From: Pseudoalteromonas sp. MM1
GTDB lineage: Bacteria; Pseudomonadota; Gammaproteobacteria; Enterobacterales; Alteromonadaceae
Reading direction: 5' to 3'
DNA length: 64,000 nt
Assembly (NCBI RefSeq): GCF_030296835.1
Contig: NZ_AP027922.1
Coordinates: forward strand, 1,178,001-1,242,000
The notes under the pieces: model-generated
Database searches by the model: none
Told to the model about the DNA's origin: nothing
What the model saw: the letters and a program-made list of their open reading frames with translations, nothing else
Program-made: the position numbers and the translations under genes
In this document: piece after piece, positions 1 to 64,000 of the stretch
Numbering within the stretch: position 1 is the stretch's first letter
How the letters are laid out: every line of letters begins with the position of its first letter

Positions 1-331
1 TATTTGAATAACTACCAGCAAGGCCAAACACACTATGCTGTTGATAATTTCCAGCACTTTCTTGTTTAGTTAAATAGTACCTATCGATAAGTATGCCCAA
101 AGCAAATACTACTAATACGGGAATATAAAAGCTTAAAAATGCTTCGATACTAATACTTTGATGCAAATTTATTTGCGACATATTGAGCATTAAAAAAGCG
201 GGTAAACTTACATAAAAAGTAAATTTACTTAAGCCGGCAATATGCTGCTGATTAAAAAATTTAAAATAACAACAGGTGTAGCCCAGTGCGACAATAAAAA
301 TTAAGGGAAAAATAATCGAAAAAATTTGCAC
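1..331 (-). CDS. AEC-family transporter, N-terminal part (partial)
   Basis: This reading frame runs off the left edge and gives about 110 N-terminal residues. It starts at a GTG at 331 with AAGGAAG about 6 nt upstream. The sequence has two hydrophobic segments and the family-like stretches LIFIVALGY, VSLPAFLML and FGLAGSYSN. These match the start of auxin efflux carrier (AEC, Mem_trans) permeases, which export small organic acids or amino acids across the inner membrane. It lies 15 nt downstream of smrB on the same strand and is probably cotranscribed with it. The substrate cannot be told, and the C-terminal half lies outside the window. Confidence 0.7.
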   Translation of the reverse strand, partial: MQIFSIIFPLIFIVALGYTCCYFKFFNQQHIAGLSKFTFYVSLPAFLMLNMSQINLHQSISIEAFLSFYIPVLVVFALGILIDRYYLTKQESAGNYQQHSVFGLAGSYSN

Positions 332-346
332 GTATTCTTCCTTTAA

Positions 347-904
347 TTAGCGTCTAAACTCATCACTTTGTGGTAAATCAATTAAAATTAGCACGGCACC
401 GCGTCCGCCGTATTCTAGCGGTGCTTGATGCATGGCTATTACATCGGGGTGTTGCACCAAATACTGCGGTACTTTGTGTTTTAAAACACGCTCGCCAATG
501 CCGTGCACTATGCACGCGCAGTAATAATGCTGTCTTTTGCACTCGTGAATAAGCCCCGCGAGTTCATCTTTTGCACGTTCTTTATTTAGCCCGTGCAGGT
601 CGAGAGTTAAATCGGGCGCAAAGTCGCCGCGTCGTAACTGTTTTGCTAAAAAAGAGTCGTGGCCATTTTGCACATAGTTAATGGTGCTATTTGTGTCTAT
701 ATCGGGGATATATTCGTCAGAAAAGAAAAATTCAGACTCAACCTGTTTTTTTTGCTGGGCAAATTGCTTCGCTTGTGACACCTTAGGTTTTGTATCAAAC
801 CTATGGGTATCTTGTTTAAACACCTTAGCGCCTGTAATTGTTTGGCGAAAAAGGTCAATGTCGTCATTGCTTAGGGACGATTGTGATGAGATGTCTTTTT
901 TCAT
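347..904 (-). CDS. smrB: Ribosome rescue endonuclease SmrB
   Basis: Protein of 185 residues whose C-terminal half is a Smr domain, with the signature LDLHGLNKERAKDEL near residue 100, CIVHGIGERVLK, and a terminal GGRGAVLILI strand. SmrB (YfcN) cuts mRNA between collided ribosomes to start rescue. The N-terminal 80 residues are charged and variable, as is usual for the family. It is divergent from prmB, the arrangement also found in E. coli, which supports the assignment. The ATG at 904 is the natural start. The 151-bp divergent region presumably holds both promoters. Confidence 0.92.
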   Translation of the reverse strand: MKKDISSQSSLSNDDIDLFRQTITGAKVFKQDTHRFDTKPKVSQAKQFAQQKKQVESEFFFSDEYIPDIDTNSTINYVQNGHDSFLAKQLRRGDFAPDLTLDLHGLNKERAKDELAGLIHECKRQHYYCACIVHGIGERVLKHKVPQYLVQHPDVIAMHQAPLEYGGRGAVLILIDLPQSDEFRR

Positions 905-1055
905 AAATTTTACCTAAACAAAAAAACGTAAAAACGCAGCGCAAAAGGCGGTACAATATAAAAGTGAGGGGCAATTGTAATTTGCTCAGCACAGTTAGGC
1001 AATGCAATCGTCGCAAAGACTCAAAACAGTCAGTTAGCTAAAACAGGTAAAAAAT

Positions 1056-1991
1056 ATGAGTGATTTACAAATAGAAGAAGCAACACTTGATGAAGCTGTT
1101 GCAGAACTGTCAACGTTACATGACTGGTTACGCTGGACTACAAGCCAATTTGCAAGTAGTGGAATATTTTTTGGACATGGCACAGATAACGCGTGGGATG
1201 AAGCCGTTAGCTTATTACTTCCTGCACTAAGTTTACCTATTGATGCCCCTAAAGAGTTAATGCATGCGCGGTTAACAAGTACAGAAAAAAACCGCTTAGC
1301 AGGGTTAATCGCAGAACGTATAAACGACTGCACGCCGGTTCCTTATTTAACAAGCATTGCTTGGTTTGCCGGCATGCCATTTTATGTTGATGAGCGTGTG
1401 CTTATTCCGCGTTCGCCGTTTGCAGAACTTATTACTAATAAGTTTTCACCGTGGCTTGAGCAGCCGCAAAGCGTTAACCGTATTTTAGATTTATGCACAG
1501 GCTCTGCGTGTATTGCTATTGCACTTGCTCAGGCATTTGAAACTGCGCAAGTTGATGCGGTTGATATATCGTATGAAGCGCTTGAAGTAGCAGATATAAA
1601 TATAAACGACTATATGCTAAGTGACCGCGTACTACCTATTCAGTCAGATGTATTTAGTGGAGTGCCAGGGCAAAAGTATGACCTAATAGTAGCCAACCCA
1701 CCGTATGTTGATGCTGAGGACATGGCTGATTTACCACGAGAATTTCATCATGAGCCTGAGCTTGGTTTAGCGTCTGGGCATGATGGCTTAGACGTTACAC
1801 GTACTATTTTAGAGCATGCGAGCAATCATCTAACTGATAACGGTTTGTTATTTGTAGAAGTTGGTAACTCTATGGTACATATGGATGCTTTGTATCCGGG
1901 CGCACCATTTGAGTGGGTTGAGTTTGAGCAAGGCGGCTTAGGTGTATTTGTAATAAGCAAAGCGCAGCTTGATACGTATTTTGCAAAATAA
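1056..1991 (+). CDS. prmB: 50S ribosomal protein L3 N5-glutamine methyltransferase PrmB
   Basis: S-adenosylmethionine-dependent methyltransferase of 311 residues that modifies a glutamine of ribosomal protein L3. The SAM-binding motif is seen as ILDLCTGSACIAIALA around residue 145. The catalytic NPPY motif, which contacts the glutamine side chain, is in LIVANPPYVD around residue 213. The N-terminal helical substrate-recognition region is present and the length is normal. PrmC is the close paralogue, but the neighbours smrB and aroC favour PrmB. The gene ends 58 bp before aroC and may be cotranscribed with it. Confidence 0.94.
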   Translation: MSDLQIEEATLDEAVAELSTLHDWLRWTTSQFASSGIFFGHGTDNAWDEAVSLLLPALSLPIDAPKELMHARLTSTEKNRLAGLIAERINDCTPVPYLTSIAWFAGMPFYVDERVLIPRSPFAELITNKFSPWLEQPQSVNRILDLCTGSACIAIALAQAFETAQVDAVDISYEALEVADININDYMLSDRVLPIQSDVFSGVPGQKYDLIVANPPYVDAEDMADLPREFHHEPELGLASGHDGLDVTRTILEHASNHLTDNGLLFVEVGNSMVHMDALYPGAPFEWVEFEQGGLGVFVISKAQLDTYFAK

Positions 1992-2049
1992 ATTTTAGGC
2001 CGAGCGTATGCTCGGCAACTTTTGTAGTCATTAGGAATGAGGAAAGTTA

Positions 2050-3147
2050 ATGGCAGGTAATAGCATAGGGCAGTTGTTTAAAGTGTCCACCTTTGGTGAG
2101 AGCCACGGCGTTGCCCTAGGCGGTGTTGTAGATGGTACTCCCGCAGGCCTTGAGATCACAGAGGCTGACTTACAAATTGATTTAGACCGTCGTAAACCTG
2201 GGCAAAGCCGCTATACAACGCAGCGCCGAGAAGACGATCAAATAAAAATTCTTTCAGGCGTTTTTGAAGGCAAAACCACAGGCACCAGCATTGGTTTACT
2301 TATCGAAAATACCGATCAACGCTCAAAAGACTACGGTAAAATTAAAGATGTGTTTCGCCCAGGTCATGGCGATTACACTTACTGGCACAAATACGGTCTG
2401 CGCGATTATCGCGGCGGTGGTCGCTCTTCTGCGCGTGAAACTGCAATTCGTGTAGCGGCAGGCGCAATTGCTAAAAAATACTTAAAGCAGTTTCATGGTA
2501 TAGAAGTAAAAGCATGCCTAAGCCAACTTGGGCCAATAAAAGCCGAAAGTTACGATTGGGATGAAGTTGAAAACAACTTATTCTTTTTTCCTGATGCAAC
2601 TAAGCTAGAAGCGCTTGATGAGTACATGAGAGACCTTAAAAAACAAGGCGACTCAGTGGGCGCAAAAGTAAAAGTGGTGGCTAGCAACGTACCGGTAGGA
2701 TTAGGCGAGCCTGTATTTGATAGGCTAGATGCTGAGATTGCGCATTCACTAATGAGCATTAACGCCGTTAAAGGTGTAGAAATTGGCGATGGCTTTGATG
2801 TAGTAGAGCAAAAAGGCTCAGAGCATCGTGATGAGTTAACTCCAGATGGCTTTACTTCAAACCACGCGGGTGGCGTACTTGCTGGTATTTCTACAGGGCA
2901 AGATATTATTGCCTCTATTGCGCTTAAACCAACATCAAGTATTACTATTCCAGGTAAAAGCATTAATACTGAAAACGAAGCGGTAGAGATGATCACCAAA
3001 GGTCGTCACGATCCGTGCGTTGGTATTCGTGCAATCCCAATTGCTGAGGCAATGATGGCCATTACCTTAATGGATCACTTACTGCGCCAGCGCGGACAAA
3101 ACCCACATGTTAACCACAAACATGGGCCAATTAAAGGCTCTGTTTAG
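2050..3147 (+). CDS. aroC: Chorismate synthase
   Basis: Last common enzyme of the shikimate pathway. It converts 5-enolpyruvylshikimate-3-phosphate to chorismate using reduced FMN, in the cytoplasm. The 365 residues carry all three family signatures: GESHG near the N terminus, [15 protein letters not shown] with [11 protein letters not shown] in the middle, and [18 protein letters not shown] near the C terminus. Length is standard and the start is preceded by a GAGGAAAG ribosome site. It follows prmB as in enterobacteria and ends at a strong terminator just downstream. Confidence 0.98.
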
Positions 3148-3160
3148 CCATTAATACTTT

Positions 3161-3187
3161 AAAAAACGCGGACTACCGCGTTTTTTT
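3161..3187 (+). terminator. Terminator of aroC
   Basis: A GC-rich hairpin (CGCGG, loop ACTA, CCGCG) is preceded by an A run and followed by seven T residues, 13 bp after the aroC stop codon. Confidence 0.85.
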
Positions 3188-3265
3188 ATGCTTGTAATTC
3201 GCTTTTAAGCCTTTCAGGGGTTGTTCAAGTTTGCGCTCTATACTGTTTTAAGGAGGATAGTAATC

Positions 3266-3643
3266 ATGAACGATAATAAGCACAATAACACACACCTTAA
3301 AACCCAAGCTGCTATAGCACGATTAGATCGTTTTAGTCAGTTAACAGACAGCAGTATTGGCATTCCTTTTACTAAATTTAACATAGGGCTAGAGGCGGTG
3401 ATTGGTTTAATTCCCGTTATAGGTGATGCGGCAGGGCTCATTTTATCAAGCTATGTACTAGTAGAGGCGCAGCGTTTAGGTGTAAGTAAACGTATAAAAA
3501 CGAAGATGATCATCAATATGCTGATTGACTTTGTAGGCGGCTTAGTTCCATTTTTTGGCGATATATTTGATGCATTTTTTAAAGCTAACACCCGCAATAC
3601 CCGTTTATTAAAAAAACATTTAAATGCGCAGTTAGCTAATTGA
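3266..3643 (+). CDS. DUF4112 domain-containing protein
   Basis: Protein of 125 residues. An upstream TTG is possible, but the ATG at 3266 has a near-perfect AAGGAGG site and is preferred. The sequence shows the DUF4112 pattern: a hydrophobic stretch IGLEAVIGLIPVIGDAAGLILSSY, a basic patch (VSKRIKTKM), then a second segment FVGGLVPFFGDIFDAFFKAN. It probably has two membrane-associated helices with GD-containing turns. The function of the family is unknown. The gene stands alone between the aroC terminator and a dispersed repeat. Confidence 0.8.
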   Translation: MNDNKHNNTHLKTQAAIARLDRFSQLTDSSIGIPFTKFNIGLEAVIGLIPVIGDAAGLILSSYVLVEAQRLGVSKRIKTKMIINMLIDFVGGLVPFFGDIFDAFFKANTRNTRLLKKHLNAQLAN

Positions 3644-3649
3644 GAGTAA

Positions 3650-3814
3650 TAATACCACTCCTCAATAATACTTAATCATTTTTAGGGGCTAAACGTGTCA
3701 CTATCTGCGTTAAAAATTTTCATTTAGAACAATTAAATAGCGAACTTTTTCTTTGCTATCAACACGCTTTTCCATCCTTAAAATAGATCACTTAATTATG
3801 CGGATTGGTATAAT
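3650..3814. repeat. MITE-like dispersed repeat, short copy
   Basis: This 165-bp segment is clearly related along its length to 30945-31158. Shared blocks include ACTTAATCATTTT, GTGTC.CTATCTGCGTTAAAAA, ATCAACACG and AAAATAGATCACTTAATTATG. The right end (GGATTGGTATAATA) is an imperfect inverted copy of the left end (TAATACCACTCC). Compared with the other copy it lacks a central module of about 47 bp carrying a CATGGATG hairpin. It encodes nothing evident and lies between two unrelated genes. Confidence 0.7.
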
Positions 3815-3923
3815 ATTTTTTTGAGAGGCTTTAAATTTAGCATTAAGAATAAAAAACAAAGTGTTGTTGGTTGTTTAATCACCTAGTAAGGTAGAGAAGC
3901 CTATTCACTTTGGAATACACAAA

Positions 3924-4571
3924 ATGCAATTATTTATCGGTAATAAAAATTATTCTAGCTGGTCATTACGCGCATGGTATTTAATGAGTAAATTTGATGT
4001 CCCGTTTGACGAAACCCAGCTTGTGCTCGACACCAGTGACTTTTACGACGAACTAAAACAACACTTTCACGTTCAAAAAGTGCCGGCGTTAATTGATGGT
4101 GATCTGCAAGTGTGGGACTCGCTCGCAATCTGCGAATATATTAACGATGCTTATTTATCTGGTGCAGCATGGCCAAAATACATTACCCAAAGAGCTAAAG
4201 CACGCGCGTTAAGCGCTGAAATGCATTCAGGCTTTATGGCACTTCGTAATGAAATGCCAATGAACATACGAGCAACCCGTAAAGTAACGCTCTCAAACGA
4301 AGTACTAAAAGACATCGCTCGCATAGACGAGATATTTGCACAGCAACAAGATGTGTTTCCCAATACATGGTTTTTTGGCGACTTTAGTATTGCCGATGCG
4401 ATGTACGCTCCTATTGTACTGCGCTTAAAAACCTATCAAATTGCGCTATCAGAACAGGCGCAGCAATATTGTGATTTTGTAATGCGCTGCCCCGTATTGC
4501 AAACATGGATTACGCAAGCACTAACTGAAACAGATATAGTTGAGTGTGATGAGGCGGGGGTAGAGGTATAA
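3924..4571 (+). CDS. Glutathione S-transferase family protein
   Basis: Soluble protein of 215 residues with a thioredoxin-like N-terminal domain (starts MQLFIGNKNYSSWSLRAWYL) and an all-helical C-terminal domain. The cis-proline segment VQKVPALIDG and the glutathione gamma-glutamyl contact WDSLAICEYI are present around residues 50-75, and FFGDFSIADAMYAPI is the usual GST C-terminal helix cap. The NYSSWSLR start is typical of a proteobacterial GST subgroup of unknown substrate. It likely acts in detoxification or thiol chemistry. It is a single gene, 63 bp or more from epmC. Confidence 0.9.
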   Translation: MQLFIGNKNYSSWSLRAWYLMSKFDVPFDETQLVLDTSDFYDELKQHFHVQKVPALIDGDLQVWDSLAICEYINDAYLSGAAWPKYITQRAKARALSAEMHSGFMALRNEMPMNIRATRKVTLSNEVLKDIARIDEIFAQQQDVFPNTWFFGDFSIADAMYAPIVLRLKTYQIALSEQAQQYCDFVMRCPVLQTWITQALTETDIVECDEAGVEV

Positions 4572-4671
4572 CTCACTCATCACTTTTACTTTAAAGGTAA
4601 AAGCCCGTACAATTCGTCTCGTTTTTAGTGCGCTAATTTTGCGCTGTAACCGAGACGAATTAATCAGTTTT

Positions 4672-5226
4672 ATGCATCATATTGCCGATCTTATATCTAT
4701 TTTCGATAGTGTTTTTTATCAAAGCCATAACACTCGCTTAGTAAAAGGCGATGATGAGCCTGTTTATCTACCTGCCAATAATACCCATGGGTTTAATCAA
4801 ATTGTATTTGCTCACGGCTTTTATGCCAGTGCCCTACATGAAATAGCGCATTGGTTAGTGGCTGGAAACAAACGCAGAGAGCTTGAAGATTATGGATACT
4901 GGTACTGCCCAGATGGGCGAGATAAACACCAACAAGCTGAATTTGAAAGCGTAGAAATAAAGCCACAAGCAATAGAGTGGCTGCTCAGCACTGCTGCTGG
5001 CTTTGATTTTAATGTGTCGGTAGATAATTTGAACGGCGAGCAAACTTGTCGGTTTGACTTTCAAGCGCGAGTACACCAGCAGGTATTAATATTATTAGAG
5101 CAGGGAGTTAACGCACGTACCCAAGCATTATTAAAAGCGTTAAGTGATTTTTATAAAACACCGTGGCCGTTAACTGCTCAGCAATTTAATTGGCATCACC
5201 CTCAGGAGTTACAAAATGCAGTTTAA
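4672..5226 (+). CDS. epmC: Elongation factor P hydroxylase EpmC
   Basis: EpmC (YfcM) hydroxylates the lysyl-modified lysine of elongation factor P. Recognised by the block NTRLVKGDDEPVYLPA, the metal-binding HEIAHW motif around residue 60, and the invariant ELEDYGYWYCPDGRD segment. About 184 residues from the ATG at 4672, which aligns best with the E. coli start. An in-frame TTG at 4639 would add 11 residues, but neither start has a strong ribosome site. The stop overlaps the next gene by 11 nt, so translation is probably coupled. EF-P itself is not in the window. Confidence 0.9.
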   Translation: MHHIADLISIFDSVFYQSHNTRLVKGDDEPVYLPANNTHGFNQIVFAHGFYASALHEIAHWLVAGNKRRELEDYGYWYCPDGRDKHQQAEFESVEIKPQAIEWLLSTAAGFDFNVSVDNLNGEQTCRFDFQARVHQQVLILLEQGVNARTQALLKALSDFYKTPWPLTAQQFNWHHPQELQNAV

Positions 5227-6346
5227 GTTAGGCTTAATTATTAACCCTGTTGCAGGACTTGGTGGCAGTGTTGCTTTAAAAGGCAGTGATGGCGAAAACA
5301 CGGCTGCAAAGGCAATTGAGCTGGGTGCGCAAGCCAAAGCTAACAGCCGCACACAGGCAGCCCTAGAAGTGCTTGTACCCTATAAAGAGCAGTTAACAAT
5401 TTATACTGTAAATGGCGATATGGGCGAAAAAACAGCACGCGCATTAGGCTTTAATGTTGAAGTAATTTATACCGCTAGTGAAGTTACAAGTAGCGATGAT
5501 ACAGAAGCAAGCGCTAAATTACTTAAAAATTTAGGCGTCGATTTAGTGCTGTTTGCTGGTGGCGATGGTACAGCGCGCAATATTTGTCATGCCATAGAAG
5601 ATACTATACCAGTGCTGGGTATACCTGCTGGCTGTAAAATTCACTCTGGCGTGTATGCAATTACACCTAGAGCAGCTGGCCGCGTAGTCGAAATGCTAGT
5701 AAAAGGCGAGCTAGTGACGCTTGCAGATGCCGATGTCATGGATATTGACGAAGAGGCGTTTAGACAAGGCACCGTAAAAGCTAAGCGCTACGGCGAAATG
5801 CAAATACCAAGCGAAGTACGTTATGTACAAGCCGTTAAAAATGGCGGCAAAGAAACAGATGAACTTGTGCTTGCCGATATTGCAGCGCATGTGGTGAGTG
5901 AAATGGATGAAGACACTTATTACATTATGGGTAGTGGCTCAACTGTTGAAGCCATAATGCAAGAAATGGGGCTGGATAATACTTTATTGGGCGTAGATTT
6001 AATTAAAGATCAAATCTTAGTTGCGCAAGATTTAACTGCCAAGCAGTTGCTTGATAGTACGCATGGGCATGTGACTAAATTAGTTATTACATTAATAGGC
6101 GGGCAAGGCCATATTTTTGGTCGAGGGAATCAGCAGCTAAGCCCTGAGCTTATTCGTGCTATTGGTAAAGACAATATTATCGTAGTGGCAACTAAAACCA
6201 AATTACACGCGTTGAACGGGCGTCCGCTTATTTGTGACACTGGCGACAGCGCTTTAGATGATGAATTAACAGGTTACATTAAAGTAACCACCGGCTATAA
6301 CGACCATATTATGTATGCTGTCGGTTATGAAAACCAGGAGAAGTAA
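5216..6346 (+). CDS. ATP-NAD kinase / AcoX-like family protein
   Basis: Protein of 376 residues of the NAD kinase superfamily. Visible features are the N-terminal LIINPVAGLGG strand-loop, the nucleotide-binding LFAGGDGTARNI motif near residue 117, and GIPAGCKIHSGVYAITP, which takes the place of the NAD-binding loop. The C-terminal half has LIGGQGHIFGRGNQQLSPE. Family members are annotated as ATP-NAD/AcoX kinases, and the true substrate is uncertain. Canonical nadK is a different, shorter protein. The gene overlaps epmC and is followed after 4 nt by yfcL, indicating an operon. Confidence 0.85.
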   Translation: MQFKLGLIINPVAGLGGSVALKGSDGENTAAKAIELGAQAKANSRTQAALEVLVPYKEQLTIYTVNGDMGEKTARALGFNVEVIYTASEVTSSDDTEASAKLLKNLGVDLVLFAGGDGTARNICHAIEDTIPVLGIPAGCKIHSGVYAITPRAAGRVVEMLVKGELVTLADADVMDIDEEAFRQGTVKAKRYGEMQIPSEVRYVQAVKNGGKETDELVLADIAAHVVSEMDEDTYYIMGSGSTVEAIMQEMGLDNTLLGVDLIKDQILVAQDLTAKQLLDSTHGHVTKLVITLIGGQGHIFGRGNQQLSPELIRAIGKDNIIVVATKTKLHALNGRPLICDTGDSALDDELTGYIKVTTGYNDHIMYAVGYENQEK

Positions 6347-6350
6347 CACA

Positions 6351-6626
6351 ATGAGTTTAGTGAATTATATTGATGCTGCGCAGCAATACTTTGATGATTT
6401 AGTAATTAAAGCAACAGATGATGAGCTGTTCGCTGGTGGTTATTTGCGCGGACATTACGACCTTGCAGTAGGCTATGCAGAAGTAGAAGAGCTAACAATC
6501 TCTATTGACGAACTCAACGAAACCGTGGAGCAAAGCTTAGTAAAAGCATACCGCAATGGCGAGCTAAACGAAGAAGATAAAACCTTGGTTGTTAGGCTTT
6601 GGGAAGAAGTGAAAGCCCTCGCTTAA
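6351..6626 (+). CDS. yfcL: YfcL family protein
   Basis: Small acidic cytoplasmic protein of 91 residues, starting at the ATG at 6351 behind an AGGAGA site. The pattern YFDDLVIKATDDELFAGGYLRGH followed by a helical C terminus matches the YfcL family, whose function is unknown. E. coli keeps yfcL next to epmC, so the neighbourhood supports the call. It is the last gene of the epmC operon, with a terminator 23 bp downstream. Confidence 0.85.
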   Translation: MSLVNYIDAAQQYFDDLVIKATDDELFAGGYLRGHYDLAVGYAEVEELTISIDELNETVEQSLVKAYRNGELNEEDKTLVVRLWEEVKALA

Positions 6627-6648
6627 CGGATGCTTAGTTCACAATTAC

Positions 6649-6685
6649 AAAAAACGCGGCAACGATAATGAAGCCGCGTTTTTTT
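6649..6685 (+). terminator. Terminator of the epmC-yfcL operon
   Basis: The inverted repeat ACGCGGC / GCCGCGT with a 12-nt loop is flanked by an A run and seven T residues. Confidence 0.85.
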
Positions 6686-6777
6686 ATGCTTTATTTGTGC
6701 CCATAATAGATTAATTGGTTAATTTACTGTTACTCATTAATGGTATATTGTTACTAAAACCTATTTGGGAGCTATAA

Positions 6778-8334
6778 ATGAACAATAATAATCAAGCAGC
6801 GGTACCTACAGGGTTAATCGCACGCTTTTTAAATTTTGTGGAGCGGGTTGGTAACAAACTACCCGATCCGGCGATTATTTTCTTATTCGCTATGTTACTT
6901 ATTTGGTTGTGCTCGTGGTTATTATCTGGCGTAAGTTTTGATGCGTTAGACCCACGTACAGGTCAAGCCATTGTTGTGAATAACCTGCTAGAGGGCGATT
7001 CACTCGCCTCGTTTTTATCTTCCATGGTAAAAACCTTTACGGGCTTTGCACCGCTGGGCGTGGTACTGGTTGCCATGTTAGGTGTGGGGGTGGCTGAACA
7101 CTCGGGTTATATCAATACGGGCCTTAAGTTAATGCTTAAAGTGACCCCCAAGCAACTGTTAACCCCTTCAGTGATTTTAGTGGCTATTGTAAGCCATACT
7201 GCAACCGATGCAGGCTACGTATTGGTGATCCCACTAGCAGGTGTTATTTTCTTTGCCGCAGGGCGACACCCATTAGCAGGCATTGCAGCAGCGTTTGCAG
7301 GTGTGAGCGGTGGATTTGGCGCTAACTTTATTCCATCAGGGATAGACCCATTACTACAAAGCTTTACCCAAAGTGCAGCGCAAATTATTAACCCCGATAT
7401 GTCGATTAACCCACTTAATAACTGGGCATTCACTTCTGCTTCGAGTTTATTTATTGTTTTATTAGGCTGGTATATTACTGACAAAATAATTGAGCCACGG
7501 TTAAAAAACACACCGCTTAATGAAGATACCCACAATTTACCAGCCTTCGATGAAGCTAAAAGTGATGAAAAACGCGCCTTTTTTATAGCCAGTAGCGTAA
7601 TGGTCGTAGGGCTTGCTTTACTTGCATTTGTATCCGCTCCTGCCGATTCAGCAATGCGCAGTGCCGATGGCTCACTGACTAATTTTAGATCGCCCCTTAT
7701 GCAATCTATTGTGCCTTTAATCTTTTTATTATTTTGGATACCCGGTGCCGTGTATGGTTTTACCGTTGGAACCTTTAAAACCTCAAAAGATATGATAGAT
7801 GCGATGAGCACCGCAATGAGTGGCATGGCTTATTACATTGTAATGGCGTTCTTTTGTGCGTTATTTATTGCGGCGTTTTCTAAGTCTAACTTAGGGGCGT
7901 TAATGGCCATTGAAGGAGCGCAGCTTTTAAAAGCAATGGAGTTGCCAAGCGCTGTAACTGTTGTGGGTATTATATTTTTGACCGGCTTTGTAAACTTGTT
8001 CGTTGGCTCAAGTTCAGCAAAATGGGCATTACTGGGGCCCATTTTTGTGCCCATGTTAATGCAACTAGGTATATCACCCGATTTAACCCAAGCGGCTTAT
8101 AGAATCGGAGACTCTAGCTCAAATATAATTACCCCACTCATGCCGTATTTCCCATTGGTTGTGGTTTACTGCCAAAAGTACGTAAAAGATACCGGTATAG
8201 GCACGCTTATCGCACTTATGATCCCCTACTCAATCGCGTTCATGATTGGCTGGAGTATTTTCTTGCTAGGGTATTGGGCACTCGGTATTCCGTTAGGGTT
8301 AGATGCGAGTTACGTTTATCCAACGTTACCTTAA
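6778..8334 (+). CDS. AbgT family transporter
   Basis: Polytopic inner-membrane protein of 518 residues with at least ten hydrophobic segments. Family signatures are PDPAIIFLFAMLLIW near residue 30, SHTATDAGYVLVIPL around residue 140, and the C-terminal VGSSSAKWALLGPIFVPM with RIGDSSSNIITPLMPYFP. AbgT proteins take up p-aminobenzoyl-glutamate in E. coli, and others (MtrF, YdaH) export antimetabolites such as sulfonamides. No abgA/abgB hydrolase genes lie nearby, so the substrate is not settled. It is monocistronic with its own terminator. Confidence 0.93.
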   Translation: MNNNNQAAVPTGLIARFLNFVERVGNKLPDPAIIFLFAMLLIWLCSWLLSGVSFDALDPRTGQAIVVNNLLEGDSLASFLSSMVKTFTGFAPLGVVLVAMLGVGVAEHSGYINTGLKLMLKVTPKQLLTPSVILVAIVSHTATDAGYVLVIPLAGVIFFAAGRHPLAGIAAAFAGVSGGFGANFIPSGIDPLLQSFTQSAAQIINPDMSINPLNNWAFTSASSLFIVLLGWYITDKIIEPRLKNTPLNEDTHNLPAFDEAKSDEKRAFFIASSVMVVGLALLAFVSAPADSAMRSADGSLTNFRSPLMQSIVPLIFLLFWIPGAVYGFTVGTFKTSKDMIDAMSTAMSGMAYYIVMAFFCALFIAAFSKSNLGALMAIEGAQLLKAMELPSAVTVVGIIFLTGFVNLFVGSSSAKWALLGPIFVPMLMQLGISPDLTQAAYRIGDSSSNIITPLMPYFPLVVVYCQKYVKDTGIGTLIALMIPYSIAFMIGWSIFLLGYWALGIPLGLDASYVYPTLP

Positions 8335-8352
8335 TTTAAAACTTAATTTATG

Positions 8353-8379
8353 AACCTCACTCACTTGAGTGAGGTTTTT
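8353..8379 (+). terminator. Terminator after the AbgT gene
   Basis: The hairpin AACCTCACTCA / TGAGTGAGGTT with a 2-nt gap is followed by T residues. Confidence 0.8.
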
Positions 8380-8415
8380 AATATAAAAATGCAGCAATGT
8401 AAAAAGTAGTGTTAA

Positions 8416-9007
8416 TTACCTTTCTAATTCTCTCGCTATATAGCCGAATAAACTTTCCTCACCAACAATATACACGTAATCGTTTTTGTTATTCATTATT
8501 GTAGGCTTATCGTCGTACCATCTAAAGTCGTGCGTTTTGTTAGTAGTAGGGTCTTTAAAGTATAAGCGAGTACAACTATCTTCATACTCAGTGCCACACT
8601 CTTGTACATCAGTGAGGATATATTCCTTATACCAATAGTCACCTTGCGTGTAGTAAGCCCATAACTCAATGGGGGCAGAGAGTAAAAAATAGAAAGTTGC
8701 ATAGATTAACAAAGGGAGTATTGGGTAGGTGAAGATTAATGATAACTTCATTTTTGTATCTGAAAAGCTACCTTTAAGATGCTCCCTGTATTTACTGCAA
8801 CGTCTATATTTTTTGATTACAAGTACATGGAGATAGATAAATAATGCCCCGCAAAAAAATAGGAAGCGCTATATAAAAAATAGCCTCATAAATTTTATTT
8901 TCAATAAATGGTGGATCGGTAAAATCCATTAGTATAAGCGTGGCAATATTCAGAATTGGGAAGCCAATTATTGCTGCAAAGAGCAAGTTGTCATAATATT
9001 TTTTCAA
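8416..9007 (-). pseudogene. Membrane protein gene split by a frameshift in an A7 run
   Basis: Two adjacent open frames (9007-8804, 67 codons; 8751-8416, 111 codons) appear to be one gene. The downstream frame stays open upstream of its first ATG as far as 8851, encoding a plausible end of a membrane helix and a basic loop (GALFIYLHVLVIKKYRR). The frames meet at a run of seven A at 8853-8859. Removing one A would join them into about 200 residues with three hydrophobic segments and a soluble C-terminal domain containing two cysteines (ECGTEYEDSC). I do not recognise the family. The cause could be mutation, a phase-variable tract or a sequencing error. Confidence 0.6.
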
Positions 9008-9087
9008 TGTAAATTCGTCCGTGAATTATAGTTTTTTCTTAGTTTACAGAATTTTTATTTTTTACTAAAGCAGTGGCTTTAAAACAA

Positions 9088-9120
9088 AAAACCTTGGCAC
9101 TTTCGTGGCAAGGTTTTTTA
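9088..9120 (-). terminator. Terminator of deaD
   Basis: Read on the minus strand, a hairpin ACCTTGCCAC / GTGCCAAGGT with one internal mismatch is followed by a T run, 19 bp beyond the deaD stop. The A run on the other side could let it act in both directions. Confidence 0.75.
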
Positions 9121-9138
9121 CAACGTAAGCTATAAAGC

Positions 9139-10950
9139 TTAGTTAGATGTGAAGCTCACAGGGCGACGTTCTTTACGAGGACCGCCACGCTTATCACCGC
9201 GTTGGTTGTCTTTGTTAAAGTTGCGCTTTCTGTCGCCACTTGGACGCTCAGCGCGCTCACCACGTGGCTCAGCTGGGCCTTGATCTTTTGTTAGTGTCAT
9301 ACCCATTGGGCGTTTACAAATAAACACTTTTTGGAAGTGATCAAGTACATCTTTAGGCATGTTTTGCGGCAATTGTACCGTACTGTGACTGTCGTGTAGA
9401 CGAATGTCACCAATAAACTTGCTTGAGATATCAGCTTCGTTAGCAATCGCGCCAACAATGTTCTTAACCTGTACACCGTGCTCACGACCTACTTCGATAC
9501 GGTAAGTATCCATAGGGCCTGCATCGCGGCTATTACGCTCGCGAGGTTTACGCTCAGGGCGGTCACCACGGCGACCACGATCATTACGATCGCCACGCTC
9601 GTTACGTGAATTGCGCTCGTTACGAGGTTGAACCTTAACTTCTTCAACTTTAATTGGTGATTGTTGCTGTGCTAAACACAGTAATGCACCTGCTAAGTCT
9701 TCTAAAGATAAGTCTAGTTTTTGCGCCATGCTAGCAGCCACTTCATTGAAGAACGTAATGTCTTTGTTTTCAAGAGCAAGCGTAAGCTTTTCTTTTAACG
9801 CATTAATACGCTTTTCTTCAACTACTTTAGCTGTAGGTAGCTCAACTTGTGCAATTTCAGACTTAGTATGGCGAATAATATTTTTAAGCAAGTAACGTTC
9901 GTTATGCTTAACAAATAAAATTGCTTTACCAGTACGCCCAGCACGACCTGTACGGCCAATACGGTGAACGTAGGCTTCTGAGTCTTGCGGAATGTCGTAG
10001 TTGATAACTAAGCTTAAACGGTCTACATCAAGACCACGCGCTGCTACGTCTGTAGCGATCACGATATTGATCATCCCGCTTTTCAAACGGTCAACCGTGC
10101 GCTCACGTGCTTGCTGGTTCATGTCGCCATTAAGTGGCGCAGCAGAGAAACCTTCACGCTCTAATAACTCAGCAAGTTGCACTGTGTCGTTACGTGTACG
10201 TACGAAAACAATAGCACCTTCGTATTGCTCTGCTTCTAAAAAGCGAACAATAGCTTTGTTTTTGTGTACGTGTGCGTTCCAAAACACTTGCTCAACAGAT
10301 GATACGGTTGAGTTACGCGCAGAAATATGAACCTGTTCAGGGTTATTCATATATTTGCTGCTAATGTTTTGAATTTGCTTAGGCATGGTCGCAGAGAAAA
10401 GACATGTTTGCTTTTCGCGCGGTGTTTTTTCCATGATGTTTTCAACATCATCGATAAAGCCCATACGTAACATTTCATCGGCTTCATCAAGTACAAGTGC
10501 TTGTAAAGCATCAAACTTGATAGTGCCACGGTTAATGTGATCGATTAGTCGACCCGGAGTAGCAACAATAATTTGTGCGCCACGACGAAGTGCGCTTAAT
10601 TGAATGCTGTAGCTTTGGCCACCGTAAAGTGCTAATACTTCAACACCACGAGTACCTTTTGCATATTGTTCAAATGCCTCAGCAACTTGGATCGCAAGCT
10701 CACGTGTAGGTGTGAGTACAAGGATCTGTGGCTGTTTCACAGACGGGTCAATATTGTTTAGTAACGGCAGTGCAAATGCTGCAGTTTTACCTGTACCCGT
10801 TTGTGCTAGTCCCAGTACGTCCTTTCTTTCTAGCAATAACGGTATACATTGAGCTTGGATTTCAGATGGTGTCTTGTAACCCAACTCTTCAACTGCCTTT
10901 AAAATTGCAGGAGAAAGATTTAGAGATTCAAACGTGACTGGTTCTGACAT
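9139..10950 (-). CDS. deaD: ATP-dependent DEAD-box RNA helicase DeaD (CsdA)
   Basis: Protein of 603 residues acting in ribosome assembly and mRNA turnover in the cold. Domains in order: Q motif with FESLNLS at the start, Walker A AQTGTGKT around residue 50, DEAD box VLDEADEML, SAT motif, helicase C domain with ATDVAARGLDVDR and HRIGRTGRAGR, then an Arg/Asp/Asn-rich linker (residues about 445-480) and a DbpA-type RNA-binding domain. The C terminus is again Arg-rich. The length and RNA-binding domain fit DeaD better than the shorter RhlE or SrmB. It is monocistronic, with a 160-bp leader region. Confidence 0.96.
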   Translation of the reverse strand: MSEPVTFESLNLSPAILKAVEELGYKTPSEIQAQCIPLLLERKDVLGLAQTGTGKTAAFALPLLNNIDPSVKQPQILVLTPTRELAIQVAEAFEQYAKGTRGVEVLALYGGQSYSIQLSALRRGAQIIVATPGRLIDHINRGTIKFDALQALVLDEADEMLRMGFIDDVENIMEKTPREKQTCLFSATMPKQIQNISSKYMNNPEQVHISARNSTVSSVEQVFWNAHVHKNKAIVRFLEAEQYEGAIVFVRTRNDTVQLAELLEREGFSAAPLNGDMNQQARERTVDRLKSGMINIVIATDVAARGLDVDRLSLVINYDIPQDSEAYVHRIGRTGRAGRTGKAILFVKHNERYLLKNIIRHTKSEIAQVELPTAKVVEEKRINALKEKLTLALENKDITFFNEVAASMAQKLDLSLEDLAGALLCLAQQQSPIKVEEVKVQPRNERNSRNERGDRNDRGRRGDRPERKPRERNSRDAGPMDTYRIEVGREHGVQVKNIVGAIANEADISSKFIGDIRLHDSHSTVQLPQNMPKDVLDHFQKVFICKRPMGMTLTKDQGPAEPRGERAERPSGDRKRNFNKDNQRGDKRGGPRKERRPVSFTSN

Positions 10951-11112
10951 TAATACGCCTCAACGAATTTAAAGAGGCGCGCATTGTATAGGAAATACGA
11001 GTCAATTGCTTGTATAAATTACAACTAATTTGTATGTGATTGATGTTGGTCGAAATTTAACCAGTTTAAGTTTTTGATTTTTTAAACTGGTTAACAAGCT
11101 ATATACAATGCG

Positions 11113-11376
11113 TTATTTATATAGGCCTAGGTTTTCTTTTGCGTAGGCTTCAAATTCAGTAAATCCACCAATGTGAGTTTGATCTACAAAAATTTGTGGC
11201 ACAGTTGGGCATGGTTTTCCTGCAGACTTTTCTAAATCCGCTTTGCTAATGCCTTCTTTGATAATATCAATGTAACGAAATTTAAAATCATCACGCTCAT
11301 TTGATAGTTGCTCGGCAACGTCTTTAGCACGTACACAAAATGGACAGCCTTCGCGGCCAAAAATTACTGTAAGCAT
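11113..11376 (-). CDS. grxA: Glutaredoxin 1
   Basis: Protein of 87 residues, almost colinear with E. coli GrxA. It has the dithiol active site GCPFC at residues 10-14, the cis-proline segment TVPQIFVD, and the glutathione-binding GGFTEF near residue 70. It reduces ribonucleotide reductase and protein disulfides with glutathione in the cytoplasm. An AGGAG site precedes the ATG. It is divergent from the LuxO-box promoter of the neighbouring operon. Confidence 0.95.
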   Translation of the reverse strand: MLTVIFGREGCPFCVRAKDVAEQLSNERDDFKFRYIDIIKEGISKADLEKSAGKPCPTVPQIFVDQTHIGGFTEFEAYAKENLGLYK

Positions 11377-11503
11377 AATACTCTCCTCAATTTAGTTGGG
11401 TTCATATTAAACGATTAATTAATAATTTAAAGCGCAAAAAATCGATTGGTGAATTCTGTTTTTATGTAATGTAGTTAATTATTCATTTGCCATGCATTTT
11501 GAA

Positions 11504-11516
11504 TTGCAATTTGCAA
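11504..11516. promoter_or_regulatory. LuxO-type binding site upstream of the response-regulator operon
   Basis: The 13-mer TTGCAATTTGCAA fits the published Vibrio LuxO box TTGCA-WWW-TGCAA exactly. It lies 86 bp upstream of the -24 element of a sigma54-like promoter and about 110 bp upstream of the predicted transcription start. This is a typical position for a sigma54 enhancer-binding protein. Confidence 0.65.
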
Positions 11517-11588
11517 AAGCTTAGTTATCCACACGAATTATAATTCTTAAATCTAATGAATTCATCGTATTAGTAAGGCCGCTGCAAG

Positions 11589-11603
11589 TGGCATGTAAAT
11601 TGA
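11589..11603 (+). promoter_or_regulatory. Sigma54-type promoter of the response-regulator operon
   Basis: The sequence TGGCATG-TAAA-TTGA matches the sigma54 consensus TGGCACG-N4-TTGC at 9 of 11 positions, with GG and the -12 element 10 bp apart. The weak point is A in place of C in the -12 GC. The start point would be near 11615, 21 nt before the ATG at 11636. Confidence 0.55.
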
Positions 11604-11635
11604 TATTTAATGACAGAGCCATTTTACTAGGAACG

Positions 11636-12667
11636 ATGATGAATAATAACAGCCATGTTTTAGAAATTATTCAAGGGGTAATAGCACGCTTTTGCAAAGC
11701 AGACAACACAGAAGCGGCAATTACACTCATCAACAAATTACAGTGTAATTATATTTGCTTACAAGTGTCTCCTGAGCAAATGATTACTCAATGTGAAGCG
11801 TTTATCCTACCTTCGCTGAAAGCCGCTAAAAGCCATTTTGTGCTAACAGTAGAGGCCAACTTACAGGGTATTAATTTAAATTACTGGGTAGATTCGAATC
11901 CTGAAATGCACACCATTGATATACACGGATTACTAGCAACCCGTGAGCCAATTTCATCGGTAGATACAAGTAAAGAGTTTATTTGCGCAGCAAATAGTAA
12001 AGACGACTTAGAGCAAAGCATTCATTATCTAGTTAATTTAAGTGCACAAAACTATGGGTTAAAACTCGCCGATAGCAACAACACAAACGCTTTAAAAATT
12101 GAAGATGCGCGTCACCTATCTGCTGATCAACTAGCAAGTAACTTTTTAAATAATGGGGCGTCTGGGAGTATAAAAGTTTGCGCATTTGATGCGCTCAGTG
12201 AGCTACAAAGCCAACAGACTATTGCTCAGCCTGTATTGGCGTGGCCGTTCTTTGATACCGATTTAGTGAATGCAGTTAATAATTTAAATACCCACAGCAA
12301 ATTATCTGTATTGGTTGCTGATGACAGCTTGCCAAGCCAAGTTGCGACCAAAGTCATGCTTGAAATGCTTGGCTGCGCAGTAACCTGTGCAGAAAATGGC
12401 TCAAGTGCCTTACTTATTGCCCAGCAAGAGCCTTTCGATTTACTGCTGTTAGATGAGCGTATGCCGGGTATGTTTGGTAGCGATGTGGCTCAGCAGCTCA
12501 TTAAACAAAACACCCCAAACGATAACACGCCAAAAGTTATTTTAACGGGCATTACTGAGGAGCAGCAAATTGCTCAGCTGTTTGAAAAAGGGGTGACACA
12601 CTATCTTCAAAAACCGGTAACAAAAGCTGTGTTAGAAGAATTTATTAAACCTTGGCAAGCTGCCTAA
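11636..12667 (+). CDS. Response regulator with unknown N-terminal domain and C-terminal receiver
   Basis: Protein of 343 residues. The ATG at 11636 has an AGGA site. An in-frame GTG at 11588 would overlap the sigma54-type promoter and is rejected. The last 120 residues are a receiver domain: acidic pair in SVLVADDSLPSQ, phosphoacceptor D273 in LLLDERMPG, T in VILTGI, and K in YLQKPV. The first 210 residues match nothing I recognise and show no membrane segment or DNA-binding motif. It may be a signal-sensing or adaptor domain, or a single-step phosphate sink. It is the first gene of an operon with a hydrolase and a hybrid kinase. Confidence 0.8.
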   Translation: MMNNNSHVLEIIQGVIARFCKADNTEAAITLINKLQCNYICLQVSPEQMITQCEAFILPSLKAAKSHFVLTVEANLQGINLNYWVDSNPEMHTIDIHGLLATREPISSVDTSKEFICAANSKDDLEQSIHYLVNLSAQNYGLKLADSNNTNALKIEDARHLSADQLASNFLNNGASGSIKVCAFDALSELQSQQTIAQPVLAWPFFDTDLVNAVNNLNTHSKLSVLVADDSLPSQVATKVMLEMLGCAVTCAENGSSALLIAQQEPFDLLLLDERMPGMFGSDVAQQLIKQNTPNDNTPKVILTGITEEQQIAQLFEKGVTHYLQKPVTKAVLEEFIKPWQAA

Positions 12668-12688
12668 AGGCTCGTTTAGGAGGACGTT

Positions 12689-13285
12689 ATGAACGATTTA
12701 TCAAAAACAGCCTTGCTGCTCATTGGTTTTCAAAATGATTATTTTTCGCCAGATGGCATTTTATACCAAGTGGTTGAAGAGTCATCAAGAGTAACCGGTG
12801 TGGTAAATAATACGTTAGCGCTGCTCGACAAATACATAGATAAATTTGCATTAGTGCTAAGTACGCCTATTCACTTTACCCAAGATTATAGTGAGCTTAA
12901 AAATCCTATTGGTATTTTAAAAGTGATTGCTGAAGTAGGGGCTTTTAAAGCCGGCTCTTATGGTGCTCAAGGCATTAAAGAGTTTGATAAATATGGCAAA
13001 CGTATTATGCAAATACCTGGTAAGCGAGGGCTAAATGCGTTTACTCATACAGAGCTTGCAAATGTGCTTAATGAAAATGGTATAACCGACATTGTTTTAG
13101 CAGGTACGGTGACCTCTATTTGTATCGACTCTACTGCGCGCTCTGCTGTAGAGCTTGGCTTTAATGTGACGGTACTTAATGACTGTACATCAAGCAGAAC
13201 GCCATTTGAGCAATCATTTTATTGTGAAGAGGTTTTTCCGCTTTATGCCAAGGTGTGCAGCCATACAGAATTAGTAAATGAATGA
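12689..13285 (+). CDS. Isochorismatase-family cysteine hydrolase
   Basis: Protein of 198 residues, with AGGAGG before its ATG. It carries the Asp-Lys-Cys triad of the family: D in LLIGFQNDYF (around residue 15), K in IPGKRGLNAF and C in GTVTSICIDSTARS. Such enzymes hydrolyse small amides or vinyl ethers such as isochorismate, nicotinamide or N-carbamoyl compounds, and the substrate here is unknown. Its place between a response regulator and a hybrid kinase, with short spacers, is unusual. It suggests the product or substrate is linked to the signal they process, which is inference only. Confidence 0.87.
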   Translation: MNDLSKTALLLIGFQNDYFSPDGILYQVVEESSRVTGVVNNTLALLDKYIDKFALVLSTPIHFTQDYSELKNPIGILKVIAEVGAFKAGSYGAQGIKEFDKYGKRIMQIPGKRGLNAFTHTELANVLNENGITDIVLAGTVTSICIDSTARSAVELGFNVTVLNDCTSSRTPFEQSFYCEEVFPLYAKVCSHTELVNE

Positions 13286-13292
13286 GGCGCAT

Positions 13293-16097
13293 ATGGAAGA
13301 AAAAGACGAGCTACAAGTACAAGTTCATTATGCCCTAATAGAGCAGCTTTCAGCGAATACGCGCAGACAAACTAAATTACTTGCGCTACTGGATGAGTGT
13401 GTATTTGAATGTGATAAGCACTTAGTCATTAGTTACGTGAACGAAGCATGGCTGAATAAGTTGGGTTTTTCGCCGGCTATGCTTATAGGAAAAAAAATTA
13501 CATCACTGCTAGAGACCAAAGACACGTTAAATCTGCTGGCATATATTGAGTCTATTTTTGAAGGGGTATTTAGCGCCAGTATAGAGCTACAAGTTAAAAA
13601 TAATGATGGGTTCACGAACTGGTTTGAAATGCGTTTAGCCTGTGACGATAACGGCGGATTTATTGGCTCGTTACACGACATTCAACGACATAAAGACTAC
13701 CAATACTTACTCACTCAGCAGCAAGAGTACGCAAAGCGACTTTCTTTGGTGGCAAGTCACACGAATAATTTAGTTATAATTACCGATCGATTTGGCAAAA
13801 TAGAATGGGTTAATAAAAGCTTTGAGGCACTTACCAACTACACATGCGATGAAGTTATCGGGCTTACTCCAGGTAAGCTATTACAAGGGCCTAAAACCAG
13901 CCTAGAGTCGCGCCAGCTAATGGCTAAAGCGATTACAAATGGCGAACCTTTTCAAATAGAAACCGTTAATTATGATAAAAATAAAAACGAATATTGGGTT
14001 GCTATTGATGCCACTCCCGTAAAAGATGATGACGGTAACGTTCAGCATTTTATAGCCATAGAAACTAACATTACTCAGCGTGTAAAAGCTGAGCAAGCCA
14101 TGGCTGAAATAGAATATAATTACCACTCTGTGGTCGATAATATCCCTGATATTGTATTAAGGTTGGATGCGCAGGGTGGGTTATTATTTATGAATAGAGC
14201 CTGGCAAGATTTTTTCCAAACAGATATAAATAAACACCTTGGCTTACCCATTACTAATTTTGTAATGGGCAAAGATGTAGAAAAGCTAAACACAGCACTT
14301 GATGGTTACAGTAAAGGCAACCGAGAAGTTAAACGTTTAGATATTAGGTTAACCAATGCACTTAACGAGCCAAATTGGGTTGAAATGACCCTCACACCCA
14401 TTACCTCATTTAATGGCACGCACCTTACATCTATAGCGGCGACCGTGGTTGATATTCAAGAGCGTGTGGTAGCTGAGCAAATACTCTTAGATGCTAAGCA
14501 CCAGGCTGAATCTTTGGCAGAGTCTAAAAGTCGTTTTATGGCCAATATAAGCCATGAAATACGCACACCTTTGAATGCGGTGATTGGCTGTGCAGATATC
14601 TTGCATGACACAGGGCTCACAACAGAGCAAAAACGTTACACTCAAATGATTAAAACAAGTTCAGATGCATTACTGAGTATTTTAGATGATGTGCTGACCT
14701 ACTCACGCTTTGAAGCACAAGCAATCACAATAGATAATCAACCATTTAGCCTCGATATTTGCTTAGAAGAGGCGATAGATATTGTAAGTGAAAGCGCCGT
14801 GCAAAAAGGTCTCGAACTGATTTTTGACCTGCACCCTGATGTGCCAGTGCAGGTGATGGGCGATCATGGTCGTATAAGGCAAATTGCAATAAATTTACTC
14901 TCAAATGCCATTAAGTTTACTCAAAAGGGATTACTCATAGTGACAGCACAGTGTGTTGAGTTTGAAAATAACAAATTTACGTTGCAGCTTAGCTTTAAAG
15001 ATACAGGAATAGGGATTGCGCAAAACAAGCTCGAGAGTATGTTTAAGCCGTTTATTCAATCAGATAACTCTATTACTCGGGAATATGGCGGCAGTGGCTT
15101 AGGCTTAGCCATATGTAAGCAAATATGTGATGCTGCAGGAGGCAGTATTACTGTTAACTCGCAATTTGGTAAAGGAAGTGAGTTTATTGTTAATTACCCT
15201 TTATTAATAGATACAAGCGAGCAGGTGCAAAGAGAAGGCTTTTCTGCCAGAACCAAAAAGCCCTATGTGTGTGTGATAAGTAAAAACTTGCCGTTAAACA
15301 CGGCAATAGAGCATATGCTCACTCGCCATTCGATAGATTTTATACGCCTTGATAACATAGCAAAGCTAGATAGTATCGATACGCCCGACGCTATTGTTAC
15401 CACTAACGAAGCCGATTTAGATGCAGCGCAACAATTTTTAAAAAGTTACAAGAGTCTAAATAAACCGTGTTTATTACTCATAGACTTACTGGGTAAAAAC
15501 CAAAAAACAGAGGCGTCGAGCTCTGGCATGCTGAGGTTTAATGGGCCTTTTAAACCTTCTCATTTACCCAGAGCGATTGCGGCGCTTGAGGAAGCGCTTT
15601 TTCATCTTGATATTATTTTTACTAATAAAAAAGAAACCACACTAAACACAGCCACAATTAATGCTCAGCCATTTAAAGGTACGCATGTGCTTGTGGTTGA
15701 AGACAATAAAAATAACCAAATTGTAATTCAGCAATTTTTAGAGCAGCAAGGGTGCTTAGTTAAAATAGCTAGTAATGGGCAAGAGGCGATTGAAAAAGTT
15801 AAAACGCAAACAATAGATTTAATATTTATGGATATTCAAATGCCAATTTTAGACGGTATTTCTGCCACTAAAAAAATCAGAGAGTTAGCTATTGTCACCC
15901 CTATTATAGCGCTAACAGCGAATGCGATTCATGGCGATAAAGAGCGTTTTATTAAAGCAGGAATGAATGATTATTTAGCTAAACCAATTATTAGCGAAAA
16001 ACTCAATTTGCTCTTAAATCAATACCTACCAAAACTTAATGACGCTAAACACTCTAAGTTAGAGCGCATTAACGAAATTTGGTCGTTGTTAAAGTAA
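13293..16097 (+). CDS. Cytoplasmic hybrid histidine kinase (3 PAS, HisKA, HATPase, receiver)
   Basis: Protein of about 934 residues. The ATG at 13293 has GAGG at good spacing; an ATG at 13278 overlaps the previous stop. No membrane segment is visible. Domains in order: PAS (about 25-140), PAS with PAC-type end (150-265), PAS (270-390), HisKA with phosphorylated H421 in ANISHEIRTPLN, HATPase with DTGIGI and GGSGLGLAI, a degenerate receiver-like stretch without a clear Asp (650-760), and a true receiver with D847 in IFMDIQMP. It lacks a C-terminal Hpt domain, so phosphate probably leaves through a separate Hpt protein. The LuxU homologue 2 kb away is an obvious candidate. Confidence 0.9.
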   Translation: MEEKDELQVQVHYALIEQLSANTRRQTKLLALLDECVFECDKHLVISYVNEAWLNKLGFSPAMLIGKKITSLLETKDTLNLLAYIESIFEGVFSASIELQVKNNDGFTNWFEMRLACDDNGGFIGSLHDIQRHKDYQYLLTQQQEYAKRLSLVASHTNNLVIITDRFGKIEWVNKSFEALTNYTCDEVIGLTPGKLLQGPKTSLESRQLMAKAITNGEPFQIETVNYDKNKNEYWVAIDATPVKDDDGNVQHFIAIETNITQRVKAEQAMAEIEYNYHSVVDNIPDIVLRLDAQGGLLFMNRAWQDFFQTDINKHLGLPITNFVMGKDVEKLNTALDGYSKGNREVKRLDIRLTNALNEPNWVEMTLTPITSFNGTHLTSIAATVVDIQERVVAEQILLDAKHQAESLAESKSRFMANISHEIRTPLNAVIGCADILHDTGLTTEQKRYTQMIKTSSDALLSILDDVLTYSRFEAQAITIDNQPFSLDICLEEAIDIVSESAVQKGLELIFDLHPDVPVQVMGDHGRIRQIAINLLSNAIKFTQKGLLIVTAQCVEFENNKFTLQLSFKDTGIGIAQNKLESMFKPFIQSDNSITREYGGSGLGLAICKQICDAAGGSITVNSQFGKGSEFIVNYPLLIDTSEQVQREGFSARTKKPYVCVISKNLPLNTAIEHMLTRHSIDFIRLDNIAKLDSIDTPDAIVTTNEADLDAAQQFLKSYKSLNKPCLLLIDLLGKNQKTEASSSGMLRFNGPFKPSHLPRAIAALEEALFHLDIIFTNKKETTLNTATINAQPFKGTHVLVVEDNKNNQIVIQQFLEQQGCLVKIASNGQEAIEKVKTQTIDLIFMDIQMPILDGISATKKIRELAIVTPIIALTANAIHGDKERFIKAGMNDYLAKPIISEKLNLLLNQYLPKLNDAKHSKLERINEIWSLLK

Positions 16098-16402
16098 CAA
16101 GCAATGCAACCGTACTTTTAGGTTAATAGTTACAGATGGCTTTGAAGTATTTACGATTAAAGTTTTAGTTGTTAAGTAAATAAACATAAATAGTGGGTTT
16201 AGCAAAATTTTAACCTAAAAAGGTTAAAATTGACTGTTTTCTCAAAAAAGCGGTGGCGATTGAGTAATGCGAAGTAAATTACTTTTACAGCCCTAAAAAG
16301 CCTTAACGCATTAACCCAAATATTAAATAACGCTTAAATACTAATCCTTTTTAATTGATTGGGTTGAGCAGGTTGGTTCTTAATGGTTATTTTTAAATTG
16401 GT
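16098..16402. other. Intergenic region after the hybrid kinase
   Basis: AT-rich, without a convincing gene. The main structure is a palindrome at 16206-16231. Short ORFs here lack ribosome sites and family resemblance. I saw no sequence resembling the conserved Qrr RNA core. Confidence 0.5.
16206..16231. terminator. Palindrome, possible terminator of the hybrid-kinase operon
   Basis: The perfect inverted repeat AATTTTAACCT-AAAA-AGGTTAAAATT lies about 110 bp after the hybrid-kinase stop. It is AT-rich and has no long T run after it, so it could also be a protein-binding site. Confidence 0.35.
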
Positions 16403-16415
16403 TTGCATTTTGCAA
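16403..16415. promoter_or_regulatory. LuxO-type binding site upstream of the 96-residue protein
   Basis: TTGCATTTTGCAA is a perfect LuxO box and extends to a 15-bp palindrome at 16402-16416. It lies about 140 bp upstream of the sigma54 -24 element. A possible half-site, TAATGCAAAT, lies at about 16438-16447. Confidence 0.65.
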
Positions 16416-16540
16416 ATCAAAATGAAATTGAATCTCATAATGCAAATATCCGCTCAGTTATTTTTTATTCTCCCTATCAAAATAATTTTTTACTATTTGA
16501 TTTATAAGAACTTAAATATTTTATCATTATTAAATTTATT

Positions 16541-16557
16541 TTGGCATGGCTTTCGCA
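16541..16557 (+). promoter_or_regulatory. Sigma54 promoter of the 96-residue protein
   Basis: TTGGCATGGCTTTCGCA matches the consensus TTGGCACG-N4-TTGCA at all but two fixed positions, with GG and GC exactly 10 bp apart. The start point would be near 16568, giving a leader of about 68 nt. Confidence 0.75.
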
Positions 16558-16635
16558 ATATAAATACCAAGTAAAGCGAAGTTATCGTTGATATAAATTT
16601 GCTAAGTAGTTAAATAAATTTAAAGGGTGTCCATT

Positions 16636-16926
16636 ATGCAAACTAATACTAAAGTTAAACAGCAACCAAAAAAAATGTCTTTTGTTCTTACTCCAGAGTT
16701 AATGGTGCTGTCTATTATTATTGTTGCAGCTGTTATTGTTGGTGCAACAGCACTGCGAGGCACCGTTACTATAGAGCCTGTTAATAAAGGCAATACCGAG
16801 ATGTTCAGCAACAAATTTAGCAATAGTGATTTAGATAATGCCACTATTGAAAGCAACACATTAAACTACGCTCAAAACATAGATGAGCAATCTGGCCAAT
16901 CAGGCTCACAAGGTTTAAACAACTAA
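16636..16926 (+). CDS. Small single-TM protein under sigma54 control
   Basis: Protein of 96 residues, not assigned to a family. A basic N terminus (TKVKQQPKK) is followed by one hydrophobic helix at about residues 19-40 (LMVLSIIIVAAVIVGATAL) and a polar Ser/Asn/Gln-rich tail of about 55 residues ending GSQGLNN. The charge pattern predicts the N terminus in the cytoplasm and the tail in the periplasm. The start at 16636 is chosen because AAAGGG is well placed; the GTG at 16627 is too close to it. It is a single-gene unit between a sigma54 promoter and a terminator. It might be a pilin-like or signalling peptide, but no pilin cleavage motif is clear. Confidence 0.65.
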   Translation: MQTNTKVKQQPKKMSFVLTPELMVLSIIIVAAVIVGATALRGTVTIEPVNKGNTEMFSNKFSNSDLDNATIESNTLNYAQNIDEQSGQSGSQGLNN

Positions 16927-16953
16927 ACAATACTTCTCCTTAGTATTTATTTC

Positions 16954-16986
16954 GGCTGACTCTAAGCAATTAGGTCAGCCTTTTTT
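16954..16986 (+). terminator. Terminator after the 96-residue protein
   Basis: GGCTGAC and GTCAGCC form a 7-bp stem with a 13-nt loop, followed by six T residues, 28 bp after the stop codon. Confidence 0.85.
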
Positions 16987-17063
16987 ATTTTTAAAGCCAC
17001 TTTATACCTAAACCATAGCTTACTCATGATCCCACTTTAGATCAGCTTGCGTGTCAGTGTGAT

Positions 17064-17076
17064 TTGCAAAATGCAA
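17064..17076. promoter_or_regulatory. LuxO-type binding site upstream of the EAL gene
   Basis: TTGCAAAATGCAA is a perfect LuxO box inside a 17-bp palindrome (17062-17078, ATTTGCA-AAA-TGCAAAT). It lies about 100 bp upstream of the sigma54 -24 element of the EAL gene. Confidence 0.7.
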
Positions 17077-17162
17077 ATATACCTATCAATAATTTTAGGC
17101 TAACAGTTTGTTTTTAATTTGTTGAATTCAAAAGGTTTTATTTTTGTTTTTGACTGCTGGTT

Positions 17163-17179
17163 TTGGTCTGTAATTTGCA
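17163..17179 (+). promoter_or_regulatory. Sigma54 promoter of the EAL gene
   Basis: TTGGTCTGTAATTTGCA has a perfect TTGCA -12 element and GG exactly 10 bp before GC, but the CAC part of the -24 element is poor. The predicted start is near 17190, 36 nt before the chosen ATG. An in-frame start at 17163 would overlap this promoter. Confidence 0.6.
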
Positions 17180-17225
17180 ATTTATGACACAAGCTTACGG
17201 TGAGCCCTTATTTGTGGAGAGATTT

Positions 17226-18047
17226 ATGAATGCGTTTAAAAGTTTAGAGCCTATCAATACGGTCAACATTGCACGCTGGCACGAACTTGAGCAGATTATG
17301 GCTCATGCAATGAGAAACCATTGTTTTAATATGGTGTACCAGCCGCTTGTGTCTTTAACAAGTGGGCAATTAGTTGGCTTTGAATCTTTAGTGCGGTGCG
17401 AATCTTCACGCTATGGTGTTGTTGGCCCAGATGAATTTATTCCGCATGTAGAACAGTCAGGTATGATTTTAGATTTAGGTGATTGGATTTTTAAGCAAAC
17501 CCTAAGTGATTTAAGCGAAATGAGAAGTTTAGGTATGACCGATATAACGATTTCATTGAACATTTCGCCAGTACAAATTATTGAAGGGAATGTGTTTTCT
17601 AAAGTAATGACTTTGCTTGATAAGTACCAAATAGACCCCGCAGCCATAAAAGTAGAACTAACAGAAACAGCATTAATAAAAAGTCCGCAGCGTATTGCTA
17701 AAACATTCGAGCAATTTCATAAGGAAGGGGTGAAAATTTGGCTAGACGATTTTGGTACGGGTTATGCTTCACTGGGCCTTTTAAGGCAGTTTAATATTGA
17801 TGGGCTAAAAATAGACCGCAGCTTTATAAGTGGAATTACAACTAACAATGAAGACTTCACCCTATGTAGCGCAATTATTGCTATGGCGCAAAGATTAGGG
17901 CTAGAAACCATTGCTGAGGGGATTGAGCAGCGAGAACAATTGCAAATATTAGAGCAGTTAGGGTGTGATGTAGCGCAAGGTTACTTACTCGGAAGGCCAA
18001 GCAGTTTAGCCAACAATACGCAAACATGGGTAAAAAAAAACTCTTAA
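17226..18047 (+). CDS. EAL-domain cyclic-di-GMP phosphodiesterase
   Basis: Protein of 273 residues consisting of almost nothing but an EAL domain, so it is soluble and needs no membrane anchor. Catalytic positions appear intact: E53 in GFESLVR (ESL form of the EAL motif), N in LNISPVQI, E in VELTET, DDFGTGYASL, K in LKIDRSFI, E in IAEGIEQ and the QGYLLGRP end. It should hydrolyse c-di-GMP to pGpG and favour motility over biofilm. The ATG at 17226 has GGAGAG upstream. A perfect LuxO box and a sigma54-type promoter precede it, and luxU-luxO follow. Confidence 0.9.
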   Translation: MNAFKSLEPINTVNIARWHELEQIMAHAMRNHCFNMVYQPLVSLTSGQLVGFESLVRCESSRYGVVGPDEFIPHVEQSGMILDLGDWIFKQTLSDLSEMRSLGMTDITISLNISPVQIIEGNVFSKVMTLLDKYQIDPAAIKVELTETALIKSPQRIAKTFEQFHKEGVKIWLDDFGTGYASLGLLRQFNIDGLKIDRSFISGITTNNEDFTLCSAIIAMAQRLGLETIAEGIEQREQLQILEQLGCDVAQGYLLGRPSSLANNTQTWVKKNS

Positions 18048-18061
18048 CATAATGTTTCAAT

Positions 18062-18074
18062 TTGCAAAATGCGA
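18062..18074. promoter_or_regulatory. Near-match LuxO site in front of luxU-luxO
   Basis: TTGCAAAATGCGA differs from the LuxO box at one position. It lies 70 bp before the luxU start, just upstream of a likely -10 (TATAAA at 18095-18100). No GG-N10-GC element follows. This suggests repression of a sigma70 promoter, like the LuxO autorepression known in Vibrio. Confidence 0.5.
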
Positions 18075-18143
18075 AAAACGACTTACTCTAAAAGTATAAA
18101 ATATAAAATAGCTTCGTATCACAATAATAAATAAAGGCCAGAT

Positions 18144-18515
18144 ATGCCAATACCAGAAGAATATATTGATAACACCATTACTCAAGCGAATGTGTTAGCG
18201 CAACTAGAGCAAGATGTAGGCTCACTTACCTTGGTTAGGCTAGTAAACTTATTTATTAATGAATTAGAAGAAATGCGAGTTCGTCTTAAAAATGCTATTG
18301 ATGAGCAAGATGAAGATAATATTAAAGATATAATGCACGTACTTAAAAATTCAGCGGCACTGTACGGTGCTTTAACTTTAGCAGCTCTTGCCAGTCAGCT
18401 GCATGATTACCCACCCGCTACCATCGAAGAAAATATTCACGCTGCTCAGAACGTTCTACATAATCTAGAAAAAACGCATGCTGCATATCAAGTTATTGCA
18501 AATAATATTACTTAG
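18144..18515 (+). CDS. luxU: LuxU-like histidine phosphotransfer protein
   Basis: Single Hpt domain of 123 residues, close in length to Vibrio LuxU (114). The phosphorylated histidine is H65 in IMHVLKNSAALYGA, which aligns with ISHALKSSAASFGA of V. harveyi LuxU. The preceding helix (VRLVNLFINELEEMRVRL) also fits. It would carry phosphate between hybrid sensor kinases and LuxO in the cytoplasm. It lies 11 bp upstream of luxO; the order is the reverse of the Vibrio luxO-luxU operon. General Hpt proteins are an alternative, but the partner next door makes LuxU the best name. Confidence 0.85.
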   Translation: MPIPEEYIDNTITQANVLAQLEQDVGSLTLVRLVNLFINELEEMRVRLKNAIDEQDEDNIKDIMHVLKNSAALYGALTLAALASQLHDYPPATIEENIHAAQNVLHNLEKTHAAYQVIANNIT

Positions 18516-18526
18516 AAGGCTCTGCC

Positions 18527-19921
18527 ATGAACGATTCTCAAAAAAAAGCACTGGTTTATATTGTAGAAGATAGCATTGCAAGTGGGGCTCTTTATGCGAG
18601 TCAATTAGAGCAAGCAGGGCACGAATGTAAACACTTTACCGATGGCTACTCTGCCTTGGTTGGTATAAAAGAGATGATGCCGGATGTTATTGTTCAAGAT
18701 GTTTGCTTACCCGATATTAGCGGCTTAGAAGTGCTACAGTTTGTTAAAAAGCAAGAAAAGCCTGCTAACGTAGTAATGATCACTTCAAATAGCTCTATTG
18801 ATGTTGCAGTAGAGGCGATGCGTTTAGGTGGCTTTGATTTTTTAGAAAAACCGTTTTCAGGCCAGCGCTTAGTGAACGCCGTTGATAGCGCACTTTCACA
18901 AAAAGCACCTCCTGCAGTTAAAATTCAAGAACAAAAAGCGCAAAACACCTCTGGCTTTATTGGTGAATCGTTAGCAATGCAAACGGTGTTTAGGCTTTTA
19001 GATAGTGCGGCACGAAGCAAAGCATGTGTTTTTATTACCGGAGAGAGTGGCACAGGTAAAGAAGTGTGCGCGCAAACTTTGCACGACACCAGCCCAAGAA
19101 GTGAAGGGCCATTTATTGCAATTAACTGTGCTGCTATTCCAGGAGAGCTATTTGAGTCAGAGTTTTTTGGTCATGTAAAAGGGGCCTTTAGCGGAGCGTT
19201 AAGTGATAGAAAAGGGGCTGTAGAAGTTGCAAACGGCGGCACTTTATTTTTAGATGAACTGTGTGAGATGGAGCTCAACCTACAAGCTAAGTTATTGCGT
19301 TTTTTACAAACGGGTGCGTTTAATCGGGTAGGCAGTAGCGAGGTTTTACACAGTAATGTAAGGCTAGTGTGTGCAACAAATAGAAGCCCTGTAGTTGAAG
19401 TTGCCGAAGGGCGTTTTAGAGAAGATTTATACTATAGGCTTAATGTTATTCCTGTAAAGTTACCTCCGCTACGCGAGCGAGCTGGCGATATAATGTTGCT
19501 TGCAAAGCATATTTTAAAGCAAAAAAGTGAAAGTAACGCTAAGTTATTCCATCGCTTTTCAAAAGAAGTTGAAAACCTTTTTTGCAACTACGATTGGCCC
19601 GGTAATATCCGTGAGCTGCAAAATGTTATCGAAAATATCGTTGTTATCAACGAGGGTGACGTAGTTGAGCTAGATATGTTACCTAGCTCATTTGGTGTTA
19701 ATTCTGCTATTCCAATCAAAAATACCAGCTCGTCTCAATCTGCAGAGCAAATACAAACTAACTCGCTTATGGGCGTACACGACATAGAGCCCCTGTGGCA
19801 GGTTGAAAAAAGGGCAATAGAGTCGGCAATAGCAGTATGTGATGATAACATTCCACTTGCTGCAGCCTATTTAGGAGTAAGCGCCTCGACTATTTACAGA
19901 AAAATAAAAGGTTGGGGTTAG
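18527..19921 (+). CDS. luxO: LuxO-like sigma54-dependent response regulator
   Basis: Protein of 464 residues. Receiver domain (1-125) with D58 in VIVQDVCLPD, then an AAA+ sigma54-activator domain with GESGTGKE (Walker A), GAFSGA (the sigma54 contact loop, S for the usual T), LFLDELCEM (Walker B) and FREDLYYRLNVIP. It ends in a Fis-type helix-turn-helix, AAAYLGVSASTIYRKIKGW. Long stretches match V. harveyi LuxO, notably FIGxSxxMQxVxRxxDSAAxSKAxxFITGESGTGKEVC and PLWxxEKxAIExAIxxCxxNIPxAAxYLxVSxSTIYRK. SypG-type paralogues are the main alternative. Several LuxO boxes lie in the preceding 8 kb. Confidence 0.88.
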   Translation: MNDSQKKALVYIVEDSIASGALYASQLEQAGHECKHFTDGYSALVGIKEMMPDVIVQDVCLPDISGLEVLQFVKKQEKPANVVMITSNSSIDVAVEAMRLGGFDFLEKPFSGQRLVNAVDSALSQKAPPAVKIQEQKAQNTSGFIGESLAMQTVFRLLDSAARSKACVFITGESGTGKEVCAQTLHDTSPRSEGPFIAINCAAIPGELFESEFFGHVKGAFSGALSDRKGAVEVANGGTLFLDELCEMELNLQAKLLRFLQTGAFNRVGSSEVLHSNVRLVCATNRSPVVEVAEGRFREDLYYRLNVIPVKLPPLRERAGDIMLLAKHILKQKSESNAKLFHRFSKEVENLFCNYDWPGNIRELQNVIENIVVINEGDVVELDMLPSSFGVNSAIPIKNTSSSQSAEQIQTNSLMGVHDIEPLWQVEKRAIESAIAVCDDNIPLAAAYLGVSASTIYRKIKGWG

Positions 19922-20178
19922 CTTTACGCTTCATACTTACACCTGCTTGGTGTTTATACTGTGCTAATGCTACTTAATAAGAGTAGGGTGCCTGTTTAAT
20001 CATAATTTTATTATTCTGCTCATAGCTTATAATTCTCCTAAACACATTAAACAAGGCTACTTGATAAGAGCTAGTCGCAAGTCATTTCGTTCTTAGTTAC
20101 ATTTTCATGGTTGAAATAATTAAAGATACCCTAAGCTCTATTACTACACCCTAAGTTTAATAGTAAAAGGAGATCACA

Positions 20179-20709
20179 ATGAGTAACGTTAATTTACAGC
20201 CAGCGAGTGTAATGCAGCCTTTAGTGGTAAGCGATTTAGATAACAATGACGTGAATTTAGTTGACCGCGTAAGCGACAAACCTTGGAAAATGATAGTGGT
20301 GTACAGAGGCCAGCATTGCCCTAAATGTACCGAGCAACTAAACGAGCTTGCAACAATGCATGACGATTTTGCCAGCGTAGGTGTAGAAGTTGTAGCAGTA
20401 AGTGGCGATAGCGAAGAGCAGCTTAAAAAGCATCTTGAAAAAATAGACGTAAATTTCCCTCTTTATTACAATTTAACCATTGAGCAAATGACTGATTTAG
20501 GCTTATACATTAGTGAACCGCGTAGTGATGCTGAAACAGATCACCCATTTGCTGAGCCTTGTATTATTGTTTTAAACGAAGATAACCAAGTACAGATGCT
20601 TGATAAATCAAATAGTCCATTTGTTCGTCCAAGCCTTAAGCAGTTGTTAGGCGGTATTAAATTTTCACGCGAAAACGACTACCCAATTCGCGGTACTTTT
20701 ATTAAGTAA
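20179..20709 (+). CDS. Peroxiredoxin-like (AhpC/TSA) protein
   Basis: Thioredoxin-fold protein of 176 residues with a CxxC pair in YRGQHCPKCTEQL (around residue 50), then VEVVAVSGDSEEQLKKH and a C-terminal strand CIIVLNEDNQVQMLD. This is the AhpC/TSA-like pattern of bacterial peroxiredoxin-like proteins. It may reduce peroxides or protein disulfides in the cytoplasm, as no signal peptide is present. The start has an AAAGGAG site. It is monocistronic with its own terminator. Confidence 0.85.
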   Translation: MSNVNLQPASVMQPLVVSDLDNNDVNLVDRVSDKPWKMIVVYRGQHCPKCTEQLNELATMHDDFASVGVEVVAVSGDSEEQLKKHLEKIDVNFPLYYNLTIEQMTDLGLYISEPRSDAETDHPFAEPCIIVLNEDNQVQMLDKSNSPFVRPSLKQLLGGIKFSRENDYPIRGTFIK

Positions 20710-20742
20710 CGTGTATTGAGTAATTTGATGAATATACGAAGA

Positions 20743-20766
20743 GGGCACATTTTTGTGCCCTTTTTT
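20743..20766 (+). terminator. Terminator of the peroxiredoxin-like gene
   Basis: GGGCACA-TTTT-TGTGCCC hairpin followed by six T residues. Confidence 0.9.
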
Positions 20767-20794
20767 ATTTTTTTCACTTTTTTTAATTTAATTA

Positions 20795-20820
20795 CTTGAA
20801 AACTATTTTATTGCCCATAA
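20795..20820 (+). promoter_or_regulatory. Sigma32-type heat-shock promoter of ibpA
   Basis: CTTGAAA, 12 bp, then CCCATAA, close to the RpoH consensus CTTGAAA-N13/14-CCCCATnT. It lies upstream of a small heat-shock protein, as expected. The transcript would have a leader of about 130 nt, which contains two possible hairpins: 20895-20928 (ATGTTGT/ACAACAT) and 20940-20953 (AATAT-GAGG-ATATT). The second places the Shine-Dalgarno sequence in its loop. Confidence 0.7.
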
Positions 20821-20956
20821 ATAGTTTAATGAGGACGCCTGATGGGTCCCAAAAAAATACAGAAGTTATTGAAATTTATATTATTAATTTAATTATGTTG
20901 TGCTTGTTCAAACGAAAAGTAACAACATTATATCGCTTAAATATGAGGATATTATT

Positions 20957-21403
20957 ATGCGTACAGTAGACTTATCACCACTTTATCGTTCATTCATCGG
21001 CTTTGATCATTTAGCATCTTTAATGGATGCGGCAGCTCGTACAGACAAGCAGCCTAGCTTTCCTCCTTACAATATCGAAGCACTAGATAAAGACAAATAC
21101 AGAATCACTATGGCCGTTGCTGGCTTTAGTGAAAATGAGCTGACCATTGAGTCAGAGAACAACACGTTAAAAGTTGCAGGCACTAAACCAAATAAAGATG
21201 AAAATGAAGAGCGTAAGTTCATTCATCAAGGTATTGCTGAACGTAACTTTGAGCGTAAGTTTCAACTAGGGGATCATGTAAAGGTGCTCGGTGCCGATTT
21301 AGCCAACGGTCTGCTTAGCATTGACCTAGAGCGCGAAATCCCAGAAGCACTTAAACCTCGTAAAATTGAAATTGGCGGTGGTAACCTAATCGAAGGTAAA
21401 TAA
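20957..21403 (+). CDS. ibpA: Small heat-shock protein (Hsp20, IbpA type)
   Basis: Chaperone of 148 residues that binds unfolding proteins and hands them to DnaK/ClpB. It begins MRTVDLSPLYRSFIGFDHL, very like E. coli IbpA. An alpha-crystallin domain covers about residues 33-125 (PPYNIEALDKDKYRITMAVAGF, then ERNFERKFQLGDHVKVLGADLANGLLSIDL), with a short C-terminal tail. The ATG at 20957, preceded by GAGG, is chosen. An upstream TTG-start extension would not match the family. A sigma32 promoter and a structured leader suggest control by temperature. Confidence 0.93.
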   Translation: MRTVDLSPLYRSFIGFDHLASLMDAAARTDKQPSFPPYNIEALDKDKYRITMAVAGFSENELTIESENNTLKVAGTKPNKDENEERKFIHQGIAERNFERKFQLGDHVKVLGADLANGLLSIDLEREIPEALKPRKIEIGGGNLIEGK

Positions 21404-21430
21404 TCGCTAATAAACATTTTCCCTGATTGT

Positions 21431-21456
21431 AGCCGCCTTAACTGAGGCGGCTTTTT
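21431..21456. terminator. Bidirectional terminator between ibpA and the photolyase gene
   Basis: AGCCGCCT-TAACTG-AGGCGGCT with a T run on the plus side. The restored photolyase frame ends just beyond it at 21462. Confidence 0.8.
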
Positions 21457-21461
21457 CGTTT

Positions 21462-23018
21462 TTATAATTCGTTTATATGCGTTAAATAATAATTTGCTTG
21501 GGCTAAGGTCTGCTGTTGAAGTTGAGGTGCTTGTTTATCCCAATTTTTATAAACCATGCCAATGCGTGGGTTTTTTTCAAGTAATGCGCGGTGTTTATCC
21601 ATAAATTGCCAATATAAGCTGTTGTAAGGACATGCCTTCTCACCTACTTTTTACTTAACATCATAATGACAGTTTTTGCAGTAATCGCTCATTTTATTGA
21701 TGTAATTACCACTGGCTGCGTAGGGTTTAGTGGCAATAATGGCATCATCTGCAAATTGGCTCATGCCACGGGTGTTAGGCATTTCAACCCATTCAATGGC
21801 ATCAATATAAACCCCTAAATACCACTGGTCGACTTCATTAGGGTCAATGCCTGTTAATAAGCAAAAATTACCAATGATCATTAATCTTTGAATATGATGA
21901 GCGTAAGCAGTATTTAAGCTCTGCGTTAATGCATGGCTTAAACAGTTCATTTTTACATTACCCTGCCAAAAGTAGCCCGGTAACGACTGTTTGGCCTGTA
22001 ATTGGTTTTTTTGTGCATAGTCGGGCATGTTTACCCAATATATACAGCGCACATATTCACGCCAACCTAGAATTTGCCTAACAAAGCCCTCTACTTGAGA
22101 AATCGAAATTGTGTCTGGGTGAGCATTATATTCGTCAACTACACGCCTAATAACGTACAGCGGGTGGATTAACTTGGCGTTTAAAGCAAATGATAAACGG
22201 CTATGGTACAAGCTGGCGTTATTTGTAATTTGGTCGGTCATTGCATCTTGAAACTGGCCGAAATTTTTTAGCAGGTGAGTGCAAAAATACTCTAAACACG
22301 TTTTGGCTTGTATGCGAGTGAGCGGCCATGGCAGCTGCTGAGGGTTTATTTCACCAAAGTAATTTACGTTATGTTTTTTAAGTCTACCGATGATGGTGCT
22401 AACATCGTTATTAAATAATTTTGGTGGTGGAATGGCGTTTAAATCTGCTTTTTTAAATTTGTTTCTGTTATTACTATCAAAGTTCCACCGTCCTCCTTGT
22501 GGGCTATTTCCATCCATAAGGATTGTGTATTGCTTGCGCATAGCGCGATAAAAGTGCTCCATAGTCACATGTTTGTTTTTTTCAAACCGTTCGTTAATAC
22601 GCTCAAATGGCAGCATAAAATGTTCAGTGTCATAGGCTTTAACAAGAAGATCAGACTCTTTTTTAAATTTACTTAGCTGTGCTTTGAGGCGAAATTCATC
22701 AGGGTATTGGTAATGTATTTCACTGCAACAAAACTGTTTGGCTATGCGCGTGAGTAAATCAGGTAAGGTTTTGTCCTGGTGGGTATCATCAAGGGTAAGA
22801 TGAAGTGTGCTGTAATTCGCGCTTTGTAAAGCCGTTGCAAAACGTTCCATCGCATAAAAAAAAGCACATAACTTTTGCACATGGTGCTTAACGTAATTGG
22901 TTTCTTGTTTTAACTCGGCAATTAAATAAAGTGTATCGGGCTCTTTTTCTTTAAACCACGAATGCGAAGCATTTAGTTGATCACCTAAAATTAGGCGTAA
23001 CACTTTATAATGAGCCAT
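21462..23018 (-). pseudogene. FeS-BCP/CryPro-type photolyase with in-frame stop
   Basis: The open frame 23018-21651 encodes 455 residues and stops at TAA (21651-21653). Reading through that codon gives KVGEKACPYNSLYWQFMDKHR and continues to a stop at 21462, for a total of 518 codons, the usual family length. The protein has the N-terminal antenna domain (LRLILGDQLN), the QGGRWNFD segment typical of prokaryotic (6-4) photolyases, and a C-terminal FAD domain (GWREYVRCIYW, MIIGNFCLL). Cysteines C447 and C450 precede the stop and C463 follows it. Their spacing equals the Fe-S ligands 438/441/454 of Agrobacterium PhrB. One base change from CAA would explain it. The truncated product probably lacks a complete cluster. 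Confidence 0.85.
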
Positions 23019-23108
23019 AGACTACCTAAATTCAGTTGTACGTAAAAAACAACGACGTAGATCTAGGTAGTTTGCTCATAGGTGAATAAAAGCTGAGGCC
23101 TGTGATAC

Positions 23109-23570
23109 TTATAGCTTGTTTGCACGAAGTTGAGTGATTTTTTGCTCAAGCGAAATAACATTTGTTTTGTTAAACAAGGTTGTATTAGCAAAGCTTTCAA
23201 AATAACGAAGCGCTTTTTGCCAAGCAAATTGTGTTTGTGTGGTAAATAAACGCCCTAAGTGCTCGTTTAAGGTATCGTAAAAGGCATCGCAAAGTAGCGA
23301 TATTTCTTTTGGCGTAACCCCCATCTTTTTTAAGTATTGCAAGTGAAAGGTTAAAAATGGGGCAACAGAAGATGGGTTATCTAAATGCCTAACGATGCGT
23401 TCTAACACACAATATAAAATATAACTTTTTTCGTTAAAATAAGTTGCACTTGGGTACTGCATTGTTATATTTGACGCTTCAAGTTTTGCATGAAAGCGCG
23501 CTGTAAACGCATGAAAATTTGGCTTAACTATATGCAAGCTTTTAATTAACTGTGGCTGATAAGTATTCAT
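23109..23570 (-). CDS. Globin-like protein
   Basis: All-helical protein of 153 residues from the ATG at 23570; an ATG 12 nt upstream lacks a ribosome site. The C-terminal two-thirds resemble single-domain bacterial globins: HLQYLKKMGVTPKEISLLCDAFYDTLNEHLG followed by FAWQKALRYFESF, which fit the F-G-H helix region (compare the HxxxxGV and DAWxxAY patterns of haemoglobins). The position expected for the proximal haem histidine, five residues before GV's valine, is leucine; the nearest histidine is four residues earlier. It may be a haem-free sensor globin. Family assignment is moderate. Confidence 0.5.
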   Translation of the reverse strand: MNTYQPQLIKSLHIVKPNFHAFTARFHAKLEASNITMQYPSATYFNEKSYILYCVLERIVRHLDNPSSVAPFLTFHLQYLKKMGVTPKEISLLCDAFYDTLNEHLGRLFTTQTQFAWQKALRYFESFANTTLFNKTNVISLEQKITQLRANKL

Positions 23571-23849
23571 TTGCAATCTCATTAAATTTTGTAATTTTTA
23601 TTTTTATCCACATCGGTGAGCTTTTAGTATAGTGCGTTGCTCAAATATCGCACGTAAACTAATCGTAAAAAAACACAAAATTGTATCAGTTTTATGAATT
23701 TTAGATATTTTATTTATGAATATACGGCTTTTTACGTAAATATTAATGATGCTACGATTATCATTTTACCGTTAGCAACACCATAATACATACTGCTAAA
23801 GCTTAAAATGGTGGGTCACTGATTTTATCAAACTTATTCGTTATTATGG
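23571..23849. other. AT-rich intergenic region before the tRNA promoter
   Basis: No gene, terminator or repeat was recognised. It must contain the promoter of the leftward globin/photolyase pair and upstream elements of the tRNA promoter. Confidence 0.4.
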
Positions 23850-23878
23850 TTGCTAATTACCCCGTACATCCTTATAAT
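23850..23878 (+). promoter_or_regulatory. Sigma70 promoter of the initiator tRNA and rimP operon
   Basis: TTGCTA and a perfect TATAAT are separated by 17 bp, with the start point expected near 23885, about 60 nt before the tRNA. Confidence 0.7.
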
Positions 23879-23947
23879 AGCCGCCATTGTTTAGCGGTTA
23901 ATTACTCGCTAACAGCGATATTGAATTTTAAGTTTAATATCTATTGG

Positions 23948-24024
<77 letters not shown>

Positions 24025-24179
24025 ATTTTTATAGTTAGGTATATCCTTACTAATTCTGTATCGCGCATTCTAAGTAATGCGCGTTTTGCGTTTAAGCTAA
24101 TGTAGTTTAATTTGGTCAGTGTTATGACCCGCAGCCAAGCTTGGCCTGAGGCCACACAGTTTTATGCTTTATTGGTGTG

Positions 24180-24202
24180 ACGCCCCGCTTGGTTCGGGGC
24201 GT
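24180..24202 (+). terminator. GC-rich hairpin downstream of the initiator tRNA
   Basis: Perfect 8-bp stem ACGCCCCG / CGGGGCGT with loop CTTGGTT, followed by TGTTGT. It could end the tRNA transcript or be a processing signal. Confidence 0.5.
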
Positions 24203-24263
24203 TGTTGTATCTGCACCATTGATTTATGGCCTTGTCATTAAATCAAAACTTAAACTCAGTATT

Positions 24264-24287
24264 TTAGGGCTATAAGCCCTTTTTTTG
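24264..24287 (+). terminator. Leader terminator just before rimP
   Basis: AGGGCT-ATA-AGCCCT followed by seven T residues, ending about 19 nt before the rimP start. A terminator here would act as an attenuator for rimP-nusA-infB, fitting the known control of this operon by NusA-dependent termination in E. coli. Confidence 0.65.
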
Positions 24288-24305
24288 TTTGTATGGAGGA
24301 TTTTC

Positions 24306-24761
24306 GTGACAAAACTTGAGCAAGATTTATTAACCATGCTTACGCCTGCAGTAGAAATGTTAGGCTTTGAATTACATGGTCTTGAGTTTGTACAAGCAGG
24401 CCGCCATTCTACCTTAAGGGTTTATATTGACCATGAGGATGGGATATCTGTTGATAATTGTGCGGATGCAAGTCGCCAAATTAGTGCGATTTTAGACGTC
24501 GAAGACCCAATTACAAATGAATATGATTTGGAAGTATCGTCTCCTGGTGTTGATCGTCCATTATTCAAACAAGATCATTACGAGAAGGCGCAAGGAGAGG
24601 AAGTACGCGTTCGTACTAAGCTTCCACAAGATGGTCGCCGTAATTTTAAAGGCGATTTAGTAGCAGTTAGCAGTGATATGATCACACTTAAAAGCGATGG
24701 CGAAGAGCACTTAATCATGCTTAGCAATATCGAACGTGCGAACATCATCGCAAAGTTTTAA
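24306..24761 (+). CDS. rimP: Ribosome maturation factor RimP
   Basis: Protein of 151 residues needed for 30S subunit assembly, of standard length. Family blocks are LGFELHGLEFVQAGRHSTLRVYID, DCADASRQISAILDVEDPI and LEVSSPGVDRPLF. The GTG at 24306 is chosen because GGAGG lies 6 nt upstream; the in-frame TTG at 24285 falls inside the leader terminator T run. It is the first gene of the rimP-nusA-infB operon, with nusA starting 38 nt after its stop. Confidence 0.96.
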   Translation: MTKLEQDLLTMLTPAVEMLGFELHGLEFVQAGRHSTLRVYIDHEDGISVDNCADASRQISAILDVEDPITNEYDLEVSSPGVDRPLFKQDHYEKAQGEEVRVRTKLPQDGRRNFKGDLVAVSSDMITLKSDGEEHLIMLSNIERANIIAKF

Positions 24762-24799
24762 TTTGAGTGCGAAGGAATAGGGCAAGCGAGGCATTACCC

Positions 24800-26299
24800 A
24801 TGGCAAAAGAGATATTATTGGTTGCTGAAGCCGTTTCCAATGAGAAAGCGGTTCCAAAAGAAAAGATTTTTGAAGCGCTAGAGTTCGCTCTAGCAACAGC
24901 GACAAAGAAAAAACACGATGGCGAAATTGAAGTACGTGTATCAATCGACCGTAAAACCGGTGATTACGACACGTTCCGTCGTTGGCAGATTGCAGAAGTT
25001 CAAGAAGATGGTTCTTTAGAAAACCCTTACAGCGAAATCACATTAGAAGCAGCTCAAGTTGAAGAACCAGACCTGCAACTAGGTGATTATGTTGAAGAAC
25101 AGATTGAATCTATCAAATTCGACCGCATAACTACACAAATGGCAAAGCAAGTTATCGTACAAAAAGTACGTGAAGCTGAGCGCGCTTTAGTTGTAGAAGC
25201 TTATAAAGATCAAGAAGGCGAGCTAGTAACAGGTGTTGTTAAAAAAGCGACACGTGATGCGATCGTACTTGATTTAGGTAACAACGCAGAAGCGGTTATT
25301 TACCGTGACGATATGCTACCACGTGAAAACTTCCGCCCAGGCGATCGTATCCGTGGTCTTCTTTACGAAGTTAAACCTGAAGCACGCGGCGCACAGTTAT
25401 TTGTAACGCGTTCAAAACCAGAAATGCTGATGGAATTATTCCGCATTGAGGTGCCAGAAATTGGCGAAGAAATGATTGAGCTTCGTGCTGCAGCACGCGA
25501 TCCTGGTTCACGCGCTAAAATCGCCGTTAAATCTAACGACAAGCGCATTGACCCAGTAGGTGCGTGTGTTGGTATGCGTGGTGCACGTGTTCAAGCTGTA
25601 TCATCAGAACTTGGTGGCGAGCGTGTTGATATTGTACTTTACGATGACAACCCTGCACAGTTTGTAATTAATGCAATGGCACCGGCTGAAGTAGCTTCAA
25701 TCGTAATGGATGAAGACACTCATTCAATGGATATCGCTGTTGAAGCAGATAACCTAGCACAAGCAATTGGTCGTAATGGTCAAAACGTTCGTTTAGCAAG
25801 CCAATTAACTGGCTGGGAACTAAACGTAATGACAGTTGATGACATGCGCGCTAAAAACGAGGCTGAGTCAGATAAGTTAATTAACTTATTTACTGAAAAC
25901 TTAGATATTGATGATGAATTTGCATCATTACTTATCAACGAAGGTTTCTCAACACTTGAAGAAGTAGCCTATGTGCCGGCTTCTGAGTTTTTAGAAATTG
26001 ATGGCTTAGATGAAGAAACGGTTGATGTACTGCGCTCACGCGCTAAAGACGCGTTAACGACTAAAGCACTTAAAACGGAAGAAAGCTTAGAGGGCGTAGA
26101 GCCTGCTGAAGACTTACTTGCGCTTGAAGGTTTAGAACGCCATCTAGCATTTGTTATGGCAAGTAAGGGTGTAGTTACACTTGAAGACTTAGCTGAGCAA
26201 GGTATTGATGAATTAGTAGATATTACAGAGCTTTCACCTGAAAAAGCAGGTGAGTTAATTATGGCTGCACGTAATATTTGTTGGTTCGCAGACGAGTAA
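24800..26299 (+). CDS. nusA: Transcription termination/antitermination factor NusA
   Basis: Protein of 499 residues that binds RNA polymerase and modulates pausing, termination and antitermination. The N-terminal polymerase-binding domain begins [12 protein letters not shown]. It is followed by S1 (about 135-200, [16 protein letters not shown]), two KH domains ([17 protein letters not shown] and [24 protein letters not shown]), and two C-terminal acidic helical repeats as in enteric NusA. The ATG at 24800 with GAGG upstream is the true start. infB follows after 25 bp. Confidence 0.98.
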
Positions 26300-26324
26300 T
26301 TTATTAACGGAGGTATTACACACT

Positions 26325-28982
26325 ATGGCAGAAGTAAATGTTGAAAAACTAGCCGGCGATATAGGTACAACTGTTGATAAATTGCTACAGCAATTTTCAC
26401 AAGCGGGTATCACTAAAAAAGCAGGTGACAATGTAACAGAAGCTGAAAAAGCACAGTTACTTGATCACTTAAGCAAATCGCACGGTGGTACTGGTTCAGA
26501 TGGCCCAGCACGTATGACTTTACAGCGTAAGAGCAAAAGCACATTAAATGTAACGGGCTCTACGGGTAAAGCGAAAGCTGTTCAAGTTGAAGTTCGCAAA
26601 ACACGTACTTACGTGAAAAAGAGCGCAATGGAGCAAGAGCAAGAACAGCAACGTCTAGCCGCTGAAGAAAAAGCGCGTATCGAAGAGCAGCAAAAAGCTG
26701 CACAAGAAGCCGCTGAGTTAAAAGCGAAACAAGAGGCAGAACGTAAAGCAAAAGAAGACGCTGATCGTAAAGCCAAAGAAGAAGCTAAACGCAAAGCAGA
26801 TGCAGAGCGTAAAGCTAAACAACAGCAGATGACCCCAGAGCAAAGTGCTAAGTCTGAGAAAGATCGCATCGAAGCTGAGCGTCTGCAGAAAGAAGCAGAA
26901 GAGGCCGCATTGAAGAAAGCTGAAGAAGAAGCGAAACGTCAAGCAGAAGAGGCAAGAAAGCTAGCTGAAGAAAATGAAGCTCGCTGGAAGAAAGAAGAAG
27001 AAGAACGTAAGAAACGCGAAGAAACAGCGGATCACCATCTTACGACTTCTACATACGCACGTGAGGCAGAAGATGTAGCCGATGCACGTGATGAGCAAGG
27101 CGCACGCCGTGCTAAGAAAAAGAAAAAAGCCCCAGCAAAAGATAAATTTGCAGGTGGTAAAGGCCGTAAAGGCAAGCTAAAAGCACCTACATCACTACAG
27201 CATGGTTTCCAAAAGCCAACTGCAGATGTTAAAAACGAAGTGCGTATTAGCGAAACAATTACAGTTGCTGAGCTTGCTTCACGCATGGCAGTTAAAGGCG
27301 CTGAAGTTGTTAAAACAATGATGAAAATGGGTGACATGGTTACCATTAACCAAGTGATTGACCAAGAAACAGCACAACTTGTTGCTGAAGAAATGGGCCA
27401 CAAAGTTATCATTGTTAAAGAAAACGAATTAGAGCAAACAGTTTTAAATGACCGTCATGAAGATGGTAAGTCTGAGCCTCGTGCGCCAGTAGTAACTGTA
27501 ATGGGTCACGTTGACCACGGTAAAACATCAACACTTGATTACATTCGTTCAGCTAAAGTTGCATCAGGCGAAGCCGGTGGTATTACACAGCACATTGGTG
27601 CATATCACGTTGAAACAAACGGCAACATGATCACTTTCTTAGATACACCAGGCCATGCCGCGTTTACATCAATGCGTGCACGTGGTGCTAAAGCGACAGA
27701 TATTGTAATCCTAGTGGTTGCAGCAGATGATGGTGTAATGCCACAAACTAAAGAAGCGGTACAGCATGCTCGTGCAGCTGGCGTTCCTTTAATCATCGCT
27801 GTAAACAAAATGGATAAAGAAGGCGCAGATCCAGATCGCGTTAAAAACGAACTAGCTCAGCTAGACGTTATCCCTGAAGATTGGGGCGGCGATACGCAAT
27901 ACGTTCATATCTCAGCTAAAACTGGCTTAGGTATTGATGACTTACTAGAAGCTGTACTTATGCAGTCAGAATTATTGGAGCTAAGTGCCCCTTCTGAAGG
28001 TATGGCTGCAGGTGTTGTTATTGAATCTCGCCTTGATAAAGGACGTGGTCCGGTAGCGTCTATATTGGTTCAATCAGGTACCCTTAACCAAGGCGATATC
28101 GTACTGTGTGGTCTTGAATACGGCCGTGTTCGTGCAATGAAAGACGAAAATGGTAAAGACATTAAATCAGCTGGCCCTTCTATTCCAGTTGAGATTTTAG
28201 GTCTTTCTGGTATACCGGCGGCAGGTGATGAAGCAACCGTTGTTAAAGATGAGCGTAAAGCGCGTGAAGTGGCTTTATACCGTCAAGGTAAGTTCCGCGA
28301 CGTTAAGTTGGCTCGTCAGCAAAAAGCGAAGCTTGAAAACATGTTTTCTAACATGGCTGAAGGCGATGTATCTGAAGTTAACATTGTACTTAAAGCAGAC
28401 GTTCAAGGTTCAATTGAAGCAATTTCAGATTCACTAACTAAGCTTTCTACTGATGAAGTTAAAGTGAAGATTGTAGGCTCAGGCGTAGGTGGTATCACTG
28501 AAACTGATGCAACACTTGCGGCTGCATCTAATGCAATCGTAGTTGGCTTTAACGTTCGTGCTGATGCATCTGCACGTAAAGTAATTGACACTGAAAACTT
28601 AGACCTTCGTTACTACAGCGTAATCTACAGCCTAATTGAGGAAGTTAAGCAAGCCATGTCTGGTATGCTTGCACCTGAATTTAAGCAAGAGATTATCGGT
28701 CTTGCTGAAGTGCGTGACGTATTTAAGTCTCCAAAAATTGGCGCAATTGCTGGTTGTATGGTTACTGAAGGTACAATTAAACGCAGCGCACCAATTCGTG
28801 TACTACGTGACAACGTGGTTATTTACGAAGGTGAGCTTGAGTCACTACGTCGCTTTAAAGATGACGTTCAAGAAGTACGTAACGGCATGGAATGTGGTAT
28901 CGGTGTTAAGAACTACAATGACGTTCGCGTTGGTGACCAAATCGAAGTATTTGAGACAGTTGAAGTACAACGTACACTTTAA
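26325..28982 (+). CDS. infB: Translation initiation factor IF-2
   Basis: GTPase of 885 residues that delivers fMet-tRNA to the 30S subunit. An N-terminal IF2 helical domain is followed by a long Lys/Glu/Ala-rich coiled segment (about residues 100-235), a basic patch, a second IF2-N domain ([15 protein letters not shown]), and the G domain with [20 protein letters not shown] and SAKTG. Domains II-IV complete the C terminus. An internal start producing a shorter isoform, as in E. coli, is possible but not visible here. It ends before a GC-rich stem-loop and rbfA. Confidence 0.98.
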
Positions 28983-29003
28983 TTGCTCGTAAGCTAAGAT
29001 TTT

Positions 29004-29026
29004 AAATGGGGGCTTTGCCCCCATTT
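29004..29026 (+). terminator. Stem-loop between infB and rbfA
   Basis: Perfect hairpin AAATGGGGGC-TTT-GCCCCCATTT without a strong T run. It may be a partial terminator or an RNA processing and stability element. Confidence 0.5.
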
Positions 29027-29091
29027 CTGTATCCATTATTTAATTAACTTATTATTTTAATTCAGTAAGTTATGATTTTAGGAAAACAATC

Positions 29092-29499
29092 ATGAGAGAA
29101 TTTTCTCGCACTGATCGTGTTGCTCAACAAATTCAAAAAGAAATTGCTGTTATTTTACAACGCGAAATTAAAGATCCGCGCTTAGGCATGGTGACAGTGT
29201 CTGCGGTAGAAGTATCGCGCGATTTATCTTACGCAAAAGTTTTTATTACGGTGTTTAATACCGAAGATGAAAACAAAGCAAAAGAAAGCGCAAAAATACT
29301 TAACGAAGCTACGGGCTATATTCGCTCGTTACTGGGTAAGCGTATTCGTGCTCGTATAATGCCTGAGCTTAAGTTTGTAGTAGATAACTCACTAATGGAA
29401 GGGATGCGTATCTCTAACTTAGTGGACTCGGTTATTCGCGAAGATAACGCTAAACATGTAAATGATGAAACTGATAGCGAAGAAGGCACTAAAGACTAA
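29092..29499 (+). CDS. rbfA: Ribosome-binding factor A
   Basis: Cold-related 30S maturation factor of 135 residues with a KH-like fold. Family blocks are [43 protein letters not shown] (in two parts) and [19 protein letters not shown]. The tail is acidic, as usual. AGGA lies before the ATG, and the stop overlaps the truB start by 1 nt, so translation is coupled. Confidence 0.97.
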
Positions 29500-30443
29500 T
29501 GGCTAGACGCAGTAAAGGCCGTCCGATTGATGGTATTTTGTTGTTAAACAAACCTCAAGGCATTTCGTCGAACAAAGCCCTACAGCAAGCTAAAGGTATT
29601 TATTTTGCCCAAAAAGCTGGCCATACCGGTGCGCTAGACCCACTGGCCACAGGTATGCTACCTATTTGTTTTGGTGAAGCGACTAAGTTTACTCAGTTTT
29701 TGCTCGATACAGATAAAACCTATGTGGTAAGAGCAAAACTAGGTGAGCGCACCACTACCTCTGATTCAGATGGCGAAGTGGTTGAAACCCGTGATGTAAA
29801 CATTACTACTGAGCAACTTGCTGCAGAAATAGAAAAGTTTTTAGGCGAGTCAGATCAGTATCCATCAATGTACTCAGCGCTTAAATATGAAGGCAAGCCT
29901 TTATATAAGTACGCGCGTGAAGGTATTGAAGTACCGCGTAAATGCCGAAAAATAAATGTATTTAGTTTAACGCTTGATGAGTTTGATGAAGCGAATAACG
30001 AAGTGCAAATGACCGCCCATGTATCTAAAGGCACGTACATTCGTACCATTGTTGATGATTTAGGGGAAAACCTAGGCTGTGGTGCACATGTTATTATGTT
30101 GCATCGCTCAGCAGTTGGTCATTACCCTAAAGATAAAATGGTCTCGCTTGAGCACCTTGAAACCTTATTAGCCAAGGCTAAAGAGGAAGAGGTTGCCCCA
30201 TCTACATACCTTGATGAATTACTATTACCAATGGATAGTGCATTGGTTGATTTACCTGTTGTAGAAATTAGCAAAGAGCAGGGCGTTTCGTTTAGCCATG
30301 GCCAAGCCGTGGTGCTAGGCACTGAATTACCCGAAGGGGCAATTAAAGTCCTGGCTGATGGTGCGTTTATCGGCACTGGTGAGCGCAACCCTGATGGACA
30401 TTTAAAATCAAAGCGTGGCCTGTCTAATCAGCAACCAGAGTAA
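29499..30443 (+). CDS. truB: tRNA pseudouridine-55 synthase TruB
   Basis: Converts U55 of all tRNAs to pseudouridine. Protein of 314 residues with the catalytic region GHTGALDPLATGMLPICFG (Asp nucleophile in ALDPLA, around residue 48), then YPSMYSALKYEGKPLYKYAREG and VSKGTYIRTIVDDLG. A C-terminal PUA-like region follows. It is translationally coupled to rbfA and lies 109 bp upstream of rpsO, the conserved order. Confidence 0.97.
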   Translation: MARRSKGRPIDGILLLNKPQGISSNKALQQAKGIYFAQKAGHTGALDPLATGMLPICFGEATKFTQFLLDTDKTYVVRAKLGERTTTSDSDGEVVETRDVNITTEQLAAEIEKFLGESDQYPSMYSALKYEGKPLYKYAREGIEVPRKCRKINVFSLTLDEFDEANNEVQMTAHVSKGTYIRTIVDDLGENLGCGAHVIMLHRSAVGHYPKDKMVSLEHLETLLAKAKEEEVAPSTYLDELLLPMDSALVDLPVVEISKEQGVSFSHGQAVVLGTELPEGAIKVLADGAFIGTGERNPDGHLKSKRGLSNQQPE

Positions 30444-30552
30444 ACTTTAACTTGTAGTTATTCTCATAGTTGGTAGAATACGCCCGCTTAATCGTTTTGG
30501 CTGAATTAGTGATCGGCTAAAGCACCTATTAAATTTAACTTTTGGAGTTATT

Positions 30553-30822
30553 ATGTCACTAAGCAATCAAGAAAAAATCGATATCATTGCTAAATTTGCA
30601 CGTGCTGAAGGCGACACTGGTTCACCTGAAGTACAAGTAGCTTTACTTACTTTTGATATCAACAAGCTTCAAGGTCACTTTGCTGACCACAAGCATGACT
30701 TCCACTCACGTCGTGGTCTGCTTCGTAAAGTAAGTACTCGCCGTAAATTGCTTGATTACCTAAAAGGTAAAGACATCTCGCGTTATACTGCGTTAATCCA
30801 AGAGCTTGGCCTACGTCGCTAA
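30553..30822 (+). CDS. rpsO: 30S ribosomal protein S15
   Basis: Protein of 89 residues, the standard length, that binds the central domain of 16S rRNA. It has [38 protein letters not shown] and ends [10 protein letters not shown], the universal S15 pattern. A GGAG site precedes the ATG. The approximately 100-nt leader may contain the autoregulatory structure known from E. coli rpsO; this was not resolved here. Confidence 0.98.
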
Positions 30823-30838
30823 GAACTTGATTACGAGA

Positions 30839-30864
30839 AAAGGAGCTTTATAGCTCCTTTTTTT
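30839..30864 (+). terminator. Terminator of rpsO
   Basis: AAAGGAGC-TTTATA-GCTCCTTT hairpin with a run of T residues, 16 bp after the stop. Confidence 0.88.
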
Positions 30865-30944
30865 GTGCCTAAATTTTGTAATTTAAAATCATCCATAATA
30901 GCTTTACTAACTGGCTTTATGATGTTTTAAAATACTCATGCGCC

Positions 30945-31158
30945 TAATACCAACCCGTATTAATACTTAATCATTTTCAGGGGTTAAACGTGTCGCTATC
31001 TGCGTTAAAAAATTCTCATTTACGACTGCATGGATGCAGAAGGTAGAGCAATGCAGGAGCAATTGCCGAGAACAACTAAATAGCGAGTTTTTTGCCTTGT
31101 TATCAACACGTTTATCCATCCTCAAAATAGATCACTTAATTATGAGGATTGGTATAAT
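30945..31158. repeat. MITE-like dispersed repeat, long copy
   Basis: This 214-bp relative of 3650-3814 has the same ends (TAATACCAACCC on the left, GGATTGGTATAAT on the right, imperfect inverted repeats). It contains an extra central module of about 47 bp with the hairpin CTGCATGGATGCAG (31026-31039) followed by GCAGGAGCAATTGCCGAG. Similar modules occur twice in the element at 45940-46304. Confidence 0.7.
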
Positions 31159-31486
31159 AAAACAACGAGCTTTAGCGTTTTACCAGCACGAATATCTCCC
31201 CTTATAAAACCTGCCTTAATTAAGCGAATTGGTACAAACCGTTTTATATAAAGTAATTGATAAATAATGAGATAAAAGCGATTACTTTTATCTTTGGGTA
31301 GACTCGCAATTTTACGTCGCTTTGGTATATACTATGCGCGTAGATAAATAGGTTATCTGCAGTCATTAAAAATTTTGCCAATTGTAGTACTTAATTGATT
31401 TCCAACTGAATACAATTATGTACTGTAATTGGCCCTTTTAATGACACTTATTAATGAAATATAAAAACATTTAAGGAATATTTTAA
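31159..31486. other. pnp leader region
   Basis: Contains CTTAATTAAGCGAATTGGTA (31215-31234), an inverted copy (19 of 20) of 41816-41835. There is a possible -10 TATACT (31328-31333) and a small hairpin AGATAA-ATAGG-TTATCT near 31342-31358. A long pnp leader is expected because pnp mRNA is autoregulated through RNase III cleavage in E. coli. Confidence 0.4.
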
Positions 31487-33613
31487 GTGCAAGCAATTAT
31501 TAAAGAATTTCAACTAGGTCAACACACAGTTACCCTAGAAACAGGTGCAATCGCTCGTCAAGCTGACGGCGCTGTACTAGCAAGCATTGGTGACACGTCA
31601 GTATTAGTTACTGTCGTTGGTAAGCGTGAAGCTCAACCTGGTCAAGACTTTTTCCCACTTACTGTTAACTACCAAGAGCGTATGTACGCTGCTGGTCGTA
31701 TCCCAGGTGGTTTCCTAAAGCGTGAAGGTCGTCCTAACGATGGCGAAACACTTATTGCACGTCTTATTGACCGTCCAATTCGTCCACTTTTCCCAAATGG
31801 TTTCGTAAATGAAGTACAAGTTATTGCAACCGTTGTATCTGTAAACCCTGAAATCCAACCAGATATGGTTGCGATGATTGGTACATCAGCAGCACTTGCT
31901 ATCTCTGGTATCCCATTTAGCGGCCCAATTGGTGCTTCTCGCGTTGGTTACATCAACGGTGAATACGTGCTTAACCCAACACTAAAAGAGCTTGAAGAAA
32001 GCCAACTTGATTTAGTTGTTGCAGGTACTGATAACGCAGTACTAATGGTTGAATCAGAAGCTGACGTACTAGCTGAAGACGTAATGCTAGGTGCGGTTGT
32101 ATACGGCCATGAGCAATCTCAAGCTATCATTAACGCAATTAACGAATTTAAAGCAGAAGCAGGTAAGCCTACTTGGGATTGGACTGCACCTGAGAAAAAC
32201 GTATCTCTTGAAGAAAAAGTAGCATCACTTGCATCAGATAAAGTAGGTGAAGCTTACCGTATTACTGATAAAGTAGCACGTAAAGAAGCATTAACTGCAG
32301 CCAAAGACGCTGTAATTGAAGCACTTACAAGTGAACTTGCTGAAGATGAAACACTTGATAAGCAAGAAGTAGGCAAAGTATTTGGTTCTTTAGAGAAGAA
32401 AATTGTACGTGGCCGCATCACTGCCGGTGAAAAACGTATTGATGGTCGTGAACCAGATATGATCCGTGCACTAGATGTAATGACGGGTGTATTACCACGT
32501 ACTCACGGTTCTGCAATCTTTACTCGTGGCGAAACACAAGCACTTGTGACAGCGACACTTGGTACAGAACGTGACTCACAGTTAATCGATGATTTAACGG
32601 GTACTCACAAAAACCACTTTATGCTTAACTACAACTTTCCTCCATTCTGTGTAGGTGAAACTGGTTTTGTAGGTTCTCCAAAGCGTCGTGAAATCGGCCA
32701 CGGTAACTTAGCTAAGCGTGGTATCCAAGCTGTTATGCCTACACTTACTGAGTTCCCTTACTCAATTCGTGTTGTATCTGAAATTACTGAATCAAATGGT
32801 TCGTCTTCAATGGCATCTGTTTGTGGTACGTCACTTGCACTTATGAACGCCGGTGTACCAATTAAAGCATCTGTTGCGGGTATCGCGATGGGCCTTGTGA
32901 AAGAAGATGAAAAGTTTGTTGTTCTTTCAGATATCTTAGGTGATGAAGATCACTTAGGTGACATGGACTTTAAAGTAGCAGGTACTACTAACGGTATCAC
33001 TGCACTACAAATGGATATCAAGATTGAAGGTATCACACAAGAAATCATGCAAATTGCGCTTAAACAAGCAAAAGCGGCGCGTTTACACATTTTAGGTGTG
33101 ATGGACGAAGCGATTTCTGCTCCTTCAGAAGAGTTATCAATGTTTGCTCCTCGTATCTACACTATGCAAATTCCTGCTAAGAAGATTGCTGAAGTAATTG
33201 GTAAAGGTGGCGCTACTATTCGTCAACTTACTGAAGAGACAGGCACAACAATTGAAATTGAAGATGACGGTACAATTAAAATTGCTGCAACAGACGGTGA
33301 AAGCGCACAAAACGCAATTACACGTATTGAGCAATTAACAGCAGAGCTTGAAGTAGGTACTATCTACACTGGTAAAGTTGTACGTATTGTTGACTTTGGT
33401 GCGTTTGTAAACATTCTTCCTGGTAAAGATGGCCTAGTGCATATTTCTCAAATCAGTACAGAGCGTGTTAACAACGTAACTGACCACTTAAGTGAAGGTC
33501 AAGAAGTTAAAGTTAAAGTACTAGAAGTAGACCGCCAAGGCCGTGTACGTCTAAGCATTAAAGAAGCAATGGAGTCAGCAGCACCAGCAGCTGATGAGTC
33601 AAAAGACGCATAA
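31487..33613 (+). CDS. pnp: Polyribonucleotide nucleotidyltransferase (PNPase)
   Basis: Phosphorolytic 3'-5' exoribonuclease of 708 residues and degradosome component. Two RNase PH domains (first with [21 protein letters not shown], second with [24 protein letters not shown] sequence), a KH domain ([19 protein letters not shown], about residue 565) and an S1 domain ([28 protein letters not shown]). It starts at GTG 31487 with AAGGA upstream. It ends at a strong terminator, with nlpI following as in E. coli. Confidence 0.98.
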
Positions 33614-33650
33614 TTGCTAAACTTTAACCCGTTAATATACGCGGGATAAT

Positions 33651-33679
33651 AAAAAAGGGGCTGTTTAGCCCCTTTTTTT
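33651..33679 (+). terminator. Terminator of pnp
   Basis: AAAAAAGGGGCT-GTTT-AGCCCCTTTTTTT, a textbook hairpin with flanking A and T runs. Confidence 0.92.
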
Positions 33680-33753
33680 ATGCTTTAATGAAACCTTATT
33701 AGACAAGGTCTGTCTTATTTTTATTGCGATATATCTTGGTATTAAGGATTTTA

Positions 33754-34632
33754 ATGATACTCAAACATTTAGCTTTGGCATCTTTTGCTATTTTGTCTTT
33801 AAGCGCTTGCCAAACTACGACTGAATCAACACCTACGCCGATTGTTAATGTGCCATTTACAGCACCCCTTGCATCCGATTTTAGAAGTGAAATTGCGATT
33901 GCGCGTTACTCTGAATTATTAAATAGAGCCGATTTAAGTACCGAGCAACAAGCTAAGCTTTATTATGACCGTGGGGTGTTATTTGATAGTTTAGGAATGA
34001 CTACGTTATCTCGCATTGATTTTAACCGTGCTATAAAATTAAAGCCTGATTTAGCTGAGGTGTATAACTTTTTAGGTATTCAGCACACTTTAATGCAGCA
34101 ATACGAAAAAGCGTATGAGTTTTTTGATTCAGCCCTTGAGCTTAATGAAGAGCATGAATACGCTTATTTAAACCGTGGTATTGCACTGTATTATGGTGAA
34201 AGAGCAAACTTGGCGCAAAGCGATTTTGATGAGTTTTTAGCGCGTTCACCAAACGATCCTTACCGAGTATTATGGCTTTACCTTGCACAATCGCAAGAAG
34301 ATAAACAACAAGCACTAACAGACCTTAAAGCCAATGCTGCTGCCTTAGATGAATCGCAATGGGCGTATCAATTAATTTCGCTTTATAGCGGTGAAATGAG
34401 TGAGCATACGTTTTTATCGGGTATTAGCGAAGGTGTTAAATCTGAGCAAGAATACGCACAACGTTTGTGTGAGGCGTATTTTTATTTAGCCAAAATGCAC
34501 CAAGCAGCGGGTGAGCAGTATTTAGCTGCGGACTACTTTAGGTTAGCGCTATCCACAAATGTGCATGAGTTTATTGAGTACAAATATGCCCGTTTAGAGC
34601 TTGAGCTGATGGCTGGTGCTGACGCTAGCTAA
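33754..34632 (+). CDS. nlpI: Lipoprotein NlpI
   Basis: Outer-membrane lipoprotein of 292 residues that acts as an adaptor for peptidoglycan hydrolases and proteases. Signal peptide MILKHLALASFAILSLSAC has a lipobox ending at Cys19. Tetratricopeptide repeats follow, visible as AKLYYDRGVLFDSLGM, AEVYNFLGIQHTLMQQYEKAYEFFDSALEL and AYLNRGIALYYG. The ATG at 33754 with AAGGA is chosen over an upstream TTG. Its place after pnp matches the enteric gene order. Confidence 0.93.
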   Translation: MILKHLALASFAILSLSACQTTTESTPTPIVNVPFTAPLASDFRSEIAIARYSELLNRADLSTEQQAKLYYDRGVLFDSLGMTTLSRIDFNRAIKLKPDLAEVYNFLGIQHTLMQQYEKAYEFFDSALELNEEHEYAYLNRGIALYYGERANLAQSDFDEFLARSPNDPYRVLWLYLAQSQEDKQQALTDLKANAAALDESQWAYQLISLYSGEMSEHTFLSGISEGVKSEQEYAQRLCEAYFYLAKMHQAAGEQYLAADYFRLALSTNVHEFIEYKYARLELELMAGADAS

Positions 34633-35794
34633 GTATGTTAAGTTTCTAAGTGTATTACTAGGGTGCTTAATTCTATCAGGCTCTAGTAATCGTTTTGGCG
34701 CAATTGGCTTTTGGCATGTATTAAATTCAAAAGCCAATGTATTACAAAGCTACTGGCAAACCCCTTCCTATTTTCGTTCGCATGTTAGCCAGCTCCCGGA
34801 TACGCAATTAGCTAAGTTGGCACGTCTCTCAATTCCTTTAGCACAATATCGATATTCACTTAGGCTTATAAATAGTGGGCATGCAAATACGGCAAAGGTT
34901 TTTTGGCGTGCCGGGGCGAGTAACTTATCAGTTGAACATCGAAAAACATTAGCTGAGCAGTTATTGGTTCATTCGCGGTGGCAAGATTTAGCCTTACTCG
35001 CTAATGAAAAACTATTGCCAGAGGGAAATGAAAAAAATCACCTTAAGCTAGAGCTAAGTACCCATTACAGCCAAGTATCAAATGAATTCATTAATCAACT
35101 TGGGTTTGCTTCTATAAGTGATGATATTGAACCACAAACGCAATGTCTTTTTAATGTGCTTACTATGAGTAACCATCGCTCAGGTTTATATAAATTAAAT
35201 GAGCTAATTTCACGTTATGATCAAGCACCAGAACCGCGCAAACATGTTTTTTGCTTTTCTATGCCTGTGTATGTTGCGGGCGCAGTGAAATGCTCAATAG
35301 ATAAAAACCAAGCTGCGCAGTGTAGTGTGCAAACACCCAAGCTCATAAAATCGGTTACTGAAAATTTTGATTTTATTATTATGATGCCCAAGTATGGCAC
35401 TGCTAATGTAACGAATAACACCATGCTTATAAATTCAGATGCACAGTACCATGTGTTTTTACATGAATTGATGCACTTTAACGGATTTGAGGATGAATAC
35501 GCGTTACCGCTAACTAAACAGGCTTGGTTATGCACACAACGTGGGCTTGTTGCACCTAATTTGTATATTTCTGATGGGAAACAGAAACCTCAAGGGTGGC
35601 ATAAAGCTAATAGTTGTCAAAAAGGGGGGATTGCTTATAAGCCAAGCGAAAATTGGTCTATTATGGAGTATCAGCAATTAGGGCTTTCGGACCAATACAG
35701 GGCGCTTTGGCTAAACCAACTAGATATAGTTAATGACCATTTAAAACGTCTTCCTAGTGCCCCTACGTCGACAAATAAGGGGGTAAAAAATTAG
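34616..35794 (+). CDS. Putative secreted HExxH metalloprotein
   Basis: Protein of 392 residues with a GTG start overlapping nlpI by 17 nt, so probably translationally coupled. It has an N-terminal hydrophobic segment (FLSVLLGCLILSG) that could be a signal anchor or lipoprotein signal. A helical middle region resembles TPR-type packing. Near residue 285 is VFLHELMHFNGFEDEYALPL, a zincin HExxH motif with further acidic residues. Several cysteines (TQCLFN, HVFCFS, VKCSIDKNQAAQC, WLCTQ, NSCQKG) suggest periplasmic disulfides. I do not recognise the family. A cell-envelope protease working with NlpI is a hypothesis. Confidence 0.65.
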   Translation: MLTLAKYVKFLSVLLGCLILSGSSNRFGAIGFWHVLNSKANVLQSYWQTPSYFRSHVSQLPDTQLAKLARLSIPLAQYRYSLRLINSGHANTAKVFWRAGASNLSVEHRKTLAEQLLVHSRWQDLALLANEKLLPEGNEKNHLKLELSTHYSQVSNEFINQLGFASISDDIEPQTQCLFNVLTMSNHRSGLYKLNELISRYDQAPEPRKHVFCFSMPVYVAGAVKCSIDKNQAAQCSVQTPKLIKSVTENFDFIIMMPKYGTANVTNNTMLINSDAQYHVFLHELMHFNGFEDEYALPLTKQAWLCTQRGLVAPNLYISDGKQKPQGWHKANSCQKGGIAYKPSENWSIMEYQQLGLSDQYRALWLNQLDIVNDHLKRLPSAPTSTNKGVKN

Positions 35795-36000
35795 CTGTTA
35801 GCATAATTAAATAAGGCTTAATGATATGTTAAATAGTGCTTAAAAAACCCCCATACAGATCCGCTTTTCGTAGACAAAAACTGTGTTTTTCAGTATAACT
35901 ATACGTATTAATGTCGTTTAAAAACAGGTAGTAAAAGCATCTTTAAGTCACCAAAAAAGGGATGCCCTGATAAACTTATGATAATAAAAGGCCCTACATT

Positions 36001-38793
36001 ATGACTTTGCTCTGGATACCCTTGTTATCCTTAATTGGCAGTGTTATTTCTGCATGCACAGGTAAACTAACGCGAAACCAAAGCGCGGGTTTAACAGCCC
36101 TTGCTCCTTTGGCTGCGTTAGGAATTACACTTTACCATGCACCTGCGGTTTTAGCGGGCGAAACAATTCGTTATACATTGTCGTGGATCCCCACACTTGG
36201 ACTTGATTTATCTCTTCGCTTAGATGGTCTTAGTTTACTGTTTATGTTCATGATTTTGGGCATAGGTTTACTTGTTATTTTGTATACGCGTTACTACTTA
36301 AGTGCCAATGATTCAATGCCAAAGCTTTATAGCTACTTAATGTTATTTATGACGGCCATGTTGGGCATTGTTATGTCGAATAACGTTATACAGCTATGGT
36401 TATTTTGGGAATTAACCAGTATAAGCTCATTTTTACTGATTAGTTTTTGGTGGCAAAAATCTGAAGCCCGAAAAGGTGCGCGTATGGCACTTGCAGTTAC
36501 CGGAGCCGGAGGGTTAGCGTTACTTGCAGGGTTAATTTTACTTGGTGATATTGTAGGAAGTTATAACCTTGATACTATTTTAGCGAGCAAAGCTATTATC
36601 CAGTCTCACGATTTATACGAGGTTGCGTTAGTACTTGTGTTGCTAGGGGCATTCACAAAGTCTGCACAATTTCCATTTCATTTTTGGTTGCCGCATGCAA
36701 TGGCTGCCCCTACGCCTGTTAGTGCCTATTTACACTCGGCCACTATGGTTAAAGCAGGTATCTTTTTACTTGCGCGTTTTTACCCTGCGTTATCGGGCAC
36801 CGATACGTGGTTTATTTTAGTCGGTTTAACGGGGTTAACTACGTTATTAACGGGTGCTTATATCGCGTTATTTAAACACGATTTAAAAGGGTTGCTAGCT
36901 TATTCTACCATCAGCCATTTGGGCTTAATTACCTTGTTGTTAGGCCTTGATACAGAACTTGCGACCGTGGCCGCTATTTTTCATATTATTAACCACGCTA
37001 CCTTTAAAGCGTCTTTATTTATGGCAACCGGTATCATTGATCATGAAACCGGTACGCGTGATATGCGAAAACTAAATGGCATGTGGCGATTTTTACCCTA
37101 TACCGCGACCCTTGCAATGGTCGCGGCAGCCTCGATGGCAGGCGTGCCCTTGCTTAATGGCTTTTTGTCTAAAGAAATGTTTTTTGCCGAAACTTTACAT
37201 CAGCAAGTGCTTGGCTCTATGTCGTGGCTCATTCCTGTGCTGGCAACAATTGCAGGCGCATTTTCAGTCGCTTATTCGGCACGCTTTATACACGATGTAT
37301 TTTTTAACGGTGACCCAATCGATTTACCAAAAACTCCACATGAGCCGCCGCGCTATATGCGCGTTCCAATAGAGATATTAGTTGTCATTTGTTTACTTGT
37401 TGGTATTTTCCCGCACTTTATTGTTGGGGGCATTTTATCGGCTGCTTCTTCGGCTGTGCTTGGTAAAGCTATGCCGGAGTATGTAGTGGCTTTATGGCAT
37501 GGGTTTAACCTGCCATTACTCATGAGTGCAATGGCAGTAGCAGGCGGGTTATTTATTTACATCAACCGCAAATACTTATTTCAATTTCAGGCATCTTTAC
37601 CGCCTTTTAATGCTAAAAAAACATTTGAGCGAGCGGTGTTATCCGTTATTTCTTGGTGCCAATCAAAAATTAATCATATCGAAAATGGTTCCTTGCAGCG
37701 CTACTTGGTGATTATGCTAGGTGTTGTATTGTTATGTGCGGGCTGGCCTTTATTTGAAATGCAAGCATTAGCTGGCACGATGGCGAGCACACCTGTTGAT
37801 GTTCACAACGCAATTGGCGCTGGCTTATTAATTATTGGTGCATTAGCCACCGTAATTTGGCATCGCTCTCGTGTAGTTGCGTTACTAATGATTTCTATTG
37901 TAGGGCTCATGGTGTCGGTGGCATTTACTCGTTTTTCTGCGCCCGACTTAGCGCTTACGCAATTAACGGTAGAAGTAGCAACCGTTATTTTATTAATGTT
38001 GGCGTTGTTTTTCTTACCACAGCATACGCCCAAAGAGTCTAGCTCGTTAAGAGTACTGAGAGATTTAGGAATCGCCTCAACACTCGGTATTGTAGTGGCA
38101 AGTATATGTTATGCATTACTTACACGCCCACTCGAGTCGATATCAGATTTTTTCATAGCCAATGCCAAAACAGGTGGTGGCGGTACCAATGTAGTAAACG
38201 TTATTTTGGTTGATTTTAGGGGCTTTGACACGCTAGGCGAAATTACCGTATTGGGTATTGCAGCGTTGGGTATATTTAAAGTGCTTTCTCGTATTCCATT
38301 GTTTATGCCTGCAAGTGATGGCGAAGGGCGCCCATGGGCACGCGAACGCCATCCTATACTACTTGCCAGTATTTCGCATAGCTTATTACCGCTTGCCTTA
38401 TTAGTGTCGGCTTATATTTTCTTACGTGGACATAACTTACCTGGCGGTGGTTTTATTGCAGGTTTAGTAACATCAATTGCTTTTATATTGCAGTACATGG
38501 CTCATGGCTCAGCTTGGATAAGCGAGCGCTTTGCAGTCAACTATCGGAAAATTATTGCATCAGGTATCGGTATTGCCTTGTTTACAGGGGTCGGTAGTTG
38601 GTTCTTTGATAGACCGTTTTTAACTACGTGGTTTGATTATTTCGATATCCCATTTATCGGCAAAACAGAACTTGCAAGTGCAATTGTGTTTGATTTGGGC
38701 GTTTATTTAACCGTGGTTGGAGCCACGTTAATGATATTAGCAAGCCTTGGCAACATGACAGCAGATACCCAGAAAAAAGAGGTAAATATTTAA
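36001..38793 (+). CDS. mrpA: Mrp Na+/H+ antiporter subunit A (A-B fusion)
   Basis: Very hydrophobic protein of 930 residues. The N-terminal two-thirds are a proton-pumping module related to NuoL, with [48 protein letters not shown] and [15 protein letters not shown]. After about residue 600 come DUF4040 and MrpB-like segments ([44 protein letters not shown]), so subunits A and B are one protein, as in group 2 Mrp systems. It is first in the operon mrpA-C-D-E-F-G, which exports Na+ (or K+) in exchange for H+ across the inner membrane. Confidence 0.95.
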
Positions 38794-39146
38794 TGGAGCT
38801 ATTGTACGCATCTTGCGTTGGTGTATTAATTAGTTGCGGTGTGTTTCTGCTGCTAAGAGCCCGTACGTTTCCGGTAGTGCTTGGGCTTACTATGATCTCC
38901 TATGCCGTTAACTTATTTTTGTTTTCTGCGGGTCGCTTAACCATAAACAAAGCAGTTGTGCTTGGTACAGGGGCTGAATATGCCGATCCTTTACCGCAAG
39001 CACTAGTACTTACTGCAATAGTAATAGGGTTTGCTATGACTGCGTTTGTGGTTATTTTAGCTATACGTGGTAGAGCTGATTTAGGTAGCGACCATGTTGA
39101 TGGGCAAATCATCAAAAGCGCAGCCGATAGCAAGGAGCAAAGATGA
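38793..39146 (+). CDS. mrpC: Mrp antiporter subunit C
   Basis: Protein of 117 residues with three membrane helices, homologous to NuoK. Visible family segments are GVFLLLRARTFPVVLGLTMISYAVNLFLFSAGRL (two parts) and DPLPQALVLTAIVIGFAMTAFVV, containing the conserved acidic and basic positions. The start overlaps the mrpA stop by 1 nt and its end overlaps mrpD by 4 nt, showing tight coupling. Confidence 0.95.
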   Translation: MELLYASCVGVLISCGVFLLLRARTFPVVLGLTMISYAVNLFLFSAGRLTINKAVVLGTGAEYADPLPQALVLTAIVIGFAMTAFVVILAIRGRADLGSDHVDGQIIKSAADSKEQR

Positions 39147-40660
39147 TTCAACATTTAACCTCTTTGCCTATTTTATTACCTATGCTGGCAGCGGTAATAC
39201 TGCTTTTGCCACCCTGTGGTAAAAGTTTACGTATTCGCCGTATTGCCTCATCAATTATGGCGGTCATCACATTTATTGTCAGTGCATTGCTATTAATCCA
39301 AGTATATAACAGTGGTATTAATGTATACGCTATTGGTAATTGGTCTGCTCCTTTTGGCATAGTGCTGGTTGCCGATATGCTTTCTACTTTATTGGTTGCA
39401 CTTACATCCTTTTTAGGAATGGGAGTCGTTTTATATGGTTGTGCGGGCGATGATGCAAAAGGAAACTTTTTTCATCCATTAGTTCATTTTTTAATATTAG
39501 GTGTTAATGGGGCATTTTTAACCGGTGACTTATTTAATGTATTTGTATTTTTTGAGGTGCTGTTGATTGCCTCATATTCACTACTTATGCATGCCGGAGA
39601 TAAACAAAATACCCGTGCAGCCCTCCAATACGTAATATTAAATTTGGTTGGCTCGAGCGTATTTTTAATTGGTTTAGGTATTTTATACGGCGTGCTGGGT
39701 ACATTAAACATTGCTGATATGACGCAAAAAGTTGCCTTGTTAACAGGCGATGACGTCTATTTGGCAAAGGCTGGCGGCTTACTGCTGTTAGTTGTATTTG
39801 CTTTAAAAGCCGCATTGCTCCCTTTGCACTTGTGGCTACCAAATACTTATGCCAGTGCAAAGCCTGTGGTTGCCGCTTTATTTGCTATTATGACCAAAGT
39901 GGGGGTATACGCCATGCTGCGCGTTTATACCGTTATTTTTGGTGAGCAAGCCGGTGAGCTTGAACATATGGCGCAATCGTGGTTATGGGGCTTAGCCATT
40001 GCTACTATAGTGGTTGGTGCAATTGGCGTAATGGCTGCGCAAGATTTACGTAAGTTAACGGCAAATTTAGTTGTTGTATCAGTAGGGACGTTAGTCGCTC
40101 TAATTGCACTGCAAAACGTAACGGCAACAGCTGCACTGCTTTATTATTTAGTACACTCCACATTAGTCAGTGCTGCACTATTTTTATTAGCTGATTTAAT
40201 TGCCACACAAAGGGGCAAGGTAGGGGATAGACTTGTTGCCGGGCGAGCCGTAAACCAACCTTATTTACTAGGGGCATGTTTTGTCATTGCGGCATTAACC
40301 GTGGTAGGTATGCCGCCGCTATCGGGGTTTGTTGGAAAAGTTTGGATCCTCAAAACAACCTTAAATAGCGAGCAAGCCTTACTTTTTTGGCCTGTCTATT
40401 TAATTGCTAGCTTTGTTTTATTAGTTGCACTTTCTCGTGCTGGCACAAGTATGTTTTGGGAAAGAAAAGGTAATAAAGTAGAAAGCGCCGAGGGCGAAAA
40501 TGCCCACCCATTACAGGTGATGATAATTGTAGGGCTACTTGCGTGCTCACCTTTGTTAGTTGTTTTTGGCGGGCCAATAAGCGAATACATGGTCAGCGCT
40601 GCTACGCAATTGCATGATATAAGTGGTGGCATTAACGCAGTCATGCAGGGAGGTAAGTAA
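39143..40660 (+). CDS. mrpD: Mrp antiporter subunit D
   Basis: Protein of 505 residues with about 14 membrane helices, of the NuoL/M/N family. It includes LFNVFVFFEVLLIASYSLL, the KAALLPLHLWLPNTYASAKPVVAALFAIMTKVGVYAML region with the conserved Lys and His residues of proton channels, and MPPLSGFVGKVWIL. It forms the second proton/cation translocating module beside MrpA. Its stop overlaps the mrpE start by 1 nt. Confidence 0.95.
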   Translation: MIQHLTSLPILLPMLAAVILLLPPCGKSLRIRRIASSIMAVITFIVSALLLIQVYNSGINVYAIGNWSAPFGIVLVADMLSTLLVALTSFLGMGVVLYGCAGDDAKGNFFHPLVHFLILGVNGAFLTGDLFNVFVFFEVLLIASYSLLMHAGDKQNTRAALQYVILNLVGSSVFLIGLGILYGVLGTLNIADMTQKVALLTGDDVYLAKAGGLLLLVVFALKAALLPLHLWLPNTYASAKPVVAALFAIMTKVGVYAMLRVYTVIFGEQAGELEHMAQSWLWGLAIATIVVGAIGVMAAQDLRKLTANLVVVSVGTLVALIALQNVTATAALLYYLVHSTLVSAALFLLADLIATQRGKVGDRLVAGRAVNQPYLLGACFVIAALTVVGMPPLSGFVGKVWILKTTLNSEQALLFWPVYLIASFVLLVALSRAGTSMFWERKGNKVESAEGENAHPLQVMIIVGLLACSPLLVVFGGPISEYMVSAATQLHDISGGINAVMQGGK

Positions 40661-41196
40661 TGAGGTTACAAGCCCGTTATCGTTGGTTGCCAACGCCGTT
40701 TCGTAGTTTGTTTTTATTTTTAATTTGGTTGTTGCTCAATAATAGTGTATCAGCAGGGCATATAGTATTAGCTACGTTTTTTGCGATATTTATACCGTTA
40801 TTAAGTGTTTCATTACGCGACCCGCAACCCTTAATACTAAAGCCAGGTTTAGCATTAAAACAACTACTCATTGTACTTTACGATATAGTCATTGCTAATT
40901 TACAGGTCGCCTTATTAATAGTTGGTCCAGCTAAAAAGTTACGTCCTGCTTTTGTTAAAGTGCCAATAGATTTAATACACGATATGCCCATTACAATTCT
41001 TGCCAGTTGTGTATCTCTTACACCTGGTACAGTAAGTGCCGAGGTATATCCTATTCCTGAGTCACTGGGCGAAGGCGAAAAGCCTAAACAGCGTTATTTA
41101 CTTATACATGTGCTTGATTTAAAAGATGAAGAGGCACTTATTAAACAAATTAAACAACGCTACGAAGCTCCCCTAAAGGAGATTTTTCAATGCTAG
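40660..41196 (+). CDS. mrpE: Mrp antiporter subunit E
   Basis: Protein of 178 residues with N-terminal hydrophobic helices (FRSLFLFLIWLLLNN) and a cytoplasmic C-terminal domain. The family block VPIDLIHDMPITILASCVSLTPGTVSAEV and LLIHVLDLKDEEALIKQIKQRYEAPLKEIF identify MrpE. It overlaps mrpD by 1 nt and mrpF by 7 nt. Confidence 0.94.
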   Translation: MRLQARYRWLPTPFRSLFLFLIWLLLNNSVSAGHIVLATFFAIFIPLLSVSLRDPQPLILKPGLALKQLLIVLYDIVIANLQVALLIVGPAKKLRPAFVKVPIDLIHDMPITILASCVSLTPGTVSAEVYPIPESLGEGEKPKQRYLLIHVLDLKDEEALIKQIKQRYEAPLKEIFQC

Positions 41197-41459
41197 ATAC
41201 TGTATTACTCATTGTTTTTTCTATGATTGGCTTATCGCTATTACTAAATTTATGGCGACTTATTATTGGTCCGTCGGTGCCGGACCGTATTTTGGCACTC
41301 GATACGATGTATATTAATGTTATAGCATTAATTATTTTGTACAGTATTAGTATGGGTACTGGTTTGTACTTTGAAGCTGCATTACTAATAGCTATGCTCG
41401 GTTTTATTAGTACTGTTGCTGTATGTAAGTATTTGCTACGTGGCGATATAATTGAATAG
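41190..41459 (+). CDS. mrpF: Mrp antiporter subunit F
   Basis: Protein of 89 residues with three membrane helices. The block RLIIGPSVPDRILALDTMYINVIALIILY includes the Asp proposed to be functionally important in MrpF. It is translationally coupled to mrpE; mrpG starts 10 nt after its stop. Confidence 0.94.
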   Translation: MLDTVLLIVFSMIGLSLLLNLWRLIIGPSVPDRILALDTMYINVIALIILYSISMGTGLYFEAALLIAMLGFISTVAVCKYLLRGDIIE

Positions 41460-41468
41460 GATTTTTTA

Positions 41469-41801
41469 ATGATAAGCGAATGGGTTGTATCTATATTATT
41501 ATTGTTTGGCGGGCTGTTTATTTTAATTGGTTCATTAGGGTTAATTAAATTGCCTGACTTTTACATGCGTTTGCATGGACCAACTAAGGCAACAACTTTA
41601 GGCATGGCCAGCATACTTATTGCGGCAATGGTGTTTTTTGCTAATTCTGGGCAAGGTTTTAGTGTTAAAGAAATATTGATCACCGTGTTTTTATTAATTA
41701 CTGCCCCTATTAGTGGCTATATGTTAATAAAGTCAGCAATTCATCATAAGCTTAAAGCTAAAGAAGGCACTAAAGGGCTTGATAACGTAGAAGACGATTA
41801 G
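41469..41801 (+). CDS. mrpG: Mrp antiporter subunit G
   Basis: Protein of 110 residues with three membrane helices. GLIKLPDFYMRLHGPTKATTLG is the MrpG signature, followed by LITVFLLITAPISGYMLIKSAIH. It is the last gene of the mrp operon. No clear terminator was seen directly after it. The spacer contains TACCATTTCGCTTAATTAAG, a recurring motif of this window. Confidence 0.94.
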   Translation: MISEWVVSILLLFGGLFILIGSLGLIKLPDFYMRLHGPTKATTLGMASILIAAMVFFANSGQGFSVKEILITVFLLITAPISGYMLIKSAIHHKLKAKEGTKGLDNVEDD

Positions 41802-41900
41802 CCATAGGATATTTATACCATTTCGCTTAATTAAGTATTATTGCAGATTAGTATTAATCATGTGAATATGGTCTTACTTTTTATATTTAAGGACATAACA

Positions 41901-42398
41901 ATGGCTAAGGCACTATTACTTTCGTTACTTATATTTTCTGGCAGCGTATTGGCTGACGAAGCAACTAAGCAGCAAAAAATAGATGAGCTAATTAACGTAA
42001 TGAACATGGATGCTATGGTTGACTCTATGTACGGGCAAGTTGAGGGCATGATGAAAAACATGTCTGCGCAAATGGGTGTTAAGCCCTCTGAGCAAGCTAT
42101 TTTTGATAAATACTACGCAGATATGACCAACGTACTTAAAACCGAAATGAGCTGGAAAAAAATGCAGCCGATGATGGTTAACGTATACGACAAACATTTT
42201 AACGAGCAAGAAATTGCCGACATGCTGGCGTTTTATAAAACTGAAACAGGGCAAAAAATTCTCGAAAAAATGCCTGTAGTAATGCAAGAGTCTATGCAAA
42301 TGTCACAAAGCTTAGTGCAAGATGCAATGCCAAAAATTCAAGAAATAGCGGGTGAACTAAGTGAAGAGTTAAAAGCCTCTCGCCAACAAGAAAATTAA
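41901..42398 (+). CDS. Secreted DUF2059 protein
   Basis: Protein of 165 residues with a cleavable signal peptide (MAKALLLSLLIFSGSVLA, cut before DEATK). The mature part is helical, with MVDSMYGQVEGMMKN and YDKHFNEQEIADMLAFYKTETGQKILEKMPVVMQESM, the DUF2059 pattern. Probably periplasmic, function unknown. The ATG at 41901 with AAGGAC is chosen; the upstream in-frame ATG would bury the signal peptide. It is monocistronic and ends at a terminator. Confidence 0.87.
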   Translation: MAKALLLSLLIFSGSVLADEATKQQKIDELINVMNMDAMVDSMYGQVEGMMKNMSAQMGVKPSEQAIFDKYYADMTNVLKTEMSWKKMQPMMVNVYDKHFNEQEIADMLAFYKTETGQKILEKMPVVMQESMQMSQSLVQDAMPKIQEIAGELSEELKASRQQEN

Positions 42399-42420
42399 CC
42401 TCTCTACTCTGCCTCTTTTT

Positions 42421-42449
42421 AAGCGCGCTCATTAGCGCGCTTTTATTTT
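42421..42449 (+). terminator. Terminator after the DUF2059 gene
   Basis: AAGCGCGCT-CATT-AGCGCGCTT hairpin followed by TTATTTT. Confidence 0.85.
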
Positions 42450-42493
42450 ATCAGCTCCAGTAAATTTAAGTTATGCTTTAATGCTCCCCTCTC

Positions 42494-42524
42494 TTGACCT
42501 GTGTGTCACACATAGGTTTACAAT
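42494..42524 (+). promoter_or_regulatory. MerR-type promoter with 19-bp spacer
   Basis: -35 TTGACC and -10 TACAAT are 19 bp apart, the overlong spacing that MerR activators correct by twisting DNA. The spacer with flanks holds a near-perfect dyad, ACCTGTGTG...CACATAGGT (42498-42517). It drives the regulator, the copper ATPase and probably the cupredoxin as one operon. Confidence 0.85.
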
Positions 42525-42553
42525 TGAGCTCTAAACATTAAAGGGGCTAAATT

Positions 42554-42991
42554 ATGTACGTTAAGCAATTAGCTGAATTAATGGGTGTAACGCCTGATAC
42601 AGTTCGTCACTACACACGAATAGGCCTTTTAACGCCCATACGTAGCCAAAGTAACGGCTATCAAGAATATACAAAAGCAGACCGCCAACGTTTACAGTTT
42701 ATTATAAGCGCCCGAAAGCTCGGGTTTTCCCTCAAAGATATACAACATATCATTGGTGAGTCAGAGCAAGGGCACTGCCCATGCCCACTTACGCGGCAAA
42801 TTATTGCAAAACGTTTAGAAGAAACCGAAGCCTTGTTTCAAGAAACCCTTAAATTACGAGTGCGTATGCAAGCGGCGTTAAAACAGTGGGAAACATCAGC
42901 TGATGGCGCTGTTGCAAGTGATGTGTGTAGCTTAATAGAGACGTTTGTTGACCCACTTGTTGAGCCAAATAAAAGCGGAGGTATGCAATGA
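42554..42991 (+). CDS. MerR-family metal-responsive regulator
   Basis: Protein of 145 residues. N-terminal winged helix ([23 protein letters not shown]), then a coiled dimerisation helix. Cysteines are C75 and C77 in GHCPCPL and C125 in SDVCSLIE. C77 or its neighbour falls where divalent-metal sensors (ZntR, MerR) have Cys and CueR has Ser. The CueR loop retains only its first Cys (C125). Yet the next gene is a Cu+-type ATPase. Sensing copper is likely from context, while the ligand set is unusual. The stop overlaps copA by 4 nt. Confidence 0.88.
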
Positions 42992-45231
42992 GTAGCAGTA
43001 AAACAACAGAGCAAAACTTTATTATTGAAGGTGCAAATTGTGGCAGTTGTGTTGCCAAAATAGAAAAAGCCCTCAATAGTGTGCAAGGCGCAAACAATGT
43101 AGAAATGAACTTTGCTGATCGCACCGTACGCGTAGAGGGCAGTGCGCAGCAAAGTACATTAATTAGCGCCGTTGAAAATATAGGTTACGGCGCAAAACCT
43201 ATGGATAACACATCAGAGCAAGATGCGCTTGATGAAAAAGCCAAGTCAGACGAGGCACATTATAAAAAGCTAATGCGTAACATGCTGCTAGCTTTAGGTG
43301 TTGGCGTGCCGCTTATGATTTATGGGCTTATTTTTGATATGAGCGTGACAACCACTAACCAGCGTATAGCTTGGGGTGTGGTTGGTATTATCACGTTTAT
43401 GGTTATGGCTGTAGCAGGTAAGCAATTTTATAAAGGCGCATGGCAATCATTTAAAAATCATGGTGCTAACATGGATACGCTTATTGCTTTGGGAACGGGC
43501 ACTGCGTGGTTATATTCAATGTGTGTTGTACTTGCGCCTAGCTTACTACCTGAGGTTGCAAGGCACGTTTATTTTGAAGCTTCTTCAATGATAATCGGGT
43601 TAATTAGTTTAGGCCTGGCTTTTGAAGTGAAAGCGCGTGGGCGTACTTCGCAGGCCATTAAGCGTTTAATTGGGCTACAAGCAAAAACAGCCCGTGTAAT
43701 ACGCGACGGCAAAGAGCAAGATATAGACATAAGTGATGTTGAAAAGGGCGACCATGTACGGGTACGGCCAGGCGAAAAAATCCCGGTAGATGGTGATGTG
43801 CTCGAAGGTAGCAGCAGACTAGATGAGTCTATGCTCACGGGAGAGCCTATGCCAGTGAGTAAGCAAGCTGGCGATAAAGTAGTTGCAGGCAGCATTAATA
43901 AAAGCGGCACATTATTATTTGAAGCCACACATATAGGCCAAGAAACAACCCTTGCCAACATTATTAATATGGTAAAACGCGCGCAAAACTCTAAGCCTTC
44001 AATAGGGCGGTTAGCCGATGTTATATCGGGCATATTTGTGCCCACAGTAATGATAATTGCGATTCTAGCAGCCCTTGCATGGCTAAATTTTGGCCCAGCG
44101 CCTTCCATTGCTTATGCGGTGGTAGCATTAACCACCGTGCTGATTATTGCATGCCCATGTGCGCTGGGTTTGGCAACGCCTATGTCGGTAATGGTGGGGA
44201 TTGGTAAAGCCGCCGAGTTTGGCATATTAATTCGCAATGGCGAGTCACTGCAAACTACCTCTAAAATTACCACCATGATTTTAGATAAAACCGGCACTAT
44301 CACCCAAGGTGCACCACAGGTAACAGATGTTGTCACGTTTAATAACGCAGATGAAAATAACTTAATGCAATTAGTTGCAAGCCTAGAGAATAGCTCTGAG
44401 CATCCTCTTGCAGAGGCGATTACACAGTACGCTAAAAAACAAAACGTAACCTTGAGTAAAGTTACCGACTTTGATGCGATTACCGGTAAAGGTGTAAGTG
44501 GAGTGGTGAATGGGCAAACAGTGTTATTTGGCAATAAAGCGCTTATGGATAAATACAAGATTGCAGTTGATGACGCCACTGAGCAAGCACATACCTTTGC
44601 AAATGATGCAAAAACCCCGATGTACTTTGCCTGTAATAATCAACTAATGGCCTTAATCGCGGTGGCGGATCCGCTAAAAGAAGACTCAGTACAGGCAATT
44701 AAGCGCCTGCAAAATAAAGGTATTCATCTTGTAATGCTAACTGGCGATAACAAGGCGACTGCACACGCTGTGGCTAAAAAAGTCGGTATTGATGATTTTA
44801 TTGCAGAGGTGTTGCCAGAGGATAAGGTAAACGAAGTTACTAAACGCCAGCAGCAAGGCGAAATTGTAGGTATGACGGGAGATGGGATCAATGATGCCCC
44901 CGCGCTTGCTAAAGCAGATGTCGGTTTTGCAATTGGCACAGGTACAGATGTAGCCATAGAAAGCGCCGATATTACCTTAATGCGTGGCTCACTGCATGGT
45001 CTTGCCGATGCTATTGCCATTAGCAGCGCAACAATTAAAAACATTAAACAAAACTTGTTTGGTGCCTTTATTTATAACGTTGCGGGTATTCCTATTGCAG
45101 CCGGTGTGCTGTATCCGTTTATTGGTGTGCTACTAAACCCAGTAGTGGCGGGCGCAGCTATGGCGCTTTCATCACTGACAGTAGTCACCAATGCCAATCG
45201 CTTACGTTTTTATAAACCGAACAAGCGCTAA
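42988..45231 (+). CDS. copA: Cu+-exporting P1B-type ATPase
   Basis: Protein of 747 residues. One N-terminal metal-binding domain with GANCGSC, then eight membrane helices. CPC metal motif in [13 protein letters not shown], phosphorylation site [16 protein letters not shown] with the HP motif, and hinge [11 protein letters not shown]. The last helices contain YN and MALSS, which place it in the P1B-1 (Cu+/Ag+) class. It pumps monovalent copper from cytoplasm to periplasm. Cotranscribed with a MerR regulator upstream and a cupredoxin downstream. Confidence 0.95.
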
Positions 45232-45241
45232 GGAGTTAATA

Positions 45242-45592
45242 ATGTTGATGATAAATTTACTTGGTGCAGTATTAATAGTGGCTATTATTTACTGGTTTTG
45301 GCTTTATAAGCCAAAGCAAATACACAGTAATGATAATAAGCAAACCATAGTGGTAGATAATGGCGTTTATCAACCAAGTCATATAAAGGTGGCGGCCAAT
45401 AAAAAAGTCACACTTACATTTGATAGAAAAGACAGCGCACCGTGCGCAGAAACGGTGGTGTTCCCGCAGCTTGATGTAAGTGAAAGCCTTGCAATGGGGA
45501 GTAATAAAATCACTTTGCCTGAGCTTAAAACAGGTGAATACGACTTTCATTGCCAAATGAAAATGTATAAAGGTAAGTTAATCGCGGAGTAA
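45242..45592 (+). CDS. Membrane-anchored cupredoxin-domain protein
   Basis: Protein of 116 residues. An N-terminal helix (INLLGAVLIVAIIYWFWLY) anchors a periplasmic cupredoxin-like domain: VVDNGVYQPSHIKVAANKKVTLTF, then RKDSAPCAETVVFPQLD and YDFHCQMKMYKG. The Cys, His and Met residues are likely copper ligands. The ATG at 45242, preceded by AAGGAG, is chosen. It lies 10 bp after copA and probably receives or buffers exported copper. Confidence 0.88.
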   Translation: MLMINLLGAVLIVAIIYWFWLYKPKQIHSNDNKQTIVVDNGVYQPSHIKVAANKKVTLTFDRKDSAPCAETVVFPQLDVSESLAMGSNKITLPELKTGEYDFHCQMKMYKGKLIAE

Positions 45593-45689
45593 CCAGTACG
45601 CTGGTGAAATAATATTAATACGACCTAATTTTATGTTGAGCTAAACAGTGGGTTAGGCCGTATTATTAAAAAAACGATTATTTAAAGTT

Positions 45690-45905
45690 ATGAATAAATT
45701 AAACCCTAAAAAATTACTCAATAGTAAATGGACCGCTACACCAGCAATTAATAAAGAAAAACACTTTATTGTTGTCGAAGTTGAATACGATGAAGAGGGT
45801 AATGTAATTGAATGTATTACCGAGTCGGTATTTTCTAAAAACCAATACCCAATTAGCTGGCGCGATTTAAAAGACACTCAAAAATGGCAACAAGGCTGGA
45901 AATAG
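45690..45905 (+). CDS. TIGR02450 family Trp-rich protein
   Basis: Protein of 71 residues with the pattern LNPKKLLNSKWTA, EKHFIVVEVEYDEEGNVIEC, ISWRDLKD and WQQGW, which defines this small conserved family of unknown function. No signal or membrane segment. It is often encoded singly. The start ATG at 45690 has only a weak ribosome site (AAAG). Confidence 0.85.
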   Translation: MNKLNPKKLLNSKWTATPAINKEKHFIVVEVEYDEEGNVIECITESVFSKNQYPISWRDLKDTQKWQQGWK

Positions 45906-45939
45906 CCTCTATCGATTCAACTTTTTATTTTTTGTATAA

Positions 45940-46304
45940 CTAGGGCGTGTTGACCTTTGGCGTTTGAATTTGCAGCAGTATGTTTGGTTTTTAGGCAAGG
46001 CAGAGCCTATGAAGTGTGGTTATTCCCCATAAATAGGCGATAACGTAGCATAAATGCCAAACATGCGCTGCCCTTTGGGTTCCGCCTAGGGGCGATAAAC
46101 TCTTTGTTGCCTACATGGATGTAGGTAAGGGGCGTGAGCAGGACGCGGAAGCTTTGCTCGGTTTTTACTTATTCTTACATGGATGTAAGTCATTAGAATA
46201 ACGCAGGAGCAGTTATCGAGCCCACTAGGTTACAAACCTCGCGCCGCGATTTGATCGCCCCTAGATTGAACAAATTTCAATCCGCAAAGTTCAACACGCC
46301 CTAG
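45940..46304. mobile_element. MITE-like element with 20-bp terminal inverted repeats
   Basis: This 365-bp element begins CTAGGGCGTGTTGACCTTTG and ends in its reverse complement with one mismatch. A second inverted pair, CTAGGGGCGAT (46086-46096) and ATCGCCCCTAG (46254-46264), lies inside. Between these are two copies of a hairpin module: CTACATGGATGTAG (46111-46124) and CTTACATGGATGTAAG (46174-46189), followed by GAGCAGGACG or GCAGGAGCAG. No ORF of note is present, so it would need a transposase from elsewhere. No clear target-site duplication was seen. Confidence 0.72.
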
Positions 46305-46882
46305 GGCCACTGAGTAAAGGCATTTATCGGTGGCCTTAGCATTTATAAAGGCGCACAGCTCAAAACTTCCATAGTGTTAATAGCGAACACGGTTTTAAAT
46401 CCCTCCTTTAAAGCGCTACACCTTAAAGTTAATTCGCCATTTGGCAACAAAATCCTATTTTTTTAATTTGCTATTAAAATTATTTATAAATATTTTTAAA
46501 ATAATTTAAAAGTGTATTATTTTCAGTGTTTTAGGTTTTTAAAGTTCGCCCTTGTAACCTCATTTATTTTTCTGTTCAGATTCAGTTTATTCTCAAAACC
46601 ATCAAATTTGTACTTTTAGATAGCTGCTCCCCTAAATGTGTCTTTTTAATTATTTATAAGTAACTGATTTACTGTGTATATTTCAATTGGTGTAACGCGC
46701 TGTTGCTAAAGAGCAACAAAATTAGTTGGCCAAAAGGGCATGATTATTAATTTTAATGTTTAAGCTGTTGATTTTAAATGTTTAATTCAAGCTGGCATTG
46801 AAGTTGTAATACTAGGTTGTATTAAGCAAAACGTGATCAAGGCCATATGGCTAAATCACCTAACCCTATGAAGGATTTCATT
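46305..46882. other. Long AT-rich intergenic region before the EF-hand genes
   Basis: About 580 bp without a supported gene. A small hairpin GTTGCT-AAAG-AGCAAC lies near 46703-46718. It must contain the promoter for the EF-hand cluster, but no strong sigma70 match stood out. Confidence 0.4.
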
Positions 46883-47095
46883 ATGAAAAAGGCACAATCA
46901 ACATTGGTATTAATGGCTTTAGCCTCTTCATCAGCGGCTTTTGCAGTAACAGATTTTGACACACTCGATAAAGATGGCAGTGGCGCATTAAGCCCATTAG
47001 AAGCATCTGCTGATGCTGAACTAATGAGTCAGTTTACAAAACTTGATACTGACAAAAACGGTGAACTATCTAAGAGTGAGTTCGACAAAGCATAA
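46883..47095 (+). CDS. Small secreted EF-hand protein (copy 1)
   Basis: Protein of 70 residues with signal peptide MKKAQSTLVLMALASSSAAFA, then two EF-hand loops, DKDGSGALSPLE and DTDKNGELSKSE, with the Asp/Asn/Gly/Glu spacing of calcium-binding sites. The mature protein of about 49 residues is close to a bare pair of EF-hands. The ATG at 46883 with AAGGA is chosen. It is the paralogue of 47248-47460, and the two probably form an operon-like tandem array. Confidence 0.88.
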   Translation: MKKAQSTLVLMALASSSAAFAVTDFDTLDKDGSGALSPLEASADAELMSQFTKLDTDKNGELSKSEFDKA

Positions 47096-47117
47096 GTGAG
47101 TGCTTTGAGAAGTTAAC

Positions 47118-47213
47118 GCCCAGTGACACGTTAATTCTGAGTTGCCAAAGACAACCTAAGTAGGCAAGGGAGCTTACTATAAAGAATAACAAGGACAGTG
47201 TAATACACAGGGC
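47118..47213 (+). ncRNA. Structured RNA candidate, copy 1
   Basis: A conserved 61-nt core (47135-47195) matches 47489-47549 at 56 of 61 positions. It contains a hairpin AGTAGGC-AAGGGA-GCTTACT. An outer stem, GCCCaGTG (47118-47125) with CACaGGGC (47206-47213), encloses the core at the same relative place as a different-sequence stem in copy 2. It lies between the two EF-hand genes, 35 nt before the second start. Two GGA motifs (AAGGGA loop, ACAAGGA) could bind CsrA. Confidence 0.5.
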
Positions 47214-47247
47214 ACCCTATATATAACGTAGAGTGAAGGAGTATTTT

Positions 47248-47460
47248 ATGAAAACGTTAAATTCAATCCTGGCCGTAATGGCATTTGCATCATCTAGCAC
47301 TGCTTTTGCAGGTACCGACTTTGACACTTTAGATGTTGATGGCAATGGCGCAATTAGCCAAGCAGAAGCATCGGTAGATGCCGATTTAATGAAACAATTT
47401 ACGCAGTTGGATACTGATGGAAACAATGAGCTGTCGAAGGCTGAGTTTTCACAAGCGTAA
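47248..47460 (+). CDS. Small secreted EF-hand protein (copy 2)
   Basis: Protein of 70 residues, very similar to copy 1. Signal peptide MKTLNSILAVMAFASSSTAFA, then EF-hand loops DVDGNGAISQAE and DTDGNNELSKAE. The start at 47248 is preceded by GAAGGAG; the in-frame GTG at 47233 has none. It arose with copy 1 by tandem duplication. It is predicted to be a periplasmic or secreted calcium-binding protein, with no partner identified. Confidence 0.88.
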   Translation: MKTLNSILAVMAFASSSTAFAGTDFDTLDVDGNGAISQAEASVDADLMKQFTQLDTDGNNELSKAEFSQA

Positions 47461-47470
47461 ACAATTAATG

Positions 47471-47572
47471 CTCTGTGGTTTAGCTAAATTCTGAGTTGCC
47501 CAAGACAACCTAAATAGGCAAGGGAGCCTATTAAAAAGAATAACAAGGATGTGACTAGCAAGCACCACAGAG
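47471..47572 (+). ncRNA. Structured RNA candidate, copy 2
   Basis: Second copy of the 61-nt core (47489-47549), with hairpin AATAGGC-AAGGGA-GCCTATT. The outer stem is CTCTGTGGT (47471-47479) with ACCACAGAG (47564-47572). Compared with copy 1, one inner pair changes G-C to A-T, one changes G-T to G-C, and the outer stem differs in sequence yet still pairs. It precedes the gene at 47628. It contains ACAAGGATGT, a perfect match to the core of the CsrA SELEX consensus. Confidence 0.5.
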
Positions 47573-47627
47573 CAAATTTATACCAGCTAGGTTATTAGTT
47601 AGCTGCATTACGCTGAAGGATTACATT

Positions 47628-47825
47628 ATGAAAAAGCTAAAAACACTCTTAGTTGCTGCCACTGTGGTTTCATCGTCAATGGTATTAGCAAATGCTGAAT
47701 TAGAGCCATCTAAAAATAATAGTGCTGAGGTTAATCAACCTAGTGACGTACAAGCCGCTAAGCAGCATCTACCAGTAAGCGCGCAAAATGGCCTAACTGA
47801 AAACGATTTTTTTGAATATAAATAA
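47628..47825 (+). CDS. Small secreted protein of unknown function
   Basis: Protein of 65 residues. Signal peptide MKKLKTLLVAATVVSSSMVLA, then a polar mature part of about 44 residues (NAELEPSKNNSAEVNQPSDV..., ending ENDFFEYK). Family not recognised and no EF-hand present. AAGGA lies at proper spacing before the ATG. It is third in the EF-hand cluster and, like the second gene, is preceded by a copy of the structured RNA candidate, so joint regulation is plausible. Confidence 0.7.
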   Translation: MKKLKTLLVAATVVSSSMVLANAELEPSKNNSAEVNQPSDVQAAKQHLPVSAQNGLTENDFFEYK

Positions 47826-48205
47826 CCAGTTTCCCCTTATGGATCTCAGAAAAGGACTTCTTATTTCTTAACTACAAAGTTTGTATAAGTCGTAGTAAGT
47901 ATACTGACTCGGTATTGCTTTTTACCTAAATTTACAGCACGTTTTAAAGTTATCGTTAATCGTTTAGGTAGCAGTGGTGATAGCCTAATATCAGTTATAA
48001 AGTTTACCAAATCATACTCACAAAGCAGTTAAGTAACATTTACTTAGCTGCTTTTTTTGTGCGTGGCGCAGACATAACTGCTTTTTCACCAAGTAGGTGC
48101 AAATGAGCGTAAGTTAAAATTTTAAGCTTATGAATAGAAACACTTTTTATACTTGGTTTTAAACTTGCTTAGTTAATGCTATAGCAACTGAGTGAGTACA
48201 CAATT
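47826..48205. other. Intergenic region after the EF-hand cluster
   Basis: Holds one terminator (48022-48058) and otherwise no supported gene. The part after the terminator should contain the promoter of the membrane protein at 48206. Confidence 0.5.
48022..48058 (+). terminator. Terminator of the EF-hand cluster
   Basis: AAAGCAG-TTAAGTA-acat-TTACTTA-GCTGCTTT, a long hairpin with a single mismatch at its middle, followed by T residues. Confidence 0.85.
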
Positions 48206-49150
48206 ATGGCGCGAATGAGTTATATAAGTAGCGTTGAGCGCTACCATGAGTATGAGCATGTAATACACAGCTTGCTTGACTCTATTTTAATGAGTATGGA
48301 AGATGGGCTGAACAAAAATCGAGATACGCGTTTTTTAGTAAAGCAATATCCCTTTTTAGAGTTGCAATATTGTTTAAATGAATCTGGGCTTCAGCAAGGC
48401 AATAATGTGTGCTTTAAGCGTGCCTATAAAAAATTAGCAGAGCAAGGTAATCAGCAAGATTTAAGTGAGCGCCCTTACTTTTTACAATCTATACAAACCG
48501 ATACGGTGTGTTTTACCGATCCGTATATTTCTATCGCAACTAATCATTTATGTATTTCGGCTATTAAAGAGCTAAAAAAGCCAATTAACCAGCAGCATTA
48601 TTTAGTGTTAGACGTATGTTTAACCCAGTTAATTGAGTTTGTAATGGGAGACAGCGCGCGTGCCGGTATTTCGCCTTATTTTAAGGCGGGTTATGGGGTG
48701 ATTGTGGCGTGTTTATTTACTTTGGTACTTTTTTTACTGAGCATAGTATTTAACGATATATATGCATTATTAACCCATTTTGACTCAGCGTCTGATCCCC
48801 TCGAGCCTTTTAGCATTATTATATATATTACTTTAGCGCTAGCCGTATTTGATTTAGGAAAAACCATTCTCGAAGAAGAGATTTTAATGCACAAAGATAT
48901 ATTTAGGCACTCTTCTACACGGCGCACAATTACCCGATTTATATCTACCGTGCTCATTGCAATATCTATTGAGGCGCTATTAACCATGTTTAAAGCGGCG
49001 CTCGGGCAAGCTGAATACTTATTACCGGCTATTGCGATGATGCTTGCGGTGGTAGGGCTTTTAATAGCCTTGGCTATTTATGTGTATTTAGGCGCCAAAG
49101 CCGAAACCTTACTAATGCGGGCGCGCTCAAAATTAAAATCCTCCAAGTAG
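48206..49150 (+). CDS. Membrane protein with N-terminal PDC/Cache-like domain
   Basis: Protein of 314 residues. The first 150 residues are soluble and contain RPYFLQSIQTDTVCFTDPYISIATNHLCISAIKEL, which resembles ligand-binding PDC (Cache-like) domains. Four hydrophobic helices follow (about 163-185, 205-225, 245-265, 275-300). A basic C-terminal tail ends KLKSSK. No kinase, cyclase or methyl-accepting domain is attached, so the output is unknown. There is no signal peptide before the PDC-like part, which is odd for a domain usually outside the membrane. Confidence 0.7.
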   Translation: MARMSYISSVERYHEYEHVIHSLLDSILMSMEDGLNKNRDTRFLVKQYPFLELQYCLNESGLQQGNNVCFKRAYKKLAEQGNQQDLSERPYFLQSIQTDTVCFTDPYISIATNHLCISAIKELKKPINQQHYLVLDVCLTQLIEFVMGDSARAGISPYFKAGYGVIVACLFTLVLFLLSIVFNDIYALLTHFDSASDPLEPFSIIIYITLALAVFDLGKTILEEEILMHKDIFRHSSTRRTITRFISTVLIAISIEALLTMFKAALGQAEYLLPAIAMMLAVVGLLIALAIYVYLGAKAETLLMRARSKLKSSK

Positions 49151-49159
49151 GAGGATTTT
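49135..49159. terminator. Terminator overlapping the end of the PDC-like membrane protein
   Basis: AAAATCCTCC-AAGTA-GGAGGATTTT, with the TAG stop codon at the loop edge. It could stop transcription from both sides, since the M28 peptidase gene converges from the right. Confidence 0.75.
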
Positions 49160-49202
49160 AATGCAATTGGTATAATTGCTATTTAGCTTTAAACATTGCT
49201 TA

Positions 49203-50825
49203 CTAATGCGCCTTATCTTGCTCGCGCTTTGCTTTAAAGTCTGAGTCACTCGTCCATGTAGGCCAATCGCCATTGTTAGCAAGCTGTGTGGCTATATCAA
49301 CAATAAGCTCTATGTCTTGCTTTACGCCACCTAATGACCACTGCGGGGAGTAATCGTCGGCTTCTTTATGGTATTTATGCGCAATGTAATCAGGGTCGGT
49401 ATCGCCAAGGCTCATAAATAATAAACTAGGCACACCTTGCTTAGCTAAAGAAAAATGATCTGATCTAAAAAACAAACCGTTTTGCGGGCGAGGGTCTATT
49501 TTAACAACACGACCTTGTGCTTTTGCCGCGTTTGCTAGGTAGTTTTCTAGGGTGGATAAATCTTTACCGTATTGCAAAATGTAATCAGTGCCATCTAGCA
49601 CGTTCATTCCGTCAATATTTAACAGAGCGACCATTTGTTTAGTGGGCACAACGCCACCGGTTGCAAACTCTTGCGAGCCAATGAGGCCAGTCTCTTCAGC
49701 GGTAAAATTAGCAAATAAAATAGAGCGCTTAAACGGTGTTTGCTCATGGATTTGATTCATAATGCGGGCAATTTCAAGTGTGGCCGCTGTGCCAGAAGCA
49801 TTATCTACTGCGCCGTTATAAATTTTAGGGCCACTGTCGGTTTGCTTGGTACCAAAATGATCCCAATGAGCGCCTATTACCACGTACTCATTTGGGGCGT
49901 CGCTTCCTGTAATTTGCGCAACTACGTTATGTGATTTGGCATGCGATACTTCGTTTTTAAATGAAAGGTTGGCTGTTAAATTAAGCGCTGTGGCTTTAAA
50001 GTCATCCCTTAAAGCCTTTTGTTTTAAATTTTGATAGTTGAGCTGGGCTGCATTAAAAATTTTCTCAGTAGTATTAAGTGTTAGCCAGCCCATAACTGGG
50101 AGCTTAGAAGCGTTTAGGTTATTGTCCATTAGGGTGTATTTAGTCCCTGTGTTTGAACTTTCAACCACGCCCCAAGGGTAAGCTGCAGGGGCAGTTTCGT
50201 GCACAATAAATACCGCTTTGGCACCCTGGCGTGCGGCTTCTTCGTATTTGTAAGTCCAACGACCGTAGTAGGTCATAGCGTTACCTGTAAATAACGCATC
50301 GTTTTGTGTAGCAAAGCCAGGGTCGTTTACCAATACAATAACGGTTTTACCTTTAACATTAATGTTTTCATAATCGTTCCAATTGTATTCGGGGGCATTA
50401 ATACCGTAACCCACAAATACAATGTCAGAGTTTCGCACATCAATTAGTGGCTGTAATTGCTCTGTACGGGCGGTAAAATCTTTACCTGCTTTAAACTTTA
50501 AGTCGCCCACCTGTAATTGCATATTTTGATTAGCTGTGACCATGGCCATTTTTACTGGCTGTAAATACTTGCCATTATACGCCCCAGCTAAACCCATAGC
50601 TTCGTATTGCTCGCTCAAGTAACCCACGGTTTTTACTTCACCATGGGTAAGTGGGCCGCGCCCTTGAAAGTCATCAGAGGCAAGCGTTTTTATATGCTGT
50701 TTTACGTTATTTAGGCTAACGCCCGGGGTATTTTCTAAAGAAGAATGCTCGCTTGCAGGTTCAGAGCAACCAAAGAGAGCAACTAGCAAGCTTAAGCTAG
50801 CGCTTTTTAAAAGAGATGATGCCAT
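49203..50825 (-). CDS. M28-family metallopeptidase lipoprotein
   Basis: Protein of 540 residues. Lipoprotein signal MASSLLKSASLSLLVALFGC with Cys20. A protease-associated (PA) domain occupies the first half (VVGYGINAPEYNWNDYENINVKGKTV-like region). The M28 zinc aminopeptidase domain follows, with VIGAHWDHFG, GAVDNASGTAATLEIA, ANFTAEETGLIGSQEFA and FFRSDHFSLAKQGVPSL, giving His, Asp, Glu, Asp and His ligands. It should hydrolyse N-terminal residues from peptides in the envelope. Monocistronic. Confidence 0.93.
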   Translation of the reverse strand: MASSLLKSASLSLLVALFGCSEPASEHSSLENTPGVSLNNVKQHIKTLASDDFQGRGPLTHGEVKTVGYLSEQYEAMGLAGAYNGKYLQPVKMAMVTANQNMQLQVGDLKFKAGKDFTARTEQLQPLIDVRNSDIVFVGYGINAPEYNWNDYENINVKGKTVIVLVNDPGFATQNDALFTGNAMTYYGRWTYKYEEAARQGAKAVFIVHETAPAAYPWGVVESSNTGTKYTLMDNNLNASKLPVMGWLTLNTTEKIFNAAQLNYQNLKQKALRDDFKATALNLTANLSFKNEVSHAKSHNVVAQITGSDAPNEYVVIGAHWDHFGTKQTDSGPKIYNGAVDNASGTAATLEIARIMNQIHEQTPFKRSILFANFTAEETGLIGSQEFATGGVVPTKQMVALLNIDGMNVLDGTDYILQYGKDLSTLENYLANAAKAQGRVVKIDPRPQNGLFFRSDHFSLAKQGVPSLLFMSLGDTDPDYIAHKYHKEADDYSPQWSLGGVKQDIELIVDIATQLANNGDWPTWTSDSDFKAKREQDKAH

Positions 50826-50980
50826 AGTTTTCTGAATAGTTTTTAAAATTGGCTTTTAATATAAAGGATGCACTAATTTGAGTCGAATATTTATCACTTT
50901 GCCTGTTCTATTTTTGAAAAATTGAAAATATTTGGTGTGGGGTGTATAAATAATCAACAACAATAAATGGAGCACACACA

Positions 50981-51130
50981 ATGAACCAAACTAAAAAAAG
51001 CGGACTCTTATTCTTAGGCAGCGGCGGTGTATTTTTTGTAGCAGCTTTATTTGCTCAACAAGCTATGTTTTTTACCCTAGCGGCAGCCTTTGTTGTATTA
51101 GGAACGCTCACTATAAAAAAAGCGGCTTAA
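50981..51130 (+). CDS. Small two-helix membrane protein
   Basis: A 49-residue ORF with GGAG 9 nt before its ATG and a terminator overlapping its end. The sequence MNQTKKSGLLFLGSG starts a pair of hydrophobic helices (GVFFVAALFA; FFTLAAAFVVLGTLTI) and ends in Lys-Lys-Ala-Ala. The length, ribosome site and terminator support a real gene. Function unknown. Confidence 0.6.
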   Translation: MNQTKKSGLLFLGSGGVFFVAALFAQQAMFFTLAAAFVVLGTLTIKKAA

Positions 51131-51140
51131 TAGCCGCTTT
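51115..51140. terminator. Bidirectional terminator
   Basis: AAAAAAGCGGC-TTAATA-GCCGCTTT between two converging genes; it overlaps the stop codon of the small membrane protein. Confidence 0.8.
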
Positions 51141-51142
51141 AC

Positions 51143-52237
51143 TTATTTAGTAGGTTGTAACCACCACTGGGTGTTTATGGGGTTATCGCTTACGTTAAAT
51201 ATTTGCCCAAACTGTGGCGTACTTAATGCCACATTTTTAGCTGCGCTCGATGTTGTTACACGCTCAAGTGGATCTATCCAGCTATGAAATGCTAAATCAA
51301 ATGTACCGTTATGAATAGGCACCATAATTTTACCTTTCAGATCTAGGTGTGCTTGTACCGACTGCTCGGGTGTCATGTGAATATCGGCCCAATCTTTGTC
51401 GTAGGCACCGGTTTCAATAAGTGTTAAATCAAAAGGACCATACTTATTGCCAATTTCTTTAAAGCCTGCAAAGTAACCCGAGTCACCACTAAAATAAACA
51501 CTTTGTTGCGCGGTTTTAATTACCCACGAACCCCAAAGTGTGTTGTTTGCATCACTTAATCCACGTCCCGAAAAATGTTGAGTCGGGGTAAAGGCGACTA
51601 ATGCATGCTCGGTTTGTAGCTCTTGCCACCAGTTAAATGTGCTAATTTTACTTTCATTCACTCCCCACTTAACTAAATCACTATCTACACCAAGGGGTAC
51701 ATAAAACTCTTTAGTTTTTGCAGCCAGCTTTTTAATAGCTGATTTATCAAGGTGATCGTAATGGTTGTGCGAAATAAGCACTTTATCAATAGGTGGGAGT
51801 TCGCTAATACTTATAGGCAATTTAGAAAAGCGTTTTGGTCCTAAAAAAGAAAAAGGTGATGCGCGTTCACTAAATACCGGATCGAGTAACCAGTATTCAC
51901 CATGTACTTTTAAAAGCACGCTAGAGTGGCCAAGTTTAACTACATGTACAGTATCATTGTTCAAGTTATTAAGTACTTTTGCTGTTACGCTTTTAATTTC
52001 TATGGGCTCTTTAGGTGTAATATTGGTGCGTTTTTCTGTTATGTAACGCCCTAAAATCCCAAGTGTTTTTTTTAAGCTATTGGGTTCAACCTGTTTATGG
52101 TTATGAAATTTACCATTTTCGTAGTTATCTACATTAGGTGTTTCATTAACACCTTGCGCAACTATTTGTTTATTCACGCTACAACCCCCAAAAACAATGA
52201 TGGCTATGATCACAACGAACCATTTTATAAATGTCAT
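51143..52237 (-). CDS. Metallo-beta-lactamase-fold lipoprotein (NAPE-PLD/UlaG-like)
   Basis: Protein of 364 residues. Lipoprotein signal MTFIKWFVVIIAIIVFGGC (Cys19). Metallo-hydrolase motifs are VLISHNHYDHLD (HxHxDH), TQHFSGRG, VYFSGDSGYF and VPIHNGTFDL. The order and the GHSSVLLKVHGEYWLLDPVFS start resemble N-acyl-phosphatidylethanolamine phospholipase D-like enzymes. The substrate is unproven. It is divergent from a TetR regulator over 122 bp and probably controlled by it. Confidence 0.88.
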   Translation of the reverse strand: MTFIKWFVVIIAIIVFGGCSVNKQIVAQGVNETPNVDNYENGKFHNHKQVEPNSLKKTLGILGRYITEKRTNITPKEPIEIKSVTAKVLNNLNNDTVHVVKLGHSSVLLKVHGEYWLLDPVFSERASPFSFLGPKRFSKLPISISELPPIDKVLISHNHYDHLDKSAIKKLAAKTKEFYVPLGVDSDLVKWGVNESKISTFNWWQELQTEHALVAFTPTQHFSGRGLSDANNTLWGSWVIKTAQQSVYFSGDSGYFAGFKEIGNKYGPFDLTLIETGAYDKDWADIHMTPEQSVQAHLDLKGKIMVPIHNGTFDLAFHSWIDPLERVTTSSAAKNVALSTPQFGQIFNVSDNPINTQWWLQPTK

Positions 52238-52253
52238 CGTAAAACCTTAAAGT

Positions 52254-52272
52254 AAACTAATGAGTGTAGTTT
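52254..52272. promoter_or_regulatory. Possible TetR operator
   Basis: Dyad AAACTA-N7-TAGTTT. The block AGTAAACTA recurs exactly 40 bp away at 52291-52299, within the divergent region shared by the hydrolase and TetR genes. Confidence 0.4.
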
Positions 52273-52359
52273 TTCATTATTTTGATAAAAAGTAAACTAT
52301 GCAGTGCATTTTTTTATTGTTTAGTTAGAATGTAGCTATTAATAATTGCAGATCTCATT

Positions 52360-52953
52360 ATGAAATTATCAGAAAAAAAACGCATAGATATACTTCAAGC
52401 GACAGAGCAGTTGTTTTTTGAAAATGGTGTAGAGCACACTAGTATGGATCAAATTGCAGCTAAAGCAGGCGCCTCAAAACGTACTGTATATAATCATTTT
52501 GCAACTAAGGATGAGTTATTTGAAGCGATCCTGAACGATATGTTAGCTAAAATTAATTATGGAGAGATTATTCACTATAATGCCGATGAGTCGATTGAGC
52601 AGCAGCTTGTTACTATTGCTGAGCAAGAAGTAGCAATGCTTACCGAGCCTGATTTTTTACGACTAGCCAAAATTGCTTTTATGCAGATGCTACAACGCCC
52701 CGAATTAGCAAAGTCTTTAAGTAACAATAATATAGGGTGTATGACTTATTTAGAAGACTTTTTAAAGCAAGCAAAAACAGCAGGTGCTTTAAAGGGGGAT
52801 GAGCTAGATACAGCTGCTAAGCAGTTTGTTTATCAATTAAAGGCCTTTGTATTTTATCCACTACTTTATGGGTTTGAAACAGTAACAGAGCAGCAAAATA
52901 ATAAAGTTATTGAGCAAACAGTCAGCTTATTTTTGGCTAAGTATAAAGCTTAA
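52360..52953 (+). CDS. TetR-family transcriptional regulator
   Basis: Protein of 197 residues. The N-terminal helix-turn-helix is clear: ILQATEQLFFENGVEHTSMDQIAAKAGASKRTVYNHFATKDELF. The C-terminal ligand-binding domain is helical, with LRLAKIAFMQMLQRPELA and FVYQLKAFVFYPLLYGF, close to the AefR-like/TetR_C subgroup. It likely represses the divergent lipoprotein hydrolase and itself; the inducer is unknown. Confidence 0.92.
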   Translation: MKLSEKKRIDILQATEQLFFENGVEHTSMDQIAAKAGASKRTVYNHFATKDELFEAILNDMLAKINYGEIIHYNADESIEQQLVTIAEQEVAMLTEPDFLRLAKIAFMQMLQRPELAKSLSNNNIGCMTYLEDFLKQAKTAGALKGDELDTAAKQFVYQLKAFVFYPLLYGFETVTEQQNNKVIEQTVSLFLAKYKA

Positions 52954-52965
52954 TCTTAAGAGTAA

Positions 52966-52988
52966 AAAACCAGCAAAGAGCTGGTTTT
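52966..52988. terminator. Terminator between tetR and the RRM gene
   Basis: AAAACCAGC-AAAGA-GCTGGTTTT between two converging genes, probably working in both directions. Confidence 0.78.
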
Positions 52989-53011
52989 AATCATCTATAG
53001 CAAGTAGCTAA

Positions 53012-53251
53012 TTACTCATCTGCGTATTTTACGCGAATTTTGCTTTTATCAACGCTTAATTGGTTAAGTGCTTTAATAGCACTTCTACTTTCTATGTCGT
53101 TTGGCATTTCTACAAAGGCAAAACCTTTTGATAAACCAGTGTCTTTATCAAGCACTAGGTTACAGGTTGTTACTTTACCATGTGCTGCAAATAATGTGCG
53201 AAGGCCTTGCTCTGTGGTAGCGCGAGACAAATTACGAACTAATAATTTCAT
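53012..53251 (-). CDS. RRM-type RNA-binding protein
   Basis: A single RNA-recognition motif of 79 residues. RNP2 is LLVRNL at the start and RNP1 is KGFAFVEM near residue 43, with the usual beta-alpha-beta spacing. Such bare RRM proteins are common in marine gammaproteobacteria and cyanobacteria, where some are cold-induced. Target RNA unknown. Monocistronic. Confidence 0.92.
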   Translation of the reverse strand: MKLLVRNLSRATTEQGLRTLFAAHGKVTTCNLVLDKDTGLSKGFAFVEMPNDIESRSAIKALNQLSVDKSKIRVKYADE

Positions 53252-53452
53252 ATATAACCTAAATAAGGGGTTCGCTGAAGATTATCTCAAGTAACCTGGC
53301 TTTAACCTAATTTTATTTAAAGTTGTTTTTCACAAATAGCTCAGCTAACAAATATAAAACCATACTGGTAATAAAGATCTAGTTATTATAACAAATAATT
53401 GGTAAGTTATATTTTACTTTATTTACTTACCATTAACTTGAGTTGGTTGTTT

Positions 53453-54730
53453 ATGTCGAAATTTGACTTGCGTGTTTTAACTATTTCTTCTGTTTGTTTT
53501 TTGAGTATTTCAGTTGTTGGTTGCGGTAGCTCAGGGTCAAAAAGTGAGCCTGTTAATGCATTGGTAGTAGCACAGAGCGCGGCAGTAATTAGTGGTGAAA
53601 TGGCTGTAAGTATTGAAAACACTCGTGATATTGCAATAACAGGAGAGTTATCTATAACCGACGCACAAGCCAGCGAAGCAGTCTTTAACATACAAACCAA
53701 TACCACGACAGCTTATGGTTTATTTAGCTTAACTGAGGAAGGAAATTGGTCATATATGCTTAATAGCGACCATGCTGCTGTGAGTGCGCTAAACGAAAAT
53801 GAAACCTTACTTGATGAAATAACCGTCGCATCGGCAGATGGCACCGAAGCGAAAGTGTCTATCAGCATTATAGGCACTGCACGGGGTGATGATTTTACAG
53901 CAACAGAAGAAACAACCCTCAATGCCGATGGCGAAAACATAGGACTAAGCGCCTATAACTTAATTGAAAATGTGTTTGGAGAAGGGTCAATAGAATCACC
54001 TGATATGTACAGCGGAAATCATCAAGATGTTGTGCATATTATTGAAGATACTGACTCAATAGTAGGTAACCACTTTGTATTTTTAGCGCATCGCGATGAA
54101 GACCAAGATAAAGACAAAGGCGCAACCGACCGCCAGCGCAACGAAATTAAATCATATGACAAATCACCCGCAGCAACACTTGCGTTTAAAGACGAAACAG
54201 TACAGTACTATTGGAAGTTTAAAGTCTCTAGCGAACTTGAGCTAAGTAGTAAATTCAGTCATTTTTTTCAAATAAAAGCTCGCAATGACAGCAACGATAA
54301 TACCAATGGCAACGACGACCAGCCTATTATTACGCTCTCTGGGGCACAAAAAAACAGTACAGGTGATCAGTTGCAAGTACGTTATAGCGCAGGCTTTGAC
54401 GAAAACGGTAACAGCACGGGGCTTGATAAAAACTTGATCGAAACTGACTGGTCACTTATTACTGATGAATGGGTAGCAGTATTCGTACAAGCCACTTTTA
54501 GTGAAGCGGGGCAATTTGAAATGACCCTAAGGCGCTTAAGTGACAACGAAGAGCTATTTAGCATTAGCGAGCAAAACATAGATATGTGGCGTGGCTTTAG
54601 CGATGATGACTTTGCCCGTCCTAAATGGGGTATCTATCGTTCAATAGTCGAAACCGATAGCCTTCGCGCTGAAGAAGAGCAGGTACGGTTTGCTGATTTT
54701 GTGATTAAAAAAGGCGTTTTAGCGCAGTGA
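53453..54730 (+). CDS. Secreted lipoprotein with beta-jelly-roll lyase-like domain
   Basis: Protein of 425 residues. Lipoprotein signal with SISVVGC, Cys about residue 24, followed by a Ser/Gly linker. Residues about 40-140 look like a VCBS/cadherin-type beta repeat (GLFSLTEEGNWSYMLNSDHAAVSALNENETLLD). The rest resembles polysaccharide lyases of the concanavalin fold: DRQRNEIKSY, YYWKFKVSSEL, FSHFFQIKAR, WGIYRSI and VRFADFVI. The substrate and exact family (PL7, PL13 or PL20-like) are not settled. The ATG at 53453 is preferred to an upstream TTG. No CAZyme or SusCD-type genes are nearby. Confidence 0.65.
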   Translation: MSKFDLRVLTISSVCFLSISVVGCGSSGSKSEPVNALVVAQSAAVISGEMAVSIENTRDIAITGELSITDAQASEAVFNIQTNTTTAYGLFSLTEEGNWSYMLNSDHAAVSALNENETLLDEITVASADGTEAKVSISIIGTARGDDFTATEETTLNADGENIGLSAYNLIENVFGEGSIESPDMYSGNHQDVVHIIEDTDSIVGNHFVFLAHRDEDQDKDKGATDRQRNEIKSYDKSPAATLAFKDETVQYYWKFKVSSELELSSKFSHFFQIKARNDSNDNTNGNDDQPIITLSGAQKNSTGDQLQVRYSAGFDENGNSTGLDKNLIETDWSLITDEWVAVFVQATFSEAGQFEMTLRRLSDNEELFSISEQNIDMWRGFSDDDFARPKWGIYRSIVETDSLRAEEEQVRFADFVIKKGVLAQ

Positions 54731-54746
54731 TTTATAATTCAGTATG

Positions 54747-54785
54747 AAAAAAAGCCCTTAGCAATTTAATTGCTAAGGGCTTTTT
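54747..54785. terminator. Bidirectional terminator between the lyase-like gene and lipA
   Basis: AAAAAGCCCTTAGCAAT / ATTGCTAAGGGCTTTTT, a 17-bp near-continuous stem with A and T runs on both sides. Confidence 0.92.
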
Positions 54786-54805
54786 AAATGCGTTTTAAAA
54801 AGTAA

Positions 54806-55771
54806 TTATTTTACTTCTTTACCTGCAGCCTGTTGGTCAGCGTGATAGCTCGAACGAACAAATGGGCCAGAGGCAGCATGCGTAAAGCCAATCTCATCAG
54901 CGTAGGCTTTTAGTGCATCAAACTCCGCTGGTGGCACGTAACGTTTAACTGGCAAGTGATGCTTAGAAGGCTGTAAGTATTGGCCAACAGTAAGCATATC
55001 AACGTTATGGGCACGTAAGTCGCGAAGTACTTCTTCTATTTCGCTAATTTCTTCACCTAGGCCAACCATTAAGCCAGATTTAGTTTTTACCTCTGGGTGC
55101 GCTTCTTTAAAGCGACGAAGTAACTCTAATGACCATTTGTAGTCGGCACCCGGGCGCGCAAGCTTGTACAAACGCGGCGCTGTTTCTAAGTTGTGGTTAA
55201 ACACATCAGGTGGTGTCTCAATTAAAATTTCAAGAGCACGGTCCATACGACCACGAAAATCTGGCACTAAAATTTCGATGGTAATGGTTGGGTTGTGCTT
55301 ACGGATTTCGCGAATACAATCGGCAAAATGCTGTGCGCCGCCATCACGTAAATCATCACGGTCAACCGAGGTAATCACCACGTAGCTAAGCTTCATGTCT
55401 TTAATTGTTAGTGCAAGCTTCTCAGGCTCTGCTGCATCAGGTTTTAATGGGCGACCATGGGCAACATCACAAAATGGGCAACGACGAGTACAAATAGCAC
55501 CTAAAATCATAAAGGTAGCAGTACCGTGGTTAAAACACTCAGAAAGGTTAGGGCACGAGGCCTCTTCACATACTGAGTGTAAGCCGTGCTTACGCATAGC
55601 TTGTTTTATACCATCAATACGCTCAGTAGATTTTGGTAAGCGAATTTTAAGCCACTCGGGCTTGCGCAACATTTCAGTTTTTTCTGTAGGTAAAACTTTA
55701 ACGGGGATCAACGCCATTTTTTCTGCGTCGCGTAGTTTTACACCTGGTTCCATTTTGACTGGTTTATTCAT
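54806..55771 (-). CDS. lipA: Lipoyl synthase
   Basis: Radical-SAM enzyme of 321 residues that inserts two sulfurs into octanoyl groups on lipoyl domains. The auxiliary cluster cysteines are in [12 protein letters not shown] and the radical-SAM CxxxCxxC is in [13 protein letters not shown]. Further blocks are [12 protein letters not shown] and [10 protein letters not shown]. The start overlaps the lipB stop by 4 nt, so the pathway genes are translationally coupled, lipB first. Confidence 0.98.
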
Positions 55772-56421
55772 TCGTTTTCAAACCCTTCAGTATGCTTAAC
55801 CTGTGTTGCATTAAGCTTCTTTATCATGTGTTTTACCAGCCCTTCACCTGCTTGCGCTAAGTTTTGAGGGCCGTTTAATTCTTTCGTTTGCACCATGTTC
55901 ATGCCAGCATAACCACACGGGTTGATGCGTAAAAACGGGCTTAAGTCCATGTTAACATTTAATGCTAATCCATGAAACGAGCAACCACGACGAACACGTA
56001 ATCCTAATGATGCAATTTTACTGTCGTTAACGTAAACACCGGGTGCATCAGCTTTTGCGTAAGCATCAATGTCGTATTCAGCAAGCGATTCAATGATGCA
56101 CTCTTCAAGCCAAGTAACAAGTTCACGTACACCAATTTTTAAGCGGCGCAAGTTAAATAATACATACATCATTTGTTGGCCGGGGCCGTGGTAAGTAACT
56201 TGCCCACCACGGTCTACTTTAATGACTTCTATGTCACCAGGGGCGAGTAAATGCTCATCTTTACCAGCTTGGCCTTGGGTAAAAACGCTGTCGTGTTCAA
56301 CGAGCCAAATTTCGTCTGGCGAATTTTCATCACGGGTATCGGTATAAGCCTGCATTTTTTGCCAAATTGGCATATAACGCTGACGCCCAAGTTGGCGAAC
56401 TATTAAGGTGTTTTCTATCAA
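55768..56421 (-). CDS. lipB: Octanoyltransferase LipB
   Basis: Transfers octanoate from acyl carrier protein to lipoyl domains, ahead of LipA. Protein of 217 residues with [19 protein letters not shown], the [20 protein letters not shown] block holding the catalytic Cys-Lys region, and CGYAGMNM. Normal length. It lies 17 bp downstream of ybeD on the same strand. Confidence 0.97.
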
Positions 56422-56438
56422 AACAGAGTTACCCGCAT

Positions 56439-56717
56439 TTAAAGCATGTGGCGTACGTCATCAATGCTGCTGATCACGTTGTAAATTTCTTCAATGTGTT
56501 TGCCGCTAGTAACAGTTGCTACAAGGGTTACAGACTCATAATTACCTTTACTGCTAGGCTTAACTTTTGGTGCGTAGTCACCCGGTGCAATAGGTTGTAA
56601 TTTAGCTAAAATTTGCTCCGTTAAGTTTACGTTTGCTAAACCCATAACTTTAAACGTGAACGGACATGGGTACTCTAAGTACTCATCAAATTTAGTATCT
56701 TTAACAGGTTGAACCAC
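56439..56717 (-). CDS. ybeD: YbeD family (DUF493) protein
   Basis: Protein of 92 residues with an ACT-like fold. It has [20 protein letters not shown] and [29 protein letters not shown]. The family sits between dacA and lipB in many gammaproteobacteria, including E. coli. Its function is unknown, with a regulatory role suspected. It is separated from dacA by a terminator, so it is probably the first gene of the ybeD-lipB-lipA unit. Confidence 0.94.
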
Positions 56718-56827
56718 GACGGTGACTCCTCAAACAAAAGTGTTGGCTGTATGCGAAAACGCTAAGCGTGAACTGACAGGTTTTGGTAATCCTGCATATA
56801 TGGGGCGCATTCTAGCATTTTTCAAGC

Positions 56828-56856
56828 AAAAAAAAACGCCTCATAACAGAGGCGCT
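56828..56856 (-). terminator. Terminator of dacA
   Basis: On the minus strand, GCGCCTC-tgttat-GAGGCG is followed by nine T residues, 40 bp beyond the dacA stop. Confidence 0.88.
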
Positions 56857-56895
56857 TTGTTAAACAACCCAACGACTGTGGGGTTATTTTTACGT

Positions 56896-58065
56896 TTACA
56901 TAATTTGTAAACGTAAGTAGTCGTAAATTTTGCTAAAGAAGCTGCCTTCTTCCACTTCTTCGAGTGTAACTAGTGGGTATTGTGCAATGTCTTCGCCCTC
57001 TAGTTGTAAAAATAAAGTACCTACTTTAGTGCCTTTCGCTAATGGTGCTTCAAGTGTGTTGTCTAGCTCAAAGTTAGCTTTAAGGTTTTTATGTTGGCCA
57101 CGTGGAATAGTAATTGGCGTATCTTCTAAAATACCTAACGATACGTTTTCTTTGTTACCCATCCAAATGCGTTGCTCTGCAAAGCTATCGCCAGCTTTGT
57201 AAGGTGTTATTGTTTCAAAAAAGCGAAAGCCGTAGTTAAGTAGTTTTTTGCTTTCTACTTTACGTGCGCGTTCGCTTGATGTGCCCATAACAACGGCAAT
57301 TAAACGCATGTCGTTTTTAGTTGCAGACGTTACTAAGCTGTATCCTGCTTCTGATGTATGACCCGTTTTAATGCCATCAACATCTAGGCTTTCATCCCAT
57401 AACAAAGAGTTACGGTTATATTGCTTAATACCGTTGTAAGTAAATGACTTTTGTTTATAAAGTGCGTACTCATCTGGTACATCACGAATAAGAGCAGCGC
57501 CGAGCGTTGCCATATCACGTGGGGTAGTGTAATGCTCGTCTGTATCTAGGCCGTGGCTGTTAATAAAGTGGCTGTTACTCATGCCTAATTTAGCAGCATG
57601 GGCATTCATTAAATCAGCAAAGGCGCTTTCGCTACCTGCAATGTGCTCAGCCATGGCTACGCACGCATCATTACCTGATTGAATAATAATACCGTGGTTA
57701 AGCTCATCAACACTTATTTGCTTACCTACTTCAATAAACATTTTTGACGACTCAGGGAAGTTTTTAGCCCAGGCTTTTTCGCTTACTGTAACCATATCGG
57801 TTGGTGCAATATTACCGGCGTTAATTTCGGTACCAATTACATAACTGGTCATCATTTTAGTTAAGCTTGCTGGGGCTAGCTTTGTATCAGCTTCGCCTTC
57901 GGCAATTACTTTACCCGTTGTAAAGTCTACTAAAAAATAACCTTTTGCATTAATTTGAGGTGGTGCCGGAATGATTTGGGCGCTGGCTGAAAATACGGCG
58001 GCTGTGCAAACTAAGCCGCATACACCTTTGAGGATTTTATGTTTAATTGATTTCATCATACTCAT
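56896..58065 (-). CDS. dacA: D-alanyl-D-alanine carboxypeptidase (PBP5/6 type)
   Basis: Periplasmic penicillin-binding protein of 389 residues that trims the terminal D-Ala of peptidoglycan pentapeptides. It has a signal peptide (cleaved after SASA), active-site SxxK in APASLTKMM, SGN in IIQSGNDAC, KTG in GIKTGHTSEAG, a PBP5 C-terminal beta domain, and a final amphipathic helix (FFSKIYDYLRLQIM) for membrane attachment. Three nearby ATG codons (58065, 58059, 58056) make the exact start uncertain. About 300 bp without a gene separate it from rlpA. Confidence 0.96.
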   Translation of the reverse strand: MSMMKSIKHKILKGVCGLVCTAAVFSASAQIIPAPPQINAKGYFLVDFTTGKVIAEGEADTKLAPASLTKMMTSYVIGTEINAGNIAPTDMVTVSEKAWAKNFPESSKMFIEVGKQISVDELNHGIIIQSGNDACVAMAEHIAGSESAFADLMNAHAAKLGMSNSHFINSHGLDTDEHYTTPRDMATLGAALIRDVPDEYALYKQKSFTYNGIKQYNRNSLLWDESLDVDGIKTGHTSEAGYSLVTSATKNDMRLIAVVMGTSSERARKVESKKLLNYGFRFFETITPYKAGDSFAEQRIWMGNKENVSLGILEDTPITIPRGQHKNLKANFELDNTLEAPLAKGTKVGTLFLQLEGEDIAQYPLVTLEEVEEGSFFSKIYDYLRLQIM

Positions 58066-58364
58066 TAATGGTTAAAGTTAAAAATTCGCGTTATGTTCAT
58101 CTTATACCCAAACTAACCCAAGATGCGAGCATCGTTGGTATTAAAAACAACTTAGGCAAGGCATTGATTGTCTATAATAGTCACTCTATTGTTCAAATCA
58201 ATAACGCAGTCTTCATCGTTTTTAAACCGACGCTAGCACGTTTTACTAGCACTTACTCTCTGTGATGCTCTTTTTAAAAGGGCCAACCATTTAAAAAGTA
58301 ACACCTAGATTTAAGCCCCTGCGCAACGCTTAACTTGCACCTTGGGATGGTTTAGTTATTAGTC

Positions 58365-59129
58365 TTACTGAGTGTAAAGCAAGAACGCATTTTGAAATTG
58401 GTTTTGTTTTAATTTTTTTAATACATCTTGCGCATGTTGGGCATCTTTAATTGGGCCCAAATGCAAACGGTATATGTTGTCTGCTTTTACTATATTAGTA
58501 GGCACTTGATATTGCAGGCGTAATGTAGAAGCTAATGCCTCAATATTGCTAAGCGTACTACCTGCGGCTACCTGTATATATGTTTTACGTGCAGGAATGC
58601 TGTCGAGCGTAATCGCCTCTAGCTTAACCTTAGCTGTACCGTGAGTGTAATAGCCTAATTTATAAGCAGCAGCATACGAAAGATCTATTATTCTGTCATC
58701 GTGAAACGGCCCTCGGTCGTTTACACGCACAATCACCGATTTATTGTTGGCAGTATTAGTAACACGAACAAAGCTTGGTAGAGGTAAGGTTTTATGCGCA
58801 GCGCTCATGGCAAACATATCGTAAATTTCACCGTTTGAGGTATGGTAGCCATGAAACTTACGGCCGTACCATGAAGCGATCCCTTCTTCTGTGTAGCCTT
58901 TTTCATCAAGCATTGGCGTATAACGCTTACCTAATACTTCGTAAGGGCGACTTGCACTGGCACTTTTTTTAACATCCACCACAACGGCATCTTGCATTTC
59001 AAGTGCGGTAGGTGCACGCAGTGGTGCGGCATCGTGCTCCATATGATAACGGCTATTAGAGCCGCTACTACATGCGCTTAACATAAATATTAAGGCTGAA
59101 ATAAATAACAGCTGGGTAGGCTTATTCAT
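58365..59129 (-). CDS. rlpA: Septal ring lytic transglycosylase RlpA
   Basis: Lipoprotein of 254 residues with the lipobox MLSAC at Cys20. A double-psi beta-barrel domain has GIASWYGRKFHGYHTSNGE, MSAAHKTLPLPSFVRVTN and RVNDRGPFHDDRIIDLS. A C-terminal SPOR domain of about 75 residues (ARKTYIQVAAGS...) would bind denuded glycan at the division site. It overlaps the rodA stop by 1 nt in the elongasome operon. Confidence 0.94.
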   Translation of the reverse strand: MNKPTQLLFISALIFMLSACSSGSNSRYHMEHDAAPLRAPTALEMQDAVVVDVKKSASASRPYEVLGKRYTPMLDEKGYTEEGIASWYGRKFHGYHTSNGEIYDMFAMSAAHKTLPLPSFVRVTNTANNKSVIVRVNDRGPFHDDRIIDLSYAAAYKLGYYTHGTAKVKLEAITLDSIPARKTYIQVAAGSTLSNIEALASTLRLQYQVPTNIVKADNIYRLHLGPIKDAQHAQDVLKKLKQNQFQNAFLLYTQ

Positions 59130-60235
59130 TATTTTAAAAGCATCCTTTTATCTGTCGCAATTGACATAATAATGCCAAAGCCGGCCATTAACGTCACCAT
59201 AGAGGTGCCGCCATAACTAATAAGGGGTAAAGGTACACCCACAACAGGCAACAAGCCCGATACCATGCCTATGTTTACAAAAATATAAACAAAAAAGGTG
59301 AGCGTTAAGGCGCCGGCTAGTAATTTACCAAATGCATCTTGCGCGTTGACCGCAATGTATAAACCGCGGCCAATAATAAACAAGTACAGGCTTAATAAAA
59401 CACATACACCAAATAAGCCAAACTCTTCACTTAATACCGAAAATATAAAGTCGGTATGGCGCTCTGGTAAAAATTCAAGTTGTGATTGCGTACCTTGAAG
59501 CCAACCTTTACCTTCAATACCGCCTGAGCCAATAGCTATTTTAGATTGAATAATATGATACCCCGAGCCAAGCGGGTCACTTTCTGGGTCTAAAAACGTT
59601 AGCACGCGTTGCTTTTGGTAGTCATGCATACCGTAGTGCCAAAATGGCCATGCGGCAAGGGCTACAATTGAGCTTAAAAAGCCAATTAAGCGCCAACTTA
59701 AACCGGATAAAAACAACACAAATATTCCTGAGCTGGCAATCAAAATTGAGGTGCCTAAATCGGGCTGCTCTTTAATTAATAAGGTAGGCAGCATCACTAT
59801 AATAAAGCCAATAATCAGGTGCAATGGGCGAGGGGGAAGTTGATTGCGGCCAATATACCAAGCTACCATCATAGGGACTGCCAGTTTCATTAGCTCTGAG
59901 GGTTGAAACCGCGTAATACCTAGATTTAACCAGCGCTGCGCACCTTTTGAGCTAACCCCAAACAGCAATACGCCCACTAACATTAATAAGCCCACGCAAT
60001 AAAGGGGGATCACTAAGCGTTTAAGTGTCGCAGGGGAGAATTGTGCCAGCACTATCATGCCTATAATAGCGCCGCCCATACGAGTAATATGACGCAGCAT
60101 CATGGCTGAGTCTTGGCCGCTAGCGCTATATACTATGGTGATACTGCCTGCCATCATAAGTAATAAGGCAATCAGTAACGGTAAGTCTAAATGCATGCGC
60201 ATCCATATCGAGCGCTTGTTATGAAGTACGGTCAT
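59129..60235 (-). CDS. mrdB: Peptidoglycan glycosyltransferase RodA (MrdB)
   Basis: SEDS-family glycosyltransferase of 368 residues with about ten membrane helices, working with PBP2 in lateral wall growth. Family blocks are QPSELMKLAVPM, PDLGTSILI, FLDPESDPLGSGYHIIQSKIAIGSGG, FLPERHTDFIFSVLSEEFGL and the C-terminal PLPLISYGGTSMV. Overlaps with mrdA (4 nt) and rlpA (1 nt) show translational coupling. Confidence 0.97.
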   Translation of the reverse strand: MTVLHNKRSIWMRMHLDLPLLIALLLMMAGSITIVYSASGQDSAMMLRHITRMGGAIIGMIVLAQFSPATLKRLVIPLYCVGLLMLVGVLLFGVSSKGAQRWLNLGITRFQPSELMKLAVPMMVAWYIGRNQLPPRPLHLIIGFIIVMLPTLLIKEQPDLGTSILIASSGIFVLFLSGLSWRLIGFLSSIVALAAWPFWHYGMHDYQKQRVLTFLDPESDPLGSGYHIIQSKIAIGSGGIEGKGWLQGTQSQLEFLPERHTDFIFSVLSEEFGLFGVCVLLSLYLFIIGRGLYIAVNAQDAFGKLLAGALTLTFFVYIFVNIGMVSGLLPVVGVPLPLISYGGTSMVTLMAGFGIIMSIATDKRMLLK

Positions 60236-62112
60236 TGCGCGGTATTCCTAGCAAGTTCTATTGGGTTTGCAGCAAAATAATAATCCATCAGCTCGCGCGC
60301 AATGGGGGCACCTACAGAGCTGCCGCCACCGGTGTTTTCAACTACAATAGAAACTACAATTTTAGGGTCGTCATACGGAGCAAAACCAATATAAATCGCG
60401 TTATCGCGTTGGCGCTCTTTTAGTGATTTTGCATCGTAACGCTCACCTTGGGCAATACTCACCACTTGCGCAGTACCTGTTTTACCAGCAGGATCATAAT
60501 TAGCGCCTTTAAATGCACGGTGTGCAGTTCCTGTTACTTTTTTTACGGTATTGTGCATGGCATCGAGAGCGATACGCCAGTTATCTGGGTTGTTAAGTAC
60601 TACCGGCGGTTTTTCTTCGTTATTAATTTGCGACACTTGATCTTCTTTTTTGGCCACTTGCGCTAAATGCGGCGGGTGGTTTATGCCTTTATTAACTAAT
60701 ATATTAGTCGCGTTAGCAATTTGAATCGGGGTAGCTGTCCAGTAGCCTTGGCCAATCCCCACAGAAATTGTGTCGCCACGCCACCACGACTCTTTAAAGC
60801 GACCTTCTTTCCACTCTTTTGAGGGCAATATGGCCGTGGTTTCTTCGTGTATGTCTATTCCGGATAAGTCACCAAAGCCAAAGCGTGCCATAAAATTACT
60901 AATTTTTGTAATGCCTAAGCGGTAAGCTGCATCATAAAAGTAAGTATCGCACGACTCTTCAATCGCTTTGTAAACATCTACGTGGCCGTGACCCCAGCGT
61001 TTCCAATCGCGCCATTTATGTTCAACATTCGGTATTTGAAAAAAACCAGGGTCCCACACCGAAGTACTTTCACTGACAATGTTTTCTTCAAGTGCCAGTA
61101 TGGCCATATGCGGTTTTACTGTGGAAGCCGGTGCATAGCGCCCTTGAGTGGCACGGTTAATAAGGGGGCGGTCGGGGTTTAGCAGCGCTTTATAATCTTT
61201 GCTGCTAATACCGTGTACAAATAAATTAGGGTCGTAACTTGGGTTTGAATAAAGTGCTAATACGCCACCGTCTTTGGCATCCATTACTACAACCGCGCCA
61301 CGCATATCTTTAAGCGCATGTTGGGCTATTTGCTGTAAACCTATATCTAAAGTAAGTACTAAATCACTGCCCGGCTGCGGGGGAGTCATACTTAACGTAC
61401 GAATAACACGGCCGCGGTTATTTACTTCAACGCGCTGCGAACCCACTTGGCCATGCAAAAGTTGCTCGTAATATTTCTCTATACCAAGCTTACCAATATC
61501 GTGCGTAGCGCGGTAATTTGTAGCTTGGTCTTCTTGCTCTAGCTTATTAAGCTCTTTGCGGTTTAATTTTGCAACGTAGCCTAGCGCATGGGTGAGCGTG
61601 TCGCCATACGGGTAAAAGCGTGCAAGGCGGGCTTCAATACTAAAACCAGGAAATTTATGCTGATTAACCGCAAATTTGGCTACTTCGGTTTCATCTAAGC
61701 GGGCTTTTAACACTTGTGATTTAAAGCGCCGTGTATGCTTTATGTTATCGATAAAGTCTTTTTTTTGCGGCTCGGTAATTGTAATTATTTTACTAACTTG
61801 CTCGAGTGACTCAGCTAAATCGTCAACCTCTTCAGGAATAACCTCAAGGTTATAAACGGGTTTGTTTTCAGCAAGCAGCACACCGTTGCGGTCGTAAATG
61901 AGGCCACGGTTTGGTGCAATAGGAATTACTTTAATGCGGTTATCGTTAGAGCGGGTTTGGTAGTCGGCGTGCTCTTCTACCTGAATGGTATAGAGGTTAG
62001 AGAGCAAAATTGCCACTAAGCCTAAAACAAAAATAAAACCCACAAATGCGCGCCGTGCAAATAAGTTTGCCTCAGCGGAGTGGTCGCGTATTGTGGGTCT
62101 TTGCTTAATCAT
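60232..62112 (-). CDS. mrdA: Penicillin-binding protein 2 (PBP2, MrdA)
   Basis: Elongation-specific transpeptidase of 626 residues. One N-terminal membrane helix (FVGFIFVLGLVAILLSNLY), a pedestal domain with NRGLIYDRNGVLLAEN, then the transpeptidase domain with STVKP as SxxK, SCD as the SxN-like motif, and KTGTAQ. Length and context with rodA and rlpA are diagnostic. It begins 9 bp after rlmH. Confidence 0.97.
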   Translation of the reverse strand: MIKQRPTIRDHSAEANLFARRAFVGFIFVLGLVAILLSNLYTIQVEEHADYQTRSNDNRIKVIPIAPNRGLIYDRNGVLLAENKPVYNLEVIPEEVDDLAESLEQVSKIITITEPQKKDFIDNIKHTRRFKSQVLKARLDETEVAKFAVNQHKFPGFSIEARLARFYPYGDTLTHALGYVAKLNRKELNKLEQEDQATNYRATHDIGKLGIEKYYEQLLHGQVGSQRVEVNNRGRVIRTLSMTPPQPGSDLVLTLDIGLQQIAQHALKDMRGAVVVMDAKDGGVLALYSNPSYDPNLFVHGISSKDYKALLNPDRPLINRATQGRYAPASTVKPHMAILALEENIVSESTSVWDPGFFQIPNVEHKWRDWKRWGHGHVDVYKAIEESCDTYFYDAAYRLGITKISNFMARFGFGDLSGIDIHEETTAILPSKEWKEGRFKESWWRGDTISVGIGQGYWTATPIQIANATNILVNKGINHPPHLAQVAKKEDQVSQINNEEKPPVVLNNPDNWRIALDAMHNTVKKVTGTAHRAFKGANYDPAGKTGTAQVVSIAQGERYDAKSLKERQRDNAIYIGFAPYDDPKIVVSIVVENTGGGSSVGAPIARELMDYYFAANPIELARNTAQ

Positions 62113-62121
62113 AACAAGGCG

Positions 62122-62592
62122 TTACTCGCGATGATAAGGATGGTTGTTATTTAAGCTCCAGCCACGGTATAGGCTTTCGGCAACAATAATACGCACTAAA
62201 GGGTGCGGTAACGTTAAGTTAGATAACGACCATTTTTGCTCAGAGGCGGCAATGCACTCAGGGGCTAACCCTTCTGGGCCGCCAATAAGTAAACTTACGT
62301 CGCGGCCATCGAGCTGCCACTTTTCCATATTTTTAGCAAGCTGGTGAGTATCAAGTGGTTTACCTGTTACCTCTAGGGTAACAATGCGATTGCCTTTTGG
62401 AATAGCGGCTAAGGTTTTTTCACCTTCGGTGTGCAAAATGCGTTTAATATCGGCATTTTTACCGCGTTTACCGGCCGGAATTTCTATTAACTCAAGCGCC
62501 ATATCTTTAGGAAAACGGCGTTGGTACTCTGCAAATCCGGTTTCTACCCACGCTGGCATTTTTGTGCCAACGGCAATCATTTGTATTTTCAC
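62122..62592 (-). CDS. rlmH: 23S rRNA (pseudouridine1915-N3)-methyltransferase RlmH
   Basis: SPOUT-class methyltransferase of 156 residues. [20 protein letters not shown] at the start, [12 protein letters not shown] in the knotted SAM-binding region, and the C-terminal [29 protein letters not shown] are nearly identical across bacteria. It modifies assembled 70S ribosomes. It lies between rsfS and mrdA, as in E. coli. Confidence 0.98.
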
Positions 62593-62628
62593 GTATTACT
62601 TCCAAGCTCAATTAAAAAATAGTGGCGC

Positions 62629-62946
62629 TTAGCCCCACAGTTTTTCTAGATCGTAATAGCTACGTGCGTGATCTTGCATCACGTGTACAACTACATCACC
62701 TAAATCTACCAGTACCCATTCGCCTTCGTCTTGACCTTCGTAACCTAAAGGTTCTTCACCAGCGTGGCGAGCTTCTTTTGCTACGTTATCAGCAATTGAT
62801 TGCACATGGCGCTTAGAAGTACCCGAACACACAACCATGTAATCGGTAATGTCTGAGCTGTCGCGTACGTCTAGTTGTACCACGTCGCGTGCTTTCATAT
62901 CGTCAATTTTGTCTAGTGCAAAGGCAAGTAGTTGTTTCGAATCCAA
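62629..62946 (-). CDS. rsfS: Ribosomal silencing factor RsfS
   Basis: Protein of 105 residues that binds ribosomal protein L14 and blocks subunit joining in starvation. The family pattern is KARDVVQLDVRDSSDITDYMVVCSGTSKRHVQSIADNV followed by GEWVLVDLGDVVVHVMQDHAR and YDLEKLWG at the end. It lies downstream of nadD, the conserved position. Confidence 0.97.
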   Translation of the reverse strand: MDSKQLLAFALDKIDDMKARDVVQLDVRDSSDITDYMVVCSGTSKRHVQSIADNVAKEARHAGEEPLGYEGQDEGEWVLVDLGDVVVHVMQDHARSYYDLEKLWG

Positions 62947-63000
62947 GGTATTGTCTCAATTTTAAATTTAATAGCGTGCATTTTAACATGCTAGGGGGTT

Positions 63001-63636
63001 TTAATCACCACTTTGATAGAGCTGGTGTTGCTCAATGTAGTGACTCACAGAATCAGGTAATAGTTCATTATTTTTATTGGTTTTTTTTAATTGCTCTCGA
63101 ATAGAACTTGAAGCCGCATCGAGGGTTTCACCCGGTAAAAAATACAACTTACCAAATGGTGTGTATTCAAGGTGCTGTGCATCGTTAGTTTGGGCATTTA
63201 ACATATACGTTTTTAGTGCAGGGCGCGGGCTACATAATTGCCCCGGGCGTTGGTATACAACAATATGGCAAAGCTGTGTAATGGTCTGCCATTCGTACCA
63301 TTTGTCGAGGTTATTAAACGAGTCCATGCCCATTAAAAAAAGAACTGGCGTATTTGGGTGCTCAGCTCTGAGTTCTTGCAAGCTTAATAACGAGTACGAG
63401 GGGCCGGTACGATTAAGCTCTCTTAAATCAAGTGCAAAATGAGGATAAGGAGCTATAGCGGCATTAAGCATATTAATACGGTGCGCTGTACTTATACCCG
63501 GCGCAGCTTTGTGCGCGGGCAGTGCACAGGGCATAAAGTACAACGTAGTTAAGTTAAATGTATTTACACACTGCGTAGCCATATTTAAGTGGCCTAAATG
63601 CACGGGGTCGAAGGTGCCGCCAAAAATTGCAATCAT
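63001..63636 (-). CDS. nadD: Nicotinate-nucleotide adenylyltransferase
   Basis: Converts nicotinate mononucleotide and ATP to deamido-NAD in NAD synthesis. Protein of 211 residues with the nucleotidyltransferase motif GGTFDPVHLGHLN at the start, LFLMGMDSFNNLDKWYEW in the middle, and the C-terminal ISSSIRE-like motif seen as ASSSIREQL. It starts 11 bp after the holA stop. Confidence 0.97.
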   Translation of the reverse strand: MIAIFGGTFDPVHLGHLNMATQCVNTFNLTTLYFMPCALPAHKAAPGISTAHRINMLNAAIAPYPHFALDLRELNRTGPSYSLLSLQELRAEHPNTPVLFLMGMDSFNNLDKWYEWQTITQLCHIVVYQRPGQLCSPRPALKTYMLNAQTNDAQHLEYTPFGKLYFLPGETLDAASSSIREQLKKTNKNNELLPDSVSHYIEQHQLYQSGD

Positions 63637-63647
63637 GTTAAAAATCT

Positions 63648-64000
63648 TTAGTTAAGTGCGTGGCACGGCATTGGAATATCGAGCGGTTGGCAAAACTTAA
63701 TACAAATATGCGCAAGCGCTTGGTAAGGCGCAATTAAGTTACCTTGTTTGTAGCTTGAATCAAACAGTGCAAGCTCACTGCTTATTTGCTCAAGGGTATT
63801 AATATTTAAGCGGTTAATCGCATTTTGCACCGGGCCTTGCTGGTTTTTCCAAATACCATTTTTTTTAAATAACTGTGCGATAGGCTCGCCATTTAAAAGC
63901 CCTTGCTGAATAGTTAGCAAACTGGTGAGCTCTTTATTTATAGCCCATAAAATACTGACCACTTCAGTGTTATCGCTGGCCAGTTTATTAAGGACCTTAA
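63648..64000 (-). CDS. holA: DNA polymerase III delta subunit, C-terminal part (partial)
   Basis: The frame is open to the right edge, giving about 117 C-terminal residues. ASDNTEVVSILWAINKELTSLL and the all-helical remainder (NGIWKNQQGPVQNAINRLN) match the clamp-loader delta subunit C-terminal collar domain. The neighbours nadD and rsfS are those of holA in E. coli. The AAA+-like N-terminal domains lie outside the window. Confidence 0.9.
   Translation of the reverse strand, partial: KVLNKLASDNTEVVSILWAINKELTSLLTIQQGLLNGEPIAQLFKKNGIWKNQQGPVQNAINRLNINTLEQISSELALFDSSYKQGNLIAPYQALAHICIKFCQPLDIPMPCHALN

Follow-up and report, generated by a model that had tools for sequence, protein, structure and literature searches.

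A LuxO-like sigma54 activator in Pseudoalteromonas with probable targets in its own gene cluster and in a distant Tad-like pilus operon

Introduction

A gene cluster of Pseudoalteromonas sp. MM1 probably encodes a dedicated phosphorelay, made up of a hybrid kinase, an Hpt protein and a LuxO-like activator working with sigma54, through which a pilus operon, the genes for its own sensors, and single genes for a pilin-like and an EAL protein would be activated. The cluster lies in a stretch of 64,000 nt, referred to here as the window. Phosphate would pass from the hybrid histidine kinase (13278) to the Hpt protein (18144) and on to the activator (18527), which would then bind TTGCAWWWTGCAA boxes and open, in an RpoN-dependent manner, the sigma54 promoters situated 85–139 bp downstream. 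The operon encoding a receiver protein, an isochorismatase and the hybrid kinase would be one target; as these are the system's own sensors, the result would be positive feedback. The pilin-like gene (16636) and the EAL gene (17226) would be further local targets, while at a distance, in a divergent Tad-like operon with a putative function in pilus assembly, the activator would act on the genes for the secretin and a small pilin-like protein. The box in front of the Hpt–luxO genes overlaps a possible −35 element and would probably serve in autorepression.

The gene cluster and its control elements

The features of the cluster are collected in Table 1. Perfect copies of TTGCAWWWTGCAA number three in the window against 0.14 expected, and at least three were found in none of 100 shuffled windows. 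All 12 aligned Pseudoalteromonas clusters retain both box and sigma54 element upstream of the response-regulator, the pilin-like and the EAL gene, with the half-site and the −24/−12 columns invariant. The sequence-only reading had reported the three boxes, had proposed conservation in relatives as a check and had held the coincidence of box, promoter and regulator to be hardly a matter of chance; on all three points it is borne out. It had also listed a one-mismatch copy at 18062, which is present but overlaps a second such copy, at 18055, that went unlisted. One-mismatch copies are not above chance, since the window holds nine boxes with zero or one mismatch where 7.6 are expected.

Table 1. 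Features of the cluster (positions in the window)
Feature	Position	Strand	Basis and remarks
LuxO-type box 1, TTGCAATTTGCAA	11504..11516	+	motif count; 0–1 mismatch in 12/12 aligned clusters
Sigma54-like promoter, TGGCATGTAAATTGAT (GG-N10-GA)	11589..11604	+	TGG 85 bp past start of box 1; TGGCA and TTG columns kept 12/12
Receiver-domain protein	11639..12667	+	PF00072, C-terminal; first gene of probable operon
Isochorismatase-family hydrolase	12689..13285	+	PF00857
PAS-containing hybrid histidine kinase with receiver domain	13278..16097	+	domain search
LuxO-type box 2, TTGCATTTTGCAA	16403..16415	+	motif count; 0–1 mismatch in 12/12 aligned clusters
Sigma54-like promoter, TGGCATGGCTTTCGCA	16542..16557	+	TGG 139 bp past start of box 2; kept 12/12
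Pilin-like membrane protein, 96 aa	16636..16926	+	resemblance to small pilin-like protein of Tad-like operon
LuxO-type box 3, TTGCAAAATGCAA	17064..17076	+	motif count; 0–1 mismatch in 12/12 aligned clusters
Sigma54-like promoter, TGGTCTGTAATTTGCA	17164..17179	+	TGG 100 bp past start of box 3; kept 12/12
EAL-domain protein, probable c-di-GMP phosphodiesterase	17226..18047	+	PF00563, 3.3e-69
Two overlapping one-mismatch boxes (18055, 18062)	18055..18074	+	motif count; 0–1 mismatch box at equivalent place in 12/12 aligned clusters
Hpt phosphotransfer protein, LuxU-like	18144..18515	+	PF01627; HVLKNSA at residue 65
LuxO-like sigma54 activator	18527..19921	+	receiver, AAA+ with GAFSGA loop, Fis-type HTH

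The promoters had been described as GG-N10-GC sites 80–140 bp past the boxes. Sites were found within one base of the positions given for them, and two of the three have the strict form (GG at 16543 and 17165), whilst that with GG at 11590 reads GG-N10-GA. This response-regulator promoter is without GC at −12, and its counterparts in the aligned relatives likewise depart from it (TTGA or TTGT). On a scale with weights of our own, built on the sigma54 consensus, the sites at 11589, 16542 and 17164 score 12.5, 13.5 and 12.5; taking the best of 130 start positions, random points in the window reach 11.5, 12.5 and 13.5 with frequencies of 0.128, 0.034 and 0.009. A sigma54 promoter behind the 18062 box was rejected, the best downstream match scoring 9.5. 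At this place TTGCAA (18062–18067) and TACTCT (18084–18089) form a possible sigma70 −35/−10 pair with a 16-bp spacer, and the box, overlapping the possible −35 of the Hpt–luxO operon, may be autoregulatory. In V. harveyi, luxO autorepression has been reported (PMC3482212).

Several products of the cluster are not readily assigned to families. The 204-aa N-terminal part of the receiver-domain protein matched no Pfam family, and the Hpt protein, which has a recognisable Hpt domain, reaches 52 bits against the NCBIfam LuxU model (NF041948; cut-off 140). The pilin-like protein encoded at 16636 belongs to no Pfam or NCBIfam family; an N-terminal stretch of 44 residues shares 45% identity with the Tad-like operon's small pilin-like protein. 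Flp-type prepilins are cut after a G, with E at +5; in all 12 orthologues of the 16636 protein this G is replaced by S or N.

A second locus with the same elements

The genome of 4.49 Mb contains eight perfect copies of TTGCANNNTGCAA and six of the reversed pattern. The word is thus not over-abundant genome-wide and its non-randomness lies in its placement. A given stretch of 6.6 kb would hold at least three of the eight boxes with a probability of 1.8e-7, this stretch having been picked post hoc. The core consists of A/T only in four of the eight copies, the three window boxes and one at C1:1823231. The last lies 0.63 Mb away in a divergent Tad-like pilus operon, upstream of its secretin gene. 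All four are followed by a sigma54-like site at 85–139 bp, although that on the Tad side is weak, with a score of 11.5 that random points attain at a frequency of 0.128. The other four copies (L004, L005, L007 and L008) have mixed cores and were treated as chance occurrences; around three of them the sigma54-like strings found within 350 bp are weak, scoring at best 10, 9.5 and 11, and the one at L005 falls within an ORF and is followed 48 bp on by a string scoring 12.

A widened motif, TYGCAWWWTGCRA, was defined after the relatives had been seen, and its counts are descriptive. It has six sites in the genome, four in the window cluster and two in the Tad-like operon, and among 10 of the 14 regulator-bearing genomes 56 of its 80 sites lie in one or other locus. 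In number the sites do not exceed the reversed control here (6 versus 9), nor do they in 11 of 13 relatives. A box on contig C7 of one relative (G015) has neither a sigma54-like site nor a matched gene of the set nearby.

The Tad-like operon encodes a secretin, a CpaF/TadA-type ATPase, two T2SSF proteins, a CpaB-like protein, a TPR protein and pilin-like proteins, with box sites before the secretin gene and before that of the small pilin-like protein. Pfam models for the secretin, T2SSE and both T2SSF proteins were matched above cut-off, and that for RcpC/CpaB below it (18 of 28.8 bits). The secretin, CpaF/TadA ATPase, TadB/TadC and CpaB of a Tad/Flp pilus are represented. Secretin, ATPase, T2SSF pair, CpaB-like protein, TPR protein and pilin-like proteins are shared with Tad/Flp (type IVc) loci, whereas a hybrid kinase-like protein ends the operon here. 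Against NCBIfam, every operon protein stayed below cut-off; the matches that indicate Tad are confined to the ATPase and the CpaB-like protein, and the secretin matches GspD and MshL best. Inspection of the operon ORFs revealed no TadZ, TadV/CpaA or prepilin peptidase. The small pilin has no match in the PDB; when 369 genomes of the class were searched for it, the present genome alone gave a clear match, and G104 and G186 gave weak ones.

It might be supposed that the regulator controls its local genes only, the Tad-like operon answering to another sigma54 activator and its boxes being fortuitous. The loci are 0.63 Mb apart, the genome encodes ten other strong sigma54 activators, the secretin site scores weakly, and G015, with a 95% identical regulator, retains the cluster and its boxes without such a secretin. 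Such a restriction is nonetheless unlikely, since the Tad-like operon has two boxes which are kept in most relatives, and the widened motif occurs nowhere in the genome outside the two loci. Box (0–1 mismatch) and sigma54-like site are present before the secretin gene in 11 of 12 loci, the exception being L100 (G055), which has no such box there, and before the small-pilin gene in 10 of 12, the exceptions being L099 and L100, where the stretches may end early; the small-pilin box and sigma54-like site of G055 are present in L167, and for G031 a box alone is listed. Across 99 genomes the secretin occurs in 12 of the 14 with the regulator and in none of the 85 without it (Fisher 9.8e-14, uncorrected for kinship). 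A single rpoN gene is present in the MM1 genome. Tad-like genes also adjoin the regulator, within 10 kb, in five of eight named relatives of its clade, four of them from other genera, while the stretches examined for L009, L010 and L015 contain no Tad-like machinery. The regulon, first described as local, is probably not only local.

The regulator and its family

The activator has the NtrC-type architecture (PF00072, PF00158, PF02954), with a GAFSGA rather than a GAFTGA loop. It scores 588 bits against the NCBIfam LuxO model (NF041946), for which the curated equivalog cut-off is 800, and in our tree it falls in a nine-row clade of its own (100/100), separate from the 31 rows of Vibrionaceae LuxO (100/99) and from a 12-row Vibrio clade which we take to be SypG. 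Plain LuxO orthology is ruled out by the score and the separate clade, and the protein that had been read as LuxO is better described as LuxO-like. Among 369 genomes of the class no other regulator exceeds 53% identity, which makes this a sparse clade.

In Vibrio, LuxO is known to stand at the top of the Qrr circuit. Both that LuxO/LuxU–qrr system and the present one combine an Hpt protein with a receiver–AAA–HTH activator, but here the Hpt gene precedes the activator gene and the predicted targets are protein genes. QDVCLPD and GAFSGA are found where Vibrionaceae LuxO has, among the rows listed, LDLRLPD and GAFTGA. Where luxO of a Vibrionaceae locus has a perfect box next to it, the top-scoring sigma54-like site lies 62–140 bp from the box, with the exception of L035 (182 bp).

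Could this then be an ordinary quorum-sensing LuxO that acts through Qrr RNAs, the protein-gene promoters being side targets? LuxO and LuxU are the top NCBIfam matches of the two proteins, and the upstream activating sequence of Vibrio LuxO is the same 13-bp TTGCAWWWTGCAA (PMC10162802). Even so, such an arrangement is improbable, slightly more so than a purely local regulon: both matches fall short of their curated cut-offs, the clade is distinct from Vibrio LuxO, and no Qrr (Rfam) was found at cut-off in the window, in the genome or in 99 genomes of the genus, in contrast to three of three Vibrionaceae loci, where one lay beside luxO. The 99-genome search used stricter filters, under which its 14 control genomes also gave no match, so that a divergent sRNA is possible. 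A Qrr output was rejected, by an indirect test, on the window and 99-genome results together with the Vibrionaceae control, and nothing in the analysis ties the window system to quorum sensing. The suggestion of Qrr-independent, protein-gene targets made in the sequence-only reading stands; overall, its observation is confirmed in part and its interpretation supported in part. A random occurrence of palindromes and sigma54-like strings side by side in AT-rich intergenic DNA, a reading with which the genome-wide counts of both motifs would agree, can be dismissed on the window count and the conservation.

A further parallel to the proposed phosphorelay is SypG, a LuxO relative which serves the syp exopolysaccharide genes of Vibrio and which likewise acts through sigma54 on local surface-structure genes, as does a second LuxO-like protein of Pseudoalteromonas located in an exopolysaccharide locus (L047). 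A pilus would take the place of the polysaccharide here, with Tad-like rather than EPS genes in the related loci examined. The published SypG activating sequence is TTCTCANNNTGMDWN, whereas the window system has the LuxO form, and SypG can also work through the LuxO boxes at qrr1 (PMC10162802).

Implications

The placement of the likely binding sites suggests that surface machinery can be under the direct control of LuxO-like switches. More tentatively, and with a likelihood somewhat below even, the LuxO/SypG family may at its root be a regulator of surface structures, for which the Qrr RNAs of Vibrio would be a derived target. In each branch a dedicated sigma54 activator, fed by an Hpt protein, would have conserved boxes of its own in front of genes for a pilus or a polysaccharide; the branch described here would be that of the Tad pilus, coupling assembly to the breakdown of c-di-GMP. 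A sister clade which keeps the DNA word and changes the output offers a testable case of regulator rewiring, and its regulator is a first candidate for the control of a little-known Tad-like system. The case also cautions against reading a gene annotated as luxO outside Vibrio as a sure sign of quorum sensing.

Boxes and promoters around the regulator

The boxes and sigma54-like promoters beside the LuxO-like activator gene form a real, conserved set that would serve this activator. All three perfect copies of TTGCAWWWTGCAA named in the sequence-only reading are present (see table) where 0.14 would be expected in the window, and none of 100 shuffled windows held three, in line with its view that chance hardly explains the coincidence. 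One-mismatch copies on their own mean little, because the window has 9 matches with at most one mismatch against 7.6 expected; the one-mismatch box at 18062 does exist and overlaps another at 18055. The promoters had been described as GG-N10-GC-type and some 80-140 bp beyond the boxes; the spacing holds, but the pattern fits only two of the three sites. At 18062 the string TTGCAA is a possible sigma70 -35 element, with TACTCT 16 bp further on, and such an overlap by the Hpt-side box would fit autorepression of the regulator operon. Autorepression of luxO is reported for V. harveyi (PMC3482212).

Features of the box cluster and related loci (window positions unless a contig is named; G, L and C handles denote genomes, extracted loci and contigs; ranges are from the aligned clusters)
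Feature	Position	Box to sigma54-like site (bp)	Range in clusters (bp)	Sigma54-like site	Following gene
Perfect box	11504	85	84-85 (11 clusters measured)	GG-N10-GA	response regulator, first of probable operon 11639-16097
Perfect box	16403	139	126-141	GG-N10-GC	pilin-like, 16636
Perfect box	17064	100	88-101	GG-N10-GC	EAL, 17226
One-mismatch boxes, overlapping	18055, 18062				Hpt, 18144
LuxO-like regulator	18527..19921				
Ribosomal S15 leader	30493-30609				
Perfect box, Tad-like operon	C1:1823231	87		TGGTCTTATAATTGCT	secretin
Perfect box in G031	C230:65259				

Conservation in related strains, which the same reading had proposed to examine, is evident in twelve aligned clusters (window, L015, L158-L166 and L169): box half-sites and -24/-12 letters are kept, while the intergenic DNA of distant clusters has largely diverged and their response-regulator proteins fall to 54% identity. 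Several handles apparently denote the same records (L162 and L009, L165 and L010, L167 and L016, G015 and L015), and the twelve are free of double counting. On the response-regulator side of L015, scoring favoured another string at 74 bp, whilst the alignment identifies the same element. A box with no more than one mismatch is found at Hpt in 12/12 clusters, with no good sigma54 site there (best scores 7.5-11.5 in ten loci, 9.5 in the window).

The genes at 11639-16097 probably form an operon in which the kinase follows a receiver protein, with no Pfam family for its first 200 residues, and an isochorismatase-family hydrolase; Shewanella (L013) and Spongiibacter (L014) likewise carry such a hydrolase close to the regulator. 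In L169 (genome G087) the regulator gene is broken into two matches with about 1.6 kb between them, as an insertion would leave it, one piece being of about 318 residues. The S15 leader of the window (Rfam RF00114, 85 bits) is an ordinary element.

Identity of the regulator

The regulator had been taken for luxO, an assignment that the tree contradicts. Among 78 sequences it falls in a separate clade of nine rows (support 100/100), distinct from the 31 rows of Vibrionaceae LuxO (100/99), from a further Vibrio clade of 12 rows, which we take to be SypG, and from a second Pseudoalteromonas clade of nine; the deep joins of this tree are unsure and the branches long. The protein resembles LuxO in its predicted action on DNA, but the tests applied place it outside the LuxO family of Vibrio. 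Its recognition helix, ASTIYRK, differs from the PSTIYRK of LuxO at one residue, which may explain the unchanged box. Within its own genome the next best match among those listed has 39% identity; there are one rpoN and 11 strong AAA+ sigma54-activator matches including the regulator, four weak ones being doubtful.

Distribution of boxes and the Tad-like operon

Across the two contigs of the genome (4.49 Mb), of which the window occupies C1:1178001-1242000, perfect TTGCANNNTGCAA occurs 8 times and its reversed pattern 6 times, so that the word itself is not enriched. Four of the eight have an A/T-only core: the three in the window and one before the secretin gene of an unlinked operon, whose sigma54-like site scores 11.5 (frequency 0.128 at random points). 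The relaxed motif TYGCAWWWTGCRA, a form suggested by relatives, has six sites, four in the window cluster and two in this operon, one upstream of the secretin gene and one upstream of the small pilin gene; the reversed control, compared by count, has nine. In ten genomes, the window's own and nine relatives, 56 of 80 such sites lie within the two loci (G000 6/6, G037 6/7, G097 6/6, G087 6/8, G010 6/8, G008 6/9, G080 6/9, G015 4/5, G031 4/9, G096 6/13), with G079, G007, G055 and G068 left out of the tally. It is the placement of boxes that is unusual and not their number, because in 11 of 13 relatives the reversed pattern equals or outnumbers the motif.

The operon comprises, in this order, genes for the secretin, a TPR protein, a small pilin-like protein, a CpaB-like protein, a CpaF/TadA-type ATPase, two T2SSF proteins, a larger pilin-like protein and a hybrid kinase-like protein. 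We call it Tad-like because of the ATPase match, the CpaB-like protein and the gene set; in the NCBIfam search none of its proteins reached cut-off, the ATPase matching the TadA family best (291 bits against 373), the CpaB-like protein scoring 33 bits against 71, and the secretin matching GspD and MshL best. The 96-aa protein at 16636, without a family in the family libraries, shares 45% identity with the small pilin-like protein over 44 N-terminal residues (E 3.3e-5 in a search of one genome). The final gene (L171:913-3744) encodes 943 residues with PAS_7 and receiver domains, HisKA/HATPase not being listed by Pfam at E up to 1.

A box with 0-1 mismatch and a sigma54-like site 75-87 bp on precede the secretin in 11 of 12 loci, the exception being L100 (genome G055). 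The small pilin has a pair 85-87 bp apart in 10 of 12, with none within the stretches of L099 and L100; G055 carries this pair in L167, and in G031 a perfect box stands at this place (C230:65259).

Co-occurrence and linkage

The regulator (at least 63% identity) is present in 14 of 99 genomes of the genus and the secretin (at least 69%) in 12, all among those 14, that of G096 being in two pieces. The association (12/14 with the regulator, 0/85 without; Fisher 9.8e-14) is uncorrected for kinship and so overstated. In G068 a secretin remnant with stops adjoins the regulator, and G015 has the regulator with neither secretin nor remnant. In five of eight named clade loci the regulator has Tad-like genes no more than 10 kb away, and boxes precede these genes or are interspersed with them: Pseudomaricurvus alcaniphilus (L011), Psychromonas sp. 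SP041 (L012), Shewanella ulleungensis (L013), Spongiibacter thalassae (L014) and Pseudoalteromonas sp. 0303 (L016, the G055 record). None lie within that distance in L009, L010 and L015, close kin of the window. From this pattern, the linkage may be ancestral, the window's lineage having split the module and kept the boxes. A search of 369 genomes of the class gave no further regulator with more than 53% identity.

Qrr and other LuxO-like regulators

An output to protein genes independent of Qrr, as first proposed, agrees with the searches: Rfam Qrr was found at cut-off in 0/99 genomes (under stricter filters, with 14 control genomes also at zero) and was absent from L009, L015, L088 and the window, and it lay beside luxO in all three Vibrionaceae loci tested (L020, L026, L033). 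Sub-threshold matches in G082 (L152, C12:185526-185632, 38 bits) and G003 (L153, C460:3462-3571, 36 bits) are possible divergent Qrr, both in genomes without the window's regulator. Judged from sequence, the most likely targets of the regulator are protein genes, among them those of the unlinked, predicted pilus operon.

Among the matches listed in PubMed Central under open licences, none connected Tad pili with a regulator of the LuxO type. In Aliivibrio salmonicida, tad genes are reported to be raised in a luxI mutant and, in earlier work, also in litR and rpoQ mutants (PMC6499059), an indirect link in another system. PMC6275029 measures expression of Pseudoalteromonas luxO and rpoN and concludes that both function as they do in Vibrio and Pseudomonas, and PMC10162802 gives the UAS words of LuxO and SypG.

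In Pseudoalteromonas sp. XI10 (L047, 1-16500) a second-clade LuxO-like regulator belongs to an exopolysaccharide locus that, as read by eye, also has Hpt-like and hybrid kinase genes of its own, and several relaxed boxes occur within some 60 kb of the second-clade regulator in G096 (C33), G001, G005, G009 and G012. A wider check covered 13 more LuxO-like regulators of the class (45-53% identity), with up to 10 kb around each and some stretches short. Because seven of the 13 (L172-L176, L179, L181) have a relaxed box followed by a sigma54-like site scoring at least 13.5, often close to hybrid kinase or Hpt genes, a bold reading is that protein genes would be the older targets of the LuxO-like family.
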